A DNA stretch of 64,000 bases, taken from the NCBI RefSeq assembly GCF_030268685.1, contig NZ_BSRQ01000010.1:124001-188000 (forward strand). The letters are read 5' to 3'. The notes beneath the pieces were generated by a model. That model made no database searches. It had not been told where the DNA came from and was given only the letters and a program-made list of their open reading frames with translations. Positions 1 through 64,000 of this stretch are shown here, piece by piece. The stretch comes from Microtetraspora sp. NBRC 13810. GTDB taxonomy: Bacteria; Actinomycetota; Actinomycetes; Streptosporangiales; Streptosporangiaceae. The position numbers were made by a program, and so were the translations under genes. Each line of letters begins with the position of its first letter. Within the stretch, counting starts at the first letter, position 1.

Positions 1-91
1 CACATGCGTTGCTGATCATGCCCGCGCCCACGTCCGCGGCCCGTGCCCGGTGGGTGAGACACCGCCACAGCGTGTGGAAGAGACCGTCACC

Positions 92-868
92 ATGATCGAT
101 ACCGGGCTCGAAGGGCTCAACGTGCTCGTCACCGGCGGTGCGGGCAACATCGGCGCCGCGATCAGCCGGGCGTTCGCCGCTCAGGGCGCCCGGGTCGCGG
201 TGCACCATCTCGCCGCGGACCCGCCCGCGCCCGGCGGCGTCGAGTGGGGGCACGTCACCCCGGGCACGGACGCGGCCACAAAGCTGGCGGACGAGCTGGA
301 CGGGGTGGCGGTGAGCGCCGACCTGTCCGAGCCGGACGCGGCGGAGCGCCTCCTCGACGCCGTCGAACACCTGCTCGGCCCGGTCAACGTGCTGGTCAAC
401 AACGCCGCGCACTGCGAGACGCCGGACGCGATAGACACGCTGACCGCCGGGTCGCTGGAACGGCACTACCGGGTCAACGCGATCGCGCCGGCGCTGCTGA
501 TCGCCGAGGCCGCGCGGCGGCACCGGGACGGCACGCCGCTGAGCGTGGTCAACGTCTCGACCGACGCCGCCCGCGCGTTCCCCGGCCAGATCGGCTACGG
601 CACCTCCAAGGCCGCGCTGGAGGCGCTGACCCGGGCCACGGCGCTGGACCTCGCCCCCAGGGGCATCCGGGTGAACGCGGTCGCGCCCGGCCCGGTGCAG
701 ACCGGATGGATCATCGGCGAACTCGTCGATCAGGTCACGGCGCTGGTGCCGCTGGCCCGGCTCGGCGAGCCCGCGGACATCGCCGACGCCGCCGTCTTCC
801 TCGCCTCCCACCAGGCACGATGGGTCACCGGGCAGGTGCTCCAGGTGGCCGGCGGCCACGCCTTGTGA
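92..868 (+). CDS. SDR family NAD(P)-dependent oxidoreductase
   Basis: This is a classical short-chain dehydrogenase/reductase of 258 residues. The Rossmann glycine motif TGGAGNIG lies at residues 14-21, the NNAA structural motif at 103-106, and the catalytic set is S156, Y169 and K173 (YGTSK). The C-terminal VTGQVLQVAGG is typical of FabG-like enzymes. I chose the ATG at 92 because a GGAAGAG ribosome-binding site precedes it; a GTG at 50 in the same frame has none and would add 14 non-conserved residues. The substrate cannot be inferred. It stands alone, with a repeat-rich stretch downstream. SDR assignment is sure, specific function unknown. Confidence 0.88.
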   Translation: MIDTGLEGLNVLVTGGAGNIGAAISRAFAAQGARVAVHHLAADPPAPGGVEWGHVTPGTDAATKLADELDGVAVSADLSEPDAAERLLDAVEHLLGPVNVLVNNAAHCETPDAIDTLTAGSLERHYRVNAIAPALLIAEAARRHRDGTPLSVVNVSTDAARAFPGQIGYGTSKAALEALTRATALDLAPRGIRVNAVAPGPVQTGWIIGELVDQVTALVPLARLGEPADIADAAVFLASHQARWVTGQVLQVAGGHAL

Positions 869-968
869 CCTGCGTCACGTCTCACGTGTCCTGACCGTCG
901 GGGAAGGTTTCCGCGCGCGTCATACCAGGTTCCCGGCGGCGGCGACCTGACCCGTCACCATCCACGAC

Positions 969-1388
969 ATGGACGTACTCGGCCAAGATGCCGGCGGGAG
1001 CGGCACACCGCGCGCCCTCCTCCCCGCCACGGGGGACCGCGCGGGCACCGAAGACCAGGACGAGGAACCCCGCAAGGCGTCCACCGGACGACAAGCGGGC
1101 GCGCGGACGACAGCCGGACGGGAAGCGGGCGCGTGGGCGACGGCCGCGGGGGAACCCCCTGTCGCGGAGTCCGGCAAGGGATCTCCAGGGGCGGGCGCCG
1201 CCGTGGCGGGAGTCCGCGGGTGGCTTCCCGGCGTGAAGGCTGCCGGGGCGGGAGTCCGCAGGTGGCTTCCGGGGGCGGGGGCCGCCGGGGCGGATATCCG
1301 CAGACGGCTTCCCGGCCTAGGGGCTGCCGGGGCGGGAGTCCGCGGGTGGTTTCCGGGGGCGGGGGCGGCCGGGTGGGGGGCGGGATGA
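969..1388 (+). CDS. possible small repeat protein ahead of the glycosyltransferase operon
   Basis: This is a doubtful 139-codon reading frame. Two things favour it. Its TGA overlaps the ATG of the next gene (ATGA), the same coupling used between the following genes. Its C-terminal half is four 14-residue repeats of the form AGVRxWLPGxxAAG. An imperfect 30-bp duplication lies at 1084-1143. Against it, no ribosome-binding site is evident at the ATG and the composition is Ala/Gly/Pro/Arg-rich, as non-coding GC-rich DNA would give. No family is recognised. If it is not coding, the 869-1384 interval is a repeat-filled spacer. Confidence 0.25.
   Translation: MDVLGQDAGGSGTPRALLPATGDRAGTEDQDEEPRKASTGRQAGARTTAGREAGAWATAAGEPPVAESGKGSPGAGAAVAGVRGWLPGVKAAGAGVRRWLPGAGAAGADIRRRLPGLGAAGAGVRGWFPGAGAAGWGAG
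1203..1370 (+). repeat. four 42-bp imperfect tandem repeats
   Basis: Units lie at 1203-1244, 1245-1286, 1287-1328 and 1329-1370. Each runs roughly GGGGCGGGAGTCCGCGGG followed by TGGCTTCC and a G-rich tail ending in GCC. Because 42 is a multiple of three the repeat keeps frame, and unit three differs most. The array ends 14 bp before the glycosyltransferase start codon. Confidence 0.85.
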
Positions 1389-2524
1389 GGATCGTGCGGC
1401 TGGCGAACTTCGTCGCTCCGCGGTCGGGGGGACTGCGTACCGCGTTGCGGGAGCTCGGGGCGGGCTACGCGGCGGCGGGGCACGAGGTGACGCTCGTGGT
1501 GCCCGGGCCGGAGCGGCGCGAGGAGCACACCGCGCAGGGGCGGGTGATCACCGTGCCGGGGGTGCCGGTGCCGTTCACCGGGGGCTACCGCGTCATCCTG
1601 GCCCGCCGGTCCCTGAGGCGGCTGCTGGCGGAGCTCGAACCGGACCGCCTGGAGGTGTCGGACCGTACGACGCTGCGGTGGACCGGGGCCTGGGCCCGGC
1701 GGCACGGCATCCGCACGGTCATGGTGTCCCACGAGAGCCTGGCCGGCCTGCTCGACCTCGCCGGTCCCCTCCGGGCGCCGTCGCGGTGGGCGGCCGACCG
1801 GCTCAACCGGGCCACCGCCGCGTCCTACGACACGGTGGTGTGCACGACGGAGTGGGCGGCGGCGGAGTTCCGGCGGCTGCACGTGCGCAATCTCGTCCGC
1901 GTACCGCTCGGCGTGGACCTCGCCCACTTCACCCCCGGCCGGTACGACCCCACGCTGCGGGCCGAGCTGGGCGCCGGCGACGGGCCGCTGCTGGTGCAGT
2001 GCAGCCGGCTGTCCCCGGAGAAGCACCCGGACCGGTCGGTGAGGGTGCTGGGCGAACTCCGCCGCCGGGGCGTGCCCGCCGTACTGGCCGTCGCCGGGGA
2101 CGGGCCGATGCGGCGGTCGCTGGAGGCGCGGGCGGCCGGGCTGCCCGCGCGGTTCCTCGGGTACGTCGCCGACCGCGACCTGCTGGCCCGGCTGCTGGCG
2201 AGCGCGGACGTCGTGATCGCGCCGGGGCCGGTGGAGACGTTCGGGCTGGCCGCGCTGGAGGCGCTGGCCGGGGGGACGCCCGTGGTGGTGAACCGGGCGA
2301 GCGCCCTGCCGGAGGTGGTCGGCGAGGCGGGCGTGGCCTCGTCCGACGACCCCGCCGCCTACGCCGACGCGGTCCAGCGTCTCCTCGCCGTCCCGGAGCA
2401 CGAACGCCGCTCCCGCGCCCGCGCCCAGGCAGAACGCTTCGGCTGGCCCGCCGCCGTCACCGGTTTCCTCCAGGCCCACGACCTGCTCCCCGAAGGAGCG
2501 GGCGGGCGGGGGTGGACCCGGTGA
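1385..2524 (+). CDS. GT4 family glycosyltransferase (GT-B fold)
   Basis: This 379-residue cytosolic or membrane-associated glycosyltransferase has the two-domain GT-B layout. The N-terminal half starts MRIVRLANF and carries an SGGLRTALREL acceptor-side loop. The C-terminal half has SRLSPEKHPD, which contacts the nucleotide diphosphate, and the EX7E motif E284-E292 in ETFGLAALE. It resembles actinobacterial alpha-mannosyltransferases of glycolipid assembly, but the donor is inferred. The start at 1385 follows a G-run and overlaps an upstream TGA. The stop overlaps the GTG of the SGNH hydrolase gene, and a second glycosyltransferase follows, so the three genes form one translationally coupled unit. 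Confidence 0.85.
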   Translation: MRIVRLANFVAPRSGGLRTALRELGAGYAAAGHEVTLVVPGPERREEHTAQGRVITVPGVPVPFTGGYRVILARRSLRRLLAELEPDRLEVSDRTTLRWTGAWARRHGIRTVMVSHESLAGLLDLAGPLRAPSRWAADRLNRATAASYDTVVCTTEWAAAEFRRLHVRNLVRVPLGVDLAHFTPGRYDPTLRAELGAGDGPLLVQCSRLSPEKHPDRSVRVLGELRRRGVPAVLAVAGDGPMRRSLEARAAGLPARFLGYVADRDLLARLLASADVVIAPGPVETFGLAALEALAGGTPVVVNRASALPEVVGEAGVASSDDPAAYADAVQRLLAVPEHERRSRARAQAERFGWPAAVTGFLQAHDLLPEGAGGRGWTR

Positions 2525-3762
2525 CACCCCCGGAGGCGGTCCCCGGCGCCACAGACACACTCGAAGCGACCGCAGCACCTCCAGCACACCCGCCACACCC
2601 GACACAGCCGGCGCACGCGCATCAGAGCCGGAACGCGGAACCGGCGGACCGAAGTGTGGAACCGGCGGACCGAAGTGTGGAACCGGCGGACCGGAGTGTG
2701 GAACCGGCGGACCGGAGTGTGGAACCGGCGGACCGGAGTGTGGAACCGGCGGACCGGAGTGCCCAGCCGGGGGGCCGGGTGGGGGAAGGCGTGCCGTTCC
2801 GGGTGGTGGGGGGTGTGGTGGGGCCCTTGCGGGTGGTGGCGCTTGGGGATTCGGTGACGGTGGGGCTTGGGGATCCGATGCCGGGGGGTGGCTGGCGGGG
2901 ATGGGCGCGGCTGCTGGCGGACTCGATCGGGACGCCCGGCGAGGTGGAGCTGGACAACCTGGCCTGCTCCGGCGCCCTGGTGCGAGACGTGCTCACCACG
3001 CAGCTTCCGCGCGCGCCGGCGCTGCGGCCCACCCTGGCCACCGTGCTGGTCGGCTGCAACGACACGCTGCGCGGCAGGTTCGACCTGGCGGCGGTCGCGG
3101 CCGGGCTGGAGGAGATCGTGACGCGGCTGCGGGACGCGGGCGTGCTCGTGCTCACCGCGACGCTGCCCGATCCGGGCATGATGCTGCGCATCCCCGAGAC
3201 GGTGCGCCGCCCGCTGGCCCGCCGGGTGCACGCGATCAACTCGGTGCTCGAATGCGTGGCGAACGGCCGGAACACCGTGCACGTCGACCTCGCCGGCCAC
3301 CCCGCCCTGTACGACCGGCGCATGTGGGGGGTGGACCGGCTGCATCCCAGCGAGCGCGGACACCGGCTGCTGGCCAGGCAGTTCGCCGGCGCGTTCGGCG
3401 AGAACGGGGTACGGCTGCGCGCGCTGCCCGACCCCGAGCCCGCCAACCCCGAGCCCACCCTGTGGGAGAGCGCCCGGTGGATGGCCACGGAGGGGACCGG
3501 CTGGGTGGTCCGCCGCTCGCGCGACCTGCTCCCCCAGTTGACCGGGCTCGTGCTGGGGGAGTACTGGCACCGGCTTCGCCGCCGCGGCCCGGCCCTGGAC
3601 GCCCGGCTGGAGGCGGAGCTGGACGCCGTGCTGCGCCGGGTCTGCGCCGGGCCCGTCCCGTGCGCGCTGCGGCCTCCGCAGGAAGTGTCAGGTGACGTTC
3701 GCCCGGACTGCGGCCGTTCGCCGCGTGGGTGTCGATCGACAACGGGATTGCGAAACACATGA
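2521..3762 (+). CDS. SGNH/GDSL-family hydrolase with N-terminal heptad repeat
   Basis: This 413-residue protein contains an SGNH esterase/acyl-hydrolase domain. Block I is GDSV with nucleophile S111, block II is NLACSGA, block III is GCND, and the catalytic D272-x-x-H275 is in DRLHPSERGH. The first 85 or so residues are Pro/Ala/Glu-rich and include six EPADRSV heptads, a probable flexible linker. No signal peptide or membrane segment is visible, suggesting a cytoplasmic enzyme. The GTG at 2521 overlaps the preceding TGA (GTGA), and the gene's own TGA overlaps the ATG of the next glycosyltransferase (ATGA). Lying between two glycosyltransferases, it may deacylate or trim an acylated glycolipid; this role is inferred. 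Confidence 0.85.
   Translation: MTPPEAVPGATDTLEATAAPPAHPPHPTQPAHAHQSRNAEPADRSVEPADRSVEPADRSVEPADRSVEPADRSVEPADRSAQPGGRVGEGVPFRVVGGVVGPLRVVALGDSVTVGLGDPMPGGGWRGWARLLADSIGTPGEVELDNLACSGALVRDVLTTQLPRAPALRPTLATVLVGCNDTLRGRFDLAAVAAGLEEIVTRLRDAGVLVLTATLPDPGMMLRIPETVRRPLARRVHAINSVLECVANGRNTVHVDLAGHPALYDRRMWGVDRLHPSERGHRLLARQFAGAFGENGVRLRALPDPEPANPEPTLWESARWMATEGTGWVVRRSRDLLPQLTGLVLGEYWHRLRRRGPALDARLEAELDAVLRRVCAGPVPCALRPPQEVSGDVRPDCGRSPRGCRSTTGLRNT
2638..2760 (+). repeat. six 21-bp tandem repeats encoding EPADRSV
   Basis: Six near-identical units begin at 2638, 2659, 2680, 2701, 2722 and 2743, each GAACCGGCGGACCGRAGTGTG (the last one cut short). The only variation is synonymous A/G at the third base of the Arg codon (CGA in the first two units, CGG later), which suggests recent copy-number expansion. 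The period keeps the SGNH hydrolase frame. Confidence 0.95.
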
Positions 3763-4901
3763 GGGTCGCCGTCGTCGCCGAGTCGTTCCTGCCCCGGGTG
3801 AACGGGGTCACGAACTCGGTCTGCCGCATCCTTGACCATCTGGCCGGCCGGGGGCACGAGGCGATCGTCATGTCGCCCGGCCCCGGCCCCGACTCGTACG
3901 CGGGATTCCCCGTCCACCTCGTACCCGGCTTCACCCTGCCGTTCTACCGGTCGTTCCGGATGGGACTGCCGACCAGGCGGGTGATGTCCGTGCTGCGGGA
4001 CTTCGGCCCGGACGTGGTGCATCTCGCCTCGCCCGCGGTCCTCGGCGCGGCGGGCGCGGCGGCGGCCGAGCGGCTCGGCGTCCCGGCCGTCGCCGTCTAC
4101 CAGACCGACCTCGCCGGCTTCGCCCGCCGGTACGGCATGCGCGGAGCCGACCCGGTGATCTGGGGCTGGCTGCGCCGCATCCACGAGCGGAGCGCCTGCA
4201 CGCTGGCCCCCTCCACCGCCACCCTGGCGGAACTGGAGGGGCGGGGCATCCCCCGGCTCGGCCTGTGGGGCCGCGGCGTCGATCTGGACCGGTTCGATCC
4301 GCGGCACCGCTCGGAGTCGCTGCGCGCGAGCCTGGCGCCCGACGGCGAGGTCATCGTGGGATATGTCGGGCGGCTCGCCGCGGAGAAGCGGGTGCACGTG
4401 CTGGCCGAGCTGGCCGGTCTCGACGGGGTGCGGGTGGTGATCGTCGGCGACGGTCCCGCCGAGCCGCGGCTGCGCCGGCTGCTGCCGGACGCGGTCTTCT
4501 GCGGGCTGCGCACCGGTGAGGAGTTGTCCCGCCTGCTCGCGTCGTTCGACATCTTCGTCAACACCGGGACGAACGAGACGTTCTGCCAGGCCGTACAGGA
4601 GGCGCTGGCCTCCGGGGTGCCCGCGGTGGCGGCGGCGGCCGGCGGGCCGCTGGACCTGGTACGCCCCGGGCACAACGGGCTGCTCTACCCGCCCGGAAAC
4701 CCGGCCGGCATCCGCGCGGCGGTGGCCGGGCTGGCCGCCGACCCGGCCGCCCGCGCCCGGATGGGCGTCAACGCGCGCGCCTCGGTGCTCGGCCGCACCT
4801 GGGCGGGCGTGTGCGAGGAACTGCTGGGCCACTACCGTCTCGTCACCGGCGCCCCCGCCGCGGAACCGGTGCGGGAAGAGGCGACCGCCTTTACAGCGTA
4901 G
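3759..4901 (+). CDS. mgtA: GDP-mannose-dependent alpha-mannosyltransferase, MgtA/PimB-like
   Basis: This 380-residue GT4 enzyme strongly resembles mycobacterial MgtA (formerly PimB), which adds alpha-mannose to a glucuronosyl diacylglycerol lipid at the inner membrane face. The N-terminal signature is AESFLPRVNGVTNSV. The nucleotide-diphosphate contacts R205 and K210 are in GYVGRLAAEK, and EX7E is E273-E281 in NETFCQAVQE. The length matches the family (about 378). I chose ATG 3759 because it overlaps the preceding TGA; a GTG at 3729 in frame would add ten poorly conserved residues. Third gene of the coupled glycosyltransferase unit. Family is sure, the exact acceptor inferred. Confidence 0.85.
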   Translation: MRVAVVAESFLPRVNGVTNSVCRILDHLAGRGHEAIVMSPGPGPDSYAGFPVHLVPGFTLPFYRSFRMGLPTRRVMSVLRDFGPDVVHLASPAVLGAAGAAAAERLGVPAVAVYQTDLAGFARRYGMRGADPVIWGWLRRIHERSACTLAPSTATLAELEGRGIPRLGLWGRGVDLDRFDPRHRSESLRASLAPDGEVIVGYVGRLAAEKRVHVLAELAGLDGVRVVIVGDGPAEPRLRRLLPDAVFCGLRTGEELSRLLASFDIFVNTGTNETFCQAVQEALASGVPAVAAAAGGPLDLVRPGHNGLLYPPGNPAGIRAAVAGLAADPAARARMGVNARASVLGRTWAGVCEELLGHYRLVTGAPAAEPVREEATAFTA

Positions 4902-4909
4902 ATCACAAC

Positions 4910-4980
4910 GGTAAACGGCCACCCGCCGTTCACTGATCCCTCCACCGCCGGTCAACAAGAATGTTTACCTTCCGGTTGGC
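4910..4980 (+). promoter_or_regulatory. possible PHO-box-like region upstream of the PhoX-like gene
   Basis: GTTTACC (4963-4969) and GGTTGGC (4974-4980) are spaced 11 nt apart, with GTTCACT at 4928-4934 and an inverted GGTAAAC at 4910-4916. Actinobacterial PhoP boxes are direct repeats of GTTCACC-like heptamers with 11-nt periodicity, so this is a plausible phosphate-response site for the downstream gene. The match is loose. Confidence 0.35.
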
Positions 4981-5020
4981 GATCTGTCCCGGGTCGCCAA
5001 CCGACGTAGGGAGTCTTCCG

Positions 5021-6178
5021 ATGGAACGTCGTACCTTCCTTCGTACCTCGGTGGTCGGCGCGGGCGCGCTGGCCCTGTCCGGCAGCATGTGGCACAGCGC
5101 CCTCGCCGCCCCCGCCCAGAACGCCACCGGCCCCTACGGGCCCCTGCAGGCCGCGGACGCGAACGGCATCCACCTGCCGGCCGGCTTCACCAGCCGGGTG
5201 GTGGCCCGCTCCTCCCAGACCGTCCCCGGCACCTCCTACACCTGGCACGGCGCGCCCGACGGCGGGGCCTGCTTCGCCGACGGCGGCGGCTGGATCTACG
5301 TGTCCAACTCCGAGATGAGCGGCTCCGGCGGCGGCGCCTCGGCGATCCGGTTCGACTCCGGCGGCAACGCCACCTCGGCGTACCGCATCCTGTCCGGCAC
5401 CACCCGCAACTGCGCGGGCGGCGCCACCCCGTGGAACACCTGGCTGTCGTGCGAGGAGACCGACACCGGGCGGGTCTGGGAGACCTACCCGTTCGGCGGC
5501 ACGGCCGTGGCGCGCCCGGCGATGGGCCGGTTCAGCCACGAGGCCGCCGCGTGCGACCCGGTGCGCCGGGTCATCTACCTCACCGAGGACGTCGGCGACG
5601 GCTGCCTCTACCGCTTCGTCCCGACCACCTGGGGGGACCTGTCCTCGGGCACGCTCCAGGTGCTGCGCGCCGGCACCGCCACGTCCGGCTCGTTCACCTG
5701 GGCCGCGGTGCCCGACCCGGACGGCTCGCCGACCGCCACCCGCAACCAGGTCTCCGGCGCCAAGCGGTTCAACGGCGGCGAGGGCTGCTACTACGCCGAC
5801 GACACCGTCTGGTTCACCACCAAGGGCGACAACCGGGTCTGGCAGCTCAACCTGGCCGCCGGTACCTACGAACTCGCCTACGACGACAACCTCGTCACCC
5901 CCGGCTCGGCGCCGCTGACCGGGGTGGACAACATCGTCGGCTCCCGCTCCGGCGACCTGTACGTGGCCGAGGACGGCGGCAACATGGAGCTGTGCCTGAT
6001 CACACCGGACGACAAGATCTCGGTGTTCCTGCGGATCAGCGGCCAGAGTTCGTCCGAGATCTGCGGCCCGGCCTTCAACCCGGCGGGCGACCGCCTCTAC
6101 TTCTCCTCCCAGCGTGGCACGTCCGGCTCCTCCAACGGGGGCATCACCTACTGCGTCACCGGCCCGTTCCGCGCCTGA
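5021..6178 (+). CDS. Tat-exported PhoX-like protein (DUF839 family)
   Basis: A 385-residue secreted protein. The N-terminus MERRTFLRTSVVGAGALALS is a twin-arginine signal (RRTFLR followed by a hydrophobic stretch and an ALAAPA cleavage region), so it is exported folded. The mature part resembles the PhoX/DUF839 beta-propeller family: PLQAADANGIHLPAGF near the start, NCAGGATPWNTWLSCEET, FSHEAAACDP and NGGEGCYY. Family members are Ca/Fe-dependent alkaline phosphatases or phosphatase-like proteins; activity here is inferred. ATG 5021 follows a TAGGGAG ribosome-binding site at 5007-5013. Convergent with the subtilase gene and separated from it by a strong hairpin. Confidence 0.82.
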   Translation: MERRTFLRTSVVGAGALALSGSMWHSALAAPAQNATGPYGPLQAADANGIHLPAGFTSRVVARSSQTVPGTSYTWHGAPDGGACFADGGGWIYVSNSEMSGSGGGASAIRFDSGGNATSAYRILSGTTRNCAGGATPWNTWLSCEETDTGRVWETYPFGGTAVARPAMGRFSHEAAACDPVRRVIYLTEDVGDGCLYRFVPTTWGDLSSGTLQVLRAGTATSGSFTWAAVPDPDGSPTATRNQVSGAKRFNGGEGCYYADDTVWFTTKGDNRVWQLNLAAGTYELAYDDNLVTPGSAPLTGVDNIVGSRSGDLYVAEDGGNMELCLITPDDKISVFLRISGQSSSEICGPAFNPAGDRLYFSSQRGTSGSSNGGITYCVTGPFRA

Positions 6179-6187
6179 ACCGGCCGT

Positions 6188-6227
6188 GCCCCCGGGCCGG
6201 CGGAGGGAACTCCGCCGGCCCGGGGGC
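6188..6227. terminator. bidirectional hairpin terminator between PhoX-like and subtilase genes
   Basis: A perfect 17-bp stem (GCCCCCGGGCCGGCGGA with its complement) has a 6-nt loop GGGAAC. It sits between two convergent stop codons (6178 and 6281), so it can serve both transcripts. There is no U-tract, as is common in high-GC actinobacteria. Confidence 0.85.
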
Positions 6228-6280
6228 GACCCGGTCCGGTACGCGGGACCACGGAGACGTGCCGCGTGGCGGGCGAGGGG

Positions 6281-9200
6281 TCAGCCGAAAGTGTAGGCGC
6301 GGATCACCTCCTGGGTGAGGGTGGCGCCGCGGGCGTCGGTGGCGTTCAGGCGGAGGGAGACGGCGCCCGGACGCGGGCGGTCGAGGGTGGCCTCGTAACC
6401 GTTCCCGCCCTTGGGCCGCAGCCGGCGTACGGGCTGCCAGGTGGCGCCGTCGTCGTAGGAGACGTCGAGGGTGACGCTCCTGACCGGGCTGCCCGGCGCG
6501 CCGGACGGGTGCCCGAAGGTGAGGCCGAGCGTGCCGGAGGTGGCGCGGTTGGACAGGTCCACGGGCGCGTCGTAGCCGGCGAGGAGCAGCGGCACCACCG
6601 TGGTGGCCCCGGCGGCGGGACGCGCGGAGTCGAACGTCCACACGCTGCGGGTCCTGGTGGACAGCCGGTTCCACGGCGCCCGGTTCTCGACCGTGTACTC
6701 CATCCGGTAGCGTCCCCCGGCCGCCGGCAGCGGGATGCCGCCCGCCGGCTGGGACCCGGTCCGCACGACGAGGTCGTCGCCCTGGTAGAGCCGGAAGTCC
6801 GTGACCAGGCCGGCGGGGAAGGGGCTGGTGTACCCGGTGGCGGTGTTGCCCGCCGCGTCGACGAACGCCTGCATGTCGACGATCAGCGTGTCCCCCTGCC
6901 TGTATGGCGGCGCCTCCGGGTGGATCCCGGGCGTCATCACCTGCTTGAAGAAGGTGCGACTGGTCCGCTCGCCGGGCTTGAAGCTCCTCTGGCCCGGCAC
7001 AGCCAGCATGACGGACGGCGTCTCGGGGCGCTCGAACATGCTGTTGTAGGGCTGTTCGGGCGCCCCGACGGAGGCGGACCAGCGCACGTCCGGATCGGCG
7101 GTGACGTAGTCCGTCCGGACCCGGGGCGCGGCGAGCAGCGGTCGCTCGCGATCCATGGAGGAGGCGTCCCCCGGTTCCCACGCGTATCGCATCTCGGACG
7201 CGGTCATGCCGGCGGCGCCCAGGCCGTGGAAACCGGAGTCGATCCTGGCCAGCGACTTCGCCCGGACGACGTGGCGTACCTGGTCCGGGACCCGTCCCTC
7301 CTCGCGCAGGTGGAGGTCGTACACGTAAGGGCTGGCCACGACGCCCTCGGCGCGGACGGCGAACGAGCCGCGCCGCGACCGCTCGGCGAGCGCGCGTCCC
7401 TCTTCGTGCGACAGCCGCAGGGTCGGGACCCGGAGCTTCACCCCCGTGCCGCCGGGGGCGACGTCCACCCCGGGCCGGTCGCTGTAGACCGCCACCATCG
7501 CCGCGCCGGCGGCGGCGGCCGCGTTGGACTGCGCCGAGACCGGCACGCCCGGGTCGCGGCGGATGACGGCCAGTCTGCCGCGCAGGTCACGGCCCCGGAG
7601 TTCCTGCGGCGTGCCCCGTCCGGCGTCGACCGCGGTGAGCCGTGCCGTGCCGTCCAGCCGCGGATACTCCGCGGACAGGTCGCTGAACCACACCGGGTCG
7701 TAGTACTCCGGGTTCAACGTCAGCCCCGGCGCGCGCAGCGTGATGTCGGGCGCCTCCAGCCGCCACCGGGTGGCGACCGTGAACTCGCCCTTGGCGACCC
7801 GGTCGGTGGGCTGGACGAAGAAGCGTTCCTCCACGGTGCCGGCGGGCAGGAAGCCTTCCCGCTGCGTGGTCCCGTGCACCGGCTCGCGGGCCCACGACAG
7901 CTTCGTCGCCGCTCCGGGGTTCCGCTTCGTCTCGTGGTCGGGGGTCTCGATCCGCACCTCGACCGCCTTGCGGGCGTCGAGCACGACGGCGGTGTCCCGG
8001 GTGACCTCGACCTCCGGGTCTCCGGCGAGCGTGTGGTGCAGCACGGTGCCGCGGTCGCCGGAGCCGGGCGCGGCCTCGGAGGGGATGGAGGTGGCGACGA
8101 CGCCGAGCACCGAGTAGGTGCCGGGCGGCACCATCAGGCAGATGACGGAGGCGTCGCTCCAGTCGTCGCACCGCTGGACCGGGTCCGAGGGCAGTTCCCG
8201 CCCGTCGTAGGCGCCGTCCTGCACGTTGAACGCGCGGGCGTAGACGGCGGCCGGGCGGCCGTCCCTGGCGACGCCGGTCATCCGCAGCTGTACCCGTTCG
8301 GGCGCCATGACGCCGGTCAGCAGCGTCCGTACAGCGGCGCCGCCCCGCGGTGTGGCGACCAGTTCGGCCCGCTGCCGGCCTGCCGCGGCCTTCGCCGGGT
8401 CGAAGGCGACCTTGACCGTCGCCTTGCCTCCGGCCGGCAGCGTGAGCGTGGCGGGTGTGACGGTGAACGCGTCGCCGGCGCGCAGGTCGAGCGTCACCGG
8501 GACGGCCGCCGGGTTGCGGTAGGTCAGGTCCCGGGCGCGGGCGGCGGGCCCCTCGCCGAAGTCGAGCACGCCGGCGGAGGCGAGCACCGGGTCGGCGAGC
8601 GCCGCGGCGACGTCGATCCTGCCCATGCCCTGCCGGTCCACGGCGGTGTCCTGACGCGGCTTCGCCGTGCCCATGAGGAGGGCCTTCAACTCGCCGGCCG
8701 CGATGCCCGGGCGGGCCTGCCTGAGCAGCGCGGCGGCTCCGGCGACGTGCGGGGTGGCCATGGACGTGCCGGATATCCGGGTGTAGGCGTCGTCGACCGG
8801 CTCGCCCTGTTCCGTGCCGCTCCCCCGGGCGGCCACGATCCCGACGCCGGGGGCGGTGACCTCGGGCTTGACCATCCGGGCGAGGCCCACCGGGCCGTAG
8901 CTGGAGAAGTCGGCGAGCGCGTCGGCGGTGTCCACGGCGCCGACCGTGAGGGCGTCCGCCGCGTCCCCCGGGCTGCCGACGCAGACCCCGCAGCCGTGGT
9001 TGCCCGCGGCCACGACGAACAGCGTCCCGTACCGCTCGGTCAGCTCGCCGACGGCGTCGGTGAGCGGGCCGCCGGGCTGGGGGTCGGCGAGGCTCATGTT
9101 GACGACGTCGGCGCGCTGCTCCCCTGCGGCCCACTCCATGCCGTCGACGATCCACGACGTGAGGCCCTGGCCGGAGGCGTTCAGGACCCGGGCGTTGAGC

Positions 9201-10165
9201 AGGCGGGCGCCGGGCGCGACGCCCTTCAGCCGTCCGCCGGAGGCCGTGCCGGCGCCCGCGATGATGCCGGCGACGTGGGTGCCGTGGCCGAGCAGGTCGC
9301 CGGTGGTGCCCTCTCCGGTGAAGTCGCGTTCGCCGGCGACTTTGCCGGCGAGGTCGGGGTGCTTCGCGTCGACGCCGCTGTCCAGCACCGCCACGGTGGT
9401 GCCGGTGCCGTCGTAGCCGGCGTCCCAGGCGGCGGGGGCGGAGATCTGCGGGACGCTGCGGTCGAGCGACGTCGCGACCTTCCGGTCGAGCCAGATCTTC
9501 GACACGCCGCCGAGCGGGTCCGCCGCCGCGGTGCCGTCCGCCGTTCCGGCGAGCCGGGACAGCGCCGTGCCGAGGCCGCGCGCCCCGCTCTTGTCCAGGG
9601 TGACGGCGGTCGCGCCGATGCTCTCCAGGTCGCGGACCGGCGTCAGCGCCGGAATCGCCGCCTTCACCGCGGCTCCGCCGCCCGTGCCGGCGCCGGTGGC
9701 GTGCGCGAGGATCAGGGGCAGCGAGCCGGACCGGTCGTCGGTGTAGCCCTGGGCGGCGAGCGAGGTCACGTTGAACAGGTCCGGGTCCAGGCGCTGCGGG
9801 ATCAGGCCCCGCACGTCGCCGGGGATCACGCTGAGCTCGCCGCCGCTCTCCATGACGTGGAAGCCGGAGGGCAGCCTGTCCTCGCGGGGCGCGGGGGTCA
9901 CGGTCGCCCGCTGCCGCCCGTCCGCGCCCACGGTGACGTGCACCCTGTCACCGGTGATCAGCGTGATGTCGTATTCGCCCGGTCCGCCGGGGACGGGACG
10001 GACGGTCCCGGTGTCCGGAGGGGCCGCGGTACCGCCGGGCGCCGCCGCGGCGGGCGGGACCGGCGCGGTGACGGCCATCGTGGTCACGGTCACCGCGGCT
10101 GCCAGGCGGACCGCCGTGGCCGTCCGCCGTATCCGGAAACGCCGCCGTGCTACCCAGAGCCCCAT
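6281..10165 (-). CDS. large secreted subtilisin-like serine protease (S8)
   Basis: This is a 1294-residue exported protease. A basic N-region and hydrophobic stretch end at PPAAAA (about residue 42), a Sec-type signal. A propeptide of roughly 190 residues follows. The peptidase S8 domain has catalytic D262 (VAVLDSGVD), H297 (GHGTHVAG) and S468 (GTSMATPHVAG). A protease-associated (PA) segment with AVIRRDPGVPVSAQS lies near residue 870, and the long C-terminal half looks like beta-rich domains. ATG 10165 is preceded by GGAGGT at a good distance; the frame is open further upstream but unlike a protein. Probably an extracellular nutrient-acquiring or maturation protease. A secreted carboxypeptidase gene lies just upstream on the same strand. 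Confidence 0.92.
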   Translation of the reverse strand: MGLWVARRRFRIRRTATAVRLAAAVTVTTMAVTAPVPPAAAAPGGTAAPPDTGTVRPVPGGPGEYDITLITGDRVHVTVGADGRQRATVTPAPREDRLPSGFHVMESGGELSVIPGDVRGLIPQRLDPDLFNVTSLAAQGYTDDRSGSLPLILAHATGAGTGGGAAVKAAIPALTPVRDLESIGATAVTLDKSGARGLGTALSRLAGTADGTAAADPLGGVSKIWLDRKVATSLDRSVPQISAPAAWDAGYDGTGTTVAVLDSGVDAKHPDLAGKVAGERDFTGEGTTGDLLGHGTHVAGIIAGAGTASGGRLKGVAPGARLLNARVLNASGQGLTSWIVDGMEWAAGEQRADVVNMSLADPQPGGPLTDAVGELTERYGTLFVVAAGNHGCGVCVGSPGDAADALTVGAVDTADALADFSSYGPVGLARMVKPEVTAPGVGIVAARGSGTEQGEPVDDAYTRISGTSMATPHVAGAAALLRQARPGIAAGELKALLMGTAKPRQDTAVDRQGMGRIDVAAALADPVLASAGVLDFGEGPAARARDLTYRNPAAVPVTLDLRAGDAFTVTPATLTLPAGGKATVKVAFDPAKAAAGRQRAELVATPRGGAAVRTLLTGVMAPERVQLRMTGVARDGRPAAVYARAFNVQDGAYDGRELPSDPVQRCDDWSDASVICLMVPPGTYSVLGVVATSIPSEAAPGSGDRGTVLHHTLAGDPEVEVTRDTAVVLDARKAVEVRIETPDHETKRNPGAATKLSWAREPVHGTTQREGFLPAGTVEERFFVQPTDRVAKGEFTVATRWRLEAPDITLRAPGLTLNPEYYDPVWFSDLSAEYPRLDGTARLTAVDAGRGTPQELRGRDLRGRLAVIRRDPGVPVSAQSNAAAAAGAAMVAVYSDRPGVDVAPGGTGVKLRVPTLRLSHEEGRALAERSRRGSFAVRAEGVVASPYVYDLHLREEGRVPDQVRHVVRAKSLARIDSGFHGLGAAGMTASEMRYAWEPGDASSMDRERPLLAAPRVRTDYVTADPDVRWSASVGAPEQPYNSMFERPETPSVMLAVPGQRSFKPGERTSRTFFKQVMTPGIHPEAPPYRQGDTLIVDMQAFVDAAGNTATGYTSPFPAGLVTDFRLYQGDDLVVRTGSQPAGGIPLPAAGGRYRMEYTVENRAPWNRLSTRTRSVWTFDSARPAAGATTVVPLLLAGYDAPVDLSNRATSGTLGLTFGHPSGAPGSPVRSVTLDVSYDDGATWQPVRRLRPKGGNGYEATLDRPRPGAVSLRLNATDARGATLTQEVIRAYTFG

Positions 10166-10336
10166 CGGCCACCTCCATAATGGACATAAAGATCGGCCCC
10201 AATACCTAGTGGCGGCGGCCCCGCCCCGTCCAGACCATGTGCTTGGCGGGAACCTGACATGGCGTGAACCCGCCAGACGCGTTCGGAGGCATGGGACCGC
10301 CGGGGGCGACCGCCGCCGGAGGGTCCGGACATGGCG

Positions 10337-10366
10337 ATGGCCGCCGGTCCGGGGACCGGCGGCCAT
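10337..10366 (-). terminator. hairpin terminator after the M14 carboxypeptidase gene
   Basis: A perfect 14-bp inverted repeat (ATGGCCGCCGGTCC and its complement) with a 2-nt centre lies 35 bp past the carboxypeptidase stop codon. It separates this gene from the subtilase gene that follows on the same strand, so the two are likely transcribed separately. Confidence 0.75.
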
Positions 10367-10400
10367 CAGCTCGTGTCGGGGGCGATCGTGCCCGGTGGGG

Positions 10401-12845
10401 TTACCGGTGGCGGCGCACCTCCACCCGCTCCTTGCGGTAGTTGTCGGAATGGCCGTCGGGACGGTAGTTCCGCTCCACGTTGCCGGCGACGTCCACCGAG
10501 AACCAGCGCACGTCGGTCGTCTTGTCGACGGTGAAGCTCTGGGTGCCCTCACGGGTGCCCGCGAAGGTGAGCTTCGGCGACTGGTACGTCGGGCGGCTGC
10601 CGTCCAGCGTGTAGTAGAGGTTGGCCGGCTCGTCCATGGAGAAGGTGAACGTGGTGGAACCGGAGTTCCGCGCGGTCACCTCCAGCTTGGAGTCGGGGCT
10701 GCGGTCGTCGTCGCCGAACGCCCTGGCGACCTCGAGGATGCCGATCTGGCCGCTGGAGAACTCCATGGCCTCCTGGTGTCCCTCGGCGAACGGCGGCTGG
10801 AACCCGACCGGCTGGAACGTCTTGGTGGCCGGGTCCCACAGGTCGGCGCCGACCTCGAAGTCCCAGCCGATGATGCCCCGGCCGTACCAGTGCTCGTCGG
10901 CGCTGTTGCCGGCGGCGGAGTACAGCACGTCCGGCACCGGGCCGGTGCGACCGGGCCAGATCGCCGTGCCGCGCCAGGACTTCACCGCGGAGAGGATGTG
11001 GCCGGACGCCTCCCAGAAGTAGTTCTCGGTGCCGAAGTCGGGCGAGGGCAGCAGCTCGCGGCCCTCCTCCTTGTAGGCGCCCGGAGGCCACATGAAGTAG
11101 CCGCCGTAGGAGTGGGTGTTCATCGCGAACTTGATGTTCGGGAACTTCTCGGTCAGCCAGACCTCGTTGCGCGCCTCCGGCTCCGACAGCTCGGCCGGAC
11201 CGGCGTAGGTGCCGCTGGTGCAGTTCGTCGACGCGCCGCTGTACCCGTCGCGGATGGAGCCGACGGAGAAGTTGCGGTTCAGGTCGACGCCCCACGAGTT
11301 GCGGGAGGCCGGGTCGGCGGCGTTCGCGGCGCAGTGGTTGGTCATGTTCTTGCGCTGCATGTTGTAGTCGTAGAAGCTGTAGTGCCCGCCGTCGGGGTTG
11401 ACCACCGGCATGATGAAGATGTCGAGGTCGTCCACCAGCTTGCGCGTCGCGCTGTCACGGGCATAGTTGCGCAGCAGCCGCTCGGCGGTCTCCACGCAGG
11501 TCAGCGTGGTCACCCACTCACGCGCGTGCTCCTGGCAGTAGAGGAACACGCCGGGCTTGGAGCCGTCCCGCTTCTTGCCGATGCGCAGCACCTTCGTCTC
11601 GAAGGGGGCGCGGGAGACGGTCGCGGGTGCCTTCAGGTTGTCGGTCAGCTTCGTGGCGGCGGCCGGCGCGACCACGCCCGCGCCGGCGTTGCCCCGGTAG
11701 GTGGCGGCGGTCACCAGCGCGGACGCGGCCGCGTCGGCGCCGAGCGCCTGCACCACCTGGGCGGCGGTGCTGGACACCGCGGCGGAGGCGTCGGTGGCCA
11801 GGTTGACCACGATGTCCTTGCCGTTCACGACCACGCCGAGCGGGGCCGAGGCCGTCTCCGGCTTGACCAGGGCCACGCTGACGTCGTTGCCGCCCTCGGA
11901 CCCGTAGGCCTTGGTGCTCACGTAGAACGTGGCGGCCGCGGCGGTGCCGAACTGCGCCTGCGCGGCGCGGCGGTAGCCGTTCGTCTTGTACGGCAGCGCG
12001 ACGATCTGCGAGATCTTCGGGAACTCGCGGGCGAGGCCGGTGATCCGGTCGGTCACCTCGGTCGGGTCCATGTAGTGGTCCACGAAGTCCGAGACGTAGT
12101 GCCGGCCCGGGTCCTTGCGCGGCTCGCCCAGCCACTTGACCACCGGGACCGTGATCGAACCGCCGCGGCTGCTGGTGATCGTGACCTTCGCCGGGGTCTT
12201 GTCGATCGCCACCGGCTCGTTGAACCGGTGGTACATGTACTGGCCGGCGTCGGTGAAGCGGGCCATGGTCGCCGTGCCGCCGGAGCCGGGCTCGGTGCGC
12301 GGGCCCTGGTCCCAGGCGACGGTGAGCACGGTCTCCGCGTCGGTCGCGGTCGTCTTCACCTCCACCGCCAGGAACCGCTGGTCACCGCTGGTGAACCACT
12401 CGGCGCGCAGCGGGGTGAGCGTGTCCTTCTCACCCTCGGCCGCGGCGGCGGAGCGGAGAGCCTGGTTCCGCTGGGCCTGGTTGGCGGCGAAGTCGGACTG
12501 GTCGGAGATGGGGCCGCGGACGTCGAAGCCCTGGCCACGCAGGTCCTCGGCCTCCTGCGGGCTGAGTACGGCGTGCACCTCGATGCCGTTGTCGAGCGGC
12601 TTCTTGTACTCCGCCAGGTCCACGCCCAGCGCGTTCAAACGGTCCAACGCCGCCTGGTCGGGGACGATGACCCGCAGCAGTCCGACGCCGTCCTGTGCCA
12701 CGCTCGGCTGCCGGTCCGGAACGACCTCGGCCGGCTGGGGAGAGGGAGCGGCGAGCACCGGCAGGGGGGACAGGGCGAGGACGATGGGGAACGAGACCGC
12801 CACCGCTACGCGGCGGGCTCTCCTCCCCCGGGGGGAACTCCTCAT
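10401..12845 (-). CDS. secreted zinc carboxypeptidase (M14)
   Basis: This is an 814-residue exported metallocarboxypeptidase. The signal peptide is RRARRVAVAV followed by a hydrophobic run ending at VLAAPS. An N-terminal prodomain-like segment precedes the M14 domain. Zinc ligands are H440 and E443 (HAREW) and H578 (NTHSYGG). VDLNRNFSVG is the substrate-site Asn/Arg motif, and GWDFEVG carries the likely catalytic Glu. The C-terminal ~90 residues (YYTLDGSRPTYQSP, WFSVDVAGN) resemble a chitobiase/hexosaminidase C-terminal beta domain. ATG 12845 has an upstream GGAGG. It would release C-terminal residues from peptides outside the cell, complementing the neighbouring subtilase. Confidence 0.92.
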   Translation of the reverse strand: MRSSPRGRRARRVAVAVSFPIVLALSPLPVLAAPSPQPAEVVPDRQPSVAQDGVGLLRVIVPDQAALDRLNALGVDLAEYKKPLDNGIEVHAVLSPQEAEDLRGQGFDVRGPISDQSDFAANQAQRNQALRSAAAAEGEKDTLTPLRAEWFTSGDQRFLAVEVKTTATDAETVLTVAWDQGPRTEPGSGGTATMARFTDAGQYMYHRFNEPVAIDKTPAKVTITSSRGGSITVPVVKWLGEPRKDPGRHYVSDFVDHYMDPTEVTDRITGLAREFPKISQIVALPYKTNGYRRAAQAQFGTAAAATFYVSTKAYGSEGGNDVSVALVKPETASAPLGVVVNGKDIVVNLATDASAAVSSTAAQVVQALGADAAASALVTAATYRGNAGAGVVAPAAATKLTDNLKAPATVSRAPFETKVLRIGKKRDGSKPGVFLYCQEHAREWVTTLTCVETAERLLRNYARDSATRKLVDDLDIFIMPVVNPDGGHYSFYDYNMQRKNMTNHCAANAADPASRNSWGVDLNRNFSVGSIRDGYSGASTNCTSGTYAGPAELSEPEARNEVWLTEKFPNIKFAMNTHSYGGYFMWPPGAYKEEGRELLPSPDFGTENYFWEASGHILSAVKSWRGTAIWPGRTGPVPDVLYSAAGNSADEHWYGRGIIGWDFEVGADLWDPATKTFQPVGFQPPFAEGHQEAMEFSSGQIGILEVARAFGDDDRSPDSKLEVTARNSGSTTFTFSMDEPANLYYTLDGSRPTYQSPKLTFAGTREGTQSFTVDKTTDVRWFSVDVAGNVERNYRPDGHSDNYRKERVEVRRHR

Positions 12846-13083
12846 GGTGGGATGCCTCCAGTTGGTGCGCTCGGGACCCGGGATATGAGGGTGGTATCCC
12901 GGCAAAAAGCACACAAGTGGGAGCAGTTTTGATCATACGCAGGAGCTCCGTCAAGCCCCAAAAATCCGTATTCAGGCGCCCGGATTCCTTATCTATGATG
13001 TTTGTGATTTTTACCGACATAAGGCCCATAGGCGCACATAACCGGATAAAGCACGCATAAGGCGGCGTTTCGTGCTGTCGTGA
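12846..13083. other. AT-richer intergenic region upstream of the carboxypeptidase gene
   Basis: This 238-bp stretch separates the DUF5996 stop from the carboxypeptidase start on the minus strand and is clearly lower in GC than its surroundings, as expected for a promoter. TTGACG is readable on the minus strand (around 12945-12950), but I see no well-spaced -10 partner. CATAAGGC occurs twice near 13018 and 13059. No gene is supported. Confidence 0.4.
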
Positions 13084-14058
13084 TCAGGGCGTCCGCAGCC
13101 ACGGGTCGGTGATGCCGCCGGGGCAGGCCAGGCGGGCGATGTCCCACTTCGCGCACCGGGCGCCCGCCCGGTAGGCGCTCTCGTAGAACTCCAGGACGGC
13201 GCAGCGCGGGTCGTCCGCGGCACGGGCGTCGTCGTACGGCAGCACGGCCAGGTGGCCGCCGCCGCGTTCGGTCCACCGCGCCTCGGCGGGCAGCAGCGGC
13301 TCGCCGGTCAGCCCTTCCGGCTCGGGGGCGGTGTAGGAGTAGAAGGCGGGCCCGGAGGGGGACGCCGAAGGGGGCACGGAGGCGGACACGGCCGGGGACT
13401 CGTCGCCGAACCAGAAGCCGGAGCTGATCACCTCGCGGGAGTACGCCTCGCGGGTCACCGGGTCGGCGTCGGGCGGCTGGCCGATCACCCGGTCGCCGAA
13501 CCGGCTGCACGCGATGTCGAAGGTGTGCCAGAAGTGGTGCACCGGGCTGGTCTTGCCGGAGAACCCGGCGGCGTACTCCTCCAGCACGAGGTTGACCTGG
13601 CTCAGCACCCGCCAGTACCAGGTGGCGGCGGCGGGGTCGTAGGCCGCGTGCTCGGTGTCCTGGGCGAACGGCCGGTCCGCGTCGGGCAGGTCGAAGGGGT
13701 GCGGCGCGTCCATCTCCACCCGCACGTCCAGGGCCGCGAGCGCGCGCAGCACCTCGTGGTAGAAGGACGCGACCGACCTGCCCTGGAGCGGGAACGACAC
13801 CGTCCTGCCGTCGAGCGCGGCGACCACCAGCCGATGGGCGGCGAAGTCGAAGTCGATCGTGAAGATCGGGTTGCCGTCGATCAGCCCCATGGGCCGCGTG
13901 GTCAGGCCGCGGCCGGTGAGGTGGAACGGCACGTGCCACCAGTGGTTGCGCCGGACCCCGGAGGCCAGCCGGATCTTGCCGACCACCTGGGCGAACCGGT
14001 GCAGGGTGGCCTTCGTGTCCTGCCATCCGGCCGCCGGCGCGGCGGGGAACACCTCCAT
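13084..14058 (-). CDS. DUF5996 family protein
   Basis: A 324-residue soluble protein of a conserved but uncharacterised family. Recognisable features are AAGWQDTKATLHRFAQVVGK near the start, the aromatic RRNHWWHVPFHLTGRGLTT block, and VHHFWHTFDIACSRF in the middle, all His/Trp-rich and likely structural or ligand-binding. There is no signal peptide or membrane segment. It lies upstream of the carboxypeptidase gene on the same strand with a 238-bp gap, so probably its own unit. The function is unknown. Confidence 0.8.
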   Translation of the reverse strand: MEVFPAAPAAGWQDTKATLHRFAQVVGKIRLASGVRRNHWWHVPFHLTGRGLTTRPMGLIDGNPIFTIDFDFAAHRLVVAALDGRTVSFPLQGRSVASFYHEVLRALAALDVRVEMDAPHPFDLPDADRPFAQDTEHAAYDPAAATWYWRVLSQVNLVLEEYAAGFSGKTSPVHHFWHTFDIACSRFGDRVIGQPPDADPVTREAYSREVISSGFWFGDESPAVSASVPPSASPSGPAFYSYTAPEPEGLTGEPLLPAEARWTERGGGHLAVLPYDDARAADDPRCAVLEFYESAYRAGARCAKWDIARLACPGGITDPWLRTP

Positions 14059-14170
14059 ACCCCTCCCCTTCCCCGCCCGCCGTCCCGAAACGCCGTACCG
14101 CAGGGTCGGGGGTCAAGGCCGGGGTCGCGGCGTATGAGGCCGGTGGGGGGCGGGCGCCGGTGCCGCCTGA

Positions 14171-14197
14171 CCGGGGGCCCCGGCGTGGAGCCCCCGG
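14171..14197 (-). terminator. hairpin after the MFS transporter gene
   Basis: CCGGGGGC (14171-14178) pairs with GCCCCCGG (14190-14197) across an 11-nt loop, about 11 bp past the transporter stop on the minus strand. A modest candidate terminator. Confidence 0.45.
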
Positions 14198-14207
14198 CGG
14201 CGGGGCG

Positions 14208-15785
14208 TCAGTGCGCCGCGGCGTTCTCCTGGGCGAGCCGCTCGTCGCCGGACAGGGTGTTCAGCGGCTTCTCCTTGATGAACAGCACCGCCAGCAGGGC
14301 CAGCGCGGTGAGCGGCACGCCGATGAGGAACAGGTCGGCGGTCGCGGTGGCGTAGACGTCCTGGACGACGGTTCGCACCGGGGCGGGCAGGGAGGCGATG
14401 TCGGGCACGGCGTCGGCCGGCGCGCCCGCGCCCCCGGCGATGGGCCCGAGCCTCTCGGTCATCAGGGTGGTGACCCGGTTGGCCAGCACCGCGCCCAGGG
14501 CGCTCACCCCGACCGCGCCGCCCATGCTGCGGAAGAACGTCAGCACGGAGGTGGTGACGCCCAGGTCCTGGGCCGGCACGTCGTTCTGCGCGGCGAGCAC
14601 GAGGTTCTGCATGAGCATGCCGACGCCGATGCCGAGCACGGCCATGTAGATCGAGAGCACCAGGGTGCTGGTCTGCCCGCCGATGGTGCCGAGCAGCGCC
14701 ATACCGGCCAGCATGATGACGCCGCCGGCGACCAGGAAGCCCTTCCAGCGGCCCCACTTGGTGATGAGCTGCCCGGCGACCGTGGAGGAGACCAGCAGTC
14801 CGAAGATCATCGGAAGGCTCATCAGACCGGCGACGGTGGGCGAGTAACCCAGGGCGATCTGGAAGTACTGCGACAGGAAGACCGTCCCGCCGAACATCGC
14901 GACGCCGACGAGCACGCTCGCGACGGTGGCCAGGGTGACCGTGCGGTTGCGGAAGATGCCGAGCGGGATGATCGGCTCGGCCGCCCGCGACTCCACCCAG
15001 ACCGCCACGGCGAGGAGCAGCACGCCGACGCCGACCAGGCCGGCCGTCCACCACGACGCCCAGGCGAACTGGTTGCCGGCCAGCGACGACCACACCAGGA
15101 TCGTGCACACGCCCGCCGTGATGAGGAAGGCGCCCAGGTAGTCGACCTTGATCTCCTTGCGCACGACCGGCAGGGAGAGGGTGCGCTGGAGGAGGACGAT
15201 CGCGATGACGGTGAACGGGACGCCGATCAGGAAGCACCAGCGCCAGCCGAGCCACGGGGTGTCCACCAGCAGGCCGCCGATCAGCGGCCCGGCGATGGTG
15301 CCGACGCCGAACACGGCGCCGAAGACGCCCGCGTAGCGGCCCAGCTCGCGCGGCGGGATCATCGCCGCCATGACGATCATGGCGAGCGCGCTCATGCCGC
15401 CCGCGCCGACGCCCTGCACGACCCGGCTGAGGATGAGGATCTCGACGTTGGGCGTGAAGCCGGCGATCAGCGATCCGACGACGAAGAGCCCGAGCGAGAG
15501 CTGGATCAGCAGCTTCTTGCTGTAGAGGTCGGCCATCTTGCCCCACAGGGGCACGGTCGCCGTCATCGCGAGCAGCTCGGAGGTGACGATCCAGGTGTAG
15601 ACGGTCTGGGTGCCGTCGAGGTCGGCGATGATGCGGGGCAGGGCGTTCGCCACGACCGTGGAGGCCAGGATCGACACGAACATGCCCACCATCAGACCGG
15701 ATAATGCCTGAAGCACCTTCCGGCGGGAGGTTCGCCCGGTGTCGTCGGCTTCCTTCTCGGGCGGGGGCACACTGGTGGTTGCCAT
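14208..15785 (-). CDS. DHA2-type MFS drug efflux transporter (EmrB/QacA family)
   Basis: A 525-residue inner-membrane proton-coupled exporter with a 14-helix DHA2 pattern. Signatures include ILASTVVANALPRIIADL in helix 1, TVPLWGKMADLYSKK in the helix 2-3 loop (motif A), and SRVVQGVGAGG (motif B/C region). The last residues are cytoplasmic and charged. ATG 15785 follows GAGGAAGA. It lies 79 bp downstream of a TetR gene on the same strand, so the pair is a regulator-exporter operon. The substrate is probably an antibiotic, dye or antiseptic; this is inferred from the family. Confidence 0.92.
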   Translation of the reverse strand: MATTSVPPPEKEADDTGRTSRRKVLQALSGLMVGMFVSILASTVVANALPRIIADLDGTQTVYTWIVTSELLAMTATVPLWGKMADLYSKKLLIQLSLGLFVVGSLIAGFTPNVEILILSRVVQGVGAGGMSALAMIVMAAMIPPRELGRYAGVFGAVFGVGTIAGPLIGGLLVDTPWLGWRWCFLIGVPFTVIAIVLLQRTLSLPVVRKEIKVDYLGAFLITAGVCTILVWSSLAGNQFAWASWWTAGLVGVGVLLLAVAVWVESRAAEPIIPLGIFRNRTVTLATVASVLVGVAMFGGTVFLSQYFQIALGYSPTVAGLMSLPMIFGLLVSSTVAGQLITKWGRWKGFLVAGGVIMLAGMALLGTIGGQTSTLVLSIYMAVLGIGVGMLMQNLVLAAQNDVPAQDLGVTTSVLTFFRSMGGAVGVSALGAVLANRVTTLMTERLGPIAGGAGAPADAVPDIASLPAPVRTVVQDVYATATADLFLIGVPLTALALLAVLFIKEKPLNTLSGDERLAQENAAAH

Positions 15786-15864
15786 TCTTCCTCGGTTTCT
15801 GTGGTCTGCCGGGCGGCGGTCGGCGCCGGACCGGACGGTCGGGTACGGGTGGGCGGCCCGGCTC

Positions 15865-16512
15865 TCACTCGGAGGACGGATCGGGCAGCCCCGCCGCGAG
15901 GGCGTCGAACGCCTCGTCGAGCAGGTCACGCAGATCGGGGGCGCCGGCGTCGCCGGTCTCGGCGGCCCAGCGCACCACCGCGCAGCGGAAGGCCGTGCAG
16001 GCCACGGCGGCGGCGAGCATCGGATAGCCGAGGGCGCCGGGACCGTCGCCGACCCGGGCGGCGACGGCGGCCTGCACCGAGCGCTCGACCTCGGCGCCGT
16101 TCGCCAGCAGGTGCGGAAGCAGAGAGGGGTTCCGCTCGAACACCCGCATCTTCAGCAGCCACCACTCCCTGCGCCGCTGGAGCCGGCCCGCCTCGGCGCG
16201 CAGCGCGAGGCGCAGCACCTCGACGACCGGGAGCCCCGGCGGGGCGGCGGCCATCGAATCGGCGATCTCGGCGGCCATCACCGGCGGCCCGCCGATGATC
16301 GCCTCTTCCTTGCAGGAGAAGTAGTTGAAGAACGTGCGCGAGGACACGTCGGCGGCCTGGCTGATGTCCTCGACGGTCACCCCGCCGAGCCCGTGCTCGG
16401 CCACCAGGTCGAGAGCCGCCCGCTCCAGCGCGGCACGCGTCTCATGCTTTTTGCGGTCCCGCCGGCCGAGGTCGGCCGCCCCCGCGAGATTCCGGACCTT
16501 CACGCCCCCCAT
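15865..16512 (-). CDS. TetR family regulator of the adjacent MFS exporter
   Basis: A 215-residue TetR repressor. The N-terminal helix-turn-helix spans about residues 25-70 (VTVEDISQAADVSSRTFFNYF, with the canonical FFNYFSCKEE end). The C-terminal ligand domain is divergent. It is the first gene of an operon with the exporter. A strong palindrome sits 28 bp upstream of its start codon, consistent with self-repression. ATG 16512 is used. Confidence 0.9.
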   Translation of the reverse strand: MGGVKVRNLAGAADLGRRDRKKHETRAALERAALDLVAEHGLGGVTVEDISQAADVSSRTFFNYFSCKEEAIIGGPPVMAAEIADSMAAAPPGLPVVEVLRLALRAEAGRLQRRREWWLLKMRVFERNPSLLPHLLANGAEVERSVQAAVAARVGDGPGALGYPMLAAAVACTAFRCAVVRWAAETGDAGAPDLRDLLDEAFDALAAGLPDPSSE

Positions 16513-16539
16513 AGGACGATCATACGAACAGACTTTCAG

Positions 16540-16559
16540 ATTGTGCAACTTTTCACAAT
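16540..16559. promoter_or_regulatory. TetR operator candidate upstream of the exporter operon
   Basis: ATTGTG (16540-16545) and CACAAT (16554-16559) form a 20-bp palindrome, with 8 of 10 base pairs matched including the inner positions. It lies in an AT-richer island between the divergent TetR and thiC units, just upstream of the TetR start. Confidence 0.7.
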
Positions 16560-16653
16560 ATGCAGGAACAGAAGACACCTGACAAACATGGGAAAGGTGC
16601 GATGTCAAGGTCTTGCGCGACCGGGGGGCTGTCGGGTTAACGTCATGGCGACA

Positions 16654-18375
<1,722 letters not shown>

Positions 18376-18391
18376 GAAATCGGGTCACGCG

Positions 18392-18423
18392 ATGCCGCCG
18401 TCCCCAATCTGGGACGGCGGCAT
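18392..18423 (+). terminator. intrinsic terminator after thiC
   Basis: A perfect 13-bp stem (ATGCCGCCGTCCC with its complement) and a 6-nt loop CAATCT sit 17 bp after the thiC stop, followed by a weakly pyrimidine-rich CGCCTTCCTT. Confidence 0.85.
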
Positions 18424-18528
18424 TCGCCTTCCTTACCTGGCCAAAATACGAAGTTTGACCCGGAATGGCCTGATAACGGCTCCTGGTGGGATGATATGGG
18501 AGTACGCCCTGACCGGGAGGAGACGAGT

Positions 18529-19164
18529 GTGGGGTTGCCCCCGGACGACGTCGTCATCGCGGCTCTGCGCGCGGGGGACGACGAGATGTTCGCGGCGCTT
18601 CTGGACACGTGGTCACGGGGCATGCTGCGGGTGGCCCGGACCTACGTGTCCACCAACGACTCCGCCGAGGAGGTCGTGCAGGACACCTGGCTCGCGGTGA
18701 TCAGCGGCATCGACGGCTTCGAGGGCCGCTCCTCGGTCAAGACCTGGGTCTACCGCATCCTGGTCAACGCGGCCAAGAAGCGGGGCCTCCGGGAGAGCCG
18801 CACCCTCCCCTGGAGCAGCGCCTTCGGCGCGTCGAACGCTCCGGTGGACGGTGCCTCGCCCTTCACCGGCCCGGACGACGCGCTCCCGGGACGCTGGAAG
18901 GAACTCCCCGCCGCGTGGCCCGCGCCCGAGGGGGAGGCGCTCGCCGCCGAGATGCGCGGCCAGATCGCCACCGCCCTCGCCGCGCTGCCGGCCCGGCAGC
19001 GGATCGTCATCACACTTCGTGACGTCGAGGGCTGCACACCGGCGGAAGTCTGCGCGATCCTGGATATCACCGCGGCCAACCAGCGGGTTCTGCTGCATCG
19101 CGCCCGTGCCTTCGTCCGCGGTCGGCTGGAAGACTATTTCGAGACGGTGAGGCGGTCGGCGTAG
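18529..19164 (+). CDS. ECF-type RNA polymerase sigma factor
   Basis: A 211-residue group 4 sigma factor. Region 2 (AALLDTWSRGMLRVARTYV, SAEEVVQDTWLAVI) binds core polymerase and the -10 element. Region 4 (ALAALPARQRIVITLRDVEG, PAEVCAILDI, NQRVLLHRAR) is the -35-binding helix-turn-helix. I prefer GTG 18529 because GGGAGGAG lies seven bases upstream; ATG 18496 in frame has no such site. The following small zinc-finger gene is its likely anti-sigma factor, and the egt operon begins about 380 bp downstream on the same strand. The regulon is unknown. Confidence 0.9.
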   Translation: MGLPPDDVVIAALRAGDDEMFAALLDTWSRGMLRVARTYVSTNDSAEEVVQDTWLAVISGIDGFEGRSSVKTWVYRILVNAAKKRGLRESRTLPWSSAFGASNAPVDGASPFTGPDDALPGRWKELPAAWPAPEGEALAAEMRGQIATALAALPARQRIVITLRDVEGCTPAEVCAILDITAANQRVLLHRARAFVRGRLEDYFETVRRSA

Positions 19165-19219
19165 TGAATCGGTTCAGCCCCCTGCAGGTAAGGCGGTCCG
19201 CATCGTGAAGCGGTTCAGC
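19147..19219 (+). repeat. 32-bp duplicated junction between sigma and anti-sigma genes
   Basis: Copy A (19147-19178) and copy B (19188-19219) match at 27 of 32 positions with a 41-bp period. Copy A holds the sigma stop TAG overlapping a GTG (TAGTG); copy B holds the anti-sigma GTG start. Between them runs a 14-codon frame from GTG 19164 to TGA 19206-19208, and that TGA overlaps the anti-sigma start codon (GTGA). Confidence 0.85.
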
Positions 19220-19444
19220 TGTGAAGAGCTGGTCGAACTCGTCACGGACTATCTCGACGACGGGCTCGACGACGCTGCGCGGCACCGCTTCGGCGACCAC
19301 CTGACCGACTGTGCCGCGTGCACCCGCTACCTCGCGCAGTACCGCACCACCGTCAAGGCGCTGGGCGACGCCCCGGGCGAGAACCTCTCGCCCGCCACCC
19401 GTGAGCGCCTGCTCACCGCGTTCCGCACCGCCCGGCGTACCTGA
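19205..19444 (+). CDS. small zinc-finger anti-sigma factor (zf-HC2)
   Basis: This 79-residue protein starts MKRFSCEELVELVTDYLDD and carries the ZAS zinc motif H-x3-C-x2-C in HLTDCAACTRYL, together with the early Cys6. It is essentially only the sigma-binding domain, lacking the usual transmembrane and extracellular parts. It is therefore probably a cytoplasmic, possibly redox-sensing, anti-sigma for the ECF factor just upstream. Zinc-coordinating anti-sigmas of this type (RsrA-like) release sigma on thiol oxidation; the link to the following ergothioneine genes is an inference. Start GTG 19205 lies in a duplicated junction. Confidence 0.85.
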   Translation: MKRFSCEELVELVTDYLDDGLDDAARHRFGDHLTDCAACTRYLAQYRTTVKALGDAPGENLSPATRERLLTAFRTARRT

Positions 19445-19505
19445 CGACCTGGCGAAAACTTTCTCGTATTCCCGCGCTTTCTCCTGTAACGCCGGAGGGC
19501 CTGCC

Positions 19506-19519
19506 GGATCTGTAGATCC
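19506..19519. promoter_or_regulatory. small palindrome upstream of egtA
   Basis: GGATCT-GT-AGATCC is a 14-bp inverted repeat 26 bp before the egtA start codon, within the 101-bp leader after the anti-sigma stop. It could be an operator for the egt operon; nothing further supports it. Confidence 0.35.
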
Positions 19520-19545
19520 GTGTACACCCGGCGGAGGAGGAAGAC

Positions 19546-20775
19546 ATGACGAGCCTGGCGACCGACGCCGCGCCGATCAGGGATGTCTCCGAGGTGGAGG
19601 ACTACGCCCGCCAGTGCTTCCGGGGCTCGACCGGCGACCAGGTGGGCGCCGAGCTGGAGTTCCTGGTGTTCGACCGCTCGGCCGTGGGCGTCCAGGTCCC
19701 CATCGCCAGGATCGCGGACGCGCTCCCCGCGCTGCCGGGCGGCAGCCGCGTCACCTTCGAGCCAGGCGGCCAGCTGGAGCTGTCCGGCCCCGCGGGGCCG
19801 CTGCCCGAGGCGGTCGCGGCCCTCGCCGGTGACGTGGCGCTGGCCCGCGCCGCGCTGGACGAGGCCGGCCTGGCGCTCGCCGGCGTCGGCCTGGACCCGG
19901 TACGGCCGGCCGTACGGCAGCTTCGCGAACCCAGGTACGAGGCGATGGCGGCGTTCCTCGGCATGCCGTTCGGACCGTTGATGATGTGTTCCACCGCGTC
20001 CATCCAGGTGAACGTGGACCTGGGCGTCCGGGGGGCCGAACGCTGGCGGCGGGCGAACCTGCTGGGCCCGATCCTCACCGCCGCGTTCGCCAACTCGCCG
20101 CTGAGCCTCGGCCGGCCGTGCGGGTGGATGTCCGGCCGGCAGGCGGTCTGGGAGGGCCTGGACCGGACCAGGACCGCCCCGGTGCCGGACGCGGGCGAGG
20201 CCGCCGATCCGGCCGCCGCCTGGGCGGAGTACCTGCTCGACGCCCGGCTCATGCTCGTCAGGGACTCCGCGGGCCGGTGCCGTACCGTCCGGGACGGCTC
20301 CACCTTCCGCGACTGGGTCACCGGGAACGGCGTTCCGCCCACCTTCGCCGACCTCGCCTACCACGCCACCACCCTCTTCCCGCCGGTACGGCCGCGCGGC
20401 TGGCTGGAGATCCGCTACCTCGACGCCCAGAGCCCGGCGGACTGGCCGGTGTGCGTGGCCGTGACGCACGCCCTCCTGGTCGACGACCGGGCGGCGGACG
20501 CGGCGCTCGCCGCGGCGGAGCCGTACCGGGACGGGTGGCGGGCGGCGGCCAGGCACGGCCTGGCCGACCGCGGGCTGCGGCGCGCCGCGGCGGTCTGCTT
20601 CCGCGCGGCCCTGGAGGCGCTGCCCCGGCTGGGCGCGGCCCCCGGCCTGACCGCCGCCGCGGCGGCGTACGCCGACCGGCACGTGACGACCGGCCGCCCG
20701 CCCGCGGCCGGTCTCCTCGAACTGGCGCGAGACCCGGGGTCCCGGCTGGCGTCCTGGCTCACCGAGACCCCCTGA
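19546..20775 (+). CDS. egtA: glutamate-cysteine ligase EgtA
   Basis: This 409-residue ATP-dependent ligase makes gamma-glutamylcysteine, the sulfur donor for ergothioneine. It belongs to the GCS2-like family: GDQVGAELEFLVFD at the N-terminus (ATP/metal Glu residues), FEPGGQLELSGP, and MMCSTASIQVNVDLG in the centre. ATG 19546 is preceded by GGAGGAGGAAG. It is the first gene of a complete egtABCDE cluster on this strand. The neighbours make the ergothioneine role secure; alone the family could also serve glutathione synthesis. Confidence 0.93.
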   Translation: MTSLATDAAPIRDVSEVEDYARQCFRGSTGDQVGAELEFLVFDRSAVGVQVPIARIADALPALPGGSRVTFEPGGQLELSGPAGPLPEAVAALAGDVALARAALDEAGLALAGVGLDPVRPAVRQLREPRYEAMAAFLGMPFGPLMMCSTASIQVNVDLGVRGAERWRRANLLGPILTAAFANSPLSLGRPCGWMSGRQAVWEGLDRTRTAPVPDAGEAADPAAAWAEYLLDARLMLVRDSAGRCRTVRDGSTFRDWVTGNGVPPTFADLAYHATTLFPPVRPRGWLEIRYLDAQSPADWPVCVAVTHALLVDDRAADAALAAAEPYRDGWRAAARHGLADRGLRRAAAVCFRAALEALPRLGAAPGLTAAAAAYADRHVTTGRPPAAGLLELARDPGSRLASWLTETP

Positions 20776-20834
20776 CCGGCCCCCTTGCCCGCGGCCCCCG
20801 CGGACCGGCGCCGAGCACCCGAGGAAGGACGGAC

Positions 20835-22130
20835 ATGAACCACCTGAAGGAACGCATCGCCGCGGAGCTGCTGGCCGTGCGCGACCGCTCCCTCGCCTAC
20901 ACCGAAGCGGAGGACGACGTGCTGACCCGCCAGCACTCCGCGCTGATGTCGCCGCTGGTGTGGGACCTGGCGCACGTCGGGAACTACGAGGAGCTGTGGG
21001 TGCTGCGCGAGGCGGGCGGCATCACGCCGCTGCGCCCGGAGATCGACGACATCTACGACGCCTTCAAGCACCCGCGCAGGGACCGGCCCTCGCTGCCGAT
21101 CCTCGGCCCGGCCGAGGCCCGGCGGTACATCTCCGGCGTGCGCGGCCGGGTGCTCGACGTGCTGGACGCGCTCGACCTGGAGTCACCGGACCCGCTGCAC
21201 CGGTCCGGGTTCGTGTTCGGCCTGGTGATCCAGCACGAGCACCAGCACGACGAGACGATGCTCGCCACGTTGCAGCTGTCCGGGCGGCCCGGCCTGGTCC
21301 GCGACGGCGACCTGCCGTCCGGCTCGCCCGGCGGCGCGGCCGAGGTGTACGTGCCCGCCGGCCCGTTCACGATGGGCACCGGCACCCACCCGTGGGCCTA
21401 CGACAACGAACGCCCCGCGCACCAGGTCGAGCTGCCCGCCTACTGGATCGACAGGTTCCCGGTCGGCAACGCCGCCTACATCGCCTTCGTCGAGGACGGC
21501 GGCTACGGCGACCCGCGCTGGTGGAGCCCGGAGGGGCTGCGCTGGCTGCGGGAGAGCGGGGCCACGGCGCCGCTGTTCTGGACCAGGGAGGGCGGCACCT
21601 GGTGGCGCACCCGCTTCGGCCGCACCGAGCCGGTCCCGCCGGACGAGCCGGTGCAGCACGTGTGCTGGTACGAGGCCGACGCGTACGCCCGCTGGGCGGG
21701 CAAACGGCTGCCCACCGAGGCCGAGTGGGAGAAGGCGTGCGGCTGGGACCCGCGGGCCGGTCGGGCGCGCGCCTACCCGTGGGGCGACGAGCCGCCCGGC
21801 CCCGAGCGGGCCAACCTCGGGCACCGGGCCGCGCGGCCGGCGCCGCTGGGTGCCTACCCGGCGGGGGCGAGCGCGTACGGGGCCGAGCAGATGATCGGCG
21901 ACGTGTGGGAGTGGACCGGATCGTGGTTCCACCCCTACCCGGGGTTCCGCAGTTTCCCCTACCGGGAGTACAGCGAGGTGTTCTTCGGCCGGGAGTACCG
22001 GGTGCTGCGCGGCGGCTCGTGGGCGGCCGACCCGGCGGCGGTGCGCACGACGTTCCGCAACTGGGACTATCCGATCAGGCGGCAGATCTTCACCGGCTTC
22101 CGCTGCGCCCGCCCGGCGCCGGAGTCCTAG
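20835..22130 (+). CDS. egtB: ergothioneine sulfoxide synthase EgtB
   Basis: This 431-residue non-heme iron enzyme joins gamma-glutamylcysteine to hercynine using O2. The N-terminal DinB-like domain supplies the iron triad H47 (VWDLAHV), H134 and H138 (HEHQH). The C-terminal formylglycine-generating-enzyme-like domain has VPAGPFTMGTG, WYEADAYARWAGKRLPTEAE and GGSWAADP. The length and His positions match characterised EgtB. ATG 20835 follows GAGGAAGGACGG. The stop TAG abuts the ATG of egtC with no gap. Confidence 0.96.
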   Translation: MNHLKERIAAELLAVRDRSLAYTEAEDDVLTRQHSALMSPLVWDLAHVGNYEELWVLREAGGITPLRPEIDDIYDAFKHPRRDRPSLPILGPAEARRYISGVRGRVLDVLDALDLESPDPLHRSGFVFGLVIQHEHQHDETMLATLQLSGRPGLVRDGDLPSGSPGGAAEVYVPAGPFTMGTGTHPWAYDNERPAHQVELPAYWIDRFPVGNAAYIAFVEDGGYGDPRWWSPEGLRWLRESGATAPLFWTREGGTWWRTRFGRTEPVPPDEPVQHVCWYEADAYARWAGKRLPTEAEWEKACGWDPRAGRARAYPWGDEPPGPERANLGHRAARPAPLGAYPAGASAYGAEQMIGDVWEWTGSWFHPYPGFRSFPYREYSEVFFGREYRVLRGGSWAADPAAVRTTFRNWDYPIRRQIFTGFRCARPAPES

Positions 22131-22835
22131 ATGTGCCGGCACGCCGCCTGGCTGGGCGAGCCGCGCAGCCTCGCCTCACTCATCCAGGACCCGGAGCACG
22201 GGCTGCTCCGCCAGTCCTACGCGCCCCGGCTGCAACGCCACGGCGTCGTCAACGCCGACGGCTTCGGCATGGGCTGGTACGACGGCACGCTGCCCGAGCC
22301 GATCCGCTACCGCCGTACCGTCCCGATCTGGGCGGACGCCAACCTGCCCGGGCTCGCCAGGGCCGCCCGGTCGCACTGCCTGCTGGCCGCGGTGCGCTCG
22401 GCCACCGTGGGGATGCCGCTGGAGGAGACCGCCACCGCGCCGTTCACCGACGGCCGGTGGTTGTTCAGCCACAACGGCCGGGTGGACAGGAAGGCGCTCA
22501 GGCCGCTGGCCGACGACGCGGAGAGCACCTGCGACTCGGCGTGGCTGGCCGCCGCGGTGTTCGCCCGGCTGCGCGCCGGCGCCCCGGCCGGGGACGTCCT
22601 GGCCGAGGTCGTCGTCCGGGCGGGCGGCGGGGACCCGGACGCCCGGCTGAACCTGCTCGCCTGCGACGGCGCGTCGATCGCCGCGACCGCCTGGGGCGAC
22701 ACCCTCTTCCTGCACCTCGAAGACGGAGTGCTGGTGGCGAGCGAACCGCTCGACGACCGGCCCGGCTGGCAGCCCGTACCGGAACGGAGCCTGCTCCTCG
22801 CCACGCCAGACGGCGTGCGCGTGCAGCCGCTGTGA
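22131..22835 (+). CDS. egtC: gamma-glutamyl hercynylcysteine sulfoxide hydrolase EgtC
   Basis: This 234-residue class II glutamine-amidotransferase-fold hydrolase removes the glutamate from the EgtB product. Cys2 (MCRHAAWLGEP) becomes the N-terminal nucleophile after Met removal. VNADGFGMGWYD, AAVRSATVG and FSHNGRVD are typical Ntn-domain blocks. It starts immediately after the egtB stop and is followed by egtD after 21 bp. Confidence 0.95.
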   Translation: MCRHAAWLGEPRSLASLIQDPEHGLLRQSYAPRLQRHGVVNADGFGMGWYDGTLPEPIRYRRTVPIWADANLPGLARAARSHCLLAAVRSATVGMPLEETATAPFTDGRWLFSHNGRVDRKALRPLADDAESTCDSAWLAAAVFARLRAGAPAGDVLAEVVVRAGGGDPDARLNLLACDGASIAATAWGDTLFLHLEDGVLVASEPLDDRPGWQPVPERSLLLATPDGVRVQPL

Positions 22836-22856
22836 ACCATCGATCCAGGAGGCCCT

Positions 22857-23834
22857 GTGCCCGTCACCCAGCCGACCGTCCACGTGACCAACCATCTCGA
22901 CCACGACTACCTGCGCCAGGCGCTCGAACACGACGTGCGCACCGGGCTCACGGCGTCGCCCAAGTGGCTGCCGTCCAAGTGGTTCTACGACGCGGCGGGC
23001 AGCGACCTGTTCTCGCAGATCACCCGGTTGCCCGAGTACTACCCGACCCGCAGGGAGCTGGCCATCCTGCGCGAGCGGGCCGGCGACATCGCCCGGCGTT
23101 CCGGCGCGGACACCCTCGTCGAGCTGGGTTCGGGGACCAGCGAGAAGACCGTCCTGCTGCTCGACGCGCTGGCCGCCTCGTCGCTGCGCGCCTACATGCC
23201 GGTGGACGTGGACGCGGTCACCCTCGGCGACGCGGCCAGGCGGCTGGCGGCCCGCTATCCCGGCGTCACCGTCCAGGGGGTCTGCGCCGACTTCGAGCGG
23301 CATCTCGCGCTGCTGCCGCGCACCGGCCGGCGGATGGTCGCCTTCCTCGGCGGCACCATCGGCAACCTGGGCCCGGCCGCCCGTGAGGTGTTCCTGAAGG
23401 AGCTGCGCGACACCCTGCGCGCGGGCGACTCGCTGCTGCTCGGCGCCGACCTGGTCAAGGACACCGGGCGGCTCGTCGCGGCCTACGACGACGCCGCCGG
23501 GGTGACGGCGGCGTTCAACCGGAACGTGCTGCACGTGATCAACAGGGAGCTGGGCGCCGACTTCGAACCGGACGCCTTCGCGCACGTGGCACTCTACGAC
23601 GCGCCCAACGACTGGATCGAGATGCGGCTGCGCGCGACCCGGCCGATGCTGGTGCAGGTCCGGGACCTGGCCCTGCCGGTGCGGTTCGCGGCCGGGGAGG
23701 AGATGCGCACCGAGATCAGCGCCAAGTTCCGGCCGGCCGGGCTGCGGGCCGAGCTGGTGGCGGCGGGGTTCACGGTGGACCGTCTCTACACCGACCCCGA
23801 CGGCGACTTCAGTCTGACGCTGGCCAAGGTGTGA
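22857..23834 (+). CDS. egtD: histidine N-alpha-methyltransferase EgtD
   Basis: A 325-residue SAM-dependent enzyme that trimethylates histidine to hercynine, the first committed step of ergothioneine synthesis. The substrate loop PKWLPSKWFYDAAGSDLFSQI, SAM motif I at 88-94 (VELGSGT), AFLGGTIGNLGP and the late block EMRTEISAKFR are characteristic. The start is GTG 22857 behind AGGAGG. Its stop overlaps the GTG of egtE (GTGA). Confidence 0.96.
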   Translation: MPVTQPTVHVTNHLDHDYLRQALEHDVRTGLTASPKWLPSKWFYDAAGSDLFSQITRLPEYYPTRRELAILRERAGDIARRSGADTLVELGSGTSEKTVLLLDALAASSLRAYMPVDVDAVTLGDAARRLAARYPGVTVQGVCADFERHLALLPRTGRRMVAFLGGTIGNLGPAAREVFLKELRDTLRAGDSLLLGADLVKDTGRLVAAYDDAAGVTAAFNRNVLHVINRELGADFEPDAFAHVALYDAPNDWIEMRLRATRPMLVQVRDLALPVRFAAGEEMRTEISAKFRPAGLRAELVAAGFTVDRLYTDPDGDFSLTLAKV

Positions 23835-25027
23835 CCGCGGCGGACCTGGCGGGCGGAACGGGCGCCCACCCGCCGGCCGGTGCGGACGAGGTGGCGTGGC
23901 GCTGGCGGGCGGCCCGCTCGGCCGCCCCGCCCGGCCACCTGGACGCCGCCGGCTGCGGCGTGCCCAGCGACCGGGTGCTGAACGCCGTCGTGGAGCACCT
24001 CGCACTCGAACGCGAGCGCGGCGGGTACGCGGCGGCGCCGGACCTGTCGGTGCCGCGGGCCGCGCTGGCCGCCCTGGTGGGGGCGCGGGCCGAGCACGTC
24101 GCGTTCCTGGAGAGCGGGACGGCGGCGATGGCCGCGCTGCTGGGCGGCTGGCGGCTGCCGCCGGGCAGCCGGATCGGCGTCACCCGCGCCGAGTACGGCA
24201 GCACGCTCATGCTGCTGCGCCAGCTGCGTGAGACGCGCGGGTGGCGGCTGGTCGAACTGCCCGTGGACGGCGACTCCCGGCTCGACCTGGACGGCCTGGC
24301 CGCGCTGCTCGACGGCCTCGCCCTGGTCACCCTGCCGCACGTCGCCTCGCACCGGGGGATCGTGCAGCCGGCGGACGCCGCCGGGCGGCTGTGCCGGGCC
24401 GCCGGGGTGCCGCTGGTGCTGGACGTGTGCCAGTCGCTCGGCCACGTGGACGTCACCGGCGCCGAGGCCACCGCCTACGTGGGCACGTCGCGCAAATGGC
24501 TGGCGGGGCCGCGCGGCGCCGGGTTCCTGATCGTGCCCGGCCTCGACGAGGAGCGCATGCACGCCGCCGCCCCCGGGCTCGGCGGGTACGGCTGGGCGGG
24601 CGGCGAACCGTCGCCGCTGCCCGGGGCGGCCCGTTACGAGAGCGCGGAGACCGCCGTCGCCGCCAGGGTGGGACTCGGCGTCGCCGTGCTGGAGCACCAC
24701 GCGCTCGGCCCGGCGGCGGTGCGGGCCCGACTGGCGGAGGCGGGGGTCGCGGCGCGGCGGTCGCTGGACGGGGCCGGCGGGTGGCGTGCCGTGGAACCCC
24801 TCGCCGAGCCGTCCGCCGTCGTCACCCTGCGCCCGCCGCCCGGCGCCGACCCGGCCGAGGCCGTGCGGCAGGCCAGGGCGCGGGCCGCCGCGGCCGGCCT
24901 CCAGGTCGGCGCCGTCCCGGTGGACAGGGCTCCCGCGGACCTGCCCACCCCGGTCCTGCGCGTCTCGCCGCCCCCGGATGTCTCCGCCGAACACCTCCAC
25001 GCCCTCGCCCACGTCCTGTCCACCTGA
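23831..25027 (+). CDS. egtE: PLP-dependent C-S lyase EgtE
   Basis: A 398-residue class V aminotransferase-fold enzyme expected to cleave hercynylcysteine sulfoxide to ergothioneine. The PLP Schiff-base lysine is K222 in GTSRKWLAGPRG, and VLDVCQSLGHVDV supplies the cofactor Asp region. GTG 23831 overlaps the egtD stop by 4 nt. The stop codon lies in the first of three tandem 22-bp repeats. Assignment rests on operon position plus fold; the sequence alone would allow another class V lyase. Confidence 0.9.
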   Translation: MTAADLAGGTGAHPPAGADEVAWRWRAARSAAPPGHLDAAGCGVPSDRVLNAVVEHLALERERGGYAAAPDLSVPRAALAALVGARAEHVAFLESGTAAMAALLGGWRLPPGSRIGVTRAEYGSTLMLLRQLRETRGWRLVELPVDGDSRLDLDGLAALLDGLALVTLPHVASHRGIVQPADAAGRLCRAAGVPLVLDVCQSLGHVDVTGAEATAYVGTSRKWLAGPRGAGFLIVPGLDEERMHAAAPGLGGYGWAGGEPSPLPGAARYESAETAVAARVGLGVAVLEHHALGPAAVRARLAEAGVAARRSLDGAGGWRAVEPLAEPSAVVTLRPPPGADPAEAVRQARARAAAAGLQVGAVPVDRAPADLPTPVLRVSPPPDVSAEHLHALAHVLST

Positions 25028-25088
25028 CCCTGCTGCCACCCGAGCCTGACCCGGCTGCCACCCGAGCCTGACCCGGGTGCCACCCGAG
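25023..25088 (+). repeat. three 22-bp tandem repeats at the egtE stop codon
   Basis: Units at 25023-25044, 25045-25066 and 25067-25088 read CCTGACCCKGSTGCCACCCGAG. Each contains one TGA (25025, 25047, 25069). Because 22 is not a multiple of three, the three TGAs fall in three different frames. The first is the real egtE stop. Confidence 0.9.
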
Positions 25089-25159
25089 CCGCCACGCGAC
25101 GGACGCCTGGGGCGCGCGGCGGGGACGGCCGCGTCCGTCCCCCCGGAAGGGCGGGACGC

Positions 25160-26515
25160 CTACTGCCGTGCCGTGCCCGCGATGCGGCGGCACAGATCGG
25201 CCACGGCGGGGACGGCGAGGTGCCGGGCGCCCAGGGCGGCGAGTTCGCGGAGGTCGTCGGCGGCCCGGCGGGAGCGCAGCCGGCCCACCTCGCCGAGCGC
25301 GATCCGGCCAGTGTCGGCCGCCTCGTGCGGATCACCGGCCACCATCATCAGGCAGGCCAGCTTGATCCGGGACATCGCGCGCGACCTGGCGAAGTCGTCG
25401 CCGTGGCCGTGCACCGCGGTGGTGAGACGGGCGCCCGCGGACGTCGCGTCACCGCCGCCGAGGACCAGGTCGTAGAGGGCGTGCCCGGTGTCGCCGTGGT
25501 GCTGGGCGTTGTCGTAGTACCGCATCCACGGGGGATCGCCTGCCGGGCGGGCCAGCGCGAACGCCTCGTCGGCCGCGCCCACGGCCGCGACGGTCTCCCG
25601 GCACCGCTGCATCTTCGCCAGGGCGCGCGCCTTGGCGACGAGGAGCATGGCGCGCTCGGTCGCGGTCAGCCGGTCGGCCCTGGCCAGCCCCAGCTCCGCG
25701 TAGGTCAACCCGGCGTCGGGGTCGCCGAGCCAGGTGGCCTGGCGGGACCGGAAGGAGTAGATCTTCGCGCGCAGGTGCCACTCCCCCGCCTCCTCGGCGC
25801 ACAGGGTGGCGACGGTGAAGGCGTGCCGGGCGTCATGATGGGCGTAGGCGTCGAACGCGGACGCGCCGACCACCATGCCGAGCCGGGCCACCGCGGCGTA
25901 GAGCGCGGGACGCAACGACGACGGGCAGGGGATGCGCAGCAGGCCCGCCGCCCACTGTAACTGCGCGGACGCCGTCTGGCGCACCATCCCGGCGCCGCCG
26001 AAGTGGTTGTCCCAGCCCGACACCGTGGCCGCCGCCCCGTGCAACTGGTCGATCTCCTGGGGGCCGATGGCCCGGGGCATGGGGACGGGGTCGATCTGCC
26101 GGACGAGGTGCCGGAGGGCGACGGGGAAGACCGCGGCGACCGGATCGGGGCCGGTGCAGGCGCGGGAGGCGTGCCACGGAGGCGGGCCGGGCGGGGCCTG
26201 AGTGACCTCCGGGACGCCGGGGACGGATTTTCTGTCCCCTTGGGGCTGCGCCCTGTCCTCTTCGGACCGCACCTGGTCCAGGGCACGGGTCAGGACGCCG
26301 TCGCTGCCCAGCGCCTCGTCCAGCATCGGGGCGAGGTCGTCGGCGCACCTGCGGCTGGCCCTTTCGATCTTGCCGATCAGACCGGCGCTGACGTGTACTT
26401 TCTCCGCCAGCTGGCCCTGCCGCCAGCCCCTCTCATGACGCAGTCTGCGCAACTCCGCACCGAACCAGTGGCGGGCGGATCTACCGGGCTCAAGCGGTTT
26501 TTCAGGCTGGGGCAT
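25160..26515 (-). CDS. XRE-type helix-turn-helix regulator with TPR-like C-terminus
   Basis: A 451-residue regulator. The N-terminal XRE domain is at about residues 15-75 (LRRLRHERGWRQGQLAEKVHVSAGLIGKIERASR). The remaining ~370 residues are alpha-helical, Ala/Leu/Arg-rich and TPR-like, as in actinobacterial regulators that sense a peptide or small ligand. ATG 26515 has GGAGATGGA directly upstream. It is convergent with egtE and divergent from the lipoprotein/methyltransferase pair across a 765-bp gap. The target is unknown; its own promoter or the divergent operon are the first candidates. Confidence 0.85.
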   Translation of the reverse strand: MPQPEKPLEPGRSARHWFGAELRRLRHERGWRQGQLAEKVHVSAGLIGKIERASRRCADDLAPMLDEALGSDGVLTRALDQVRSEEDRAQPQGDRKSVPGVPEVTQAPPGPPPWHASRACTGPDPVAAVFPVALRHLVRQIDPVPMPRAIGPQEIDQLHGAAATVSGWDNHFGGAGMVRQTASAQLQWAAGLLRIPCPSSLRPALYAAVARLGMVVGASAFDAYAHHDARHAFTVATLCAEEAGEWHLRAKIYSFRSRQATWLGDPDAGLTYAELGLARADRLTATERAMLLVAKARALAKMQRCRETVAAVGAADEAFALARPAGDPPWMRYYDNAQHHGDTGHALYDLVLGGGDATSAGARLTTAVHGHGDDFARSRAMSRIKLACLMMVAGDPHEAADTGRIALGEVGRLRSRRAADDLRELAALGARHLAVPAVADLCRRIAGTARQ

Positions 26516-26699
26516 TCCATCTCCATGCAGCGAAGAGGACAAAAGGACAAGTGGGGGTGTCCTCATCCACCAGTAGGCATTAGCGCTTTCCGTGGCCTTA
26601 ATGATTACTGCAACTTTCGTCACCAGTAAACCGCTGATGGAACATCGACCGGAAGTGAATGTATCGGGCCGCACACGCTTCCAACGTGCCGGTAAGAAA

Positions 26700-26721
26700 G
26701 TGGTAACGAAGCCTTTACCAC
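26700..26721. promoter_or_regulatory. inverted repeat, possible operator of the XRE regulator
   Basis: GTGGTAA (26700-26706) and TTACCAC (26715-26721) are perfect inverted 7-mers with an 8-bp spacer, in the AT-rich part of the XRE upstream region. The spacing suits a dimeric helix-turn-helix protein. Confidence 0.5.
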
Positions 26722-26874
26722 CCGTAGGCTCCAAGAGTAAGGAAGGAGCATCGTGTGAGCGGTGCCGTGCGCATGGCCCTTTGGTTCCCAATAACGGTGC
26801 CAATAGAAACTGAAATGCGCCGGCCCGACCTACGGCGCCCCGAAGAGTATGGCCTTCCATTTCAGGGTGGCCGG

Positions 26875-26910
26875 CCCCCTTCCGCGGGCGGCGCGGCCCG
26901 CGGAAGGGGG
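26875..26910. terminator. 15-bp perfect hairpin in the XRE/lipoprotein gap
   Basis: CCCCCTTCCGCGGGC and its exact complement flank the loop GGCGCG. It is a very stable structure. It may end upstream-initiated transcripts in either direction or act as a leader attenuator, but no coding stop is nearby. Terminator is the default guess. Confidence 0.5.
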
Positions 26911-27280
26911 CGAACGACCCCGGCCCGGCAGTCGGCGGACCCGTTCGCCGGTGCGGGACGGACGCCTCCCCACGGGTCGTCCCGCGATTTCGGCCGCCGC
27001 CCGGCCGAAGCCGCGGCGGCGGCCGGGAAACCGATTCCCGGACGGCCGCACCCGGCCGGGTAACCACCTCCGGGCGCAGCCAGGCGGGGCGGGCGGAAAA
27101 ATCGGCCGAATTTCCGGTCCGCGACGAACGGGAAAGGCGTCCTCCCCGGGTCGCGCCGCTTACCTCCGCACGCCTGCACACCGAACCGGACATCGCTTCG
27201 GGCCCGGCCCGATGCTACCCGGTCCGGCCGATTTCAGTCAGTTGAAAGCCTCCCCCACTCCCCCTCCGACGGAGCATTCC

Positions 27281-28288
27281 ATGCGACGAATGCTATTAGT
27301 AGCCGTGTCGCTACTAATCGGCTCTATTACCGCCTGCAGCGGCGCCCCGGATCCGGGCGCGTCCGATGACACGGCGATGACGACGATCAGGGTCGGCCGG
27401 TTGCTGGTCCCGGACGCGGCGCCGCTGCACCGGGCGATCCAGCGCGGCTATTTCGCCAGGGAAGGACTGGAGGTCAAGGTCGAGACCATCCAGGGCGCGG
27501 CGCTGGCCGTACCCCAGCTCAAGGGCGAGAGCATGGACTTCTCCATGCTCAACTACGTCACCGCGGTCCAGGCGCAGAGCCAGGGCGCGGCCGACCTGCG
27601 CGTGGTGTCCGACGGGTACCAGGCGGCGCCGGGCACGTTCGCCCTGATGGTGATGAACGACTCCGACATCAAGGGCGTGGCGGACCTCAAGGGCAGGACG
27701 CTGGCGGTGCCCACCCTGAAGAGCATCGCCACGCTGAGCTCGGAGTCCGCCCTGATCGCCCACGGGCTCACGCAGAAGGACGTGAACTGGCGGGAGGAGG
27801 CCCTGCCCGACATGGTGGGCCTGCTCCAGCAGGGCAAGATCGACGCCGCCTGGATGACGGAGCCGTTCATCAGCCTGATCAGCAACGCGGGCGCCCGCCA
27901 GCTCTACGACGTGATGACCGGCCCGATGGACGCGTTCCCGATCGCGGGCTGGGGCTGCACGGAGAAGTACGCCAGGGAGCACCCGGACATCGTCGCCGCC
28001 TTCCAGCGGGCCATGCACGCCGGCCAGCTCGACCTGGCCGCGGATCGCAAGGCGGTGGTGGACATCATCCCGACCTACATCGAGAAGATCCCGCCGGAGA
28101 TCGCCGGGCTCATCTCGCTCGGCACCTATCCGACGACGCTGGAGGCCAAGCGGCTGCAACGGGTGGCGGACTCGATGCACGAGCTCGGCTACACCGAGGA
28201 GGCCCTCGACATGAACGACATCCTGCTGCCGATGGCCCCCGCCGGCGGCACCGCCCCGGCGACGCCTCCCGCGGAGGCGGCCCAGTGA
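27281..28288 (+). CDS. ABC transporter substrate-binding lipoprotein (NMT1/SsuA type)
   Basis: This 335-residue lipoprotein has a signal peptide ending in the lipobox ITAC, so Cys19 would be lipidated and the protein anchored outside the membrane. The mature part follows the NMT1/ThiY-SsuA periplasmic-binding fold: IRVGRLLVPDAAPLHRAIQ, YFAREGLEVKVE, GRTLAVPTLKS, and DAAWMTEPFIS. These proteins bind thiamine precursors, sulfonates, nitrate or similar small molecules. ATG 27281 follows GGAGCA. No permease or ATPase is adjacent; the next gene, overlapping by 4 nt, is a methyltransferase, an unusual partner. Confidence 0.88.
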   Translation: MRRMLLVAVSLLIGSITACSGAPDPGASDDTAMTTIRVGRLLVPDAAPLHRAIQRGYFAREGLEVKVETIQGAALAVPQLKGESMDFSMLNYVTAVQAQSQGAADLRVVSDGYQAAPGTFALMVMNDSDIKGVADLKGRTLAVPTLKSIATLSSESALIAHGLTQKDVNWREEALPDMVGLLQQGKIDAAWMTEPFISLISNAGARQLYDVMTGPMDAFPIAGWGCTEKYAREHPDIVAAFQRAMHAGQLDLAADRKAVVDIIPTYIEKIPPEIAGLISLGTYPTTLEAKRLQRVADSMHELGYTEEALDMNDILLPMAPAGGTAPATPPAEAAQ

Positions 28289-29319
28289 CCGTCACGACCC
28301 CTCCGCCGGGCCCAGCGGGGCCGATCCACGACCTGACCGTGAACGTGTGGCGGTTCGCCGCGGTCCGCGCCTTCGTCGAGCTGGGCTGCGCCGACCATCT
28401 CGCCGGCGGGCCGCTGCCCCTGGCGGAGCTGGCCCGCCGCTGCGGCGCGGACGCGTGGGCGCTGGAGCGGCTGCTGCGGGTGCTGACGCCGCTGGAGATC
28501 GTGGACGCGGTCGACGGCGACGGGTACGCGCTGGGCGGTTCGGCGCACGCCCTCCGCGACGCGGACGACTCGCTGCGCTGGATGGTGCTCATCCAGGGCG
28601 ACCCGGTGTGGTGGGACGCGCTGCGCAGGCTGCCGGACACCGTGCGCACCGGCCGGCCGGAGATCCACGGCGGGTACGGCACGCCGTGGGAGTACCTCGC
28701 GGGCGCCCCGGAGGCCGACGACCGGTTCCAGCGGTTCATGACGGCGCGGACGCTGCGGATCTCCGCGGCGGTGGCGGAGTCGGTGGACGACGGGCACACG
28801 GTGGTGGACGTGGGCGGCGGGCGCGGCACGCTGCTCGCGGCCGTGCTGCGGGCCCGTCCCGGCTGCCGGGGCGTGCTCCTTGACCTGCCGCACGAGGCCG
28901 CCGGCGCGCGGGCGTACCTGGCCGGGCGGGAGGTGGCCGGCCGGTGCGAGGTGGTCGCCGGCGACTTCTTCGGCGAGGTGCCCGGCGGCGGCGACGTCTA
29001 CCTGCTGGCCAGCGTCCTGCACGACTGGGGACCCGCGGAGGCCCGGAAGATCCTGGACAACGTGCGCGCGGCGATGGCGCCCGGCGCCCGGCTGCTGTGC
29101 GCGGACATCCTCCTGCGGGAGGACCGGCGCGCCCCGCATCCGAGCAACGAGCTGGGCCTGCGCATCATGTCGCTGCATCCGGGCGGCCGGGAGCGGACCC
29201 TCGCCGAGTACGAGGCGCTGCTGGCCGGCAGCGGGCTGCGCCTGACCGGCGTCGCCGACCTGCCGGACGGGTTCAGCCTCGTCTCCGCCGTCCCCGGCGA
29301 GGCCGCGGACGGCGGATGA
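28285..29319 (+). CDS. SAM-dependent O-methyltransferase (acetylserotonin OMT-like)
   Basis: This 344-residue class I methyltransferase resembles those of natural-product pathways. An N-terminal winged-helix dimerisation domain (LTVNVWRFAAVRAFVELGCADHL, LARRCGADAWALERLLRVL) is followed by the Rossmann domain with SAM motif VVDVGGGRGTLLA, and HDWGPAEARKILDNVRAAM contains the His-Asp pair used as general base in this family. GTG 28285 overlaps the lipoprotein stop. The substrate is unknown. With only a binding protein as partner, it may belong to a specialised small-molecule uptake and modification unit. Confidence 0.88.
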   Translation: MTVTTPPPGPAGPIHDLTVNVWRFAAVRAFVELGCADHLAGGPLPLAELARRCGADAWALERLLRVLTPLEIVDAVDGDGYALGGSAHALRDADDSLRWMVLIQGDPVWWDALRRLPDTVRTGRPEIHGGYGTPWEYLAGAPEADDRFQRFMTARTLRISAAVAESVDDGHTVVDVGGGRGTLLAAVLRARPGCRGVLLDLPHEAAGARAYLAGREVAGRCEVVAGDFFGEVPGGGDVYLLASVLHDWGPAEARKILDNVRAAMAPGARLLCADILLREDRRAPHPSNELGLRIMSLHPGGRERTLAEYEALLAGSGLRLTGVADLPDGFSLVSAVPGEAADGG

Positions 29320-29445
29320 GCCTCAGGCGGGAACCGTCCGGGCGCCGCGAGATCGGCGGAGGGAACCGCCCGGACCCCGCCTGACCGCGGGTGGACCACC
29401 GCCCGGACGGCCGCCTGACCGGCGGATGGGAACCGTCCGGGCGCC
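29317..29445 (+). repeat. dispersed repeats after the methyltransferase stop
   Basis: GGGAACCGTCCGGGCGCC occurs exactly at 29329-29346 and 29428-29445, with a variant at 29361-29378. GGCGGATG, which contains the gene's stop TGA at its first occurrence, recurs before the last copy. The rest of the 29320-29562 gap holds nothing recognisable. Confidence 0.7.
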
Positions 29446-29562
29446 ATCCCGCCACACGGTCCCCGCGCCAGAGCTGCGCCGGCGCGGGGACCGTCGGCGC
29501 GCCCGTCCCCCTGACCACCGGCCGCAACGCCGCCCTGGTCGCCGGTCGCATCGGCGGCAGAC

Positions 29563-30336
29563 GTGACAATCGTGCCTGTGACCTCCGATCCGGCGCTCAT
29601 CTCCGTCACGCCGCTCCTGGCGGTGGTCCTGGTACTGCTCGTCGCGGCGGGCGCGGCCGTCTCCCGGCTCGGCGGGCTGGGCCACACCCGGGCCGTGGTG
29701 ACCGCCTGCCTGCGCGCCGCGGTCCAGCTCGGCGCGGTCTCGCTGCTGATCACCTACGTGATCGCCGTCCGCCCGGCCGTCCTGGCGTTCCTGCTTCTCA
29801 TGTACGGCGTCGCCGCGTACACCGCCGGGCGGCGGATCACCAGGAGCCGTGCGGCGTGGTGGGCCGCGGTGCCGCTGGGCGCGGGGACGCTGCCGGTGCT
29901 CCTGCTGCTGACCGGCACCGGCGCCACCCCGACGGACAGCATCGTGCTCATCCCGATCGCCGGCATCCTGCTCGGCGGCTGCCTCACGGCGACCGCGCTG
30001 GCCGGGCGCCGGGCCGTGGACGAGCTGGTGCAGCGCGCGGGAGAGGTGGAGGCGGCGCTGTCGCTCGGGTTCGGCCCGCGTGCGGCGGCGCTGGAGATCT
30101 GCCGCCCGGCCGCCGCGCAGGCGCTGGTGCCGGCGCTGGACCAGACGCGGACGGTGGGCCTGGTCGTGCTGCCGGGGGCGTTCGTCGGGATGCTGCTCGG
30201 CGGGGCGAGCCCGATCCTGGCGGGCGTGGTGCAGCTCGTCGTGCTGGTGGCGCTGGTGGCGGCCGAGGCGGTGGCCGTACTGGTGACGATCGAACTGGTC
30301 GCGCGCGGCCGGTTCCCGCTCCCGGCGCGCGAGTGA
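29563..30336 (+). CDS. FetB/UPF0014-family ABC permease
   Basis: A 257-residue inner-membrane protein with about seven predicted helices. It matches the UPF0014 (FetB/YbbM) family, linked to iron or metal export and oxidative-stress tolerance: ACLRAAVQLGAVSLLI near residue 50, MLLGGASPILAGVVQLVVL near the C-terminus, and the cytoplasmic EAALSLGFGPRAAALE ATPase-contact helix. The usual FetA ATPase is not adjacent. GTG 29563 gives the longest form; GTG 29578 is also possible as neither has a clear ribosome-binding site. The stop codon starts a short repeat tract. Confidence 0.85.
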   Translation: MTIVPVTSDPALISVTPLLAVVLVLLVAAGAAVSRLGGLGHTRAVVTACLRAAVQLGAVSLLITYVIAVRPAVLAFLLLMYGVAAYTAGRRITRSRAAWWAAVPLGAGTLPVLLLLTGTGATPTDSIVLIPIAGILLGGCLTATALAGRRAVDELVQRAGEVEAALSLGFGPRAAALEICRPAAAQALVPALDQTRTVGLVVLPGAFVGMLLGGASPILAGVVQLVVLVALVAAEAVAVLVTIELVARGRFPLPARE

Positions 30337-30406
30337 CCCGCGGGGCGGTGACCCGCGCGGGAACGACCCCGCGCGGGAGCGAATCGCGCGGAGTGACCCG
30401 CGCGGG
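30331..30406 (+). repeat. CCCGCGCGGG palindromes after the FetB stop
   Basis: The palindrome CCCGCGCGGG occurs at 30352-30361, 30368-30377 and 30397-30406. GAGTGACCCG, which includes the FetB stop TGA, recurs at 30331 and 30391. The tract could fold into hairpins and may terminate transcription. Confidence 0.7.
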
Positions 30407-30411
30407 GCCGC

Positions 30412-30483
30412 GGCTCGGTGCGTGGCTCGGTGCGTGGCTCGGTGCGTGGCTCGGTGCGTGGCTCGGTGCGTGGCTCGGTGCGT
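30412..30483. repeat. six perfect 12-bp tandem repeats beside the DUF2332 stop
   Basis: GGCTCGGTGCGT is repeated six times without a mismatch. The next partial unit reads GGCTCA, and its TCA is the TGA stop of the minus-strand DUF2332 gene, so the array begins exactly at that stop codon. Confidence 0.95.
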
Positions 30484-30486
30484 GGC

Positions 30487-31446
30487 TCAGCCGCCGAGCC
30501 AGTCCAGCCATTCGCCGTGCGGCCCGGCCGTCGCGACCGGTTCCTCGTCCAGCGCCAGCAGGAACGCGAGACGGCCCTCGGGGAGCGGGCGGGTGAGCCG
30601 GGCGCGCACCGAGGGCAGCCGCGGCGAGCCCTCGTTGGAGATCCAGCGCGCCGGCAGGTCGCGCATGGTGGCCACGAACCGGTCCCTGGCCTCCTCGTCC
30701 AGGTAGGGCATGACCGCGCTGTGGTAGACGACCGGCGTCGCGTCCGGCGGCGCCTGCGCGACCACCTCGCGGATCACGTCGTTCATGTCGCCGCGGACCA
30801 GGTGCGGCGGGTCGGCCACGGCCGCCAGGGCCGCGCCGCGCAGCCGGGCCAGCCGGTCGTCCTGGCCGGGCCAGACCAGGCACTCCAGCCAGCGCAGCGT
30901 GGCCTCCTCGCGCACGTCCAGCGGGTTGAGGTCGATCCCCGCCCGCCAGACCACCCGGGGCAGCCGCTCCGGCACCGGGACCTCGCCGTTCGTCCGGCAG
31001 GTCAGGACGAGCGGGCCCGCGCCGGCGCCGATCGGCGGCCGGTCGTCGTAGCGGTAGCCGTACCGGTCGGGGTAGAGGCACAGCCCGGCCGAGGCGCCCA
31101 CCTCGATGAGGGCCAGCGGCTGGGGCAGGGCGGCCAGCAGCGGCAGCAGGCTCGCGCACCGGCCGATCTCGTTGGTCTGGGTGGAGCGGGCCAGTATCGT
31201 GCCGGCCAGGCCGGTCCAGTGCGCCGCCGCCCAGTCGCGGAACGCGCCGGAGTCCTCGACCGGGCCGCCGAGGAAGCGCGCCGCGGCCAGCAGCAGGTTC
31301 GGCTGCCGCTTCACCGGCGGCAGCCCGTCGATGAGGGCGATCAGTCCCGGGTCGGCCGCGATGTCCGCCGCCAGCTTCTCGTAGACCGGGGAGTGCCCGG
31401 CCACCTCCTCCCGCGCGAAAGCCCGGTAACGCTCCGCAGTGTCCAC
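30487..31446 (-). CDS. DUF2332 family protein
   Basis: This 319-residue soluble protein belongs to an uncharacterised family with a methyltransferase-like core. Typical blocks are NLLLAAARFL, TNEIGRCASLLPLLA, LIEVGASAGLCLYPDRY (a glycine-rich SAM-like loop) and VVYHSAVMPYL, ending with GEWLDWLGG. The start is GTG 31446 behind AAGGGAGCGGGCAGG. It is divergent from cydA, with 151 bp between, and its stop abuts a 12-bp tandem array. Function unknown; methyltransferase activity is only suggested by the fold. Confidence 0.82.
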   Translation of the reverse strand: MDTAERYRAFAREEVAGHSPVYEKLAADIAADPGLIALIDGLPPVKRQPNLLLAAARFLGGPVEDSGAFRDWAAAHWTGLAGTILARSTQTNEIGRCASLLPLLAALPQPLALIEVGASAGLCLYPDRYGYRYDDRPPIGAGAGPLVLTCRTNGEVPVPERLPRVVWRAGIDLNPLDVREEATLRWLECLVWPGQDDRLARLRGAALAAVADPPHLVRGDMNDVIREVVAQAPPDATPVVYHSAVMPYLDEEARDRFVATMRDLPARWISNEGSPRLPSVRARLTRPLPEGRLAFLLALDEEPVATAGPHGEWLDWLGG

Positions 31447-31597
31447 CCTGCCCGCTCCCTTCGCCGTGACCTGCCCCCCGAGTCCGCATTGTCCTGCGAC
31501 GAAGCCCCTCCGGTAAACACCGGGCAGCAGGTTTGCACACGTACAGGCGGGGCAGGCCGTGCCCATATGACTACTTAGCGTGAGGGGTCGTGTCGCC

Positions 31598-32986
31598 GTG
31601 ACGACGAACCACCTGGCCACGGTCCTCGCGTCCGCCGGTCCGGCGGCCCCGGCCGACCTGCTGGCGGCCCGGATGCAGATGGCGCTGTCGCTGGGCTGGC
31701 ACATCATCCTCGCCTGCATGGGCGTCGGCATGCCGGTGCTGCTGTTCGTCGCGGAGTGGCGGGCCGTGCGGCGCGGCGACGGGGTGTGCCTGACGCTGGT
31801 GCGCCGGTGGGCCAGGGCGGTGGGCGTGCTGTTCGCCGTCGGCGCCGTCTCGGGGACCATCCTGAGCTTCGAGATGGGTCTGCTGTGGCCCGGCCTGATG
31901 GGGACGTACGGGCAGGTCATCGGGTTGCCGTTCGCGCTGGAGGGGATCGCCTTCTTCATCGAGGCGATCTTCCTCGGCATCTACCTCTACGCCTGGGACC
32001 GGCTGCCTCCGGCGGCCCACCTGCTCACCCTGGTGCCGGTGCTCCTCGCCGGGGTGGCGTCGGCGTTCTTCGTGGTGACCGCCAACGCGTGGATGAACGA
32101 CCCGCAGGGCTTCACCGTCGAGGGCGGCCGGGTGACCGTGGTGGAGCCGTGGGCGGCCATGTTCAACCCGGCCACCCCGCCGCAGACGCTGCACATGATC
32201 CTCGCCGCTTTCATGGTCGCCGGTTTCGCGGTGGCGGGCGTCTACGCGGTGGCGCTGCTGCGCGGGCGGCGGGACCGGTACCACCGGCTGGGGTTCCTCA
32301 TCCCCTTCACGTTCGCCGCGGTGGTCACCCCCTTCCAGGTGCTGGCCGGCGACTACGCCGCGCGTTACCTCGCCGCCCGCCAGCCCACCAAGCTGGCCGC
32401 CGCGGAAGGGCTCTTCCACACCGGGCCGAACGCGCCGCTGCACCTGGGCGGGCTGGTGATCGGCGATCAGGTGCGCTACTCCGTGGAGATCCCCGACGGG
32501 CTCTCGCTGCTCGTCGGCGGGAGCCCGGACACCGTGGTGCGGGGGCTGGACGCGACGCCGGTCGCCGACCGCCCGCCGGTCGCGGTGGTGCACCTGGCCT
32601 TCGACACGATGGTCGCGCTCGGCGTCTTCCTGCTGCTGCTGTCCGCCTGGTTCGCCCTGACCTGGTGGCGCCGCCGCGACCTGCCGCGCTCGCCGTGGTT
32701 CCTGCGCCTGGCCGCCGTCTCCGGCGTGGCCGCCGCGGTGGCGGTGGAGGCCGGCTGGGTCCTCACCGAGGTCGGCCGGCAACCGTGGGTCGTGTACGGC
32801 AGGCTGCGTACGGCCGACGCGGTCAACCCGGCCCCCGGGCTGTGGGTGAGCTTCGCCGTCGTCTGCGCCGTCTACGTCGTGCTCACCGTCGCCACCGTCT
32901 ACGCGCTGCGGCTGCTGACCCGGGACGGCCCGCCGGTCGCGCCGCAGGAGGAGGAGGCCGGCCCCGCGCCCGAGGGGGCCACCTGA
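31598..32986 (+). CDS. cydA: cytochrome bd ubiquinol oxidase subunit I
   Basis: This 462-residue integral membrane subunit of the high-affinity terminal oxidase binds the hemes and oxidises quinol. The N-terminal LLAARMQMALSLGWHIILAC contains the conserved haem-ligand His; FEMGLLWPGLMGTYG and the Q-loop region GPNAPLHLGG, and GWVLTEVGRQPW near the end, are family blocks. I chose GTG 31598, about ten bases after GAGGGG; GTG 31580 in the same frame lacks a ribosome-binding site. It overlaps cydB by one base (TGATG). No cydD or cydC assembly transporter follows. Confidence 0.93.
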   Translation: MTTNHLATVLASAGPAAPADLLAARMQMALSLGWHIILACMGVGMPVLLFVAEWRAVRRGDGVCLTLVRRWARAVGVLFAVGAVSGTILSFEMGLLWPGLMGTYGQVIGLPFALEGIAFFIEAIFLGIYLYAWDRLPPAAHLLTLVPVLLAGVASAFFVVTANAWMNDPQGFTVEGGRVTVVEPWAAMFNPATPPQTLHMILAAFMVAGFAVAGVYAVALLRGRRDRYHRLGFLIPFTFAAVVTPFQVLAGDYAARYLAARQPTKLAAAEGLFHTGPNAPLHLGGLVIGDQVRYSVEIPDGLSLLVGGSPDTVVRGLDATPVADRPPVAVVHLAFDTMVALGVFLLLLSAWFALTWWRRRDLPRSPWFLRLAAVSGVAAAVAVEAGWVLTEVGRQPWVVYGRLRTADAVNPAPGLWVSFAVVCAVYVVLTVATVYALRLLTRDGPPVAPQEEEAGPAPEGAT

Positions 32987-34020
32987 TGGACTCGGCCCAG
33001 GTCACGCTGGCCGTGCTGTGGATCGGGCTGACGCTCTACGCGCTGTTCGCCGGCGCGGACTTCGGCGCCGGTCTGTGGGACCTGCTCGCCGGTCGCAGCG
33101 TCCCCGGCATGCCGCAACGCCGCCTGGTGGAACACGCCATCGGACCGGTGTGGGAGGCCAACCACGTCTGGCTGATCTTCGTGCTCGTGGTGCTGTGGAC
33201 CGGTTTCCCACCCGTCTTCGCCGCCGTGATGTCCACCCTGTACATCCCGCTGACGCTGGCCGCGCTGGGCGTCATCGCCCGCGGCGCCGCCTTCGCCTTC
33301 CGCAAGGCGGCGCTGGAGCTGTGGCAGCGGCGGCTCTTCGGCGCGGCCTTCGCGCTGTCGTCGGTGCTGACGCCGTTCTTCCTCGGCACGGCGGCGGGCG
33401 CGGTCGCCTCCGGGCGGGTGCCGCCGGGGCTGGCCAGGGGCGACCTGCTCGGGAGCTGGCTGAGCCCGACCGGGGTGCTCGGCGGCCTGCTCGCCGTCGG
33501 CACCTGCGCCTACCTCGCGGCCGTCTACCTGTGCGACGACGCGGTGCGGGCCCGCTCGCCCGCGCTCGCCGCCGGGTTCCGCCGCAGGGCGCTGGTGACG
33601 GCGCTGGTCACGGGGCTGATCGCGCTCGGCGGCGTCGGCGTGCTGCGTTTCGACGCGCCGGGGCTCTACGCCGGGCTGACCGGGCGGGCGCTGCCGCTGG
33701 TGGCGCTGTCCGCGGTGGCCGGGCTGGCCGCGATCGCGCTGCTGTGGCGGCGGCGTTTCCTTCCCGCCAGGGTCGCCTCCGCGCTCGCGGTGACCGCGAT
33801 CCTGTGGGGCTGGGCGGTCGCGCAGTACCCGCTGATGCTGCCGCCCGCGCTGGACTACCGGGCCGCCGCCGCGCACCCCGCGGTGCTGGTCACCGTCCTG
33901 GTCTGCCTGGGCGTCGGCGCGCTGCTGGTCCTCCCCTCGCTGGCCTGGCTGTACGTCTTCCAGCACCGCGGCCCGCACGGCGGTCACGAGGGGCACGACG
34001 GGCACGACGCCGCGGGGTGA
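32986..34020 (+). CDS. cydB: cytochrome bd ubiquinol oxidase subunit II
   Basis: A 344-residue membrane partner of CydA. The N-terminal block LFAGADFGAGLWDLLAG and EANHVWLIFVLVVLWTGFP are diagnostic. About eight to nine helices follow. The C-terminus is a His/Gly-rich tail (GPHGGHEGHDGHDAAG), not a general feature of the family, which could bind metal. ATG 32986 overlaps the cydA stop. Convergent with the phosphatase gene with one intervening base, so the two transcripts must end inside each other's 3' regions. Confidence 0.94.
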   Translation: MDSAQVTLAVLWIGLTLYALFAGADFGAGLWDLLAGRSVPGMPQRRLVEHAIGPVWEANHVWLIFVLVVLWTGFPPVFAAVMSTLYIPLTLAALGVIARGAAFAFRKAALELWQRRLFGAAFALSSVLTPFFLGTAAGAVASGRVPPGLARGDLLGSWLSPTGVLGGLLAVGTCAYLAAVYLCDDAVRARSPALAAGFRRRALVTALVTGLIALGGVGVLRFDAPGLYAGLTGRALPLVALSAVAGLAAIALLWRRRFLPARVASALAVTAILWGWAVAQYPLMLPPALDYRAAAAHPAVLVTVLVCLGVGALLVLPSLAWLYVFQHRGPHGGHEGHDGHDAAG

Positions 34021-34021
34021 G

Positions 34022-35296
34022 TCAGCGGAGGAGCCGGCGGTGACCGGCGCCGCGCCATTCCACGAGGAGCACGGTGGCGTCGTCCTGGAGCCGGTCGTCG
34101 TGGTAGGCGAGCAGGTCGCGGACGAGACGCCGCAGGGTCTCCGGCACCGGCATGCCCGCCGCGTGGTGCCGGATGACGAGATCGGTGAAACGGTCCAGGC
34201 CGAACTCCTCGCCCGCGGCGCTGCGCGCCTCGGTGATGCCGTCGGTGTAGAGGAGCACCCGGTCACCGGGTTCGAGCTGTTCGCGGCAGGACCGGACCGG
34301 GAGGCCGAGGTCGAGGCCGAGCGGGTGGGCGGGCGGGCAGCTCAGCGTGGTCTTCCAGCGTCCGCCGCGGATCAGCACCGGCGGCGGGTGGCCACGGTTG
34401 ACCCAGGTCAGGACTCCGCTGGGGATGTGAAGGGTGGCCAGGATCGCCGTCGCGAAACGCTGGGCCCTGCCGAACTCCTGGATCAGCACCCGCTCGATCG
34501 TCTCGCTGGTCTCGGCCAGGCCGGTGCCGAGCCTGCGGCTGTGCCGGAAGGCGGCGACGGCGAGGTTGGCGGTGAGCCCGGCGGAGGTGTCGTGCCCCAT
34601 CGCGTCGAAGACCGCGAGGCGCACCACGTCGCCGCTCAGTCCGTAGTCGAAGGCGTCGCCGGCGATCTCGTAGGCGGGTTCCAGCACGCCGCCGATCACC
34701 AGGTCGCCGGTGGCGAAGGTGAGCGGCGGGGCGAGGTTCCACGACATCTCGGCGGCGATGTGCATCGGCCGGGTCCGCACCAGCCGGTTGTAGAAGTCGC
34801 TGTAGGCGCGCTTGCTGATCAGCATCAGCGCGACCATGGACGCCAGGTGCCGGATGTCCTGCCGGGTCCGCTCGTCGGCGGCGCCGGCGTCGACCCACAG
34901 CACGCCCAGGCGTTCCGTGCCGTCCAGCAGCGGCACCCACCAGCCGCCCTCACCGCCGGAGGACAGCATCTCCAGCGACTGGAAGGCGCGCCCGGCGAGG
35001 GTGCCCTCGACCCGCAGGTCGGGCGGCCCGCCCTCGATGCCGCCCTCCAGCGGGCGGAGCAGCTCCTCCTGAAGGTCGGCGACGTAGATGGTGACGCCGC
35101 GCAGGCCGGCCCGCTCGGCGCGCCCCCTGACCAGGTCCGGCAGGCCCTCCATGGGGCACAGGTGGCTGGCCGCCAGCAGCTCGCGCAGGAGTTGCCCGCC
35201 GCTCGCCGTACCCTCGGCGGACTCCCCTGCCGGCGGCGCTCCGGTCCCCCCGCCCGGGTCTTCCCGCTCCGGGTCCTCCCGCTCCGGGCCGTTCAC
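34022..35296 (-). CDS. PP2C (SpoIIE-type) serine phosphatase with GAF-like sensor domain
   Basis: A 424-residue signalling phosphatase. After a low-complexity Pro/Gly/Glu N-terminus, a GAF-like domain occupies about residues 45-170 (RGVTIYVADLQEELLRPL, WVPLLDGTERLGVLWVD). The SpoIIE/PP2C domain follows with metal-binding EIAGDAFDYG, FDAMGHDTSAG, LLYTDGITEAR and DDATVLLVEW. Such proteins dephosphorylate anti-anti-sigma factors in partner-switching pathways. The start is GTG 35296, overlapping the TGA of the small upstream gene. No kinase or STAS partner is visible nearby. Confidence 0.9.
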   Translation of the reverse strand: MNGPEREDPEREDPGGGTGAPPAGESAEGTASGGQLLRELLAASHLCPMEGLPDLVRGRAERAGLRGVTIYVADLQEELLRPLEGGIEGGPPDLRVEGTLAGRAFQSLEMLSSGGEGGWWVPLLDGTERLGVLWVDAGAADERTRQDIRHLASMVALMLISKRAYSDFYNRLVRTRPMHIAAEMSWNLAPPLTFATGDLVIGGVLEPAYEIAGDAFDYGLSGDVVRLAVFDAMGHDTSAGLTANLAVAAFRHSRRLGTGLAETSETIERVLIQEFGRAQRFATAILATLHIPSGVLTWVNRGHPPPVLIRGGRWKTTLSCPPAHPLGLDLGLPVRSCREQLEPGDRVLLYTDGITEARSAAGEEFGLDRFTDLVIRHHAAGMPVPETLRRLVRDLLAYHDDRLQDDATVLLVEWRGAGHRRLLR

Positions 35297-35535
35297 GCCC
35301 GTCCTTCACCGCCGGAGGCGTCGTCCGGTTCGGCGAGCCGGCCGAGCGCCTGGTCCACCTCCCTGCGGCTGTAGACGCCCTCGGGGAGCTCGTGCAGCCG
35401 GGCCAGCATCTCGGCGGGCAGCATCACGTGCCCGGAGGCGCAGGAGTAGATCTCCCGCCGGGTGGCGCGGGGACGATCGCGGTAGACCTCGTCGAGCACC
35501 TTCCGCATCTCGTCAAGCGCGGCACGGTCGGGCAT
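35293..35535 (-). CDS. small conserved-looking hypothetical protein upstream of the phosphatase
   Basis: An 80-residue, charged, probably helical protein: RAALDEMRKVLDEVYRDRPR, then REIYSCASGHVMLPAEML and SRREVDQALGRLAEP. No family is recognised. ATG 35535 is eight bases from AGGAGG; ATG 35541 is an alternative. The stop overlaps the phosphatase GTG (GTGA), so the two are translationally coupled, and it may act as a partner or modulator of that phosphatase. The single Cys-x3-His element could bind metal but is too short to claim. Confidence 0.7.
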   Translation of the reverse strand: MPDRAALDEMRKVLDEVYRDRPRATRREIYSCASGHVMLPAEMLARLHELPEGVYSRREVDQALGRLAEPDDASGGEGRA

Positions 35536-35626
35536 CTCCATCCCCTCCTTCGATCGCGCTCTCCGGGCCCGTACCCACACTCGGGCGCCTCGACGCACGC
35601 CGGACCGCGCGGGCGACGGCCGCGGG

Positions 35627-36847
35627 TCAGGCGCCGGCGGCGGGGGACGCGACCGGCCCGGCGGGATCCCGCTGCGCGGCCGGGCCGTGGCGGCGGCCGG
35701 GCCGGCGCTCGCGGCGGGCTCCGCGGCGCGGAGCACGGGCGGCGGCCCGCTCGTACAGCTCCAGGTAGCGGTCGGCCATGACGGCGGGCGAGAAGCGCGT
35801 CCTGGCCTCCCTGCGGCACTCCTCGGGGTCGATCTCGCCCGCCCTGAGCACCATCTCGGCGAGCTCCTCCTCGGTGTCGGCGAGGAGGCCGGTGCGGCCG
35901 TGGTCGATGATCTCCGGGAGCACGCCGCGGCGCAGCCCGATCGGCGGGACGCCGAGTGCGAGCGCCTCCACCACGGCGGTGCCGCCCGGCTCGTCCCACT
36001 GGATGGGGAAGAGCGCGGCGCGGGCCGAGGCGTAGAGCCGGTCCCGGTCCTCGCCGCCGACCGCGCCCACCCAGCGGATCAGGTCGCCGTCGAGGAGCGG
36101 GGCCACCTGCTCGGCGTGGTACCGCACGTCGGGGTGGCCGTTGAGCGGGTGGCCGGGATCGGCGGTCACCGCGTCCAGCTCGGCCGGGCCGTCCAGCCCG
36201 CTGACCGGCCCGGCGAGGACGAGCGGCAGGCCGAGCGCGCGGCAGATCCGGGCCGCGACGTGCTGCCCCTTGAGCGCGCACACGCGGCCCATGACCACCA
36301 GGTGCTCCCCGCGCGGCACCCGCACATCGGCGCCGGCGAGCGGGGTGGCGAGGTGCACGGATCCGAGCGAGGCGGCGCGCAGCGCGGCGGGCGCCCGGCG
36401 CAGCTGGGAGTCCGAGACGCCGTTGACCGCGATCGAGGCGGGGAAGGACCGGTAGAACTCGGCGTGTTTGCGCAGGTCCCAGTGCAGCGTGTGGAGCACG
36501 GGCGGGCCGCCGAACGCGGAGAGCACGGCCGGGCCGACCACTTCCAGGTGGTCGTGCACGAGGTCGATGTCGTCGCGGCGGAGCAGCTCGGCGACCAGCC
36601 GCGCCTGGTGCGCGTGGGCGATGCCCATCACCTGGTTGTACGGCTTCTGCAGGTGCTCGAACTGGCCCTCGCCGTACACGCCGAGCAGTTCGTCCGCCTC
36701 GATCGAGGTGCCGCCCACCGAGGCGAGGACCACGTGCACCCCGCGTTCGCGCAGCGGCGGGATGAGGGTGGCGACGATGTTCTCGATGCCGCCGTAGCCG
36801 GTGGGCGGCACGGGCAGCCAGGGGCCGGCGTTCATCAGCACCTTCAT
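35627..36847 (-). CDS. GT4 family glycosyltransferase
   Basis: A 406-residue GT-B enzyme. The N-terminus has PPTGYGGIENIVATLIPPLRER, the acceptor/sugar-site motif of many actinobacterial GT4 proteins, then VHDHLEVVGPA. The C-terminal domain carries RVCALKGQHVAARI, FPIQWDEPGGTAVVEALALG (EX7E) and VDHGRTGLLAD-like IIDHGRTGLLAD. The last ~35 residues are Arg/Gly/Pro-rich and probably unstructured. ATG 36847 overlaps the gpgS stop (ATGA), so the two are one unit. Donor and acceptor unknown; pairing with GpgS suggests glucosylglycerate, glycolipid or polysaccharide work. Confidence 0.87.
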   Translation of the reverse strand: MKVLMNAGPWLPVPPTGYGGIENIVATLIPPLRERGVHVVLASVGGTSIEADELLGVYGEGQFEHLQKPYNQVMGIAHAHQARLVAELLRRDDIDLVHDHLEVVGPAVLSAFGGPPVLHTLHWDLRKHAEFYRSFPASIAVNGVSDSQLRRAPAALRAASLGSVHLATPLAGADVRVPRGEHLVVMGRVCALKGQHVAARICRALGLPLVLAGPVSGLDGPAELDAVTADPGHPLNGHPDVRYHAEQVAPLLDGDLIRWVGAVGGEDRDRLYASARAALFPIQWDEPGGTAVVEALALGVPPIGLRRGVLPEIIDHGRTGLLADTEEELAEMVLRAGEIDPEECRREARTRFSPAVMADRYLELYERAAARAPRRGARRERRPGRRHGPAAQRDPAGPVASPAAGA

Positions 36848-37842
36848 GCGACGTCCTCCTTCACACCGGCCGGCCGGGGCAGCGTGGCCAGCGGCGGCCT
36901 CTCCGCGACGCTCACGTCGTGCCAGGTCGCCTGGCGGTCCGGGGCGAACTGGAGCAGGCCGGTCGAGGGCGGCTCGGAGGTGACGATCCGTCCCTGCCGT
37001 TCCAGCCGCGACCAGGCGGTCAGGATGATCTGCCCGGCCATCCTGCCCAGCGCGGTGGTGGACTGGTGGCTGTGCTCGCGGGAGCCCAGGTCGACCTGGG
37101 CCATCGCGTCGAGCCCGATCGTCTCCAGGAGGTCGACGAGGAGGCCGAACTCCACGCCGTACTCGGTGGCGAACGGCACCCGTTCCAGGGCGGTGCGCCG
37201 GGCCGCGTACTCGCCGCCGAGCGGCTGGACGAAACCCGCCAGCTCGGGCCAGTAGAGGTTGAGCAGCGGCCGGGCCACCAGCTCGGTGACCCGGCCGCCG
37301 GCGCCGCGCTGGACGGTGCCGTCGGGACCGGTGTAGGGGCGTTCGTAGGCGCCCTTGACGAACTGGATCCGCGGGTCGGTGAGCAGCGGGCCGAGCAGCC
37401 CCGAGATGAAGTGCGCGCCGAAGTTGCGCACGTCCGAGTCTGCGAACACGACCACGTCGCCGGTCGTGGCGGCGAGGCCCTTCCACAGCGCCTCGCCCTT
37501 GCCGGACAGCGGGGGCAGCTCGGGCAGCACCTGGTCCTGGTGCACGACGCGGGCCCCCGCGGCGGCGGCGCGGGCGGCGGTGGCGTCGGTGGAGCGGGAG
37601 TCGACCACGAGGATCTCGTCCACGAGCGGGACGGCCTCCACGAGGTCTCGGCGGATGATGGAGACGATCTCCCCCACCGTGCGCTCCTCGTCGCGGGCGG
37701 GCAGGACCACGCTGACCGTGGTGGGCCCCTTGGCGAGGAGCAGGGCGTCCAGGGGCCAGTCGACCGCGGTGCTGCTGTGCGGTCCGAGCCAGTCCTGCAC
37801 GCGGGCCGGGTCTCGGGCGTCCCGGCCAGTGTAGGTCTCCAT
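36844..37842 (-). CDS. gpgS: glucosyl-3-phosphoglycerate synthase GpgS
   Basis: A 332-residue GT81 (GT-A fold) enzyme that transfers glucose from an NDP donor to 3-phosphoglycerate, the first step to glucosylglycerate and methylglucose lipopolysaccharide. Matches to the mycobacterial enzyme include VSVVLPARDEE, GKGEALWKGLAA, the metal DSD motif in VVFADSDVRN, GGRVTELVARPLLN and YGVEFGLLVD. I prefer ATG 37842, preceded by CGGGAG; ATG 37860 in frame would add six residues. It is the first gene of the pair with a GT4 enzyme. No GpgP phosphatase is nearby. Confidence 0.9.
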   Translation of the reverse strand: METYTGRDARDPARVQDWLGPHSSTAVDWPLDALLLAKGPTTVSVVLPARDEERTVGEIVSIIRRDLVEAVPLVDEILVVDSRSTDATAARAAAAGARVVHQDQVLPELPPLSGKGEALWKGLAATTGDVVVFADSDVRNFGAHFISGLLGPLLTDPRIQFVKGAYERPYTGPDGTVQRGAGGRVTELVARPLLNLYWPELAGFVQPLGGEYAARRTALERVPFATEYGVEFGLLVDLLETIGLDAMAQVDLGSREHSHQSTTALGRMAGQIILTAWSRLERQGRIVTSEPPSTGLLQFAPDRQATWHDVSVAERPPLATLPRPAGVKEDVA

Positions 37843-37945
37843 GCGGCTCCCGGTCGTCATCGCATCACGGATGGCACAGCTGCCCTAAATGTAGCCTTTT
37901 GAACATTGTTGTTTGCTCCTGCCTTCCTGAGGCATATGAGGGTGC

Positions 37946-38896
37946 GTGACGCCCATCACCCGTATCGGCATCATCGGGGCCGGCAACGTCGCGGCCCGCC
38001 ACGCCTCCGTCCTCTCCGGCTTCCCCGACGTGACGATCGCGGGAGTCGCCGACACCGATCCGGGCCGGGCCGAGGCGCTCGCCTCCCGGTACGGCGCGCC
38101 CGCCCACCGCTCGCACACCGCCCTGCTGGACGCGGGCGGCCTCGACGCCGTCTACGTCTGCGTGCCGCCGTTCGCGCACGGCGCACCCGAACTCGACGCC
38201 CTGGCCGCCGGGCTGCCGCTCTTCGTGGAGAAGCCGCTCAGCCTCGACCTGGCCACCGCGGAGAAGATCTGCGCCGAGATCGCCAGGCGGGGCCTGGTCT
38301 CGGCCGTGGGCCACCACTGGCGCTACCTGGACACGCTGCGCAGGGCCGCCGCCCTGCTCGACGGCCGCCCGGTACGGCTGGCGCTCGGCCACTGGCTGGA
38401 CAAGGTGCCCCCGGTGCCCTGGTGGCTGCGCAGGGAGATGTCCGGCGGCCAGGTGCTGGAACAGGCCGTGCACGTGCTGGACCTGGCCAGGGTGCTGGTG
38501 GGCGAGGTGGTCATGGTGCACGCCGTACCGGCCGCCAACACGGTGGACGGCGAGATCGACCGGGCCACCGCGGCGGTGCTGAGGTTCGCCGACGGCGCGG
38601 CGGGGCTGCTGGCCGCGAGTTCGCTGGCCGCGCACCGGCACCGGGTCGGCCTGGAGGTGCACACCGACGGCCTGGCGCTGGATCTGAGCGAGACCCGGCT
38701 CGTCGTCAACGGGGACACCGTCATCGAGGATCCCGGGCACGCCAAGACCCTGGTGGACCGGGAGTTCGTGAACGCGGTGCAGGGCCGGCCCGCCGACGTG
38801 CGGGTGCCCTACGAGGAGGCGCTGCGGACGCACCGGCTGGCGCTCGCGGTGGCGCGGTCGGCGGCCGAGGGCGGGCCGGTGACGACCCATGAGTGA
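37946..38896 (+). CDS. Gfo/Idh/MocA family oxidoreductase
   Basis: A 316-residue NAD(P)-dependent sugar or cyclitol dehydrogenase. The N-terminal Rossmann motif is IGIIGAGNVAARH, and the catalytic EKPL is in LFVEKPLSLDL. GHHWRYLDTLRRA and SGGQVLEQAVHVLDLARV (with the family His) fill the substrate domain. GTG 37946 follows GAGGGT. It overlaps the following dehydrogenase by 8 bp. It is the first gene of the plus-strand arm of the carbohydrate catabolic locus and may oxidise a sugar hydroxyl; the substrate is inferred. Confidence 0.88.
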   Translation: MTPITRIGIIGAGNVAARHASVLSGFPDVTIAGVADTDPGRAEALASRYGAPAHRSHTALLDAGGLDAVYVCVPPFAHGAPELDALAAGLPLFVEKPLSLDLATAEKICAEIARRGLVSAVGHHWRYLDTLRRAAALLDGRPVRLALGHWLDKVPPVPWWLRREMSGGQVLEQAVHVLDLARVLVGEVVMVHAVPAANTVDGEIDRATAAVLRFADGAAGLLAASSLAAHRHRVGLEVHTDGLALDLSETRLVVNGDTVIEDPGHAKTLVDREFVNAVQGRPADVRVPYEEALRTHRLALAVARSAAEGGPVTTHE

Positions 38897-40337
38897 GGTC
38901 CTGACGCTCAGCATCGACGCCCCCGGCGAGGTCACCTTCACCGGGGAGCGGCCCGGCGAGGTGCCCGCGGGCGGGCTGCGGGTCGAGACGCTCTACAGCG
39001 GCGTCTCGGCGGGCACCGAGCTGACCTACGTCAAGGGGGCCAACCCCTACCTGACCTCCACCTGGGACCCCGCGCTCGGCCTGTTCCGCCCGGGGCGGCC
39101 GTCGATCGCCTACCCGGTGCGCGGCCTGGGGTACATGCAGGTGGGCAGGGTGGTCGAGCGCCGCACCCGGGCGTTCACCGAGGGCGCGCTGGTCGCCATG
39201 GCGTACGGGCACCGCACGGCGTACGTCGCCGACCCGCTGGACGACCGGATCGTCGAACTGCCGCCCGGCCTCGACCCGCTGCTCGGCATCTACGTCGCGC
39301 ACATGGGCCCCATCTGCGCGAACGGCCTGCTGCACGCCGCCGCCGACCTGTACGGCCCGGCCGTGCGCGACCTCGGCGACGGGGTGCGCGGGCGGCGGGT
39401 CGCGGTCACCGGCGCCGGGGTGGTCGGGCTGCTGGTGGCGTCGTTCGCGATCGATCGCGGCGCGGCCGAGGTCGTGGTGGTGGACGAGACGCCCGGCCGG
39501 CTGCGGATCGCCGAGGCGCTCGGCGCCCTGACGCTGCCCGCCCAGGAGGAACCGGAGGTGGTGCTGAAACGGCGCTGGCGGCACGGCCCGGCCGACCGCG
39601 GCGCCGACGTGGTCTTCCAGTGCCGCGGTCAGGCCAGGGCGCTGGCGACCGCGCTGAAGCTGCTGCGGCCCCAGGGCACCGTGATCGACCTGGCCTTCTA
39701 CACCCGGGGCGCCGAGGAGGTGCGCCTGGGCGAGGAGTTCCACCACAACGGGCTGAGCCTGCGCTGCGCCCAGATCGGCAGGGTGCCCCGCGGGCTGGCG
39801 CACGCCTGGGACCGGGAACGGCTCTCGCACGAGGCGATCGGGCTGCTGCTGCGGCGCGGGGACCTGCTACGCGAACACGTGATCACCGACGTGGTGGACT
39901 TCGGCCTGGCGCCCGCCCTGCTGTGCGACCTGGCCGCCGGACGCCGCCAGGCGATCCAGGCGGTCCTGCGCCAGGACGTCCAGCACCAGGGCGGCCGACC
40001 AGCTGAAGTCGTGACTGCCGTGCCCCGTGAAGGCGAAGGGGTCGAAGTACTCCCGCATGCCCGCCTGGGTGACCGCCCGGACCATGCCGTCGGCGAGCGG
40101 CGCGGCGAGGTCCGGCCGGTACCGGCGCAGGCCCCGCCAGACCAGCCAGGTGAGGTTGATCCAGCTCGGCCCGCGCCAGTAGCGCGCGACGTCGAAGCCC
40201 GGCGCGCCGGGCGCGAGGCTCGGCAGCAGGCCGCGCTTGATCTCGAACCGGTCGGCCGCGGTGGCCGCCAGCTCGGCGGCGACCTCGGCCGGCAGGCCGG
40301 GCAGCAGCAGCGGGGTCAGCCCGGCGGCGCTGCCTGA
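38889..40337 (+). CDS. zinc-type medium-chain dehydrogenase with an abnormal 3' extension
   Basis: A medium-chain dehydrogenase/reductase-like protein whose homologous part is about residues 1-362: GGLRVETLYSGVSAGTELTY at the start, VAVTGAGVVGLLVASFAIDRG as nucleotide motif, and GEEFHHNGLSLRCAQIG. It is a paralogue of the minus-strand dehydrogenase at 41968-43002, which ends where this homology ends (near 39975). No stop codon occurs there; the frame runs about 120 further codons as antisense of the convergent glycosidase gene, giving a Gln/Arg/Pro-rich tail. The predicted 482-residue length is therefore aberrant. Function is likely sugar oxidation or reduction with the upstream Gfo/Idh/MocA enzyme. 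Confidence 0.82.
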   Translation: MSEVLTLSIDAPGEVTFTGERPGEVPAGGLRVETLYSGVSAGTELTYVKGANPYLTSTWDPALGLFRPGRPSIAYPVRGLGYMQVGRVVERRTRAFTEGALVAMAYGHRTAYVADPLDDRIVELPPGLDPLLGIYVAHMGPICANGLLHAAADLYGPAVRDLGDGVRGRRVAVTGAGVVGLLVASFAIDRGAAEVVVVDETPGRLRIAEALGALTLPAQEEPEVVLKRRWRHGPADRGADVVFQCRGQARALATALKLLRPQGTVIDLAFYTRGAEEVRLGEEFHHNGLSLRCAQIGRVPRGLAHAWDRERLSHEAIGLLLRRGDLLREHVITDVVDFGLAPALLCDLAAGRRQAIQAVLRQDVQHQGGRPAEVVTAVPREGEGVEVLPHARLGDRPDHAVGERRGEVRPVPAQAPPDQPGEVDPARPAPVARDVEARRAGREARQQAALDLEPVGRGGRQLGGDLGRQAGQQQRGQPGGAA

Positions 40338-41186
40338 GCGCAGCAGGCGGCCGGTGAGCACGTCCCTGGCGTGGAAGAGGCCGTCGGCGTAGAGGTGCTC
40401 GACCATCGCCCGGGTGACGGCCGCCGCTTCCCTGCGGTGCGGCTCCGGGTCCAGGCCGCAGACGCCGGCGATCTTCGCGAGGGCGGTCTCCGCCGTGCCG
40501 TACGCGGCGTTGAACAGCGGGTCCTCGACCTGGAACGCGCCGGCGCGCCGGTAGCCGGTGTCGCGGTAGGCGGCGGCCAGCGAGATGTAGCGCTCGTAGT
40601 CGGCGTCGGTGGGCCGCTCGTCGGCGCTGACGTGCGCGAGGTCCCGGCGTCGCGCGCCGAGCGGCGCCGGGGGCACGGCGGCCAGCGGCTCGTCCCAGGC
40701 CGGGCTGTTGTCCATGCCCGACTCCCACGGGTGCACGATCGACACCAGCCCGCGGGCGGAACGCCGCGCGGCGCGCAGGAACTCCTGCTGGGCGACGAGA
40801 CGCGGGTAGATCCGGCGCAGGAACGCCGGGTCGGGGTCGGCCAGGTGCACCCGCCAGGCGGCCGGCGCGTGCACCGGCGGCTGCACGATCCCGGAGGTCG
40901 CGGCCCCGGCGGGCGCGCGGACGCCCCAGAAGGCCGGGCCGGGGAAGTAGGCGCCCTCGGGCACGGCCGGGTTGAACACGATGTGCGGCACCCGGCCGTC
41001 CCGCCACTGCGCCCCGAACAGCGCGAGCAGCTCGGTCCGCGCCCGGCGTGGCGCCCAGTGGGCGTTGCCGATCGCGACGAACGCGGAGTCCCAGCTCCAC
41101 TGGTGGGGGTAGAGCCGCCGGGAGGGGACGGTGTGGTCGGCGTCCCAGTTGGCCACGAGGACCCGCACGGCGTCACGCCGGATCAC
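39867..41186 (-). CDS. GH63/MGH-like glycoside hydrolase with a read-through 3' end
   Basis: A 439-residue (alpha/alpha)6 glycosidase domain related to the GH63 / mannosylglycerate-hydrolase-like group. YPHQWSWDSAFVAIGNAHW holds the catalytic-site Trp-Asp pair, and WESGMDNSPAWDEPL, YWRGPSWINLTWLVWRGL and GHGSHDFSWSAALVLDVLA are family blocks. Homology ends near DVLAQD (about 39975), after which ~35 residues are antisense of the convergent dehydrogenase. The start is GTG 41186, overlapping the isomerase stop (GTGA). It is cytoplasmic, with no signal, so it would act on an imported oligosaccharide or glycoside. Confidence 0.85.
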   Translation of the reverse strand: MIRRDAVRVLVANWDADHTVPSRRLYPHQWSWDSAFVAIGNAHWAPRRARTELLALFGAQWRDGRVPHIVFNPAVPEGAYFPGPAFWGVRAPAGAATSGIVQPPVHAPAAWRVHLADPDPAFLRRIYPRLVAQQEFLRAARRSARGLVSIVHPWESGMDNSPAWDEPLAAVPPAPLGARRRDLAHVSADERPTDADYERYISLAAAYRDTGYRRAGAFQVEDPLFNAAYGTAETALAKIAGVCGLDPEPHRREAAAVTRAMVEHLYADGLFHARDVLTGRLLRSGSAAGLTPLLLPGLPAEVAAELAATAADRFEIKRGLLPSLAPGAPGFDVARYWRGPSWINLTWLVWRGLRRYRPDLAAPLADGMVRAVTQAGMREYFDPFAFTGHGSHDFSWSAALVLDVLAQDRLDRLAASGGQVAQQGGRQAEVHHVGDHVFA

Positions 41187-41968
41187 AGGAACTTCCTGAC
41201 GAAGGCGGCGGTCTGCGGGAGGGCCGTGCGGGGGTCGCCGCGCAGCCGGCACTCCAGGGCGAGGTAACCGTCGTAGCCGATCGCGTCGAGGGTGGCGAGC
41301 TGCGCCGCCCAGTCGAGGTGGCCGGTGCCCGGCTGGTTGCGGTTGGACTCGCTGATCTGCATGTGCGCGAGGTACGGCGCGGCCCGCGCGAGGGAGCGGC
41401 AGGGGTCGTCCTCCTCGATGTTCATGTGGTAGGTGTCGCCGGCGACCCTGATCGAGTCCGCCGAGCAGTACTCCACGGCCTCGGCGAGGGTGTTGACCAT
41501 GTGGTTCTCGTACCGGTTGAGCGGCTCCAGCATGATGAGCACGCCTTCCCTCGCGGCGTGCTCGCCCAGCTCGCCGAGCGCGTCGGCGAGCACCTCCCTG
41601 TCCTCCTCCGCGGAGCGCGGCGGCTCGAAGGGCGGCAGCCGGCGGGAGAACTGCCCCCACGACGCGGGGGTCATCACGCCGAGCCCGCCCAGCTCGCCGA
41701 TCACCGTGAGCTGTGAGCGGAGCTGCGTCACCGCGTCCCTGCGCCGTCCGGCGTCGAAGTCGCCGATGAAGTGCGTCATGTCCACGCACACGGTGGGCAT
41801 CACGACCCCGTCGGCGAGCGCCCGGCGCAGCTCGGGCAGCCGCCCGGCGAAGTGCAGGTCGCCCTTGCCGCGCAGCTCTATGGCGTCGAACCCGGCCTCG
41901 ACGGCGAACTCGAACTTCTCCTGCAACGTCTCGCCCGGCAGCAGTTGCTCCTGCGCGGCCAGCCTCAT
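41183..41968 (-). CDS. sugar phosphate isomerase/epimerase-like TIM barrel
   Basis: A 261-residue xylose-isomerase-like (AP endonuclease 2 fold) protein. Metal and substrate residues are expected in FDAIELRGKGD, VLIMLEPLNRYENH, RVAGDTYHMNIEED and YLALECRL, which carry the Glu/Asp/His set of the family. ATG 41968 overlaps the stop of the upstream dehydrogenase (ATGA), and its stop overlaps the glycosidase GTG, so the three minus-strand genes are tightly coupled. Members isomerise or epimerise sugars, or open oxidised glycosides; the reaction here is not determined. Confidence 0.88.
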   Translation of the reverse strand: MRLAAQEQLLPGETLQEKFEFAVEAGFDAIELRGKGDLHFAGRLPELRRALADGVVMPTVCVDMTHFIGDFDAGRRRDAVTQLRSQLTVIGELGGLGVMTPASWGQFSRRLPPFEPPRSAEEDREVLADALGELGEHAAREGVLIMLEPLNRYENHMVNTLAEAVEYCSADSIRVAGDTYHMNIEEDDPCRSLARAAPYLAHMQISESNRNQPGTGHLDWAAQLATLDAIGYDGYLALECRLRGDPRTALPQTAAFVRKFL

Positions 41969-43002
41969 CACGGCTCCTCCCCGAACCTGAAGACGAGTTG
42001 CAGCACCTCGGCCGGACGCCGGTCGAGCAGCTCGAACGCCTCGGCCGCCCGGTCCGCCCCCACCACGTGGCTGACCAGCGCGCCGGTGTCCACCTCGCCC
42101 TTGAGCGCGAGGTCCATGAAGGTGCGCTGGAGGCGCTCGACATCCCACCGGTTGGCGAGCCAGGTGGCCACCCCGCCGATCTGGGAGGAGACGAGCTGCA
42201 CCTGGTTGTGGTGGAACTCCTCGCCGAGCCGCAGCCCGATCCCGTCGCCCTGGTAGAAGCCGGCGGCGACGACCCTGCCGCCCCTGCGCACGGTCCTGAT
42301 CGCCTCGTGCAGGCCCTGGTTGGTGCCGCTCAGCTCGATAGCGAGGTCCGTGCCCTCGACCCGCTTGCGGACGAACTCCGCCACCGACCCGCACCTGACG
42401 TCGAACGCCTCGGCCGCGCCGAACCGCCGGGCGAGTTCGAGACGGGCGGGGATCACGTCGGCGGCGACCACCCCGGCGCCGCTGAGCACGGCGAGGCGGG
42501 TGGCGAGCAGCCCGATGACGCCCTGCCCGAAGATCGCGACCTCGTCGCCGAGGTGCACGTCCGCGGCGTGCACGGCGTTGAGCGCGATGGCGCCCACCCT
42601 GGCGAAGACGCCGGTCAGGGGATCGGCGCCGGGCGGCAGCACGTGCCCGGCCACCTTGTCCGCGGGCAGCACGGCCTCCGCCCGGTGGCCCCACACGCCC
42701 CACACGAGGCTGCCGATCGGCGGGCCGCCGACGTCGGGGGCGGCCTCGACCACCTCGCCGACCTCCTGGTAGCCCCAGCCCGCCAGCGGGTAGGAGTGGG
42801 TCTGGCCCTCGGTGAAGAGCCTGTGCTCGGAGTCCCACCGCCGGCTGAGGTAGGGGTTGGTGCCGCGGTAGGCGGTCAGCTCGGTGCCCGCGGAAACGCC
42901 CGAGTAGATCGTCCTGACCCGGACGCAGCCGGGCTCAAGCTCGACGGGTGGCTCCGTCCGGAGGCTGACGACACCGGGCCCTTCAATCGTGATGACGCGC
43001 AT
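41968..43002 (-). CDS. zinc-type medium-chain dehydrogenase
   Basis: A 344-residue medium-chain dehydrogenase-like protein, paralogous to the one at 38889: RVRTIYSGVSAGTELTAYRGTNPY, EVAIFGQGVIGLLATRLA, LGEEFHHNQVQLVSSQIGG, ending RPAEVLQLVFRFGEEP. ATG 43002 is first in a three-gene coupled operon with the isomerase and glycosidase, and is divergent from the second isomerase and ABC importer across 113 bp carrying palindromes. Probably oxidises or reduces the imported sugar. Confidence 0.9.
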   Translation of the reverse strand: MRVITIEGPGVVSLRTEPPVELEPGCVRVRTIYSGVSAGTELTAYRGTNPYLSRRWDSEHRLFTEGQTHSYPLAGWGYQEVGEVVEAAPDVGGPPIGSLVWGVWGHRAEAVLPADKVAGHVLPPGADPLTGVFARVGAIALNAVHAADVHLGDEVAIFGQGVIGLLATRLAVLSGAGVVAADVIPARLELARRFGAAEAFDVRCGSVAEFVRKRVEGTDLAIELSGTNQGLHEAIRTVRRGGRVVAAGFYQGDGIGLRLGEEFHHNQVQLVSSQIGGVATWLANRWDVERLQRTFMDLALKGEVDTGALVSHVVGADRAAEAFELLDRRPAEVLQLVFRFGEEP

Positions 43003-43010
43003 GTCCCACA

Positions 43011-43090
43011 CTTAAGCTTATTGATCAGACAAAAGATGTGAACTTAAGTTCGTTCCCAACGCGTTACCTATGTCAAGAACACTTATAAGT
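43011..43090. promoter_or_regulatory. divergent operator region with three CTTAAG/CTTATAAG palindromes
   Basis: The 113-bp AT-rich gap between divergent sugar operons contains ACTTAAGCTT (43010-43019), the perfect 12-bp palindrome GAACTTAAGTTC (43040-43051) and the perfect 10-bp palindrome ACTTATAAGT (43081-43090). All share an ACTTA half-site. They are likely sites for one repressor controlling both directions, most plausibly the ROK protein at 47159. Confidence 0.7.
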
Positions 43091-43115
43091 CTACGACTTC
43101 TAGCGGAGGCAGTGC

Positions 43116-44003
43116 ATGAAGCTGGGTTTTCTCACCGCGTGTCTTCCCGGTGAGGATCTCGCGGACATCGCGAAATGGGCCGCGGGGCGGGGTTTCGAGG
43201 CTCTGGAGGTCGCGGCCTGGCCGGAAAAAGATGGCGTAAATCACATCAGGGTAGATTCTTTCGACCAGCCGGAACGCGCCCGGGTCGCGAAGATATTCGA
43301 AGAGACGGGCCTGACCCTCTCTTCACTCGCCTACTACGAGAACAACCTGCACCCCGGCCGGGGCCCCGCGGTCAACGACCACCTGCGCCGGTGCATCGAC
43401 GCCGCCGCCGAGCTGGGCTGCCCGACGGTGGGCACCTTCGTCGGCCGCGACCCGGGCCTGCCGGTGGCCGACAACCTCCGGCTCGCCGAGGAGGTCTTCC
43501 CGCCCCTGGTGGAGTACGCCGGGCAGCGCGGCGTCGCCGTCGTCATCGAGAACTGCGTGATGAAGAGCTGGCACCCCGACGGCTACCCGGGCAACCTCGC
43601 CTACTCCCCCGAGCTGTGGGAGTGGATGTTCACCCTCGGGCTCAAGCTCAACTTCGACCCCTCCCACCTGGTCGCCCTCGGCATCGACCCGGTCGCGGCG
43701 GCGGTGCCGTACATCCCGCACATGGCGCACGTGCAGGCCAAGGACACCCAGATCCTGCCGGGGACGCTGGACCGGTACGGCTTCTACGGGCCGGTGAGCG
43801 GGGAGAAGGGGTGGTACCGGTTCCGGGTGCCGGGGCGCGGGCTGGTGGACTGGACCGGGCTGGTCGACGCGCTGCACGAGGGCGGCTACGAGGGCGTGGT
43901 GTCGGTCGAGCACGAGGATCCCGTCTGGAGCGGCACGCCCGAGCGGGTGCGCGCCGGGCTGGGGATCGCGCACGACACGTTGCGCGGGCTCGTCTCCGGG
44001 TAA
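43116..44003 (+). CDS. sugar phosphate isomerase/epimerase-like TIM barrel
   Basis: A 295-residue AP endonuclease 2-fold protein. FEALEVAAWPEKDG, VVIENCVMKSWHPDGYPGN, KLNFDPSHLVALGIDP and YEGVVSVEHEDPVW supply the metal-binding Glu, Asp/His and Glu. It differs clearly from the minus-strand isomerase, so two distinct reactions are likely. ATG 43116 follows GCGGAGG. First gene of the plus-strand importer operon. Family members in such loci include hydroxypyruvate, inosose and 3-keto-sugar enzymes. Confidence 0.9.
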   Translation: MKLGFLTACLPGEDLADIAKWAAGRGFEALEVAAWPEKDGVNHIRVDSFDQPERARVAKIFEETGLTLSSLAYYENNLHPGRGPAVNDHLRRCIDAAAELGCPTVGTFVGRDPGLPVADNLRLAEEVFPPLVEYAGQRGVAVVIENCVMKSWHPDGYPGNLAYSPELWEWMFTLGLKLNFDPSHLVALGIDPVAAAVPYIPHMAHVQAKDTQILPGTLDRYGFYGPVSGEKGWYRFRVPGRGLVDWTGLVDALHEGGYEGVVSVEHEDPVWSGTPERVRAGLGIAHDTLRGLVSG

Positions 44004-44034
44004 AGGACGGTGACCCCTCGCGGAGGAGCATGCC

Positions 44035-45399
44035 ATGCCGAAGGTGACCGCCCTCCTCGCCGCGGGCGCGCTGACCCTGTCCGCGGCACTGGCGGCGTGC
44101 GGCGGCGCGGACCGGGCGGCGGACGGCACGATCACCGTGTGGACCCAGGAGAGCCTGCCCGACCGGATGGCCGCGCAGCGGGCCCTGGCGGCCGGCTTCA
44201 CCAGGGAGACGGGAATCGGGGTGGAGCTGGTCGGGGTGGCGGAGGACCAGTTCAGCCAGGTGGTCACGGCAGCGGCGGCGGCCGGCGAGCTGCCCGACGT
44301 GATCGGGGCGCTGCCGCTCGCCTCGGTGCGCGAGCTGGAGGCGGCCGACCTGCTGGACAAGGAGATCCCGGGCAGGGTCGTCGACCGGCTGGGCCGCGGC
44401 ACCTTCCTGCCCAGGGCGCTGGAGCTCGACAGCGCGGGCGGCAGGCTGCTCGCCGTGCCGAGCGACGGCTGGGCGCAGCTCATCCTCTACCGCAAGGACC
44501 TGTTCGAGCAGGCCGGGCTACCGCCGCCGGACACGTACGAGCGACTGGAGACGGCGGCGGCGCGGCTGCATTCGCGCGAGGTCGCGGGAATCGCGGCGGC
44601 GATCGCCCCGCAGGACTCCTTCACCGCGCAGAGCTTCGAGCACGTCGCGCTCGCGAACGACTGCCAACTAGTCGACAATTCCGGAAATATCACGCTTAAC
44701 TCCCCGCAGTGCGTCAGGGCGTTCGATTTCTATACGAGACTGGTCAAGAAGTATTCGGTGCCGGGGAAGCAGGACGTCGACTCCACCAGGGCCGGATACT
44801 TCTCCGGGCGGGCCGCGATGACGATCTGGTCGTCGTTCATCCTCGACGAGCTGGCCGGGCTGCGCGGCGACGCGCTGCCGAGCTGCCCGCGGTGCCGGGC
44901 GGACCGGGAGTGGCTGGCCCGCAACACCGGGGTGGTCACCGCGCTGAAAGGCCCGGACGCGCGCGGGCCCGCGCAGTACGGCGAGATCGTCTCCTGGGCC
45001 GTCACCTACGAGGCGGACAAGCCGGCCGCCGAGAAGTTCGTCACCTACATGATGGGCGCGGGCTACGAACGCTGGATCGGCATGGCGCCGGAGGGCAAGG
45101 TCCCGGTCCGCACCGGCCTCGGCGACCGGTGGGCCGGGCTGCCCGCCGGGGTGGACGCGAAGAAGCCGCTGGCCGAGGTCTATCCGGCGTCGCTGCTCGA
45201 CGCCCTGCGCGGCAGCCCGGAGGCGTTCGCCCGGTGGGGCATCCCGCAGGGACACGGCAGGCTGGTCGGCGCCACGATGGGCGAGCTGCCGGTGCCGAAA
45301 GCGCTCAGCGCGGTCGCGGACGGCTCGCTCACCCCGGCGGCGGGCGCGGCACGGGCCGCCGCCGACGTCGAGACGATCAGACGCGGGATCCGGGAATGA
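44035..45399 (+). CDS. sugar ABC transporter substrate-binding lipoprotein
   Basis: This 454-residue extracellular solute-binding protein family 1 member has the lipobox LAAC after a short hydrophobic signal. The mature part has ITVWTQESLPDRMAAQRALAAGF, RLLAVPSDGWAQLILYRKDLFEQAGL and FSGRAAMTIWSSFILDEL. It would capture an oligosaccharide or glycoside for the two permeases that follow. ATG 44035 is six bases from GGAGGAG. Its stop overlaps the first permease start (ATGA). A short patch near 44680-44760 is noticeably AT-richer than the rest. Confidence 0.92.
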   Translation: MPKVTALLAAGALTLSAALAACGGADRAADGTITVWTQESLPDRMAAQRALAAGFTRETGIGVELVGVAEDQFSQVVTAAAAAGELPDVIGALPLASVRELEAADLLDKEIPGRVVDRLGRGTFLPRALELDSAGGRLLAVPSDGWAQLILYRKDLFEQAGLPPPDTYERLETAAARLHSREVAGIAAAIAPQDSFTAQSFEHVALANDCQLVDNSGNITLNSPQCVRAFDFYTRLVKKYSVPGKQDVDSTRAGYFSGRAAMTIWSSFILDELAGLRGDALPSCPRCRADREWLARNTGVVTALKGPDARGPAQYGEIVSWAVTYEADKPAAEKFVTYMMGAGYERWIGMAPEGKVPVRTGLGDRWAGLPAGVDAKKPLAEVYPASLLDALRGSPEAFARWGIPQGHGRLVGATMGELPVPKALSAVADGSLTPAAGAARAAADVETIRRGIRE

Positions 45400-46310
45400 C
45401 CGCGCCCGGCCGCACCCTGCGCCGCCAGGAGGCCAGGGCGGGCCTGTGGCTGATCTCCCCCACGCTGGTCATCACGCTGGTCGTGGTGGTCGTCCCGCTG
45501 CTGTGGGCGGTCATGATGGCCTTCCAGGACGTCCGGCTCATCTCCGTACGGCGGACCGGGCTCTTCGGGCACCACACCCTGGAGAACTTCGCCTACGTCG
45601 TCTCCCAGCCGGGATTCTGGCCGGCCTTGGCCAACACGCTGTTCTACACGGTCGCCGGCACCGCCGGGTCCGTCGCCGCCGGGCTGGTCGCCGCGCTCGC
45701 GCTGCGGGACCGGTTCCGGGGCCGCACCCTGGTCAGGGCCGCCATCCTGATCCCCTACGTCGCGCCGGTGGTGGCCGTGGCCTTCCTGTGGGAGGTGATG
45801 CTGAACCCGCAGTTCGGCATCGTGAACACCTGGCTGGAGCGGCCGATCGCCTTCCTCAGCCAGGCCAGGGGCACCTTCCTCGGCATCGAGGTGCCGGTGG
45901 CGCTGCTCACGGTCATCGCGTTCGAGGTGTGGCGGTACTTCCCGTTCGCGTTCCTGTTCGTCCTGGCCAGGCTCCAGGCGCTGCCGAAGGACCTGGAGGA
46001 GGCGGCCGTGGTGGACGGGGCGACGCCGAGCCAGCGGTTCCGGTACGTCGTCCTGCCGCAGCTGGGGCGGGTGATCGCGCTGCTGGCGGTGCTGCGGTTC
46101 GTGTTCACCTTCACCAAGTTCGACGACGTCTACCTGCTCACCGGGGGCGGGGCGGGCACCGAGGTGGTCAGCGTGCGGGTGTTCGACCTGCTGACCGCCC
46201 GGGGCGACATCGGCGCCTCGGCCGCGCAGGCCCTCGTGCTGGCCGTCGCGCTGGTCGTCCTCCTGGTCGCCTATCTGCGGTTCCACGGTCGCGAGGCGGA
46301 GGGCGCATGA
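45396..46310 (+). CDS. sugar ABC transporter permease (MalF type)
   Basis: A 304-residue inner-membrane permease with about six helices. The EAA loop that docks the ATPase is DLEEAAVVDGATPSQRFRYV. RAGLWLISPTLVITLVVVVV is helix 1. It overlaps neighbours at both ends by ATGA. Works with the following permease and the upstream binding protein; the ATPase must be supplied in trans, as with MsiK-type shared ATPases of actinomycetes. Confidence 0.93.
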   Translation: MTAPGRTLRRQEARAGLWLISPTLVITLVVVVVPLLWAVMMAFQDVRLISVRRTGLFGHHTLENFAYVVSQPGFWPALANTLFYTVAGTAGSVAAGLVAALALRDRFRGRTLVRAAILIPYVAPVVAVAFLWEVMLNPQFGIVNTWLERPIAFLSQARGTFLGIEVPVALLTVIAFEVWRYFPFAFLFVLARLQALPKDLEEAAVVDGATPSQRFRYVVLPQLGRVIALLAVLRFVFTFTKFDDVYLLTGGGAGTEVVSVRVFDLLTARGDIGASAAQALVLAVALVVLLVAYLRFHGREAEGA

Positions 46311-47152
46311 GCAGGGACCGGTTCGAGCGCGCCCTGCTGCGGGTGCTGAGGCCGCTGGTCGTCGCGGTCCTCTTCGCGGCGACGGCGTTCCCCTTCTTCT
46401 ACATGGTGACGCTGTCGGTGCGCGACATCCAGGAGCTGATCCTCCATCCCGGTTCGATCCTGCCCCGCGACCCCACCCTGTCCACCTACGCCGACGTGCT
46501 GGGCCGGCAGGGTTTCCTCACCTTCATGCGCAACAGCGCGATCGTCGCGACGGCCTCGGTGGCGGTCACGCTGCTGATCTCGATCCCCGGCGCGTACGCG
46601 GTGGCCCGGCTGCGCTTCTTCGGCCGCAGGCAGGTGCACTTCCTCTTCCTCGCCGTCTACCTCTTCCCGGCGATCGTGCTGGCGATCCCGCTGTTCACGC
46701 TGTTCACCATGATGGGGTTGCGCGGCTCGCTGGCCGGGCTGATCCTCGTCTACATCGCCCAGACGGTCCCGGTCACCGTCTACATGCTGCGCAACTACTT
46801 CGAGTCGGTGCCGCGCAGCGTCGAGGAGGCGGCTGCGATCGACGGCTGCGGCCGGGTGGAGACGATCTGGCGGGTGGTGCTGCCGCTGTCCAAACCGGCG
46901 CTGGCGGCCACCGGGCTCTACATCTTCATGATCGCCTGGAACGAGTTCCTGTTCGCCCTGCTGTTCCTGGTGGAGAAGCGGGACAGCTGGACCGTCTCGC
47001 TCGGCCTCGCCCAGCTGTCCGGCGGTATCGAGGTGCCGACCACCGTTCTCATGGCAGGATCGGTGGTGCTGACCCTGCCCATCGTGGTGCTGTTCTTCGC
47101 CGGCGAGCGGCTGCTGACCGAGGGCCTCACCGCGGGCGCCGAGAAGGGCTAG
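46307..47152 (+). CDS. sugar ABC transporter permease (MalG type)
   Basis: A 281-residue inner-membrane permease, second subunit of the importer. FPFFYMVTLSVRDIQEL near the N-terminus and the EAA loop SVEEAAAIDGCGRVETIWRV are typical of MalG-type proteins. ATG 46307 overlaps the first permease's stop. The ROK gene begins six bases after its stop, making it part of the same transcript. Confidence 0.93.
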   Translation: MSRDRFERALLRVLRPLVVAVLFAATAFPFFYMVTLSVRDIQELILHPGSILPRDPTLSTYADVLGRQGFLTFMRNSAIVATASVAVTLLISIPGAYAVARLRFFGRRQVHFLFLAVYLFPAIVLAIPLFTLFTMMGLRGSLAGLILVYIAQTVPVTVYMLRNYFESVPRSVEEAAAIDGCGRVETIWRVVLPLSKPALAATGLYIFMIAWNEFLFALLFLVEKRDSWTVSLGLAQLSGGIEVPTTVLMAGSVVLTLPIVVLFFAGERLLTEGLTAGAEKG

Positions 47153-47158
47153 ACCGAG

Positions 47159-48334
47159 ATGCTGAGTGCGGGGCAGGTGCTCCAGCTCGTCCGGCGGGGC
47201 TCCTGCCGTACCCGGAAGGAGCTCATCGAGCTGACCGGCCTGTCCAGGTCGACGGTCACGGACCGGGTGGACCGGCTGATCGAGGCCGGATACCTGCGCG
47301 AGGTCAACGCCGGGGTGTCCGGCGGCGGCCGGCCGCCGATGATGCTGGACGTCGACATGGGCGGCCGGCTGGTGCTCGCCGCCGACCTCGGCGCGGCGCA
47401 CGCCACGGTGGCGGTGACCGACCTGGCGGCCCGGCCGCTCGCCCAGGAGGACATCGAGGTGCCCGTCGACCGCGGCCCGGAGCGGGTGCTCGCCGAGGTG
47501 TGCCGGGCGTTCCTGCGGCTGCTGGAGTCGGCCGGGCTCGATCCCGCGCGGGTCGGCGGCGTCGGCCTCGACGTGCCGGGCTCGGTGAACCAGGACACCG
47601 GCCGGGTGATCAGGTCGTTCGTGATGCCCGGCTGGGACGACCGCCCGATCAGGGAGGTCGTCGGCGAGACGTTCAACGTGCCGATCCTGGTGGAGAACGA
47701 CGCCAAGGCGATGGCGCTCGGCGAGTGGTGGTCGGCCTGGCGGGACTCCCCCTCGCTGCTGCTGGTCAAGGTGTCCACCGGCATCGGGGCGGGCATCGTG
47801 CTCGACGGCCGGATATACCGCGGCGTCGAGGAGGCGGCGGGCAACATCGGCCACGTGCGGCTCGGCGACGACGACCGGGTGTGCACCTGCGGCTCGCGCG
47901 GCTGCGTCGCCGCCGTCGCCGGCGGCCACGCCCTGGCCGTACGGCTCGGCCGGACGACCAGCCGGGACGTCGTCCGTCTCGTCCAGGCGGGCGACCCCGC
48001 CGCGATCGCGCTCACCCAGGAGGCCGGCCGCACGCTCGGCGTCGTCCTCGCCGCCGCGGTGAGCCTGCTCAACCCCGGCGTCCTGGTGCTCGCCGGGGAC
48101 ATGGCCGAGACCGGCGAGCACTACCTGACCGGGATCAGGGAGAGCGTCTACCGGCGGAGCCTGCCGTACGCCACGAGGAACCTGGAGATCGCGACCGGCA
48201 CCCTCGGCCGAAGCGCCGGCGTCGTCGGCACGGCGGTCATGGTGGCCGAGCACCTGCTGTCGCCGGCCACGGTGGACGCCGCCCTGAACACCGCCCTGAA
48301 CACCGCCCTGAACACCGGCCTGAACGCCCCCTGA
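47159..48334 (+). CDS. ROK family transcriptional regulator
   Basis: A 391-residue ROK protein. The N-terminal winged helix (LVRRGSCRTRKELIELTGLSRSTVTDRVDRLIEAGYLRE in all) is followed by the sugar-kinase-like domain: AADLGAAHATVAVTD, VENDAKAMALGEWW, STGIGAGIVLDG, and the zinc motif CTCGSRGC. It probably represses the adjacent sugar operons until a substrate sugar binds. The C-terminus ends in LNT-A repeats from a 12-bp DNA array. Co-transcribed with the importer. Kinase activity cannot be excluded, but the DNA-binding domain argues for a regulator. Confidence 0.9.
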   Translation: MLSAGQVLQLVRRGSCRTRKELIELTGLSRSTVTDRVDRLIEAGYLREVNAGVSGGGRPPMMLDVDMGGRLVLAADLGAAHATVAVTDLAARPLAQEDIEVPVDRGPERVLAEVCRAFLRLLESAGLDPARVGGVGLDVPGSVNQDTGRVIRSFVMPGWDDRPIREVVGETFNVPILVENDAKAMALGEWWSAWRDSPSLLLVKVSTGIGAGIVLDGRIYRGVEEAAGNIGHVRLGDDDRVCTCGSRGCVAAVAGGHALAVRLGRTTSRDVVRLVQAGDPAAIALTQEAGRTLGVVLAAAVSLLNPGVLVLAGDMAETGEHYLTGIRESVYRRSLPYATRNLEIATGTLGRSAGVVGTAVMVAEHLLSPATVDAALNTALNTALNTGLNAP

Positions 48335-48364
48335 ACGGCCACCCTGAACACCGGCCTGAACGCC
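48281..48364 (+). repeat. seven 12-bp repeats spanning the ROK stop codon
   Basis: Units resemble GCCCTGAACACC. The first four encode ALNT-like repeats; in the fifth (48329-48340) a one-base phase slip turns CCTGAA into an in-frame TGA (48332-48334), the gene's stop. Two more units follow outside the gene. The 48365-48603 remainder shows no gene; a locally AT-rich stretch at 48418-48465 is the likely promoter of the next operon. Confidence 0.85.
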
Positions 48365-48603
48365 CCCTGGATGCTGCCCCGGGTTCCTGAGCCCTGGGTG
48401 CCATGAGCAGCTCATCTCTCGGTCGAGAGATCGGATAAATCGGGATTTATAGGCATATATTCACCCGCTTGGGCTACGGGATTCAGGACCGAGCCGCGCC
48501 GCGTACGGAACCGTGCCCAGCTCGCCGCCCAGGCCGGTGCTCGTTTACGGCCCCGGCGGCGGGCAGGGGACCGAGGACTCCGCCCAAGGCAAGGAGTAGA
48601 ACC

Positions 48604-49173
48604 ATGAGCACGGTGGAAACGCCTACGGGCACCCGAAACGTGCCGCCGGCCACGCCCGCCCGGCCCGGCGGCGAGCCGCCGGCCATGCCCGCGGGCGACC
48701 GGTTCACGCCGCCCGCCCCGCGCACCGGCGGCCACGACCGGATGGCGGCCGCACCCGCCGGAACCCGCGAGGAACCGGCCCCGACGCGGAACGACCACAA
48801 GGTCGGCGAGCTGATCGGCCAGGCGTCCCAGCAGGTCTCCGACCTCGTGCGGCTGGAGATGCAACTCGCGGTGGCCGAACTGAAGGCCAAGGGCCGGCAC
48901 GCCAGGGTGGGCGCGGGTCTGGTCGGCGGCGCGGGCGTCACGGCGGTGTACGGCGGGGCCGCGCTGGTCGCCGCCGCCGTCGCGGCGCTGTCCCTGGTCC
49001 TGCCGGTGTGGGCGTCCGCGCTCATCATCGGCGTGCTGCTCCTCGTCCTCGCCGGGCTGCTCGGCGTGACGGGGCGCGGGCAGGTCGTCCGCGCGATGCC
49101 GCCGGTGCCCCGGCAGGCGTTGACCAGCACCAGGCAGGACGTCACGGAGATCAAGGAGAGGGCACACCGATGA
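48604..49173 (+). CDS. phage holin-like / DUF1469 family membrane protein
   Basis: A 189-residue protein. A Pro-rich disordered N-terminus of about 60 residues leads into GELIGQASQQVSDLVRLEMQLAVAELK, an amphipathic helix typical of the family, then two adjacent transmembrane segments (around residues 105-155). These proteins are widespread in actinobacteria and, despite the name, are not prophage lysis genes; envelope-stress roles are suspected. ATG 48604 follows AAGGAG. It overlaps the DUF3618 gene by 4 nt, its usual partner. Confidence 0.88.
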   Translation: MSTVETPTGTRNVPPATPARPGGEPPAMPAGDRFTPPAPRTGGHDRMAAAPAGTREEPAPTRNDHKVGELIGQASQQVSDLVRLEMQLAVAELKAKGRHARVGAGLVGGAGVTAVYGGAALVAAAVAALSLVLPVWASALIIGVLLLVLAGLLGVTGRGQVVRAMPPVPRQALTSTRQDVTEIKERAHR

Positions 49174-50027
49174 CCAGGCACACCGGCCCGGACGGGAGCT
49201 CCACGACGACCCGGGAGACTCCCGCCACCAGCACCAGGGAACTCCGCGAGGAGATCGCGCACACCCGGGAGGAACTCGCGGCCACGGTCGAGGCGCTCGC
49301 CGCCAAGATGGACGTGCGGTCCCGGGCCCGGCAGAAGGCGCGGCAGGCGAAGGCCGGCCTCGCCGACCGGACCCGGCGCTCGCTGGGCCGCGAACCCGCC
49401 GGACGGCCACCCGGCCACGAGGCCACCGGCGAGGCCGCGGTACAGGAAACGACGGGCGAGGGCCGCGCGCACAGGGGACCGAACGCCCGCGCGCTCACCG
49501 TCGGCGGCCTCCTCGCGTCCGCCGCGGTGGGCACCGCCCTGGCCGTCATGTCCCGCCGCGGCACCCGCCGCACGACGATGCGAGCCACCCGTCGAGGGGC
49601 CCGCTCGTCGCTCTTCCCCGGCACCGGAAGGATCTTCCCTGTCCGCCGGGGCACCCGCCGGCCTGTCCGCCGGGGCACCCGCCGGGGCCTCCTGCCGACC
49701 GGACACGGCGGCACCCGCGGCCTCTTCCCGGCCCGCAGGGGCGGTCTGCTCTCCGCCCGCGGGGGCTCCGGTTCCGGTCTCTTCCCGGCCGGGCGCGGCG
49801 GTGCCCGTTCCGGCCTGGGCATGGGGCGTCCGGTCTCCGGCCGCGGCACCCGCTCCAGGTTCGGTCCTGCGCGGGCCGTCTCCGGGCGCGGCGGTCCCAT
49901 GCCGGGCGCGGGCGACTACCGGCAGTGGCTGCGCGCATGGCTGCGCGCCGTGACCGGCGCGGGCTACCGGCCGAGACCGCACACGGCCATGACCCGCATG
50001 CGCTCCGGCTTCACCCGCGACTGCTGA
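49170..50027 (+). CDS. DUF3618 domain protein with long Arg/Gly-rich tail
   Basis: A 285-residue protein. The DUF3618 segment is at about residues 20-70 (TRELREEIAHTREELAATVEALAAKMDV). A single hydrophobic segment near 115-130 (LTVGGLLASAAVGTALAVM) would anchor it. Beyond that, roughly 150 residues are Arg/Gly/Ser-rich with repeated RRGTRR and SGRG elements. DUF3618 proteins are normally much shorter, so this tail is an addition, possibly nucleic-acid or polyanion binding, or simply read-through of repetitive DNA. The DUF1469/DUF3618 pairing is standard. Confidence 0.78.
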   Translation: MTRHTGPDGSSTTTRETPATSTRELREEIAHTREELAATVEALAAKMDVRSRARQKARQAKAGLADRTRRSLGREPAGRPPGHEATGEAAVQETTGEGRAHRGPNARALTVGGLLASAAVGTALAVMSRRGTRRTTMRATRRGARSSLFPGTGRIFPVRRGTRRPVRRGTRRGLLPTGHGGTRGLFPARRGGLLSARGGSGSGLFPAGRGGARSGLGMGRPVSGRGTRSRFGPARAVSGRGGPMPGAGDYRQWLRAWLRAVTGAGYRPRPHTAMTRMRSGFTRDC

Positions 50028-50200
50028 CGCGGCACCCCGAGGCCGGAGCCCGCTCACCACGCGGGCCCGGCCCGCACCCGCGGCGGACGCGGCCCTGCCC
50101 AGGCCGCCGACGGCGCGATCCACCTCAACGGGCGCGGGCACCGGCCGAGGACGTACGGGCTGCCGATCGTGACGGGGACGCCGGTGCGTGACCGGAGTGA

Positions 50201-50266
50201 TCAGACGGTTCCCGTGAGTGGTTCAGTCGGTTCCCGTTAAGGGTTCAGACGGTTTCCGTGGTGGCG
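50201..50266. repeat. three 22-bp tandem repeats at the PfkB kinase stop codon
   Basis: Copies at 50201-50222, 50223-50244 and 50245-50266 read TCAGWCGGTTYCCGT plus a variable end. Each starts with TCA, which is TGA on the minus strand; the copy at 50245 provides the kinase stop. The 22-bp period places the three TGAs in all three minus-strand frames. The rest of the 50028-50200 gap shows nothing identifiable. Confidence 0.88.
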
Positions 50267-51195
50267 GACGGGCGGGTGGCCGGGTAGTCCGGGCGGAGGC
50301 GGGTGCGGATGGTGTCGAGGGTGTGCGCGTCGATCAGGTCCTCGTGGGTGCCGGCGCGGGTGCAGGCATAGGCGCCGGAGGCCGCGCCGGCCAGGACACA
50401 CTCGCCGAGGTCGGCGCCGGCCAGCCAGGAGCGGGTGAAGGCGGTGCTGAACGCGTCGCCGGCGCCGTTGCTGTCCACCACGGGACGCTCGGGCGCGACC
50501 GCGGGGAAGGCGCGTACGACGCCGTCCGCGCGGGCGAGCACCCGGCAGCCCGCCGCGCCCTCGGTGGCGACGACTACGGCGGCGCGGCCCTGTTCGACGA
50601 TGAGCCGCATCACGTCCTCGACCCCGTCCCCCGCCGCCGCCGCGCTCATGAAGACGAGGTCGGAACGGAAGGCGTACGGCCGTGCCCACGGGTCCAGGCC
50701 GTCCCAGGCGTGCAGGTCGGTCGAGACGGACCGGCGCAGGCGCTCGGCGTCGTCGAACACGGTGCCGGGGTGGTAGGCGCGGGCGATGTGCACGTGCCGG
50801 CTGGCTTCGAGGAAGGGCAGGTAGAACTCGGGCGGCATGTGCAGGTCCACCGGGTGCCTCCCGTCGTAGAAGGAGAAGCGGCGTCCCTGCGCGTCCACCA
50901 GGTTGACGCTGCGCGGCGTGCCGTTGGGCGCGGGCAGATGGGCGAAGTCGAGGCCGAGTGCGGCGTACCTGCCGAGGACGAGCCGCCCCTGCGCGTCGTC
51001 GCCGACGAAGTCGACGAACTTCGTGCGCAGGCCGAGGGCGTGGAAGCCGAGCGCCACGCCGTTCCCGGAGTGGCCCACGTAGTCGATGATCGGCGGCACG
51101 CCCACGGCGTCCCCCGGCGGCACGGCCAGCGTGTCCACCCTGACGATCGTGTCCACCCCGGTGCCACCGACCACCAGGACGTCGTAGTCGCCCAT
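50245..51195 (-). CDS. PfkB family carbohydrate kinase
   Basis: A 316-residue ribokinase-fold sugar or nucleoside kinase. VLVVGGTGVDTIVRVD is the N-terminal signature, GGHSGN-like YVGHSGNGVALGFHALG the substrate loop, and DSNGAGDAFSTAF the anion-hole motif with catalytic Asp247. ATG 51195 follows GGGAGGGACG. It is monocistronic. The natural substrate is not evident; adenosine, ribose and fructose kinases all fit. The last residues (TETV) come from the 22-bp repeat. Confidence 0.9.
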   Translation of the reverse strand: MGDYDVLVVGGTGVDTIVRVDTLAVPPGDAVGVPPIIDYVGHSGNGVALGFHALGLRTKFVDFVGDDAQGRLVLGRYAALGLDFAHLPAPNGTPRSVNLVDAQGRRFSFYDGRHPVDLHMPPEFYLPFLEASRHVHIARAYHPGTVFDDAERLRRSVSTDLHAWDGLDPWARPYAFRSDLVFMSAAAAGDGVEDVMRLIVEQGRAAVVVATEGAAGCRVLARADGVVRAFPAVAPERPVVDSNGAGDAFSTAFTRSWLAGADLGECVLAGAASGAYACTRAGTHEDLIDAHTLDTIRTRLRPDYPATRPSATTETV

Positions 51196-51301
51196 CAGCC
51201 GCGTCCCTCCCGTCAGCCGTTCGCCGCCTCCACCATACGGCGATCATGACTTGCGGCCTCCGTCACGGGCCGTGCCCGGCGCCGTCACCGAAGTGGTGCC
51301 G

Positions 51302-51476
51302 TCAGAAGCGCCAGTAGGTCCGTTTCCAGAAGACATCGTGGGCGTGTATGCCGAGCATGAGCGTGTAGATCGCGAATCCCGCGACCACGAGGTGGACGGA
51401 GTCCGCAGTCTGCCAACCGGTGCTGTCGTACACCCAGCCCGGCGACAGTGAGTTGCAGCCATCGGCGTTTGGTCAT
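51302..51476 (-). pseudogene. frameshifted small membrane protein remnant
   Basis: On the minus strand an ATG at 51476 opens MTKRRWLQLTVAGL, and a protein-like C-terminus with a membrane helix (DSVHLVVAGFAIYTLMLGIH, then AHDVFWKRTYWRF and a TGA at 51304-51302) lies in a different frame. Removing one G near the GGGCTGGGTG run (around 51431-51440) would join them into one protein of about 57 residues. The remnant lies directly beside the insertion-sequence end at 51531. No family is recognised. The rest of 51196-51530 has no supported gene. Confidence 0.55.
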
Positions 51477-51590
51477 ACGCACAAGTTCGCCCCGGTTGGG
51501 TTTGCTGTCAAAGATTTCACAATGGGCTAGGGCCTGTTGCGAAATTCTCAAGCGGCGCCATAGTTGCGCGGGAGCCTTTCGCGATGTCCC

Positions 51591-52331
51591 CTATTGCGGT
51601 CGCATCAGGTCGAGGTCCTTGCCCCATGCGTCCAGCACCGCGCTGTGCCCGGCGCGCCGGGCCGCTGTCTCGACACGGGCGAAGAGGTGCCGTTGTAGGG
51701 GCACGTCGCCCGTTCCTGAGATGCGGTCCGCAGCATTCAGCAGCATGCCGGTGTCCCAGCCTGGCAGCGGGTATCGGGCGAGTTCCCATTTTAGGTACTT
51801 ATTGTAGGGACGGGGGCGCCGGTCGAGGGCGAAGAGCAACTCCAGCAGAAACCGGATGCTGTCGGCGGCGTCGAGGCGGGCGGCGAGCGGATGTCCGTCA
51901 CGGTCGTTCTTGACGGAGCGGTAGAGGGAATTGGCATAGGCGTCGAGCCATTCACCGGAGTCCCGGAATGCTTCATCGGCGTCGAGCCGTGCCTTGGTGG
52001 CCAGGATCTGGGCGATGCCTCCGTCGAGCCGGTCGAGCACGATCTTGGCACGGGCGAGGGCGTAGCGCTCGAAGCCGGGCATTCCTGCCGCGCGGAACTC
52101 GGCGAGGGAGACGATGACGAGGTCGAGTTCGGGAATGCGGTGGCCGGTGAACCGGGTGAGGCCGGTTGTCGCGTTGTCGGTGAGGACGACGTACAGGTCG
52201 TGGTCGGAGTGCTCGGTGGTCATGTCGTCGTGGGCGCGGGAGCCCTTGAGGACGAGGCCGACGACGGCGGGGTCGGCGGTGGCGAGTTCGACGAACGCCT
52301 GGTAGGTGAGGGGCTGCTGCGTGGGCATCAT
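51591..52331 (-). CDS. DNA polymerase beta-fold nucleotidyltransferase (aminoglycoside adenylyltransferase-like)
   Basis: A 246-residue protein. The nucleotidyltransferase motif GS-x(n)-SDHDL is at KGSRAHDDMTTEHSDHDLYV (about residues 29-48), with LDLVIVS supplying the third carboxylate. A helical C-terminal domain follows, as in aminoglycoside 6-adenylyltransferase-like proteins or MNT antitoxin relatives. ATG 52331 (or 52328) follows GGAGATCAC. GC content is lower than in neighbouring genes and it sits between IS ends, so acquisition by transfer is likely. Antibiotic modification is possible but unproven; no HEPN partner is present. Confidence 0.78.
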   Translation of the reverse strand: MMPTQQPLTYQAFVELATADPAVVGLVLKGSRAHDDMTTEHSDHDLYVVLTDNATTGLTRFTGHRIPELDLVIVSLAEFRAAGMPGFERYALARAKIVLDRLDGGIAQILATKARLDADEAFRDSGEWLDAYANSLYRSVKNDRDGHPLAARLDAADSIRFLLELLFALDRRPRPYNKYLKWELARYPLPGWDTGMLLNAADRISGTGDVPLQRHLFARVETAARRAGHSAVLDAWGKDLDLMRPQ

Positions 52332-52523
52332 GTGATCTCCGGTGGGATGGTGACGGGTACGCCTGCTGGGGCGGCCCTACCTGCCGGGGTCGCCCGCACC
52401 GTCCGCGGCGGCACTTGGCCGCCGCTCGGAAGATCAACGCACGTGTGAACTCTATGGCCCAGGCCGTCCGAGGGGTACCGAATTCGGGGCGGCCTCAAGC
52501 ACAACCAGTTTGGCAAGGCAGTG

Positions 52524-53098
52524 TTAAGCCCCGCGAAAGCCCTGGTCACAGCCACTCATTAATGATCGCGATTTGAACGGTGGCCTCGTAGCGCACGGCG
52601 AGCTTGTCGTATCTCGTGGCAACGGCGCGATTCTCGTGGCAACGGCGCGATTACGCTTGAGTCGATTGATGCCGCATTCGACCGCGTGACGCTTGCGGTA
52701 GTCGGTTTTGTCGAACTTCGGTGGCCGGCCGCCGCGGGAGCCGAGCTTGCGGCGGTTGCGGGCGCGGTCCGCAGGAACCGGGATCGTCGCCTTGATCCCG
52801 CGTCTGCGCAGGTAGGCGCGGTTCTTACGGGAGTCGTACGCCTTGTCAGCTCGCACTCGGTCCGGTCGCCTGCGTGGCCGCCCCAGGCCGAGCCGGGGCA
52901 CCCGAATCGCCTCCAGGACCCGCTCGAACTGCGGAGAATCACCGCGCTGGCCGGCCGTGATCACAACCGACAGGGGTTTCTGCCCTTGTTCGACGACGAG
53001 GTGGATCTTGCTGGTCAGTCCGCCTCGGGAGCGTCCGAGGCTGTGATCAGGCGGCTCGACGGCGACACCACCGGGCGGTTCTTTCTGGAGATCCCCCT
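52524..53098 (-). pseudogene. IS5-family transposase, downstream part (orfB), frameshifted by a duplication
   Basis: The frame entered after a +1 shift near the AAAAGGGGG run (about 53095-53103) gives [34 protein letters not shown] with the second catalytic Asp, and [19 protein letters not shown] with the catalytic Glu. It then leaves frame because of a 20-bp duplication. Collapsing that duplication restores [19 protein letters not shown] and EWL with a stop at 52548-52546, the normal family end. The element is probably immobile as it stands. Confidence 0.85.
52613..52652. repeat. exact 20-bp tandem duplication inside the transposase
   Basis: CTCGTGGCAACGGCGCGATT is present at 52613-52632 and again at 52633-52652 with no mismatch. 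Being 20 bp, it shifts the transposase frame and scrambles its last ~30 residues. Confidence 0.97.
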
Positions 53099-53440
53099 TT
53101 TAACGGCCCCTGCGGCGTGCTGGTGGGCGCGGCAGACGGTGGAGTCGACGTTCACGTCCCAGGTGATCAATCCCTTCGCGTCGGCCTGCGCCTGGAGCTG
53201 GGTGACGATCCGCGCCCAGATACCGTCGCGCTGCCAGCGGCGGAAGAGGTCGTAGATCCGGTCCCACGGGCCGTATCGCTCGGGCACGTCCCGCCACGGG
53301 ACTCCAGTCCGCGTTCGCCACCGTATGCCGTCTAGCAGCTGCCGTCTGGGCCAGGTCGTTGGCCGTCCTGGCTTCTTGCCCTGCGGCAGCAACGGCTGCA
53401 GCCTGGCCCACTGGCTATTCGTTAGATCACCACGCCCCAC
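53015..53440 (-). CDS. IS5-family transposase, N-terminal part (orfA)
   Basis: A 141-codon frame with the IS5-type N-terminal domain: [53 protein letters not shown], and [15 protein letters not shown] with the first catalytic Asp. GTG 53440 is the likely start, 45 bp inside the right-hand inverted repeat. Members of this group make full transposase by frameshifting into the next frame at an A/G run, which is present here. Confidence 0.85.
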
Positions 53441-53530
53441 GGCACGTGATCATCTACGACCAAGATTCACTTTCGCAACACACCCTAGGCCCGCCATAAC
53501 GCCACGGTGGGACGGACCGCACACGGGTTC

Positions 53531-54286
53531 TCAGCTGGTGGCGCCCCAGGTGAGGGAGAGGCCGGTGGCGGCGCGTTCGGTGCGGATCTCCATCATGCTG
53601 CCGAGGATGGTGGCATGGTCGGACACCACGGGCGTCGCGTCGAGCGTGTAGGTGATGCGGGTGCTGACGAGCACCGGGCTGCCCGGCGGCTCGTGCAGGT
53701 GGCGGGCGGCGGCGGGGTCGAGCAAACCGGGCCGGACCACCTCGGACGCCCGGGCGACCGTCACTCCCGCGTCGGCGAGGGCCGTGTAGAGGGAGACGGC
53801 GGTGAAGTCGTGGTCGCGGATCTGGTCGGCCACCGGCCGGCGGACCCAGGACACCTGGTGCACGGCGGGACGTCCCGCGAACTCGCGGACCCGCTCCAGC
53901 CGCAGGGCGGTGTCGCCGGGACGCAGCCGCAGCTCCGCGGCGATCCGGGCGGGGACCCGGCGCACCGCCCGCCCGGCCACCGCGGTACGCACGTCGTGCC
54001 CCTGTTTACGCAGGTCGTCGACCAGGCTGCGGAGCGAGTCGAGCTGGTACGCCAGGTGGGGCGGGGCGACGAACGTGCCCCTGCCGGGCTGCTGCACGAT
54101 CAGCCTCTCGTCGCTGAGCTCCCGCAACGCCTGGCGCAGCGTCATGAGGGTCACTCCGTAGGAGGCGCTCAGCTCCCGTTGCGGCGGCAGGGCCGCACCG
54201 GGGGCGTAGTGTCCCGACCGGATCTTCGCGGCGAGGTCGGCGGCGATGGCGCGGTATCTCGCCTCGTGCCCGGCGTCGGGGGTCAT
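53531..54286 (-). CDS. GntR/HutC family transcriptional regulator
   Basis: This 251-residue regulator has an N-terminal GntR winged helix (YRAIAADLAAKIRSGHYAPGAALPPQRELSASYGV in all, ending LMTLRQALRELSDERL) and a C-terminal UTRA ligand domain (RERVREFAGRPAVHQVSWV-like, TRITYTLDATPVV). ATG 54286 overlaps the trpA stop (ATGA), so it is the third gene of a trpB-trpA-gntR unit and probably regulates it through the repeats upstream of trpB. The effector is unknown. Confidence 0.9.
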   Translation of the reverse strand: MTPDAGHEARYRAIAADLAAKIRSGHYAPGAALPPQRELSASYGVTLMTLRQALRELSDERLIVQQPGRGTFVAPPHLAYQLDSLRSLVDDLRKQGHDVRTAVAGRAVRRVPARIAAELRLRPGDTALRLERVREFAGRPAVHQVSWVRRPVADQIRDHDFTAVSLYTALADAGVTVARASEVVRPGLLDPAAARHLHEPPGSPVLVSTRITYTLDATPVVSDHATILGSMMEIRTERAATGLSLTWGATS

Positions 54287-55098
54287 CGTGGTCGGTCACA
54301 CTCCTGGTCGAGGGCCTGCCGCAGGGTCGCGAGGAAGGCCCGCAGGTCGTCCGGCCCAGCCCCGTCGAGCACCCGCCGCATGACCGCGGCGCCGACCACC
54401 ACGCCGTCGGCGTGCCGGCGGGCTTCGCGTGCCTGGTCCGGGGTGGAAATGCCAAATCCTAGCAAGACCGGCCGGTCGGTGACGCGCCTGATCCGCTCGG
54501 TGAGCTCCGCCGCCGAAGCGGCGAGGGCGGCCCGCTCACCGGTGGTGCCCATCAGCGACACCGCGTAGACGAATCCGCGGCTGCGGCACGAGATCTCCGC
54601 CAGCCGCGGCTGCGGCGTCACCGGCGACGCCAGCAGGACCAGCTCGATCCCGGCGGCGGCGGCCACGTCCGTCAGCTCGTCCGCCTCGTGCACCGGCAGG
54701 TCGGGCACGATCAGGCCGCCGACGCCGGCCCGGCGCAGCGCGGCGCAGAACGCCTCGGCGCCGTCGTGCAGCACCAGGTTGTAGTAGGTGCTGGCGACCA
54801 GCGGCACGCCCAGGTCCGGCATGCCGGACAGCTCGGCGAGGATCCGGCGGGTGCTCGCCCCCCGGGCCAGTGCCGTGTCACCGGCCTGCTGGATGGTGAC
54901 GCCGTCCAGCGTGGGGTCGGAGAAGGGCAGGCCGACCTCGATCGCGTCCGCCCCGGCGGCGGCGAACGCCCGCAGGTAGTCCGTCCAACTGGGCGTGATC
55001 CCCCCGGTGACGTACGGCATGAGCAGGCCGCGGCCGGTGTCCCTGCGGGCACGCAGGTGGCGTTCGACCGCGCCCGCGGCCAGGGTGGGGTTCGTCAC
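54283..55098 (-). CDS. trpA: tryptophan synthase alpha subunit
   Basis: A 271-residue TIM barrel that cleaves indole-3-glycerol phosphate to indole. The catalytic Glu and Asp lie in GADAIEVGLPFSDPTLDG; the phosphate-binding loop blocks are GFVYAVSLMGTTGER and LLGFGISTPDQAR. GTG 55098 overlaps the trpB stop (GTGA). Acts as an alpha-beta complex channelling indole to TrpB. Other trp genes are not in the window, and pairing with a GntR regulator is atypical. Confidence 0.94.
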   Translation of the reverse strand: MTNPTLAAGAVERHLRARRDTGRGLLMPYVTGGITPSWTDYLRAFAAAGADAIEVGLPFSDPTLDGVTIQQAGDTALARGASTRRILAELSGMPDLGVPLVASTYYNLVLHDGAEAFCAALRRAGVGGLIVPDLPVHEADELTDVAAAAGIELVLLASPVTPQPRLAEISCRSRGFVYAVSLMGTTGERAALAASAAELTERIRRVTDRPVLLGFGISTPDQAREARRHADGVVVGAAVMRRVLDGAGPDDLRAFLATLRQALDQECDRPR

Positions 55099-56300
55099 AG
55101 CAGTTCCTTCAGGGTTGAGACGTCCTTGTCGCCCCGGCCGGACAACGTCATCAGCACCGTCGATCCCGCGGGCAGGTCGCCGCCGCCCGCCGCGCGGATC
55201 ACCCAGGCGAGGGCGTGCGCCGATTCGAGCGCCGGGACGATGCCTTCGGTGCGCGCCAGCCGTACCGCCGCGCCGACCGCCTCGTCGTCGGTCACCGTGA
55301 CGTAGCGGGCCCGGCCCAGGTCGCGCAGGTGGGCGTGCTCCGGGCCGACTCCCGGGTAGTCGAGCCCGGCGGCGATGGAGTGCGCCTGGGTGATCTGCCC
55401 GTCGTCGTCCTGCAGGAACAGCGAGCGGCAGCCGTGCATGACACCGAGCCGGCCGCGGGCCGCCCCGGCGCCGCCCTCCGCCTCGACCCCGACCAGGCGC
55501 GCCGGGGTGTCGGCGAATCCGGCGAACGTGCCGGCCGCGTTGGAGCCGCCGCCGACGCACGCGACCACGTAGTCCGGGACGCCGGTCCGCAGCTCGGCGG
55601 CGCACTGCCCGCGGGCCTCGTCGCCGATGACCCGCTGGAACTCCCTGACCATCCATGGGTAGGGATCCGGCCCGACGACCGAGCCGACGCAGTAGTGGGA
55701 GTCGCCGGTCGCGCCCACCCAGTGCCGCATGGCCTCGCTGGTCGCGTCCTTGAGGGTACGGCTGCCCGCGGTCACCGGGACCACCTCGGCGCCCAGCATG
55801 CGCATCCGGAAGACGTTCAGCGCCTGCCGCTCGATGTCGCGCTCGCCCATGAACACCGTGGCCTCCAGCCCGAGCAGCGCGGCGGCGGTCGCGGTGGCCA
55901 CCCCGTGCTGGCCCGCTCCCGTCTCGGCGATCAGCCTGCGCCGTCCCATCCGGGTGGCCAGCAGGGCCTGGCCCAGCACATTGTTGATCTTGTGGGATCC
56001 GGTGTGGGTGAGATCCTCGCGCTTGAGGTACAGCCGCACGCCCAGCGCCTCCGACAGCCGGCCGGCCGGTGTGAGCGGGGTCGGCCGCCCGGCGTGCACG
56101 GCGAGCAGCCGCGCCAGGGCGCCGCGGAACCCCGGATCCGCCCAGGCCTCCCGGAACGCCTCGTCCACCTCGCGGCACACCTCCACCAGGGACTCCGGCG
56201 CGTACCGCCCGCCGTACTCGCCGAATCGGCCCCGCGCCCGGGGCTCGCCCATCGTCCCGTCCAGCAGGACCGGCTCACACCACGGCAGCACGTCTCGCAT
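55095..56300 (-). CDS. trpB: tryptophan synthase beta subunit
   Basis: A 401-residue PLP enzyme condensing indole and serine. The PLP lysine is K104 in HTGSHKINN; GAGQHGVATATAAALLG, CVGGGSNAAGTFAGF (phosphate loop) and SGRGDKDV are diagnostic. ATG 56300 follows GGAG. An open frame extends 33 codons upstream but is unlike TrpB. First gene of trpB-trpA-gntR; two direct repeats lie 15-44 bp upstream of its start. Confidence 0.95.
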   Translation of the reverse strand: MRDVLPWCEPVLLDGTMGEPRARGRFGEYGGRYAPESLVEVCREVDEAFREAWADPGFRGALARLLAVHAGRPTPLTPAGRLSEALGVRLYLKREDLTHTGSHKINNVLGQALLATRMGRRRLIAETGAGQHGVATATAAALLGLEATVFMGERDIERQALNVFRMRMLGAEVVPVTAGSRTLKDATSEAMRHWVGATGDSHYCVGSVVGPDPYPWMVREFQRVIGDEARGQCAAELRTGVPDYVVACVGGGSNAAGTFAGFADTPARLVGVEAEGGAGAARGRLGVMHGCRSLFLQDDDGQITQAHSIAAGLDYPGVGPEHAHLRDLGRARYVTVTDDEAVGAAVRLARTEGIVPALESAHALAWVIRAAGGGDLPAGSTVLMTLSGRGDKDVSTLKELL

Positions 56301-56314
56301 GCCACACTCCGATC

Positions 56315-56344
56315 GTTCTATAACTCTCCAATGAGTTCTATAAC
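56315..56344. promoter_or_regulatory. direct-repeat operator/promoter upstream of trpB
   Basis: GTTCTATAAC occurs exactly at 56315-56324 and 56335-56344, a 20-bp period that puts both on one face of the helix. Each copy is itself nearly palindromic (8 of 10). The AT-rich elements are likely the promoter and the binding site of the operon's GntR regulator. Confidence 0.7.
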
Positions 56345-56486
56345 AGTGAGTGTGGCATGCGCGGCGCGGACACGCCACCACCGGTGCTCGGCACGGCATT
56401 CAACGCCGTCGCGTGGTCGGCGAGTGCCGTCGACCGGTCGTGGCCGTGGCGCAGCCCGTGGTGGACGGTGACCCGACTGCCGCCGG

Positions 56487-57308
56487 TCAGCCTGCGGCCT
56501 TGCGGCTGAGGTCTTCCCAGGCGCGGTACTCCTCGGCGCGGGCCTGGTCCATCTGCTGGACGAGGTCGTAGGAGTAGCTGCCGACGATCAGCCGCAGCGG
56601 CGGCTTCGGCAGGTCGACCAGTTCCATGATGACGGGAGCGGCCGTGCTCGGGTCGGGGCCGGCCTCTTCGCCCCACATCTCGGCCAGCTTGACCCGCAGG
56701 GGCTCGTAGGCCGGATGGGCCTCCGTCGTCGTGGTGCCCGCCGTGAACAGCCCGGTGTTGTAGCCGCCCATCTGGACGATGGTGACCTTGATGCCGAAGG
56801 GCTCGACCTCCATCGCCAGCGCCTGGCTGACCGAGTCGAGCGCCGCCTTGCCCGCCCCGTAGAACCCGACGGAGGCGAAACCGCCCGCGGAGCCCATCGA
56901 GGTGACCTGGAGGATGTGCCCGGACCCCTGCGCCCGCAGGTACGGGACGACAGCCTGGGCGACCCAGATCGCGCCGAAGAGGTTGACGTCGAGGTGGGCC
57001 CGGATCTGCTCCTCGGTGGCCTCCTCCACCATGCCGAACAGCAGTCCGCCGGCGTTGTTGACCACGACGTCGAGCCTGCCGAAGGCCGCCGCCGCCCGGT
57101 CCACCCCTTCCCGCACGGCCTGGCGGTCGGAGACGTCCAGCGGTAGCCGTACGAGGCTGCCCGGATGCTTCTCGGCCAGATCCGCGAGCGGATCGACATT
57201 GCGGGCGGCGGCCACGACACGGTCTCCGGCGGCCAGCGCGGCCTCGGCGAATGCCCTGCCCAGACCTCGGGACGCGCCGGTGATGAACCATACTCGGGCG
57301 GTCGTCAC
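56487..57308 (-). CDS. SDR family oxidoreductase
   Basis: A 273-residue classical short-chain dehydrogenase: ITGASRGLGRAF (cofactor loop), NNAGGLLFG, and the catalytic Ser/Tyr/Lys in SMGSAG and FYGAGKAALD. The C-terminal extension KPPLRLIVGSYSYD is typical of the Baeyer-type SDR subgroup found next to TetR genes. Divergent from a TetR gene, with palindromic operators in the 134-bp gap, so probably repressed by it. Substrate unknown, plausibly a xenobiotic or carbonyl compound. Confidence 0.9.
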   Translation of the reverse strand: MTTARVWFITGASRGLGRAFAEAALAAGDRVVAAARNVDPLADLAEKHPGSLVRLPLDVSDRQAVREGVDRAAAAFGRLDVVVNNAGGLLFGMVEEATEEQIRAHLDVNLFGAIWVAQAVVPYLRAQGSGHILQVTSMGSAGGFASVGFYGAGKAALDSVSQALAMEVEPFGIKVTIVQMGGYNTGLFTAGTTTTEAHPAYEPLRVKLAEMWGEEAGPDPSTAAPVIMELVDLPKPPLRLIVGSYSYDLVQQMDQARAEEYRAWEDLSRKAAG

Positions 57309-57339
57309 TGGCCTTCACCTCCTTGGGATCGTCACAAGA

Positions 57340-57356
57340 CGAGACGTTTCGTCTCG
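57340..57356. promoter_or_regulatory. TetR operator 1 in the SDR/TetR gap
   Basis: CGAGACG-TTT-CGTCTCG, a perfect 17-bp palindrome 32 bp upstream of the SDR start codon. It shares the AGACG/CGTCT core with operator 2. Confidence 0.75.
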
Positions 57357-57398
57357 CCGTACTGCGGCCCCAATCCTGCAACCGCGCCCTCCACCTGT

Positions 57399-57415
57399 CA
57401 AGACGGACCGTCTTG
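57399..57415. promoter_or_regulatory. TetR operator 2 in the SDR/TetR gap
   Basis: CAAGACGG-A-CCGTCTTG, a perfect 17-bp palindrome 28 bp upstream of the tetR start codon, with GTCTCG immediately after. The two operators are 59 bp apart centre to centre, one per divergent promoter. Confidence 0.78.
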
Positions 57416-57442
57416 TCTCGGGTTCCTGCTAGCCTCACCGGC

Positions 57443-58042
57443 ATGTCCACCGCCAAGAAGCCGAACCCCGCCCGCCGCAGCGAGCGGTCCCGGCAGGCGA
57501 TCTTCGAGGCCACCCGCGAGCTGATCTCCGAGGTGGGGTACGCCAACGTCTCGATCGAGGCCATCGCCGCACGGGCGGGCGCGGGCAAGCAGACCATCTA
57601 CCGGTGGTGGCGCTCCAAGGCGGCCGTGGTCTTCGACTCCTTCCTGGCGCTCAGCGAGGCGAGCCAGGGGGAAGGGATGGAGCTCCCCGACACGGGCGAC
57701 ATCGAGGCCGATCTCAAAGTCGTCATGCGGGCGACCGTCAGCGAGTTCGCCGATCCGGACTTCGAGGCGCCGATCCGGGCGCTCAACGCGGAGATCATCA
57801 ACGATCCCGACCTCGCCGCCCAGTACCGCGACAAGCTGGCCGGTCCTGTTGACGAGGCCAAGAAGGCCCGGCTGCGCAGCGCACAGCGAGCGGGCCAGAT
57901 CGCGGCCGACGCCGACCTCGACCTGGTGCTCGAACTGCTCTACGCCCCCCTCTACCAGCGCTGGCTGAACCGCTCCGGGCCGCTCACGCCCGAGTACGCC
58001 GACGCCCTCGTGGACCTCACACTCAGGGCATTCCGCCCCTGA
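57443..58042 (+). CDS. TetR family regulator
   Basis: A 199-residue TetR protein. The DNA-binding domain is at about residues 15-60 (QAIFEATRELISEVGYANVS, IAARAGAGKQTIYRWWRSK). The C-terminal domain resembles TetR_C-type ligand domains (LDLVLELLYAPLYQRWL). ATG 57443 is used. Two palindromes in the divergent gap suggest it represses itself and the SDR gene. Confidence 0.92.
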   Translation: MSTAKKPNPARRSERSRQAIFEATRELISEVGYANVSIEAIAARAGAGKQTIYRWWRSKAAVVFDSFLALSEASQGEGMELPDTGDIEADLKVVMRATVSEFADPDFEAPIRALNAEIINDPDLAAQYRDKLAGPVDEAKKARLRSAQRAGQIAADADLDLVLELLYAPLYQRWLNRSGPLTPEYADALVDLTLRAFRP

Positions 58043-58146
58043 GAAACCCTGACCTGCCCGAAGAGCGACAGACGTGGCATCCGGCGCCGCAGTGCCGGGC
58101 TCTGGGCGCGTCGTCGTCGGGGCTGATCGCCGATTCGACGGCGGGG

Positions 58147-58725
58147 CTAGGCCGGATCGGCATCGTCGGTGAAGTGCGGGAGAACCATCTCGACCAGTCT
58201 GGCGACGTCGGCGTCGACCATCGGCTCGCCGGTCATGCCCATCCGGTGGAGCAGGGTTCCGACGACGACGTCGATGAAGAACAGGACCCGGTTCTCCGGC
58301 TCGCCCAGCGCCTCCTGGAGGGCGAGCCGGTATGGGTCCTGCAACCGCGCGGACAGGACCTCGCGCAGGGCCGGATCGCTGACGGCGTCGCTGAACACGC
58401 CTGCGAACGCGTCGCCCACCCCGGGCTCGCTGATCTTCGCCGCGATCCAGTGGATGGCCGAGGACATGAACTCGGCTCGGCCGGCGCCCTCCTGCGGCAT
58501 CGGGCCGAACGCGTCAAGGAGGCAGTCCACGATCAGCGCGCCCTTCGACGGCCAGCGACGGTAGATCGTCGTCTTCGCGACGCCGGCCGCGGCGGCGATG
58601 CGGTCGACGGTGGCATGCGCGTAGCCGAGCTCGTTGACCGTGCTCAGCGTTGCGGCGAAGACCACGGCGTTGACGCCGGAGCGCGGGCGACCGGGTGGTC
58701 TGGCGGATGCGGTCGATCGGGTCAT
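58147..58725 (-). CDS. TetR family regulator
   Basis: A 192-residue TetR protein: GRPRSGVNAVVFAATLSTV, VDRIAAAAGVAKTTIYRRWPSK for the helix-turn-helix, then a helical ligand domain (RMGMTGEPMVDADVARLVEMV). ATG 58725; the frame is open 39 codons further but that part overlaps the promoter and divergent gene. Divergent from an alpha/beta hydrolase gene with a 76-bp gap holding a 12-bp palindrome. Confidence 0.9.
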   Translation of the reverse strand: MTRSTASARPPGRPRSGVNAVVFAATLSTVNELGYAHATVDRIAAAAGVAKTTIYRRWPSKGALIVDCLLDAFGPMPQEGAGRAEFMSSAIHWIAAKISEPGVGDAFAGVFSDAVSDPALREVLSARLQDPYRLALQEALGEPENRVLFFIDVVVGTLLHRMGMTGEPMVDADVARLVEMVLPHFTDDADPA

Positions 58726-58755
58726 GGCCACACGATAACGACTTGCGCTACGCTT

Positions 58756-58767
58756 GGTATCGATACC
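58756..58767. promoter_or_regulatory. TetR operator between the regulator and hydrolase genes
   Basis: GGTATCGATACC is a perfect 12-bp palindrome 35 bp upstream of the hydrolase start. A related looser repeat, GGTAGCGAAACTATCC, follows at 58771-58786. Confidence 0.75.
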
Positions 58768-58801
58768 TTTGGTAGCGAAACTATCCGGCCAAGGAGGAGA
58801 C

Positions 58802-59794
58802 ATGAGCGAGGTCACCGGTACGGAGCGGCCGCCGCTGGGCATCCGCTTACTGCATGCCCTGGGAAAAGAGCCGGACTGGTCGGCGATGACGGCCGAGAAA
58901 CTGGTCGCCTACAGCGACGCGGAGAACCGCAAGCGGGCATCCCGCCTGGCGCGGGTGATCACCGGGTTCCCGGACCGCGGCGCCACGATCGAATGGCAGG
59001 AGATGGCGCTGCCCGGCCGCGACCTCCGGGTCCGGGTGTACCGGCCGTCGCCCGGGCGCGGCGGGGGCGCCGGCCGGGCCGGACTGCCGCTCGTGCTCCA
59101 CGTGCACGGAGGCGGGTTCGTGGGCACGGCGGTGCAGAGCGACTGGGTGAACAGCCACCTCGCCGCGCGGCTGCCCGCGGTCGTCGTCTCGGTCGAGCAC
59201 CGCCTCCTCGACCCGGAGACTCCGCTGCCGGCCGCCGTCGACGACGGCTGGGACGTGCTCCAGCGCGTGGTACGGCATGCCGCGCAGTGGGGAATCGACC
59301 CGGCGCGGACCGCCGTCTTCGGTGAGAGCACCGGCTCGATGGTCACCGCCCTGGTCGCGATCCGGGCCAGGGAGTCCGATCTGCCCCTGCGGGCGCAGGT
59401 GCTGGTCAACCCCGTTGTCGACCTGACCTCGACGATGTTCGAGCACGCCTCGATCACCCGGCACGCCCACAGCCCGACCCTCACCGTGCCGCAGATGCGG
59501 CTGCTCCACCGGTTCGCCGTTCCGCCGGGAACGGATCCTCGTGCGATGTCGCCGCTGTATGCCGACGATCTGAGCGGGCTGGCCCCAGCGCTCGTGGTGG
59601 TGCCGACCATCGACCCGCTGGCCGACCACGGCCGCAGTTACGCCGAAGCACTGCGCGCGGCCGGGACGCCCGCGCGGCTCACCGAACATCCCGGAGCGAC
59701 GCACGCGTTCCTCAGCATGCCGGGCGTGGTGCCGCAGGCCAAGGCCGCGCGAGCGGAGATCGCCGAGTTCCTTCGGGTGGCCCTCGCCGGGTGA
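58802..59794 (+). CDS. alpha/beta hydrolase (hormone-sensitive-lipase-like esterase)
   Basis: A 330-residue cytoplasmic esterase. The HSL oxyanion motif HGGGF lies near residue 102, the nucleophile is S176 in GESTGS, the acid is in PTIDPLADHG, and the His is in PGATHAF. ATG 58802 has AAGGAGGAGA directly upstream. Divergent from, and probably repressed by, the TetR gene. It would hydrolyse a small ester; the inducer may be the substrate. Confidence 0.92.
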   Translation: MSEVTGTERPPLGIRLLHALGKEPDWSAMTAEKLVAYSDAENRKRASRLARVITGFPDRGATIEWQEMALPGRDLRVRVYRPSPGRGGGAGRAGLPLVLHVHGGGFVGTAVQSDWVNSHLAARLPAVVVSVEHRLLDPETPLPAAVDDGWDVLQRVVRHAAQWGIDPARTAVFGESTGSMVTALVAIRARESDLPLRAQVLVNPVVDLTSTMFEHASITRHAHSPTLTVPQMRLLHRFAVPPGTDPRAMSPLYADDLSGLAPALVVVPTIDPLADHGRSYAEALRAAGTPARLTEHPGATHAFLSMPGVVPQAKAARAEIAEFLRVALAG

Positions 59795-60022
59795 CAGGTC
59801 CCGGCCTGCCGGTTTCTGTTCCACGTCATCGGGCCGGCCGAGACACGGGGAAAGACCCTCCACCAGATGTCGTACGAGACGGCCGTGCGGGCCGATCCCC
59901 CGTGGACGGGCCCGGCCGGTGACCTCGCCGGGTGCTCCACGGCGCGTTGCCGAAGCGGCGCCGCCGGTGCCACCATGTGGCCCTCGTGAGGGGAGGGCGT
60001 ATGACGTTCCTGCGGGCCGGTC

Positions 60023-60560
60023 CCGCTCGACGGCGTCTCCTGGCTGCACACGGGGTCGCTGGCCACGCTCGCCGGACCGGGCGCGCCGCGGGTCAGGGAC
60101 CTGATGGCAGGCGCCGCCGGCGCGGGGGTCCGGGTGTCCTACGACCCGAACATCCGGCCCTCGCTCCTCGCCGGCCACGCGGAGGCGGTCGCCGCCGTGA
60201 CGGAGTGCGTACGGCGGGCGAGCCTGGTCAAGGCCAGCGTGGAGGACCTCGACTGGCTGTATCCCGGCGAGCCGTACCTCGACGTGGCCCGGCGCTGGGC
60301 GGGGCCGTCCGGGCGGCGGCCGGTAGGTGGTCACCCGGGGCGGCGACGGCGCGGTGGCGGTCCTCGGCGAGGACGTGATCGCCTGTCCCGCGCCCGCCGT
60401 GCGGGTGGTGGACACGGTCGGCGCGGGCGACGCCTTCACCGCCGCCTGCCTCGCGTACCTCGGCGCGGCAGAGTGCACGCCGCGCCGTCGAGCTGGTCTC
60501 CCACCGGGCTACGGTGGACGAGGACATGATCGCGAACGCGGCGTTCCCGACATATTGACG
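60023..60560 (+). pseudogene. decayed PfkB/fructokinase-like gene
   Basis: The reading frame from 60023 gives DGVSWLHTGSLATLAGPG, then VSYDPNIRPSL and KASVEDLDWLYPGEPYLDVA, all typical of fructokinases. An extra A at 60325 then breaks the frame; deleting it joins PVVVTRGGDGAVAVLG and the anion-hole motif DTVGAGDAFTAACLAYL (about 60405-60460). The N-terminal third is missing and the C-terminus degrades after 60470, where a third frame reads RAVELVSHRATVDEDMIAN. The wider gap 59795-60595 contains no intact gene. Confidence 0.8.
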
Positions 60561-60595
60561 GGACAAATTTCCCAATAGTGCAGAAAGGGGTACAC

Positions 60596-61891
60596 ATGTC
60601 CCTGAGCTTCGATCTCGGTGGCAATGGCTTCGAAGAGGCGGAACGGAGGCTCACGGAGATGGGCGAAAACCTTTCTCTTCTCCGTTACTCGGGAAACTCG
60701 GTGACACTTCCGACGCTCGCTCTCGGCGTGGCCGGGGAGTGGCCGGCGCGGCATCAGTACACCGAGATCTGGAACACCCTGGCGGACGAGTTCCAGCACG
60801 GCAACAAGGAGGCCGCGACGATCGGCGACCTGCTGCGAGAGACTCGCCGTACGTACAAAGAAGCAGAGGGCGCCGCAGTACAGGGGGTGCTCAACGCGGT
60901 GACGAAGTCTCGGGCTGCCGGAGAGCGCCCCGCTGAAGACGATGACCCCTGGGATGGTCGAGAAGAGTATCCATCGTTCTCCGACTCCCTCGGCGACGCC
61001 GCCATGACGATCGCGCCGTGGCTCGCCGGAACGGCGGGCGCGCTCAGCGGAGCCGGCCTGCGGGCCGCCGCCGGCCACTGGAACGTCGAGGTGTCCGGCA
61101 GACGCCACAGCCTGATGTACAACATCGACCGGCTGAATGAGAGAGCGATCGACAAAGAGGCAAAGATGAAGGAGTCGCTCAGAAGATCTTCCGGGGTATG
61201 GGAGGAGCCCCTCCGCGACCCCCACTTCGAGCGGCATTACTTCCCCGGGGTGGCGGACGCGAAGGATCGTCTGGCGCAGGCCAAGTCCGATCTGGCCAAG
61301 TGGAGTGCGACCACCGAGCGTAACCTCAAGACGACGCGCACGTTCAGCTGGGCCACGGTGGCGGCCGGGCTCGCGTGGGCCTCGCTGATCATCCCGTCCG
61401 ACGAGACCCTGGACCAGGCGGTGCTCGGATGGCAGAAGCTCGCCTGGGACCTCGGGGAGATCTTCGGCCATGACACGGCGGCCGTGCGCGAGGCCGTGCT
61501 GAGTTCGTGGCAGGGAGCTTCGAGCTCGGACGCCGCCCGGCGCCTGCTGGAGTTCATCGCGGCGGGGAACGTGCTCACCGAGCGGGTGGCCCGCCTCTCG
61601 CGAGCACTCGCCGAGACAGTCGACGCGCTGAAGGGGGTTCACTGGGCCGCCATGCTCTTCTCCACGGTCGCCGGCGCGGCGATCGTCGCCTTCGGGCAGG
61701 CGGGCAAGCTGAATCCCCAGGCCAGAATGCTCACCGAGTTCCTGGGCTCGCGCCTCACCACCGTGATCCTGTTGATCGCGGGGATTGCCCCCAGCCTCAG
61801 CGCCGTAGGCGCCCACTGGTGGAATCTCCGCGACATCGACGTGTCGGTGAAGCTCGGCGACCGGGAGATCACCGGTTTTCGAAGGGCCTGA
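60596..61891 (+). CDS. EspC/WXG100-like membrane protein, possible type VII secretion substrate
   Basis: A 431-residue protein not matching one well-known family. The N-terminal ~110 residues resemble the ESX/EspC helical hairpin (TLADEFQHGNKEAATIGDLL, RRTYKEAEGAA). A second helical segment around residue 300-340 has a WXG-like turn, SSWQGASSSDAARRLLEF, followed by LTERVARLSRALAETVDAL. Hydrophobic stretches near 250, 350 and 385 could span the membrane (WAAMLFSTVAGAAIVAFG, LTTVILLIAGIAPSL). ATG 60596 follows GAAAGGGG. GC content is lower than neighbours, suggesting transfer. Polymorphic-toxin or ESX roles are inferred only. Confidence 0.72.
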   Translation: MSLSFDLGGNGFEEAERRLTEMGENLSLLRYSGNSVTLPTLALGVAGEWPARHQYTEIWNTLADEFQHGNKEAATIGDLLRETRRTYKEAEGAAVQGVLNAVTKSRAAGERPAEDDDPWDGREEYPSFSDSLGDAAMTIAPWLAGTAGALSGAGLRAAAGHWNVEVSGRRHSLMYNIDRLNERAIDKEAKMKESLRRSSGVWEEPLRDPHFERHYFPGVADAKDRLAQAKSDLAKWSATTERNLKTTRTFSWATVAAGLAWASLIIPSDETLDQAVLGWQKLAWDLGEIFGHDTAAVREAVLSSWQGASSSDAARRLLEFIAAGNVLTERVARLSRALAETVDALKGVHWAAMLFSTVAGAAIVAFGQAGKLNPQARMLTEFLGSRLTTVILLIAGIAPSLSAVGAHWWNLRDIDVSVKLGDREITGFRRA

Positions 61892-62052
61892 GAATCCGCA
61901 CGGCGCCACCCCCTCAGGGAAACCTTGGTCACGACATGTCCTGATTTGTGGGGATCCTGTCCATCTGTGGCTGGGTACCCGGCGAAACGGTCGGGCAGGC
62001 TGGAGATGTCGCAGGGGCCACCGGGTCCCTCCCGGAGGATCAGGAGTCAGCC

Positions 62053-62700
62053 ATGACGACGCAGGAGACCTCCGCGGCCGGCGTGACCGTGCCGGACACG
62101 CACCTCGCCGCCGCGGCCACCGAACTCGTCCGCGACACGACCAGCGAGCTGGTCTACCACCACTCCCGCCGGGTCTACTGGTGGGGCAGCCTCCAGGGCC
62201 GCAACCGCGGCCTGAGCTTCGACCCCGAACTGCTCTACATCGGCGCGATGTTCCACGACCTCGGCCTCGGCGTGAAGTTCCACGGCAGCGGCCGGCGGTT
62301 CGAGGTGGACAGCGCCGACGAGGCCCGCCGCTTCCTGCACGCCCACGGGGTGCCCGAGGACAGCGTCCGGCGGGTGTGGACGGCGATCGCGCTGCACACC
62401 ACGCCCGGCATCCCCGAGTTCATGGAGCCGGAGGTCGCGCTGGTCACGGCCGGGGTGGAGTACGACGTGCTGGGCATCGGCTACGACGACATCGGCCCCG
62501 AGGCCCGCGCCGAGATCACCGCGCTGCATCCGCGCCCCGACTTCAAGCGGCGGATCCTGCAGGCGTTCACCGACGGCATCGCCCCGAGGCCGGAGACCAC
62601 CTTCGGCAACGTGAAGGCGGATGTCCTCGCGCACTTCGTCCCCGGATTCCGGCGGGGCGACTTCGTCGAGACGATCCTGCGCTCACCGTGGCCGGAATGA
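62053..62700 (+). CDS. HD domain protein (cyanamide hydratase-like)
   Basis: A 215-residue HD-superfamily metal hydrolase. The first His is in YHHSRRVYWWG, the HD dyad in IGAMFHDLGLG, a further His in AIALHTTPGI, and Asp residues in GVEYDVLGIGYDDI. The arrangement resembles cyanamide hydratase and related actinobacterial HD proteins rather than nucleotide phosphohydrolases. ATG 62053 follows GAGGATCAGGAG. Stands alone, convergent with the CDF transporter. Substrate uncertain. Confidence 0.86.
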   Translation: MTTQETSAAGVTVPDTHLAAAATELVRDTTSELVYHHSRRVYWWGSLQGRNRGLSFDPELLYIGAMFHDLGLGVKFHGSGRRFEVDSADEARRFLHAHGVPEDSVRRVWTAIALHTTPGIPEFMEPEVALVTAGVEYDVLGIGYDDIGPEARAEITALHPRPDFKRRILQAFTDGIAPRPETTFGNVKADVLAHFVPGFRRGDFVETILRSPWPE

Positions 62701-62710
62701 CCGGGCGGTC

Positions 62711-63718
62711 TCACGCCTGGATCCGCCCGGTGTCCTCCTCCTCGCCGTCGCCCGCCACGGACGCGGTCGCGGGCTGGAGATAGACGGAGGAGACGAGGGG
62801 GACCCGGTCCCGGAGCCGGCTCTCCGTCCCGGCGAGCGCCTCTGCCGCCGTCTCCGTGCCGCCGGCCGAGGGGGCGAGGACGACCCGGGCGGCGACGAGC
62901 ACCTCGTCCGGGCCCAGGTGCATCGTGCGGAGCTGGGCGATGTCGCGGATCAGCGGATCGGCGTCCAGCACCTCCCGGATGGCCCGCCGCACCTCGGGGG
63001 ACGCCGACTCGCCGATGATCATGCTCTTCGTCTCCACGGCCAGCACGACCGCCACGGCGACCAGCAGCACGCCGATCGCGATCGACCCGAGGCCGTCGAA
63101 CATCGGCTCACCGGTGATCACCGTCGCGGCGACGCCGGCCAGCGCGAACACCAGGCCGAGCAGGGCGGCGGTGTCCTCCAGGATCAGCACCGGCAGCTCG
63201 GGCGCCTTGGCCTGCCGGATGAACTGCGCCCACGAGCGGTTCCTGCGCACCAGGTTGGACTCGCGCACCCCGGTGCGCAGCGACAGCGACTCCAGCACGA
63301 CGGCCACGAGCAGCACCCCGATCGCCCACGGCCAGCTCTCCAGCGGATGCGGATGGGTGACCTTCTCATATCCCTCGTACAGGGCGAACAGGCCGCCGCC
63401 GAAGAAGAGCACGACGGAGACGAGGAAGGCGTAGAAGTAGCGTTCCCGGCCGTGGCCGAACGGGTGGGCGGTGCTCGGCCCGCGGGCGGCCCGGCTGCGG
63501 CCGAGCAGCAGCAGGCCCTGGTTGCCGGTGTCGGCGACCGAGTGGATGCCCTCGGCCAGCATCGCCGAGGACCCGGTGAAGAGGAACGCGACGAACTTGC
63601 TGACCGCTATGCCGGCGTTCGCCGCCAGTGCCGCGATCGTGGCCACCGTGCCGCCGTCCTTCGCCACGCCGCCGTCACCCCCGTTCCAGAGCCCCGCACC
63701 AGGGACGATGATCGCCAC
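62711..63718 (-). CDS. cation diffusion facilitator (CDF) transporter
   Basis: This 335-residue inner-membrane metal efflux protein has six helices, with metal-site motifs MLAEGIHSVADTGNQ (helix 2) and LEDTAALLGLVFAL (helix 5), plus HPFGHGRERYFYAFL. The cytoplasmic C-terminal domain (RRAIREVLDADPLIRDI, LGPDEVLVAARVVL) is normal. It probably exports Zn or similar divalent ions by proton antiport. GTG 63718 is the longest start; GTG 63667 (VAKDGG) would fit the family start equally well. Confidence 0.9.
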   Translation of the reverse strand: MAIIVPGAGLWNGGDGGVAKDGGTVATIAALAANAGIAVSKFVAFLFTGSSAMLAEGIHSVADTGNQGLLLLGRSRAARGPSTAHPFGHGRERYFYAFLVSVVLFFGGGLFALYEGYEKVTHPHPLESWPWAIGVLLVAVVLESLSLRTGVRESNLVRRNRSWAQFIRQAKAPELPVLILEDTAALLGLVFALAGVAATVITGEPMFDGLGSIAIGVLLVAVAVVLAVETKSMIIGESASPEVRRAIREVLDADPLIRDIAQLRTMHLGPDEVLVAARVVLAPSAGGTETAAEALAGTESRLRDRVPLVSSVYLQPATASVAGDGEEEDTGRIQA

Positions 63719-63748
63719 TACCCATGCGCGGGACTCTCTACACCGTAG

Positions 63749-64000
63749 TCAGCCCACCAGCCGGTCGAGCCTGATGGGCAGGTCGCGCACCCGGACGCCG
63801 GTGGCGTGGTGGACGGCGTTGGCCACGGCGGCCGCGGTGCCGACGATGCCGATCTCGCCGATGCCCTTGGAACCCATCGGGTTGAGCCGGTCGTCCACCT
63901 CGTCGACCCAGTGCACCTCGATGTCGGGCACGTCGGCGCAGGCCGGGATGTGGTACTGGGCGAAGTCGTGGTTCAGGTAGTCGCCGAACTCCACGTCCAT
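63749..64000 (-). CDS. xanthine dehydrogenase-family molybdopterin-binding subunit, C-terminal part
   Basis: Only the last ~83 codons are in the window; the gene continues past 64000. FGDYLNHDFAQYHIPACADVPDIEVHWVD and NPMGSKGIGEIGIVGTAAAVANAVHHATG are the C-terminal blocks of molybdenum hydroxylase large subunits, with the catalytic Glu in GIGEIG. The protein would bind molybdopterin cytosine dinucleotide and act with FAD and Fe-S subunits, whose genes must lie outside the window. Confidence 0.88.
   Translation of the reverse strand: MDVEFGDYLNHDFAQYHIPACADVPDIEVHWVDEVDDRLNPMGSKGIGEIGIVGTAAAVANAVHHATGVRVRDLPIRLDRLVG

Follow-up and report, generated by a model that had tools for sequence, protein, structure and literature searches.

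A stress switch is off or leaky depending on the balance between its σ factor and anti-σ factor. In the Streptomyces sigR-rsrA pair, translational coupling of the two genes is incomplete, and the anti-σ factor is in excess partly by virtue of its own ribosome-binding site (PMC5472188). Termination-reinitiation weakens sharply as the gap between two genes widens: about 20 nt nearly abolishes it, and 38 nt reduces it by at least 80% (PMC10666635). Translation was up to 20-fold higher with a synthetic upstream nonsense ORF that contained an internal Shine-Dalgarno (SD) sequence and was placed in frame or frame-shifted (PMC13255528), and MIRU units insert small ORFs that are coupled to the downstream gene by −4 nt (PMC12548453). 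A mini-ORF located at a σ/anti-σ junction was not found in searches of open-licence literature by title and abstract opening.

Such a mini-ORF was the subject of a preliminary description of DNA from the soil actinomycete Microtetraspora sp. NBRC 13810 (NZ_BSRQ01000010.1:124,001-188,000; GCF_030268685.1), and this whole stretch of 64,000 nt is referred to as the window (L001 is its own locus). The upstream gene of the junction (Table 1) encodes an ECF σ factor with regions 2 and 4 (TIGR02937 sigma70-ECF, 75.2 bits versus a cut-off of 42.9). Its start is more likely GTG 18529 than ATG 18496; the former is preceded by the SD sequence GGGAGGAG, and in many relatives the alignment begins only at about residue 12-14 of the σ factor. 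Assignment of the anti-σ factor as an RsrA equivalog was rejected, as it scored 33.1 bits with TIGR03988, below the curated cut-off of 62.5. Downstream of the junction lies egtA, with egtC and egtD farther downstream, and egtA was also present in the fetched flank of named relatives (39 of 42 core loci, 8 of 38 others). The promoter-like motif in front of it (TGTAACG-N15-GRTCTRTAG) has a single site in the own genome, and a similar motif precedes egtA in most of the relatives shown; upstream of the σ gene, none was seen by eye in the relatives' stretches shown. The site before egtA is a likely target of this σ factor, which suggests an ECF σ factor dedicated to ergothioneine in the Streptosporangiaceae; the operon sits beside the ergothioneine genes that it probably controls. 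No σ70-like promoter or terminator was found in 18900-19600. On the other side of the σ gene, the window carries thiC (16744-18375), which was near the σ gene in none of the 80 named relatives (fetched flank). Many relatives have a second anti-σ-like zinc-finger match on the opposite strand directly after the anti-σ gene (e.g., G311:C1:4505730-4505903 and G315:C10:200935-201141); in the genome of the window no such match was reported.

Table 1. Features at and around the σ/anti-σ junction (positions in the window).
Feature	Position	Strand	Evidence
ECF σ factor gene, probable start GTG 18529	18496..19164	+	Pfam Sigma70_r2 8.8e-13, Sigma70_r4_2 8.8e-14
Repeat copy 1 (σ tail; SD-like TGAGGCGGT 19148-19156; σ stop; start box GTGAATCGGTTCA 19164-19176)	19146..19178	+	sequence, repeat finder
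Mini-ORF, 14 codons, VNRFSPLQVRRSAS, followed by stop	19164..19208	+	translation; recurs in relatives
Repeat copy 2 (SD TAAGGCGGT 19189-19197; start box GTGAAGCGGTTCA 19205-19217)	19187..19219	+	repeat finder, relatives' alignment
Anti-σ factor gene, 79 aa, zinc-finger zf-HC2, HxxxCxxC	19205..19444	+	Pfam zf-HC2 5.7e-9
ECF-type promoter-like site, TGTAACG-N15-GATCTGTAG, before egtA	19485..19515	+	sequence motif
egtA, first gene of ergothioneine cluster	19546..20775	+	TIGR03444 1.2e-115

The structural elements named in the preliminary description were all recovered: (i) a direct repeat with 27 of 32 positions identical (19147-19178 and 19188-19219) and a period of 41 nt, which a repeat finder returned as 33 nt, 85% and spacing 41; (ii) the σ stop TAG (19162-19164), sharing its G with GTG 19164-19166 (TAGTG, −1); (iii) a 14-codon frame opened by this GTG, whose TGA (19206-19208) overlaps the anti-σ start GTG (19205-19207; GTGA, −4); and (iv) a likeness between the beginnings of the mini-ORF and the anti-σ factor (VNRFS and VKRFS). 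Both overlaps are those of termination-reinitiation coupled pairs; the direct gap from the σ gene to the anti-σ gene is 40 nt. As in a leader cistron, the anti-σ SD sequence lies inside the mini-ORF, and the calculated SD duplex energies were −8.4 (copy 1) and −8.3 kcal/mol (copy 2). As the mini-ORF starts like the anti-σ factor and ends like the σ factor (VRRSA), it represents the junction read across two copies. When the window was simulated 30 times with a first-order Markov model, no repeat of equal quality arose within 15-120 nt. The real window gave 16 (offset, place) hits, which lay at the junction and in several other clusters; local repeats are thus not peculiar to the junction.

The arrangement was compared in a pool of 171 sequences (the window, 30 family loci, 80 loci from named genomes and 60 further stretches from genomes of the family). 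In 165 of them both genes lie on one strand, giving 117 distinct junctions (rows, which include close kin), 66 with and 51 without an anti-σ start of the GTGAAnCGnTTC (VKRF) type. Copy 1, defined as GTGAAnCGGTTCA with at most three mismatches or one insertion, was present in 61 of the 66 and absent from five (L003, L131, L148, L118, L062). In 33 rows it is abutting (at the σ stop or overlapping it), and in 28 it is distal. A two-box pattern, which misses members with mismatches, occurred in 41 of 345 genomes (39 at this junction; G009 and G208 elsewhere) with no control matches, and the box pair was found once in the own genome. A structure-aware element model (R1) likewise had one match in the own genome. 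Among 20 genomes tested with it, 13 had their best match at the junction (E 4e-10 or lower); weaker matches of the model, in the same and other genomes, include operator-like clusters. The sequence GTGAANCGGTTCAT was searched in 10 genomes and gave 10 sites in eight of them, eight at the junction.

Two relatives are informative about the origin of the repeat. In L010/L031, which is the row closest to the window on the tree, the mini-ORF VKRFTFDTIRRSAS consists of the start-box peptide fused to a copy of that σ factor's own tail (FDTVRRSA), the signature of a junction duplication. Thermocatellispora tengchongensis (L044, 3709-3800) has three start modules, with copy 1 lying 86 nt below the σ stop and frames of 16 and 14 codons chained from GTGA to GTGA. 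Judged by these sequence comparisons, the duplicated junction is real, old, inherited and recurrent, with the mini-ORF as one among several products of junction duplication. Junctions without the start box (outgroups) show a direct ATGA or GTGA overlap in 42 of 49 distinct cases. The preliminary description had held that relatives with direct overlap and no repeat but with the same expression would argue against a role of the mini-ORF; one half of this comparison is in hand, since relatives with direct overlap exist.

The preliminary description had further proposed that a re-initiating ribosome could step through all three frames, and the reading frame from copy 1 bears on this point. Among the 33 abutting rows, 18 run in frame into the anti-σ gene (17 plus L050, which was counted as in frame and whose contig ends without a stop) and 13 end at GTGA; L119 ends 2 nt short, and L061 has lost its start (GTT) and is in the uncoupled third frame. 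Hence all 32 abutting rows with an intact start either stop no more than 4 nt from the anti-σ start, as in the window (14 rows), or enter the anti-σ gene (18), which makes a ribosome relay plausible and recurrent. The distal rows comprise 12 in frame, seven ending at GTGA and nine uncoupled. On the tree, about five spacing changes were counted in abutting rows (without L061), always between 41 and 42 nt, and 10 in distal rows, with values of 37-41. A 14-codon frame that stops at GTGA reappears in several lineages, the 41-nt form being spread over several deep branches, while Streptosporangium has an in-frame 42-nt version. The proposal of a three-step relay is partly supported: in the abutting rows 32 of 33 frames are coupled, and the second SD sequence is strong. 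The data fit, but do not prove, a constraint on the frame where copy 1 adjoins the σ stop and none elsewhere. Only two changes between the abutting and the distal state were counted on the tree, and a test of independent pairs for association with a coupled frame had no power (two pairs, median p 1); a hand-counted Fisher test (0.026) is indicative only, and the row-level p of 0.001 was set aside as it ignores kinship.

The frames that enter the anti-σ gene could also mean that the anti-σ factor starts at copy 1 in these lineages, with a −1 overlap and an N-terminal extension, and that the 41-nt lineages, including the window, were frameshifted onto copy 2. The 18 abutting rows that are open from copy 1 without a stop agree with this, but we consider it very unlikely in view of the deep spread of the 41-nt form, of the codon pattern of the extension and of the SD sequence before copy 2, which is strong in in-frame rows (L037 excepted). 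In Streptosporangium, differences by codon position were 0.228/0.170/0.133 in the extension (12 rows), without a third-position excess, and 0.145/0.197/0.233 in the anti-σ body, which has one. SD energies before copy 2 lay between −7.4 and −8.5 kcal/mol for 65 rows, the remaining one of the 66 being L037 (−4.2). Before copy 1 they ranged from −5.7 to −8.4 in TAGTG rows, with the exception of L119 (−2.6); most TAG-GTG rows of Nonomuraea had weaker values, and many distal rows lay at about −2.

The mini-ORF of the 41-nt GTGA class (17 rows) differed by codon position at 0.276/0.252/0.308, i.e. without clear third-position bias, while an excess is present in σ tails and anti-σ bodies. A conserved peptide or small protein was therefore rejected; as neither the mini-ORF nor the extension shows the bias, nothing indicates their translation. 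Only the start box and the copy 2 SD sequence are conserved in this region. Conservation of the mini-ORF as an entity was likewise not supported, given the in-frame Streptosporangium version, the nine uncoupled distal rows and the five rows lacking copy 1. In L004, L011 and L012, whose junctions are those of Spongiactinospora L049, L035 and L039, copy 2 encodes VKRL, with the leucine TTA as anti-σ codon 4. TTA codons are rare in actinomycetes, and dependence on bldA is possible.

The rows lacking copy 1, the uncoupled distal rows and the lack of peptide conservation would also agree with an unselected remnant, a tandem duplication persisting or decaying by drift. A TAGTG junction (−1 overlap) duplicated with a period of 41 nt mechanically yields a frame ending at the second junction, so that the neat overlaps would arise automatically. 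This reading appears unlikely when the distal Nonomuraea clade is considered. Across its 24 distal rows, the 14-nt box of copy 1 had a mean column identity of 0.991 while the frame drifted, compared with 0.646 and 0.764 in the upstream and downstream spacers of copy 1, 0.875 in the σ tail and 0.926 in the anti-σ start. As the distal copy 1 is nearly invariant despite frame drift, coupling by reading frame is not the whole story, and away from the σ stop copy 1 was presumably retained for another reason, at the level of the nucleic acid. An internal promoter was rejected on the search of 18900-19600 for σ70-like promoters; the block ACAATnnGTGAAnCGGTTCAT of the distal clade has no constant spacing to a second element.

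A nucleic-acid function of the boxes is the main rival to the relay. The near-palindromic start boxes may pair in the RNA, with the anti-σ start in the stem and its SD sequence in the loop, and the hairpin would be opened by σ translation where copy 1 is adjacent, or by another signal. The frame would be irrelevant to such a hairpin, and the distal clade with its invariant box therefore fits. Expected copy 1:copy 2 pairs numbered 7.7 in abutting (n = 33) and 7.6 in distal rows (n = 28), versus 1.1 and 0.5 with shuffled copy 1; in distal rows the SD sequence was more open (0.62 v 0.47) and the start more closed (0.12 v 0.30), and standard pairs occupied 90.7% of 636 cells. However, the boxes are near-palindromic and duplicated, and copying a near-palindrome yields pairing automatically. 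Covariation did not support the hairpin, as both sides had changed in one of 12 pairs, and this one resulted from aligning a 1-nt insertion of Streptosporangium. Two internal mismatches persist in most rows. When a wider part of the window was folded, its stability did not exceed that of shuffled sequences (z 0.44) and the stem was absent from the best structure, and there was no Rfam match at the gathering threshold. On balance, the predicted hairpin is possible but doubtful. A combination, which we regard as unlikely, would have one 41-nt duplication produce both the relay mini-ORF and a ribosome-opened hairpin with its 5' arm on the σ stop, Nonomuraea keeping the hairpin half after loss of the relay.

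The boxes might alternatively act in the DNA. LacI-family operators have a central-CG palindrome, and a palindrome of this type is present in the start box, which might thus serve as an operator (TGAAnCGnTTCA) of a LacI-type regulator. Similar boxes are clustered at other places in several of these genomes, and the cluster in the own genome (L113, C2:418966-419003) has three close GTGAAnCGnTTCAC-like boxes between a LacI-type and an amidohydrolase-like gene, both named from sequence without a family scan. Yet the boxes in clusters are about 13-26 bp apart versus 41 at the junction, where spacing varies between 37 and 42 bp and the ends of copy 1 are asymmetric, and G162 and G184 carry no GTGAARCGGTTCA site besides the junction boxes, which renders an operator highly improbable. 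A TGAAnCGnTTCA regulon tied to the junction box was rejected, with seven sites in the own genome versus three in a reversed control and no sign of such a link.

Taken singly, relay coupling is the reading that suits the window best, at a probability somewhat short of even. The repeat, the overlaps, the L010/L031 signature, the frames of abutting rows, the L044 chain and the strength of the second SD sequence were counted in its favor; the uncoupled distal rows, the lack of third-position bias, the rows without copy 1 and the small number of events were counted against it. The junction was duplicated in tandem (41 nt) in an ancestral member of the Streptosporangiaceae, which created two ribosome-binding/start modules in series. 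As read from the DNA, module 1 has its start on the σ stop, and module 2 stands at the anti-σ start with its SD sequence freed from σ-coding constraint. A ribosome finishing the σ gene may re-initiate at module 1 and read a meaningless 14-codon leader, replaced by an in-frame extension in lineages one nucleotide longer. Translation of the leader would deliver the ribosome onto the anti-σ start, spanning a gap of 40 nt across which termination-reinitiation coupling would otherwise be largely lost, and fresh ribosomes may also load at the SD sequence within the leader. The reports on distance dependence, nonsense ORFs, MIRU and sigR-rsrA make such a relay reasonable and the 'fixed ratio' of the preliminary description doubtful. 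The likely effect would be that the anti-σ factor is held at or above the σ factor without an exact ratio; an excess of anti-σ factor seems as likely as a fixed ratio. The relatives provide a natural series in one orthologous operon (direct overlap, as in Herbidospora, relay mini-ORF, in-frame fusion, detached copy 1, loss of copy 1), by which the effect of coupling geometry on anti-σ excess becomes testable.

Bicistronic designs belong with the leader-cistron designs among the closest counterparts of the proposed junction relay. According to the excerpts of the respective papers, it compares with described systems as follows: (i) MIRU, e.g. in mycobacterial senX3-regX3 (PMC12548453, PMC4213456), are also short repeats that place a small ORF between two regulatory genes, with a −4 overlap of ORF and downstream start (here GTGA, 19205-19208) and possible tandem copies, but they measure 53-77 bp and are interspersed and apparently mobile, whereas here there is one local duplication of a host junction at a single locus of the own genome; a MIRU-like interspersed repeat was therefore rejected, as dispersed copies were not found; (ii) leader-cistron or nonsense uORF designs (PMC13255528) share a short non-functional ORF with an internal SD sequence that ends at or near the target start and operates in frame or frame-shifted, but they are synthetic and precede a single gene at its 5' end, whereas the present ORF is natural and lies between σ and anti-σ genes with its start on the σ stop; (iii) leader genes of Actinobacteria, for which a reinitiation boost was proposed (PMC4833913), are likewise short unconserved ORFs directly upstream of a gene, but at a preferred distance of 10-11 bp, whereas here the overlap is 4 nt and the ORF arose from a duplicated junction; (iv) Streptomyces sigR-rsrA (PMC5472188) has the same combination of ECF σ factor and zinc anti-σ factor, a start/stop overlap and a dedicated anti-σ ribosome-binding site, but its overlap is a direct ATGA and the excerpt describes no mini-ORF, whereas the window has one.

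Follow-up and report, generated by a model that had tools for sequence, protein, structure and literature searches.

An old convergent overlap between a dehydrogenase and a glycosidase gene, very probably lengthened by one recent stop-codon mutation in Microtetraspora sp. NBRC 13810

Two convergent sugar-metabolism genes of Microtetraspora sp. NBRC 13810, one encoding a dehydrogenase (D) and the other a glycosidase, read into each other for 471 bp, and the end of each protein is encoded by the antisense of its partner. How did two genes come to terminate inside each other? A previous reading, made from the letters of the DNA alone (the sequence-only reading), held that a deletion had joined two tail-to-tail genes, taking out the intergenic region and both stops. 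Here, the window (the whole stretch of 64,000 nucleotides that was analyzed) was compared with relatives. The alignments argue that an old, conserved convergent overlap was very probably lengthened by one recent stop-codon mutation.

Both open reading frames are present, and the convergent overlap of 39867-40337 on opposite strands is confirmed (Table 1). Its phase is 123:321, with codons in register and base 3 of the D codon opposite base 1 of the glycosidase codon. The conserved core of D comprises residues 1 to about 365, with family homology ending near residue 361-365, and that of the glycosidase ends near residue 396-404. Both ends fall around 39970-39990, in agreement with the sequence-only reading, which had placed the loss of both homologies near 39975. 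In a profile search the glycosidase matched PF22422 with 342 bits, above the cut-off of that family; against the glucosylglycerate hydrolase equivalog NF047898 it scored 299 bits, below the curated cut-off of 550. The glycosidase gene starts with GTG at 41186, where it shares a GTGA with the isomerase gene upstream. The extended D gene ends at the next in-frame stop, which lies within the opposite gene, as the stop-codon-mutation class of overlaps requires. No other lesion was found in the D or glycosidase genes of the window. An ORF of 128 aa, in another frame of the plus strand, occupies 39620-40006.

Table 1. Genes, stops and overlapping segments at the junction (window coordinates)
Feature	Position	Strand	Remarks
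Gfo/Idh/MocA oxidoreductase	37946..38896	+	adjoins D in outgroups as well as in the overlap clade
Dehydrogenase D	38889..40337	+	zinc-type dehydrogenase, PF00107; 482 aa
Glycosidase	39867..41186	-	MGH1-like glycoside hydrolase, PF22422, GH63 clan
Glycosidase stop TAG	39867..39869	-	reads CTA on the plus strand, the D Leu-327 codon
Old glycosidase tail	39870..39971	-	34 codons, antisense to D
Ancestral-type convergent overlap, 132 bp	39867..39998	.	identical size in 52 of 58 other loci
Lost D stop	39996..39998	+	CGA in the window; most other loci have TGA at the homologous site
New read-through part of D	39999..40334	+	112 codons, antisense to the glycosidase
Current D stop TGA	40335..40337	+	inside the glycosidase coding sequence
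Sugar-isomerase-like TIM barrel, PF01261	41183..41968	-	operon partner of the glycosidase
D2 dehydrogenase, D paralogue	41968..43011	-	first gene of the glycosidase operon

The search for relatives covered the window's family and GTDB genome contigs, plus stretches from the remaining family members; one genome among those searched represented the window's genus. With the window included, 59 distinct overlapping loci were found, all in Streptosporangiaceae (Nonomuraea, Sphaerisporangium, Thermoactinospora, Thermocatellispora, Spongiactinospora, Streptosporangium sp. KLBMP 9127 and other genera). The overlap measured 132 bp in 52 of the 58 other loci, and D ended there with TGA; it measured 111 bp in three and 123 bp in two loci, with TAG as the D stop in both groups, and 156 bp in a single locus that ends D with TGA. 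In orthologues of the 132-bp type the D stop corresponds to codon 370 of the window's D, and the ordinary length of D is about 369 aa. Conservation in 52 loci of one clade places the 132-bp state among conserved long convergent overlaps; the 471-bp state is found in the window alone among the 59 loci. In these relatives D has an earlier end (TGA at the 39996-39998 site in most loci), and the glycosidase keeps its long tail.

In the D tree, the overlapping loci formed one clade (support 100/99), and the sole non-overlapping row inside it, L068, comes from a contig whose sequence breaks off at the junction. The 111-bp type was sister to the remaining overlap loci, and the window was nested with an intact relative, L002. 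The D branch of the window was of ordinary length (0.20 vs. 0.25 in its neighbour), so that there is no sign of D decay in the tree. In Nonomuraea pusilla (L067, 7149-7201), a 24-bp insertion that is in frame for both genes gives the 156-bp overlap, and it looks like a tandem duplication. In L156 and L159 (Plantactinospora endophytica, G366:C3), the glycosidase match falls in two adjacent pieces, possibly by a frameshift.

Each stop is nested in the partner gene. In every locus, D codon 327 is the codon opposite the glycosidase stop (CTA in 58, TTA in one), and it is Ile ATC in 32 of 37 outgroup dehydrogenases. CTA and TTA together make up 0.56% of the Leu codons in the rest of D vs. 59/59 at the glycosidase stop, a count over loci that are related by descent and not one of 59 independent events. 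That these rare codons have been retained over such wide divergence indicates that the glycosidase stop is under purifying selection. In turn, the usual TGA of D lies opposite a TCA that encodes Ser within the glycosidase motif FSW-S-AA; elsewhere in the glycosidase, TCA accounts for 0.9% and TCG for 30% of the Ser codons. The same site is Thr (ACC/ACG) in those unlinked outgroup glycosidases with a readable site. The Thr to Ser change may predate TGA, since the sister locus L073 already has Ser at this site, as TCC.

Chance alone was rejected as the origin of the 132-bp part on the number of loci (59), the size range (111-156 bp in the 58 others), the stop position and the rare codons; the length of the 339-bp extension is as chance would give after loss of the D stop. 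On a fuller reading, which we put forward tentatively and consider unlikely, the two genes are reciprocally locked: each would have supplied the stop of its partner for most of the evolution of the clade, forcing the rare CTA and TCA codons and probably the Ile to Leu and Thr to Ser replacements, perhaps with the 3′ antisense overlap coordinating two sugar operons, and the window would show one lock breaking.

The products of D2 and D are 41% identical, and the facing operons thus each carry one of two related dehydrogenases. GC content goes down to about 61% at 42750-43500, between the divergent D2 and 43116 isomerase genes, and this low-GC stretch is probably a shared promoter region of the two. 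A scan of 37800-43200 returned no intrinsic-terminator-like sites, which is weak evidence in GC-rich actinobacteria, and no sigma-70-type promoters, which is weak evidence in this GC range. The third-position diversity of D was 0.40 inside the overlap vs. 0.35 elsewhere in the overlap clade, and 0.44 vs. 0.42 in the outgroups. No extra constraint on the wobble positions of D from the glycosidase tail was detected in this crude test, in which related sequences were pooled.

Pairing of the transcripts of the two operons is possible, since long overlap of the 3′ ends has been described for convergent gene pairs that have no terminator (PMC7154746). We consider it quite unlikely that the overlap has been kept for this purpose, with both operons coupled through 3′ pairing and RNase III and a longer overlap strengthening the coupling. 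Its retention in 59 loci of one clade and the lack of a terminator-like site in the scanned interval would fit such a role, but the wobble diversity of the overlap is not reduced, the terminator scan carries little weight at this GC content, and neutral lock-in would be enough, since either gene would acquire a long tail if it lost its stop (381 codons in the case of the window's glycosidase).

The lengthening of the old overlap is explained by a single base. At the site of the D stop, the window reads CAG GGC GGC CGA CCA GCT GAA GTC vs. GAG CGC GGC TGA CCA GCT GAA GTC in L002, and the alignment is gap-free. The lost stop is one substitution from a sense codon and the orthologues end earlier, as in overlaps assigned to stop-codon mutation. 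On the glycosidase strand, the T-to-C change turns TCA into TCG, which is synonymous and toward the common codon; the TCG Ser of the window is the relic expected after losing a former TCA. The TGA at this site has been lost at least twice, since N. dietziae (L032, 7090-7101) has CGA as in the window together with a TAG three codons upstream, and in a relative, L169, D ends at the same early TAG. Only the window, among the 59 loci, has an uncompensated loss without a nearby replacement stop. D gained as many as 112 codons because antisense stops are nearly absent at a GC content of 75%. In the overlap clade, roughly one glycosidase codon in 1766 reads as a stop on the opposite strand, and the next in-frame stop past the normal D stop is 71-608 codons off in relatives. 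The glycosidase core of the window has a single TCA/TTA/CTA codon, a TCA, opposite the present D stop. The peptide LGDRPDHAVGER is encoded in the read-through tail.

Alternatively, CGA could be a sequencing, assembly or minority-strain error, and the true state TGA with the standard 132-bp overlap. The uncompensated loss is known from a single draft genome of 114 contigs, and 3′ extensions confined to single genomes have been flagged as frequent errors (PMC2478687). An error is nevertheless very unlikely, because the change is silent for the glycosidase and goes from its rare to its common Ser codon, N. dietziae has the same change plus a replacement stop, and neither gene shows another lesion.

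In a structure model, D was confident to about residue 361, whereas pLDDT was around 30 for most of residues 365-482, where one short helix was modelled. The glycosidase model was weaker overall, with pLDDT around 29 for residues 410-438. Both tails are predicted to be disordered. The length of the glycosidase tail is stable, at 34 codons in most loci, and a few of its residues are invariant; those examined are explained by the conserved codons of D itself. It is extremely unlikely that the antisense-coded tails are functional protein segments under selection: constant length and the few invariant residues of the glycosidase tail would be expected of such segments, but the modelled confidence is low, the invariant residues derive from D, and the long D tail is limited to one genome. 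A selected glycosidase tail was rejected, as D wobble diversity in the overlap is not lower in either the overlap clade or the outgroups. A selected chimera found no support in the same diversity values or in the predicted disorder. The tails are most likely tolerated, and the stops kept because their loss adds a long antisense tail.

The outgroups place the origin of the junction well before the stop-codon mutation. In those examined, the MocA-D pair lies apart from the glycosidase, the synteny being read in limited flanking stretches, and in seven of the outgroup loci fetched the glycosidase gene belongs to an operon of its own, in which D2 and the TIM-barrel gene precede it. Most outgroup glycosidases terminate no more than about 12 residues after the core, and residue 360 is followed by 2 further residues in many of the outgroup D proteins. 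In the 111-bp sister group, the D stop is a TAG at this +2 position and the glycosidase tail is already there; in the 132-bp group, 15-18 bp are missing at the +2 position, TAG included.

We propose that (i) the MocA-D and D2-TIM-glycosidase operons were joined tail to tail in an ancestor of this Streptosporangiaceae clade, with the glycosidase left without its own stop and ending on the antisense of D at CTA (Leu), where outgroups have ATC; (ii) a later in-frame deletion of 15-18 bp would have taken the original stop of D, still TAG in the sister group; (iii) D would then have terminated at TGA, the antisense of the glycosidase Ser codon TCA; and (iv) in the window, as the comparison with relatives shows, TGA became CGA, silently for the glycosidase, adding 112 antisense codons to D. 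The D tail would be a tolerated disordered appendage on an otherwise intact enzyme, and both stops would be maintained by the cost in antisense tail that either loss brings. The ancestral joining and the direction of the 15-18-bp indel are inferred from few sister sequences, and the order of the ancestral steps is read from three of them.

A recent deletion in this lineage that fused tail-to-tail genes and removed both stops would explain why the family homology of the two proteins ends at nearly one position and why intergenic sequence is absent, but it is of negligible probability, being ruled out by the gap-free alignment with relatives at the lost D stop and by the glycosidase tail and stop that 58 loci share. 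The deletion-fusion model survives only as a much older event: the genes sit in separate operons in the outgroups examined, so that a tail-to-tail joining probably lies at the deep origin of the pair, but it did not happen in this genome. The deletion of both stops that the sequence-only reading had placed here did not occur, as the glycosidase stop is present in 58 loci and the D stop went by TGA to CGA. That reading was right that the two genes run into each other as antisense tails; only the long tail of D is new, however, and the glycosidase tail of ~35 codons is old. It had also held that extended tails in orthologues would count against it, and the glycosidase tail is common to 58 other loci.

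Read as an old overlap lengthened by one stop-codon mutation, the locus provides a stepwise record of how a long antisense overlap would arise, be held by nested stops and lengthen by a base change silent for the partner, and it shows why stop loss in GC-rich genomes yields long antisense tails. The loci form a natural series (111, 123, 132, 156 and 471 bp) for asking if 3′ antisense overlap alters expression. If the overlap is neutral, they serve as an example for annotation rules, with a real 132-bp overlap and a private extension to 471 bp.

Point mutation of a stop codon is held to be the commonest source of convergent overlaps (PMC2174442). As in that model, a stop was mutated and D reads through into the opposite gene to the next stop, on opposite strands and in one of the three recognised phases (123:321). 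In contrast to the model, the pair here overlapped already and the mutation only lengthened an old overlap; moreover, the lost stop lay in the coding sequence of the partner, for which the loss was synonymous. A 2008 survey of 178 convergent overlaps of >60 bp classed 54 as putatively true and 124 as 3′-end extensions (PMC2478687). The 132-bp state resembles the former class and the 471-bp state the single-genome 3′ extensions, but here both states occur within one orthologous pair and the intermediate stops are identified. As in the excludon review (PMC7154746), two convergent operons meet with no spacer and with no terminator-like site found between them; unlike the cases reviewed there, the overlap is one of coding sequences rather than of UTRs, and it is known here from the genes alone. 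The case is an unusually well resolved but ordinary example of a known process, the formation of overlaps by stop-codon mutation.
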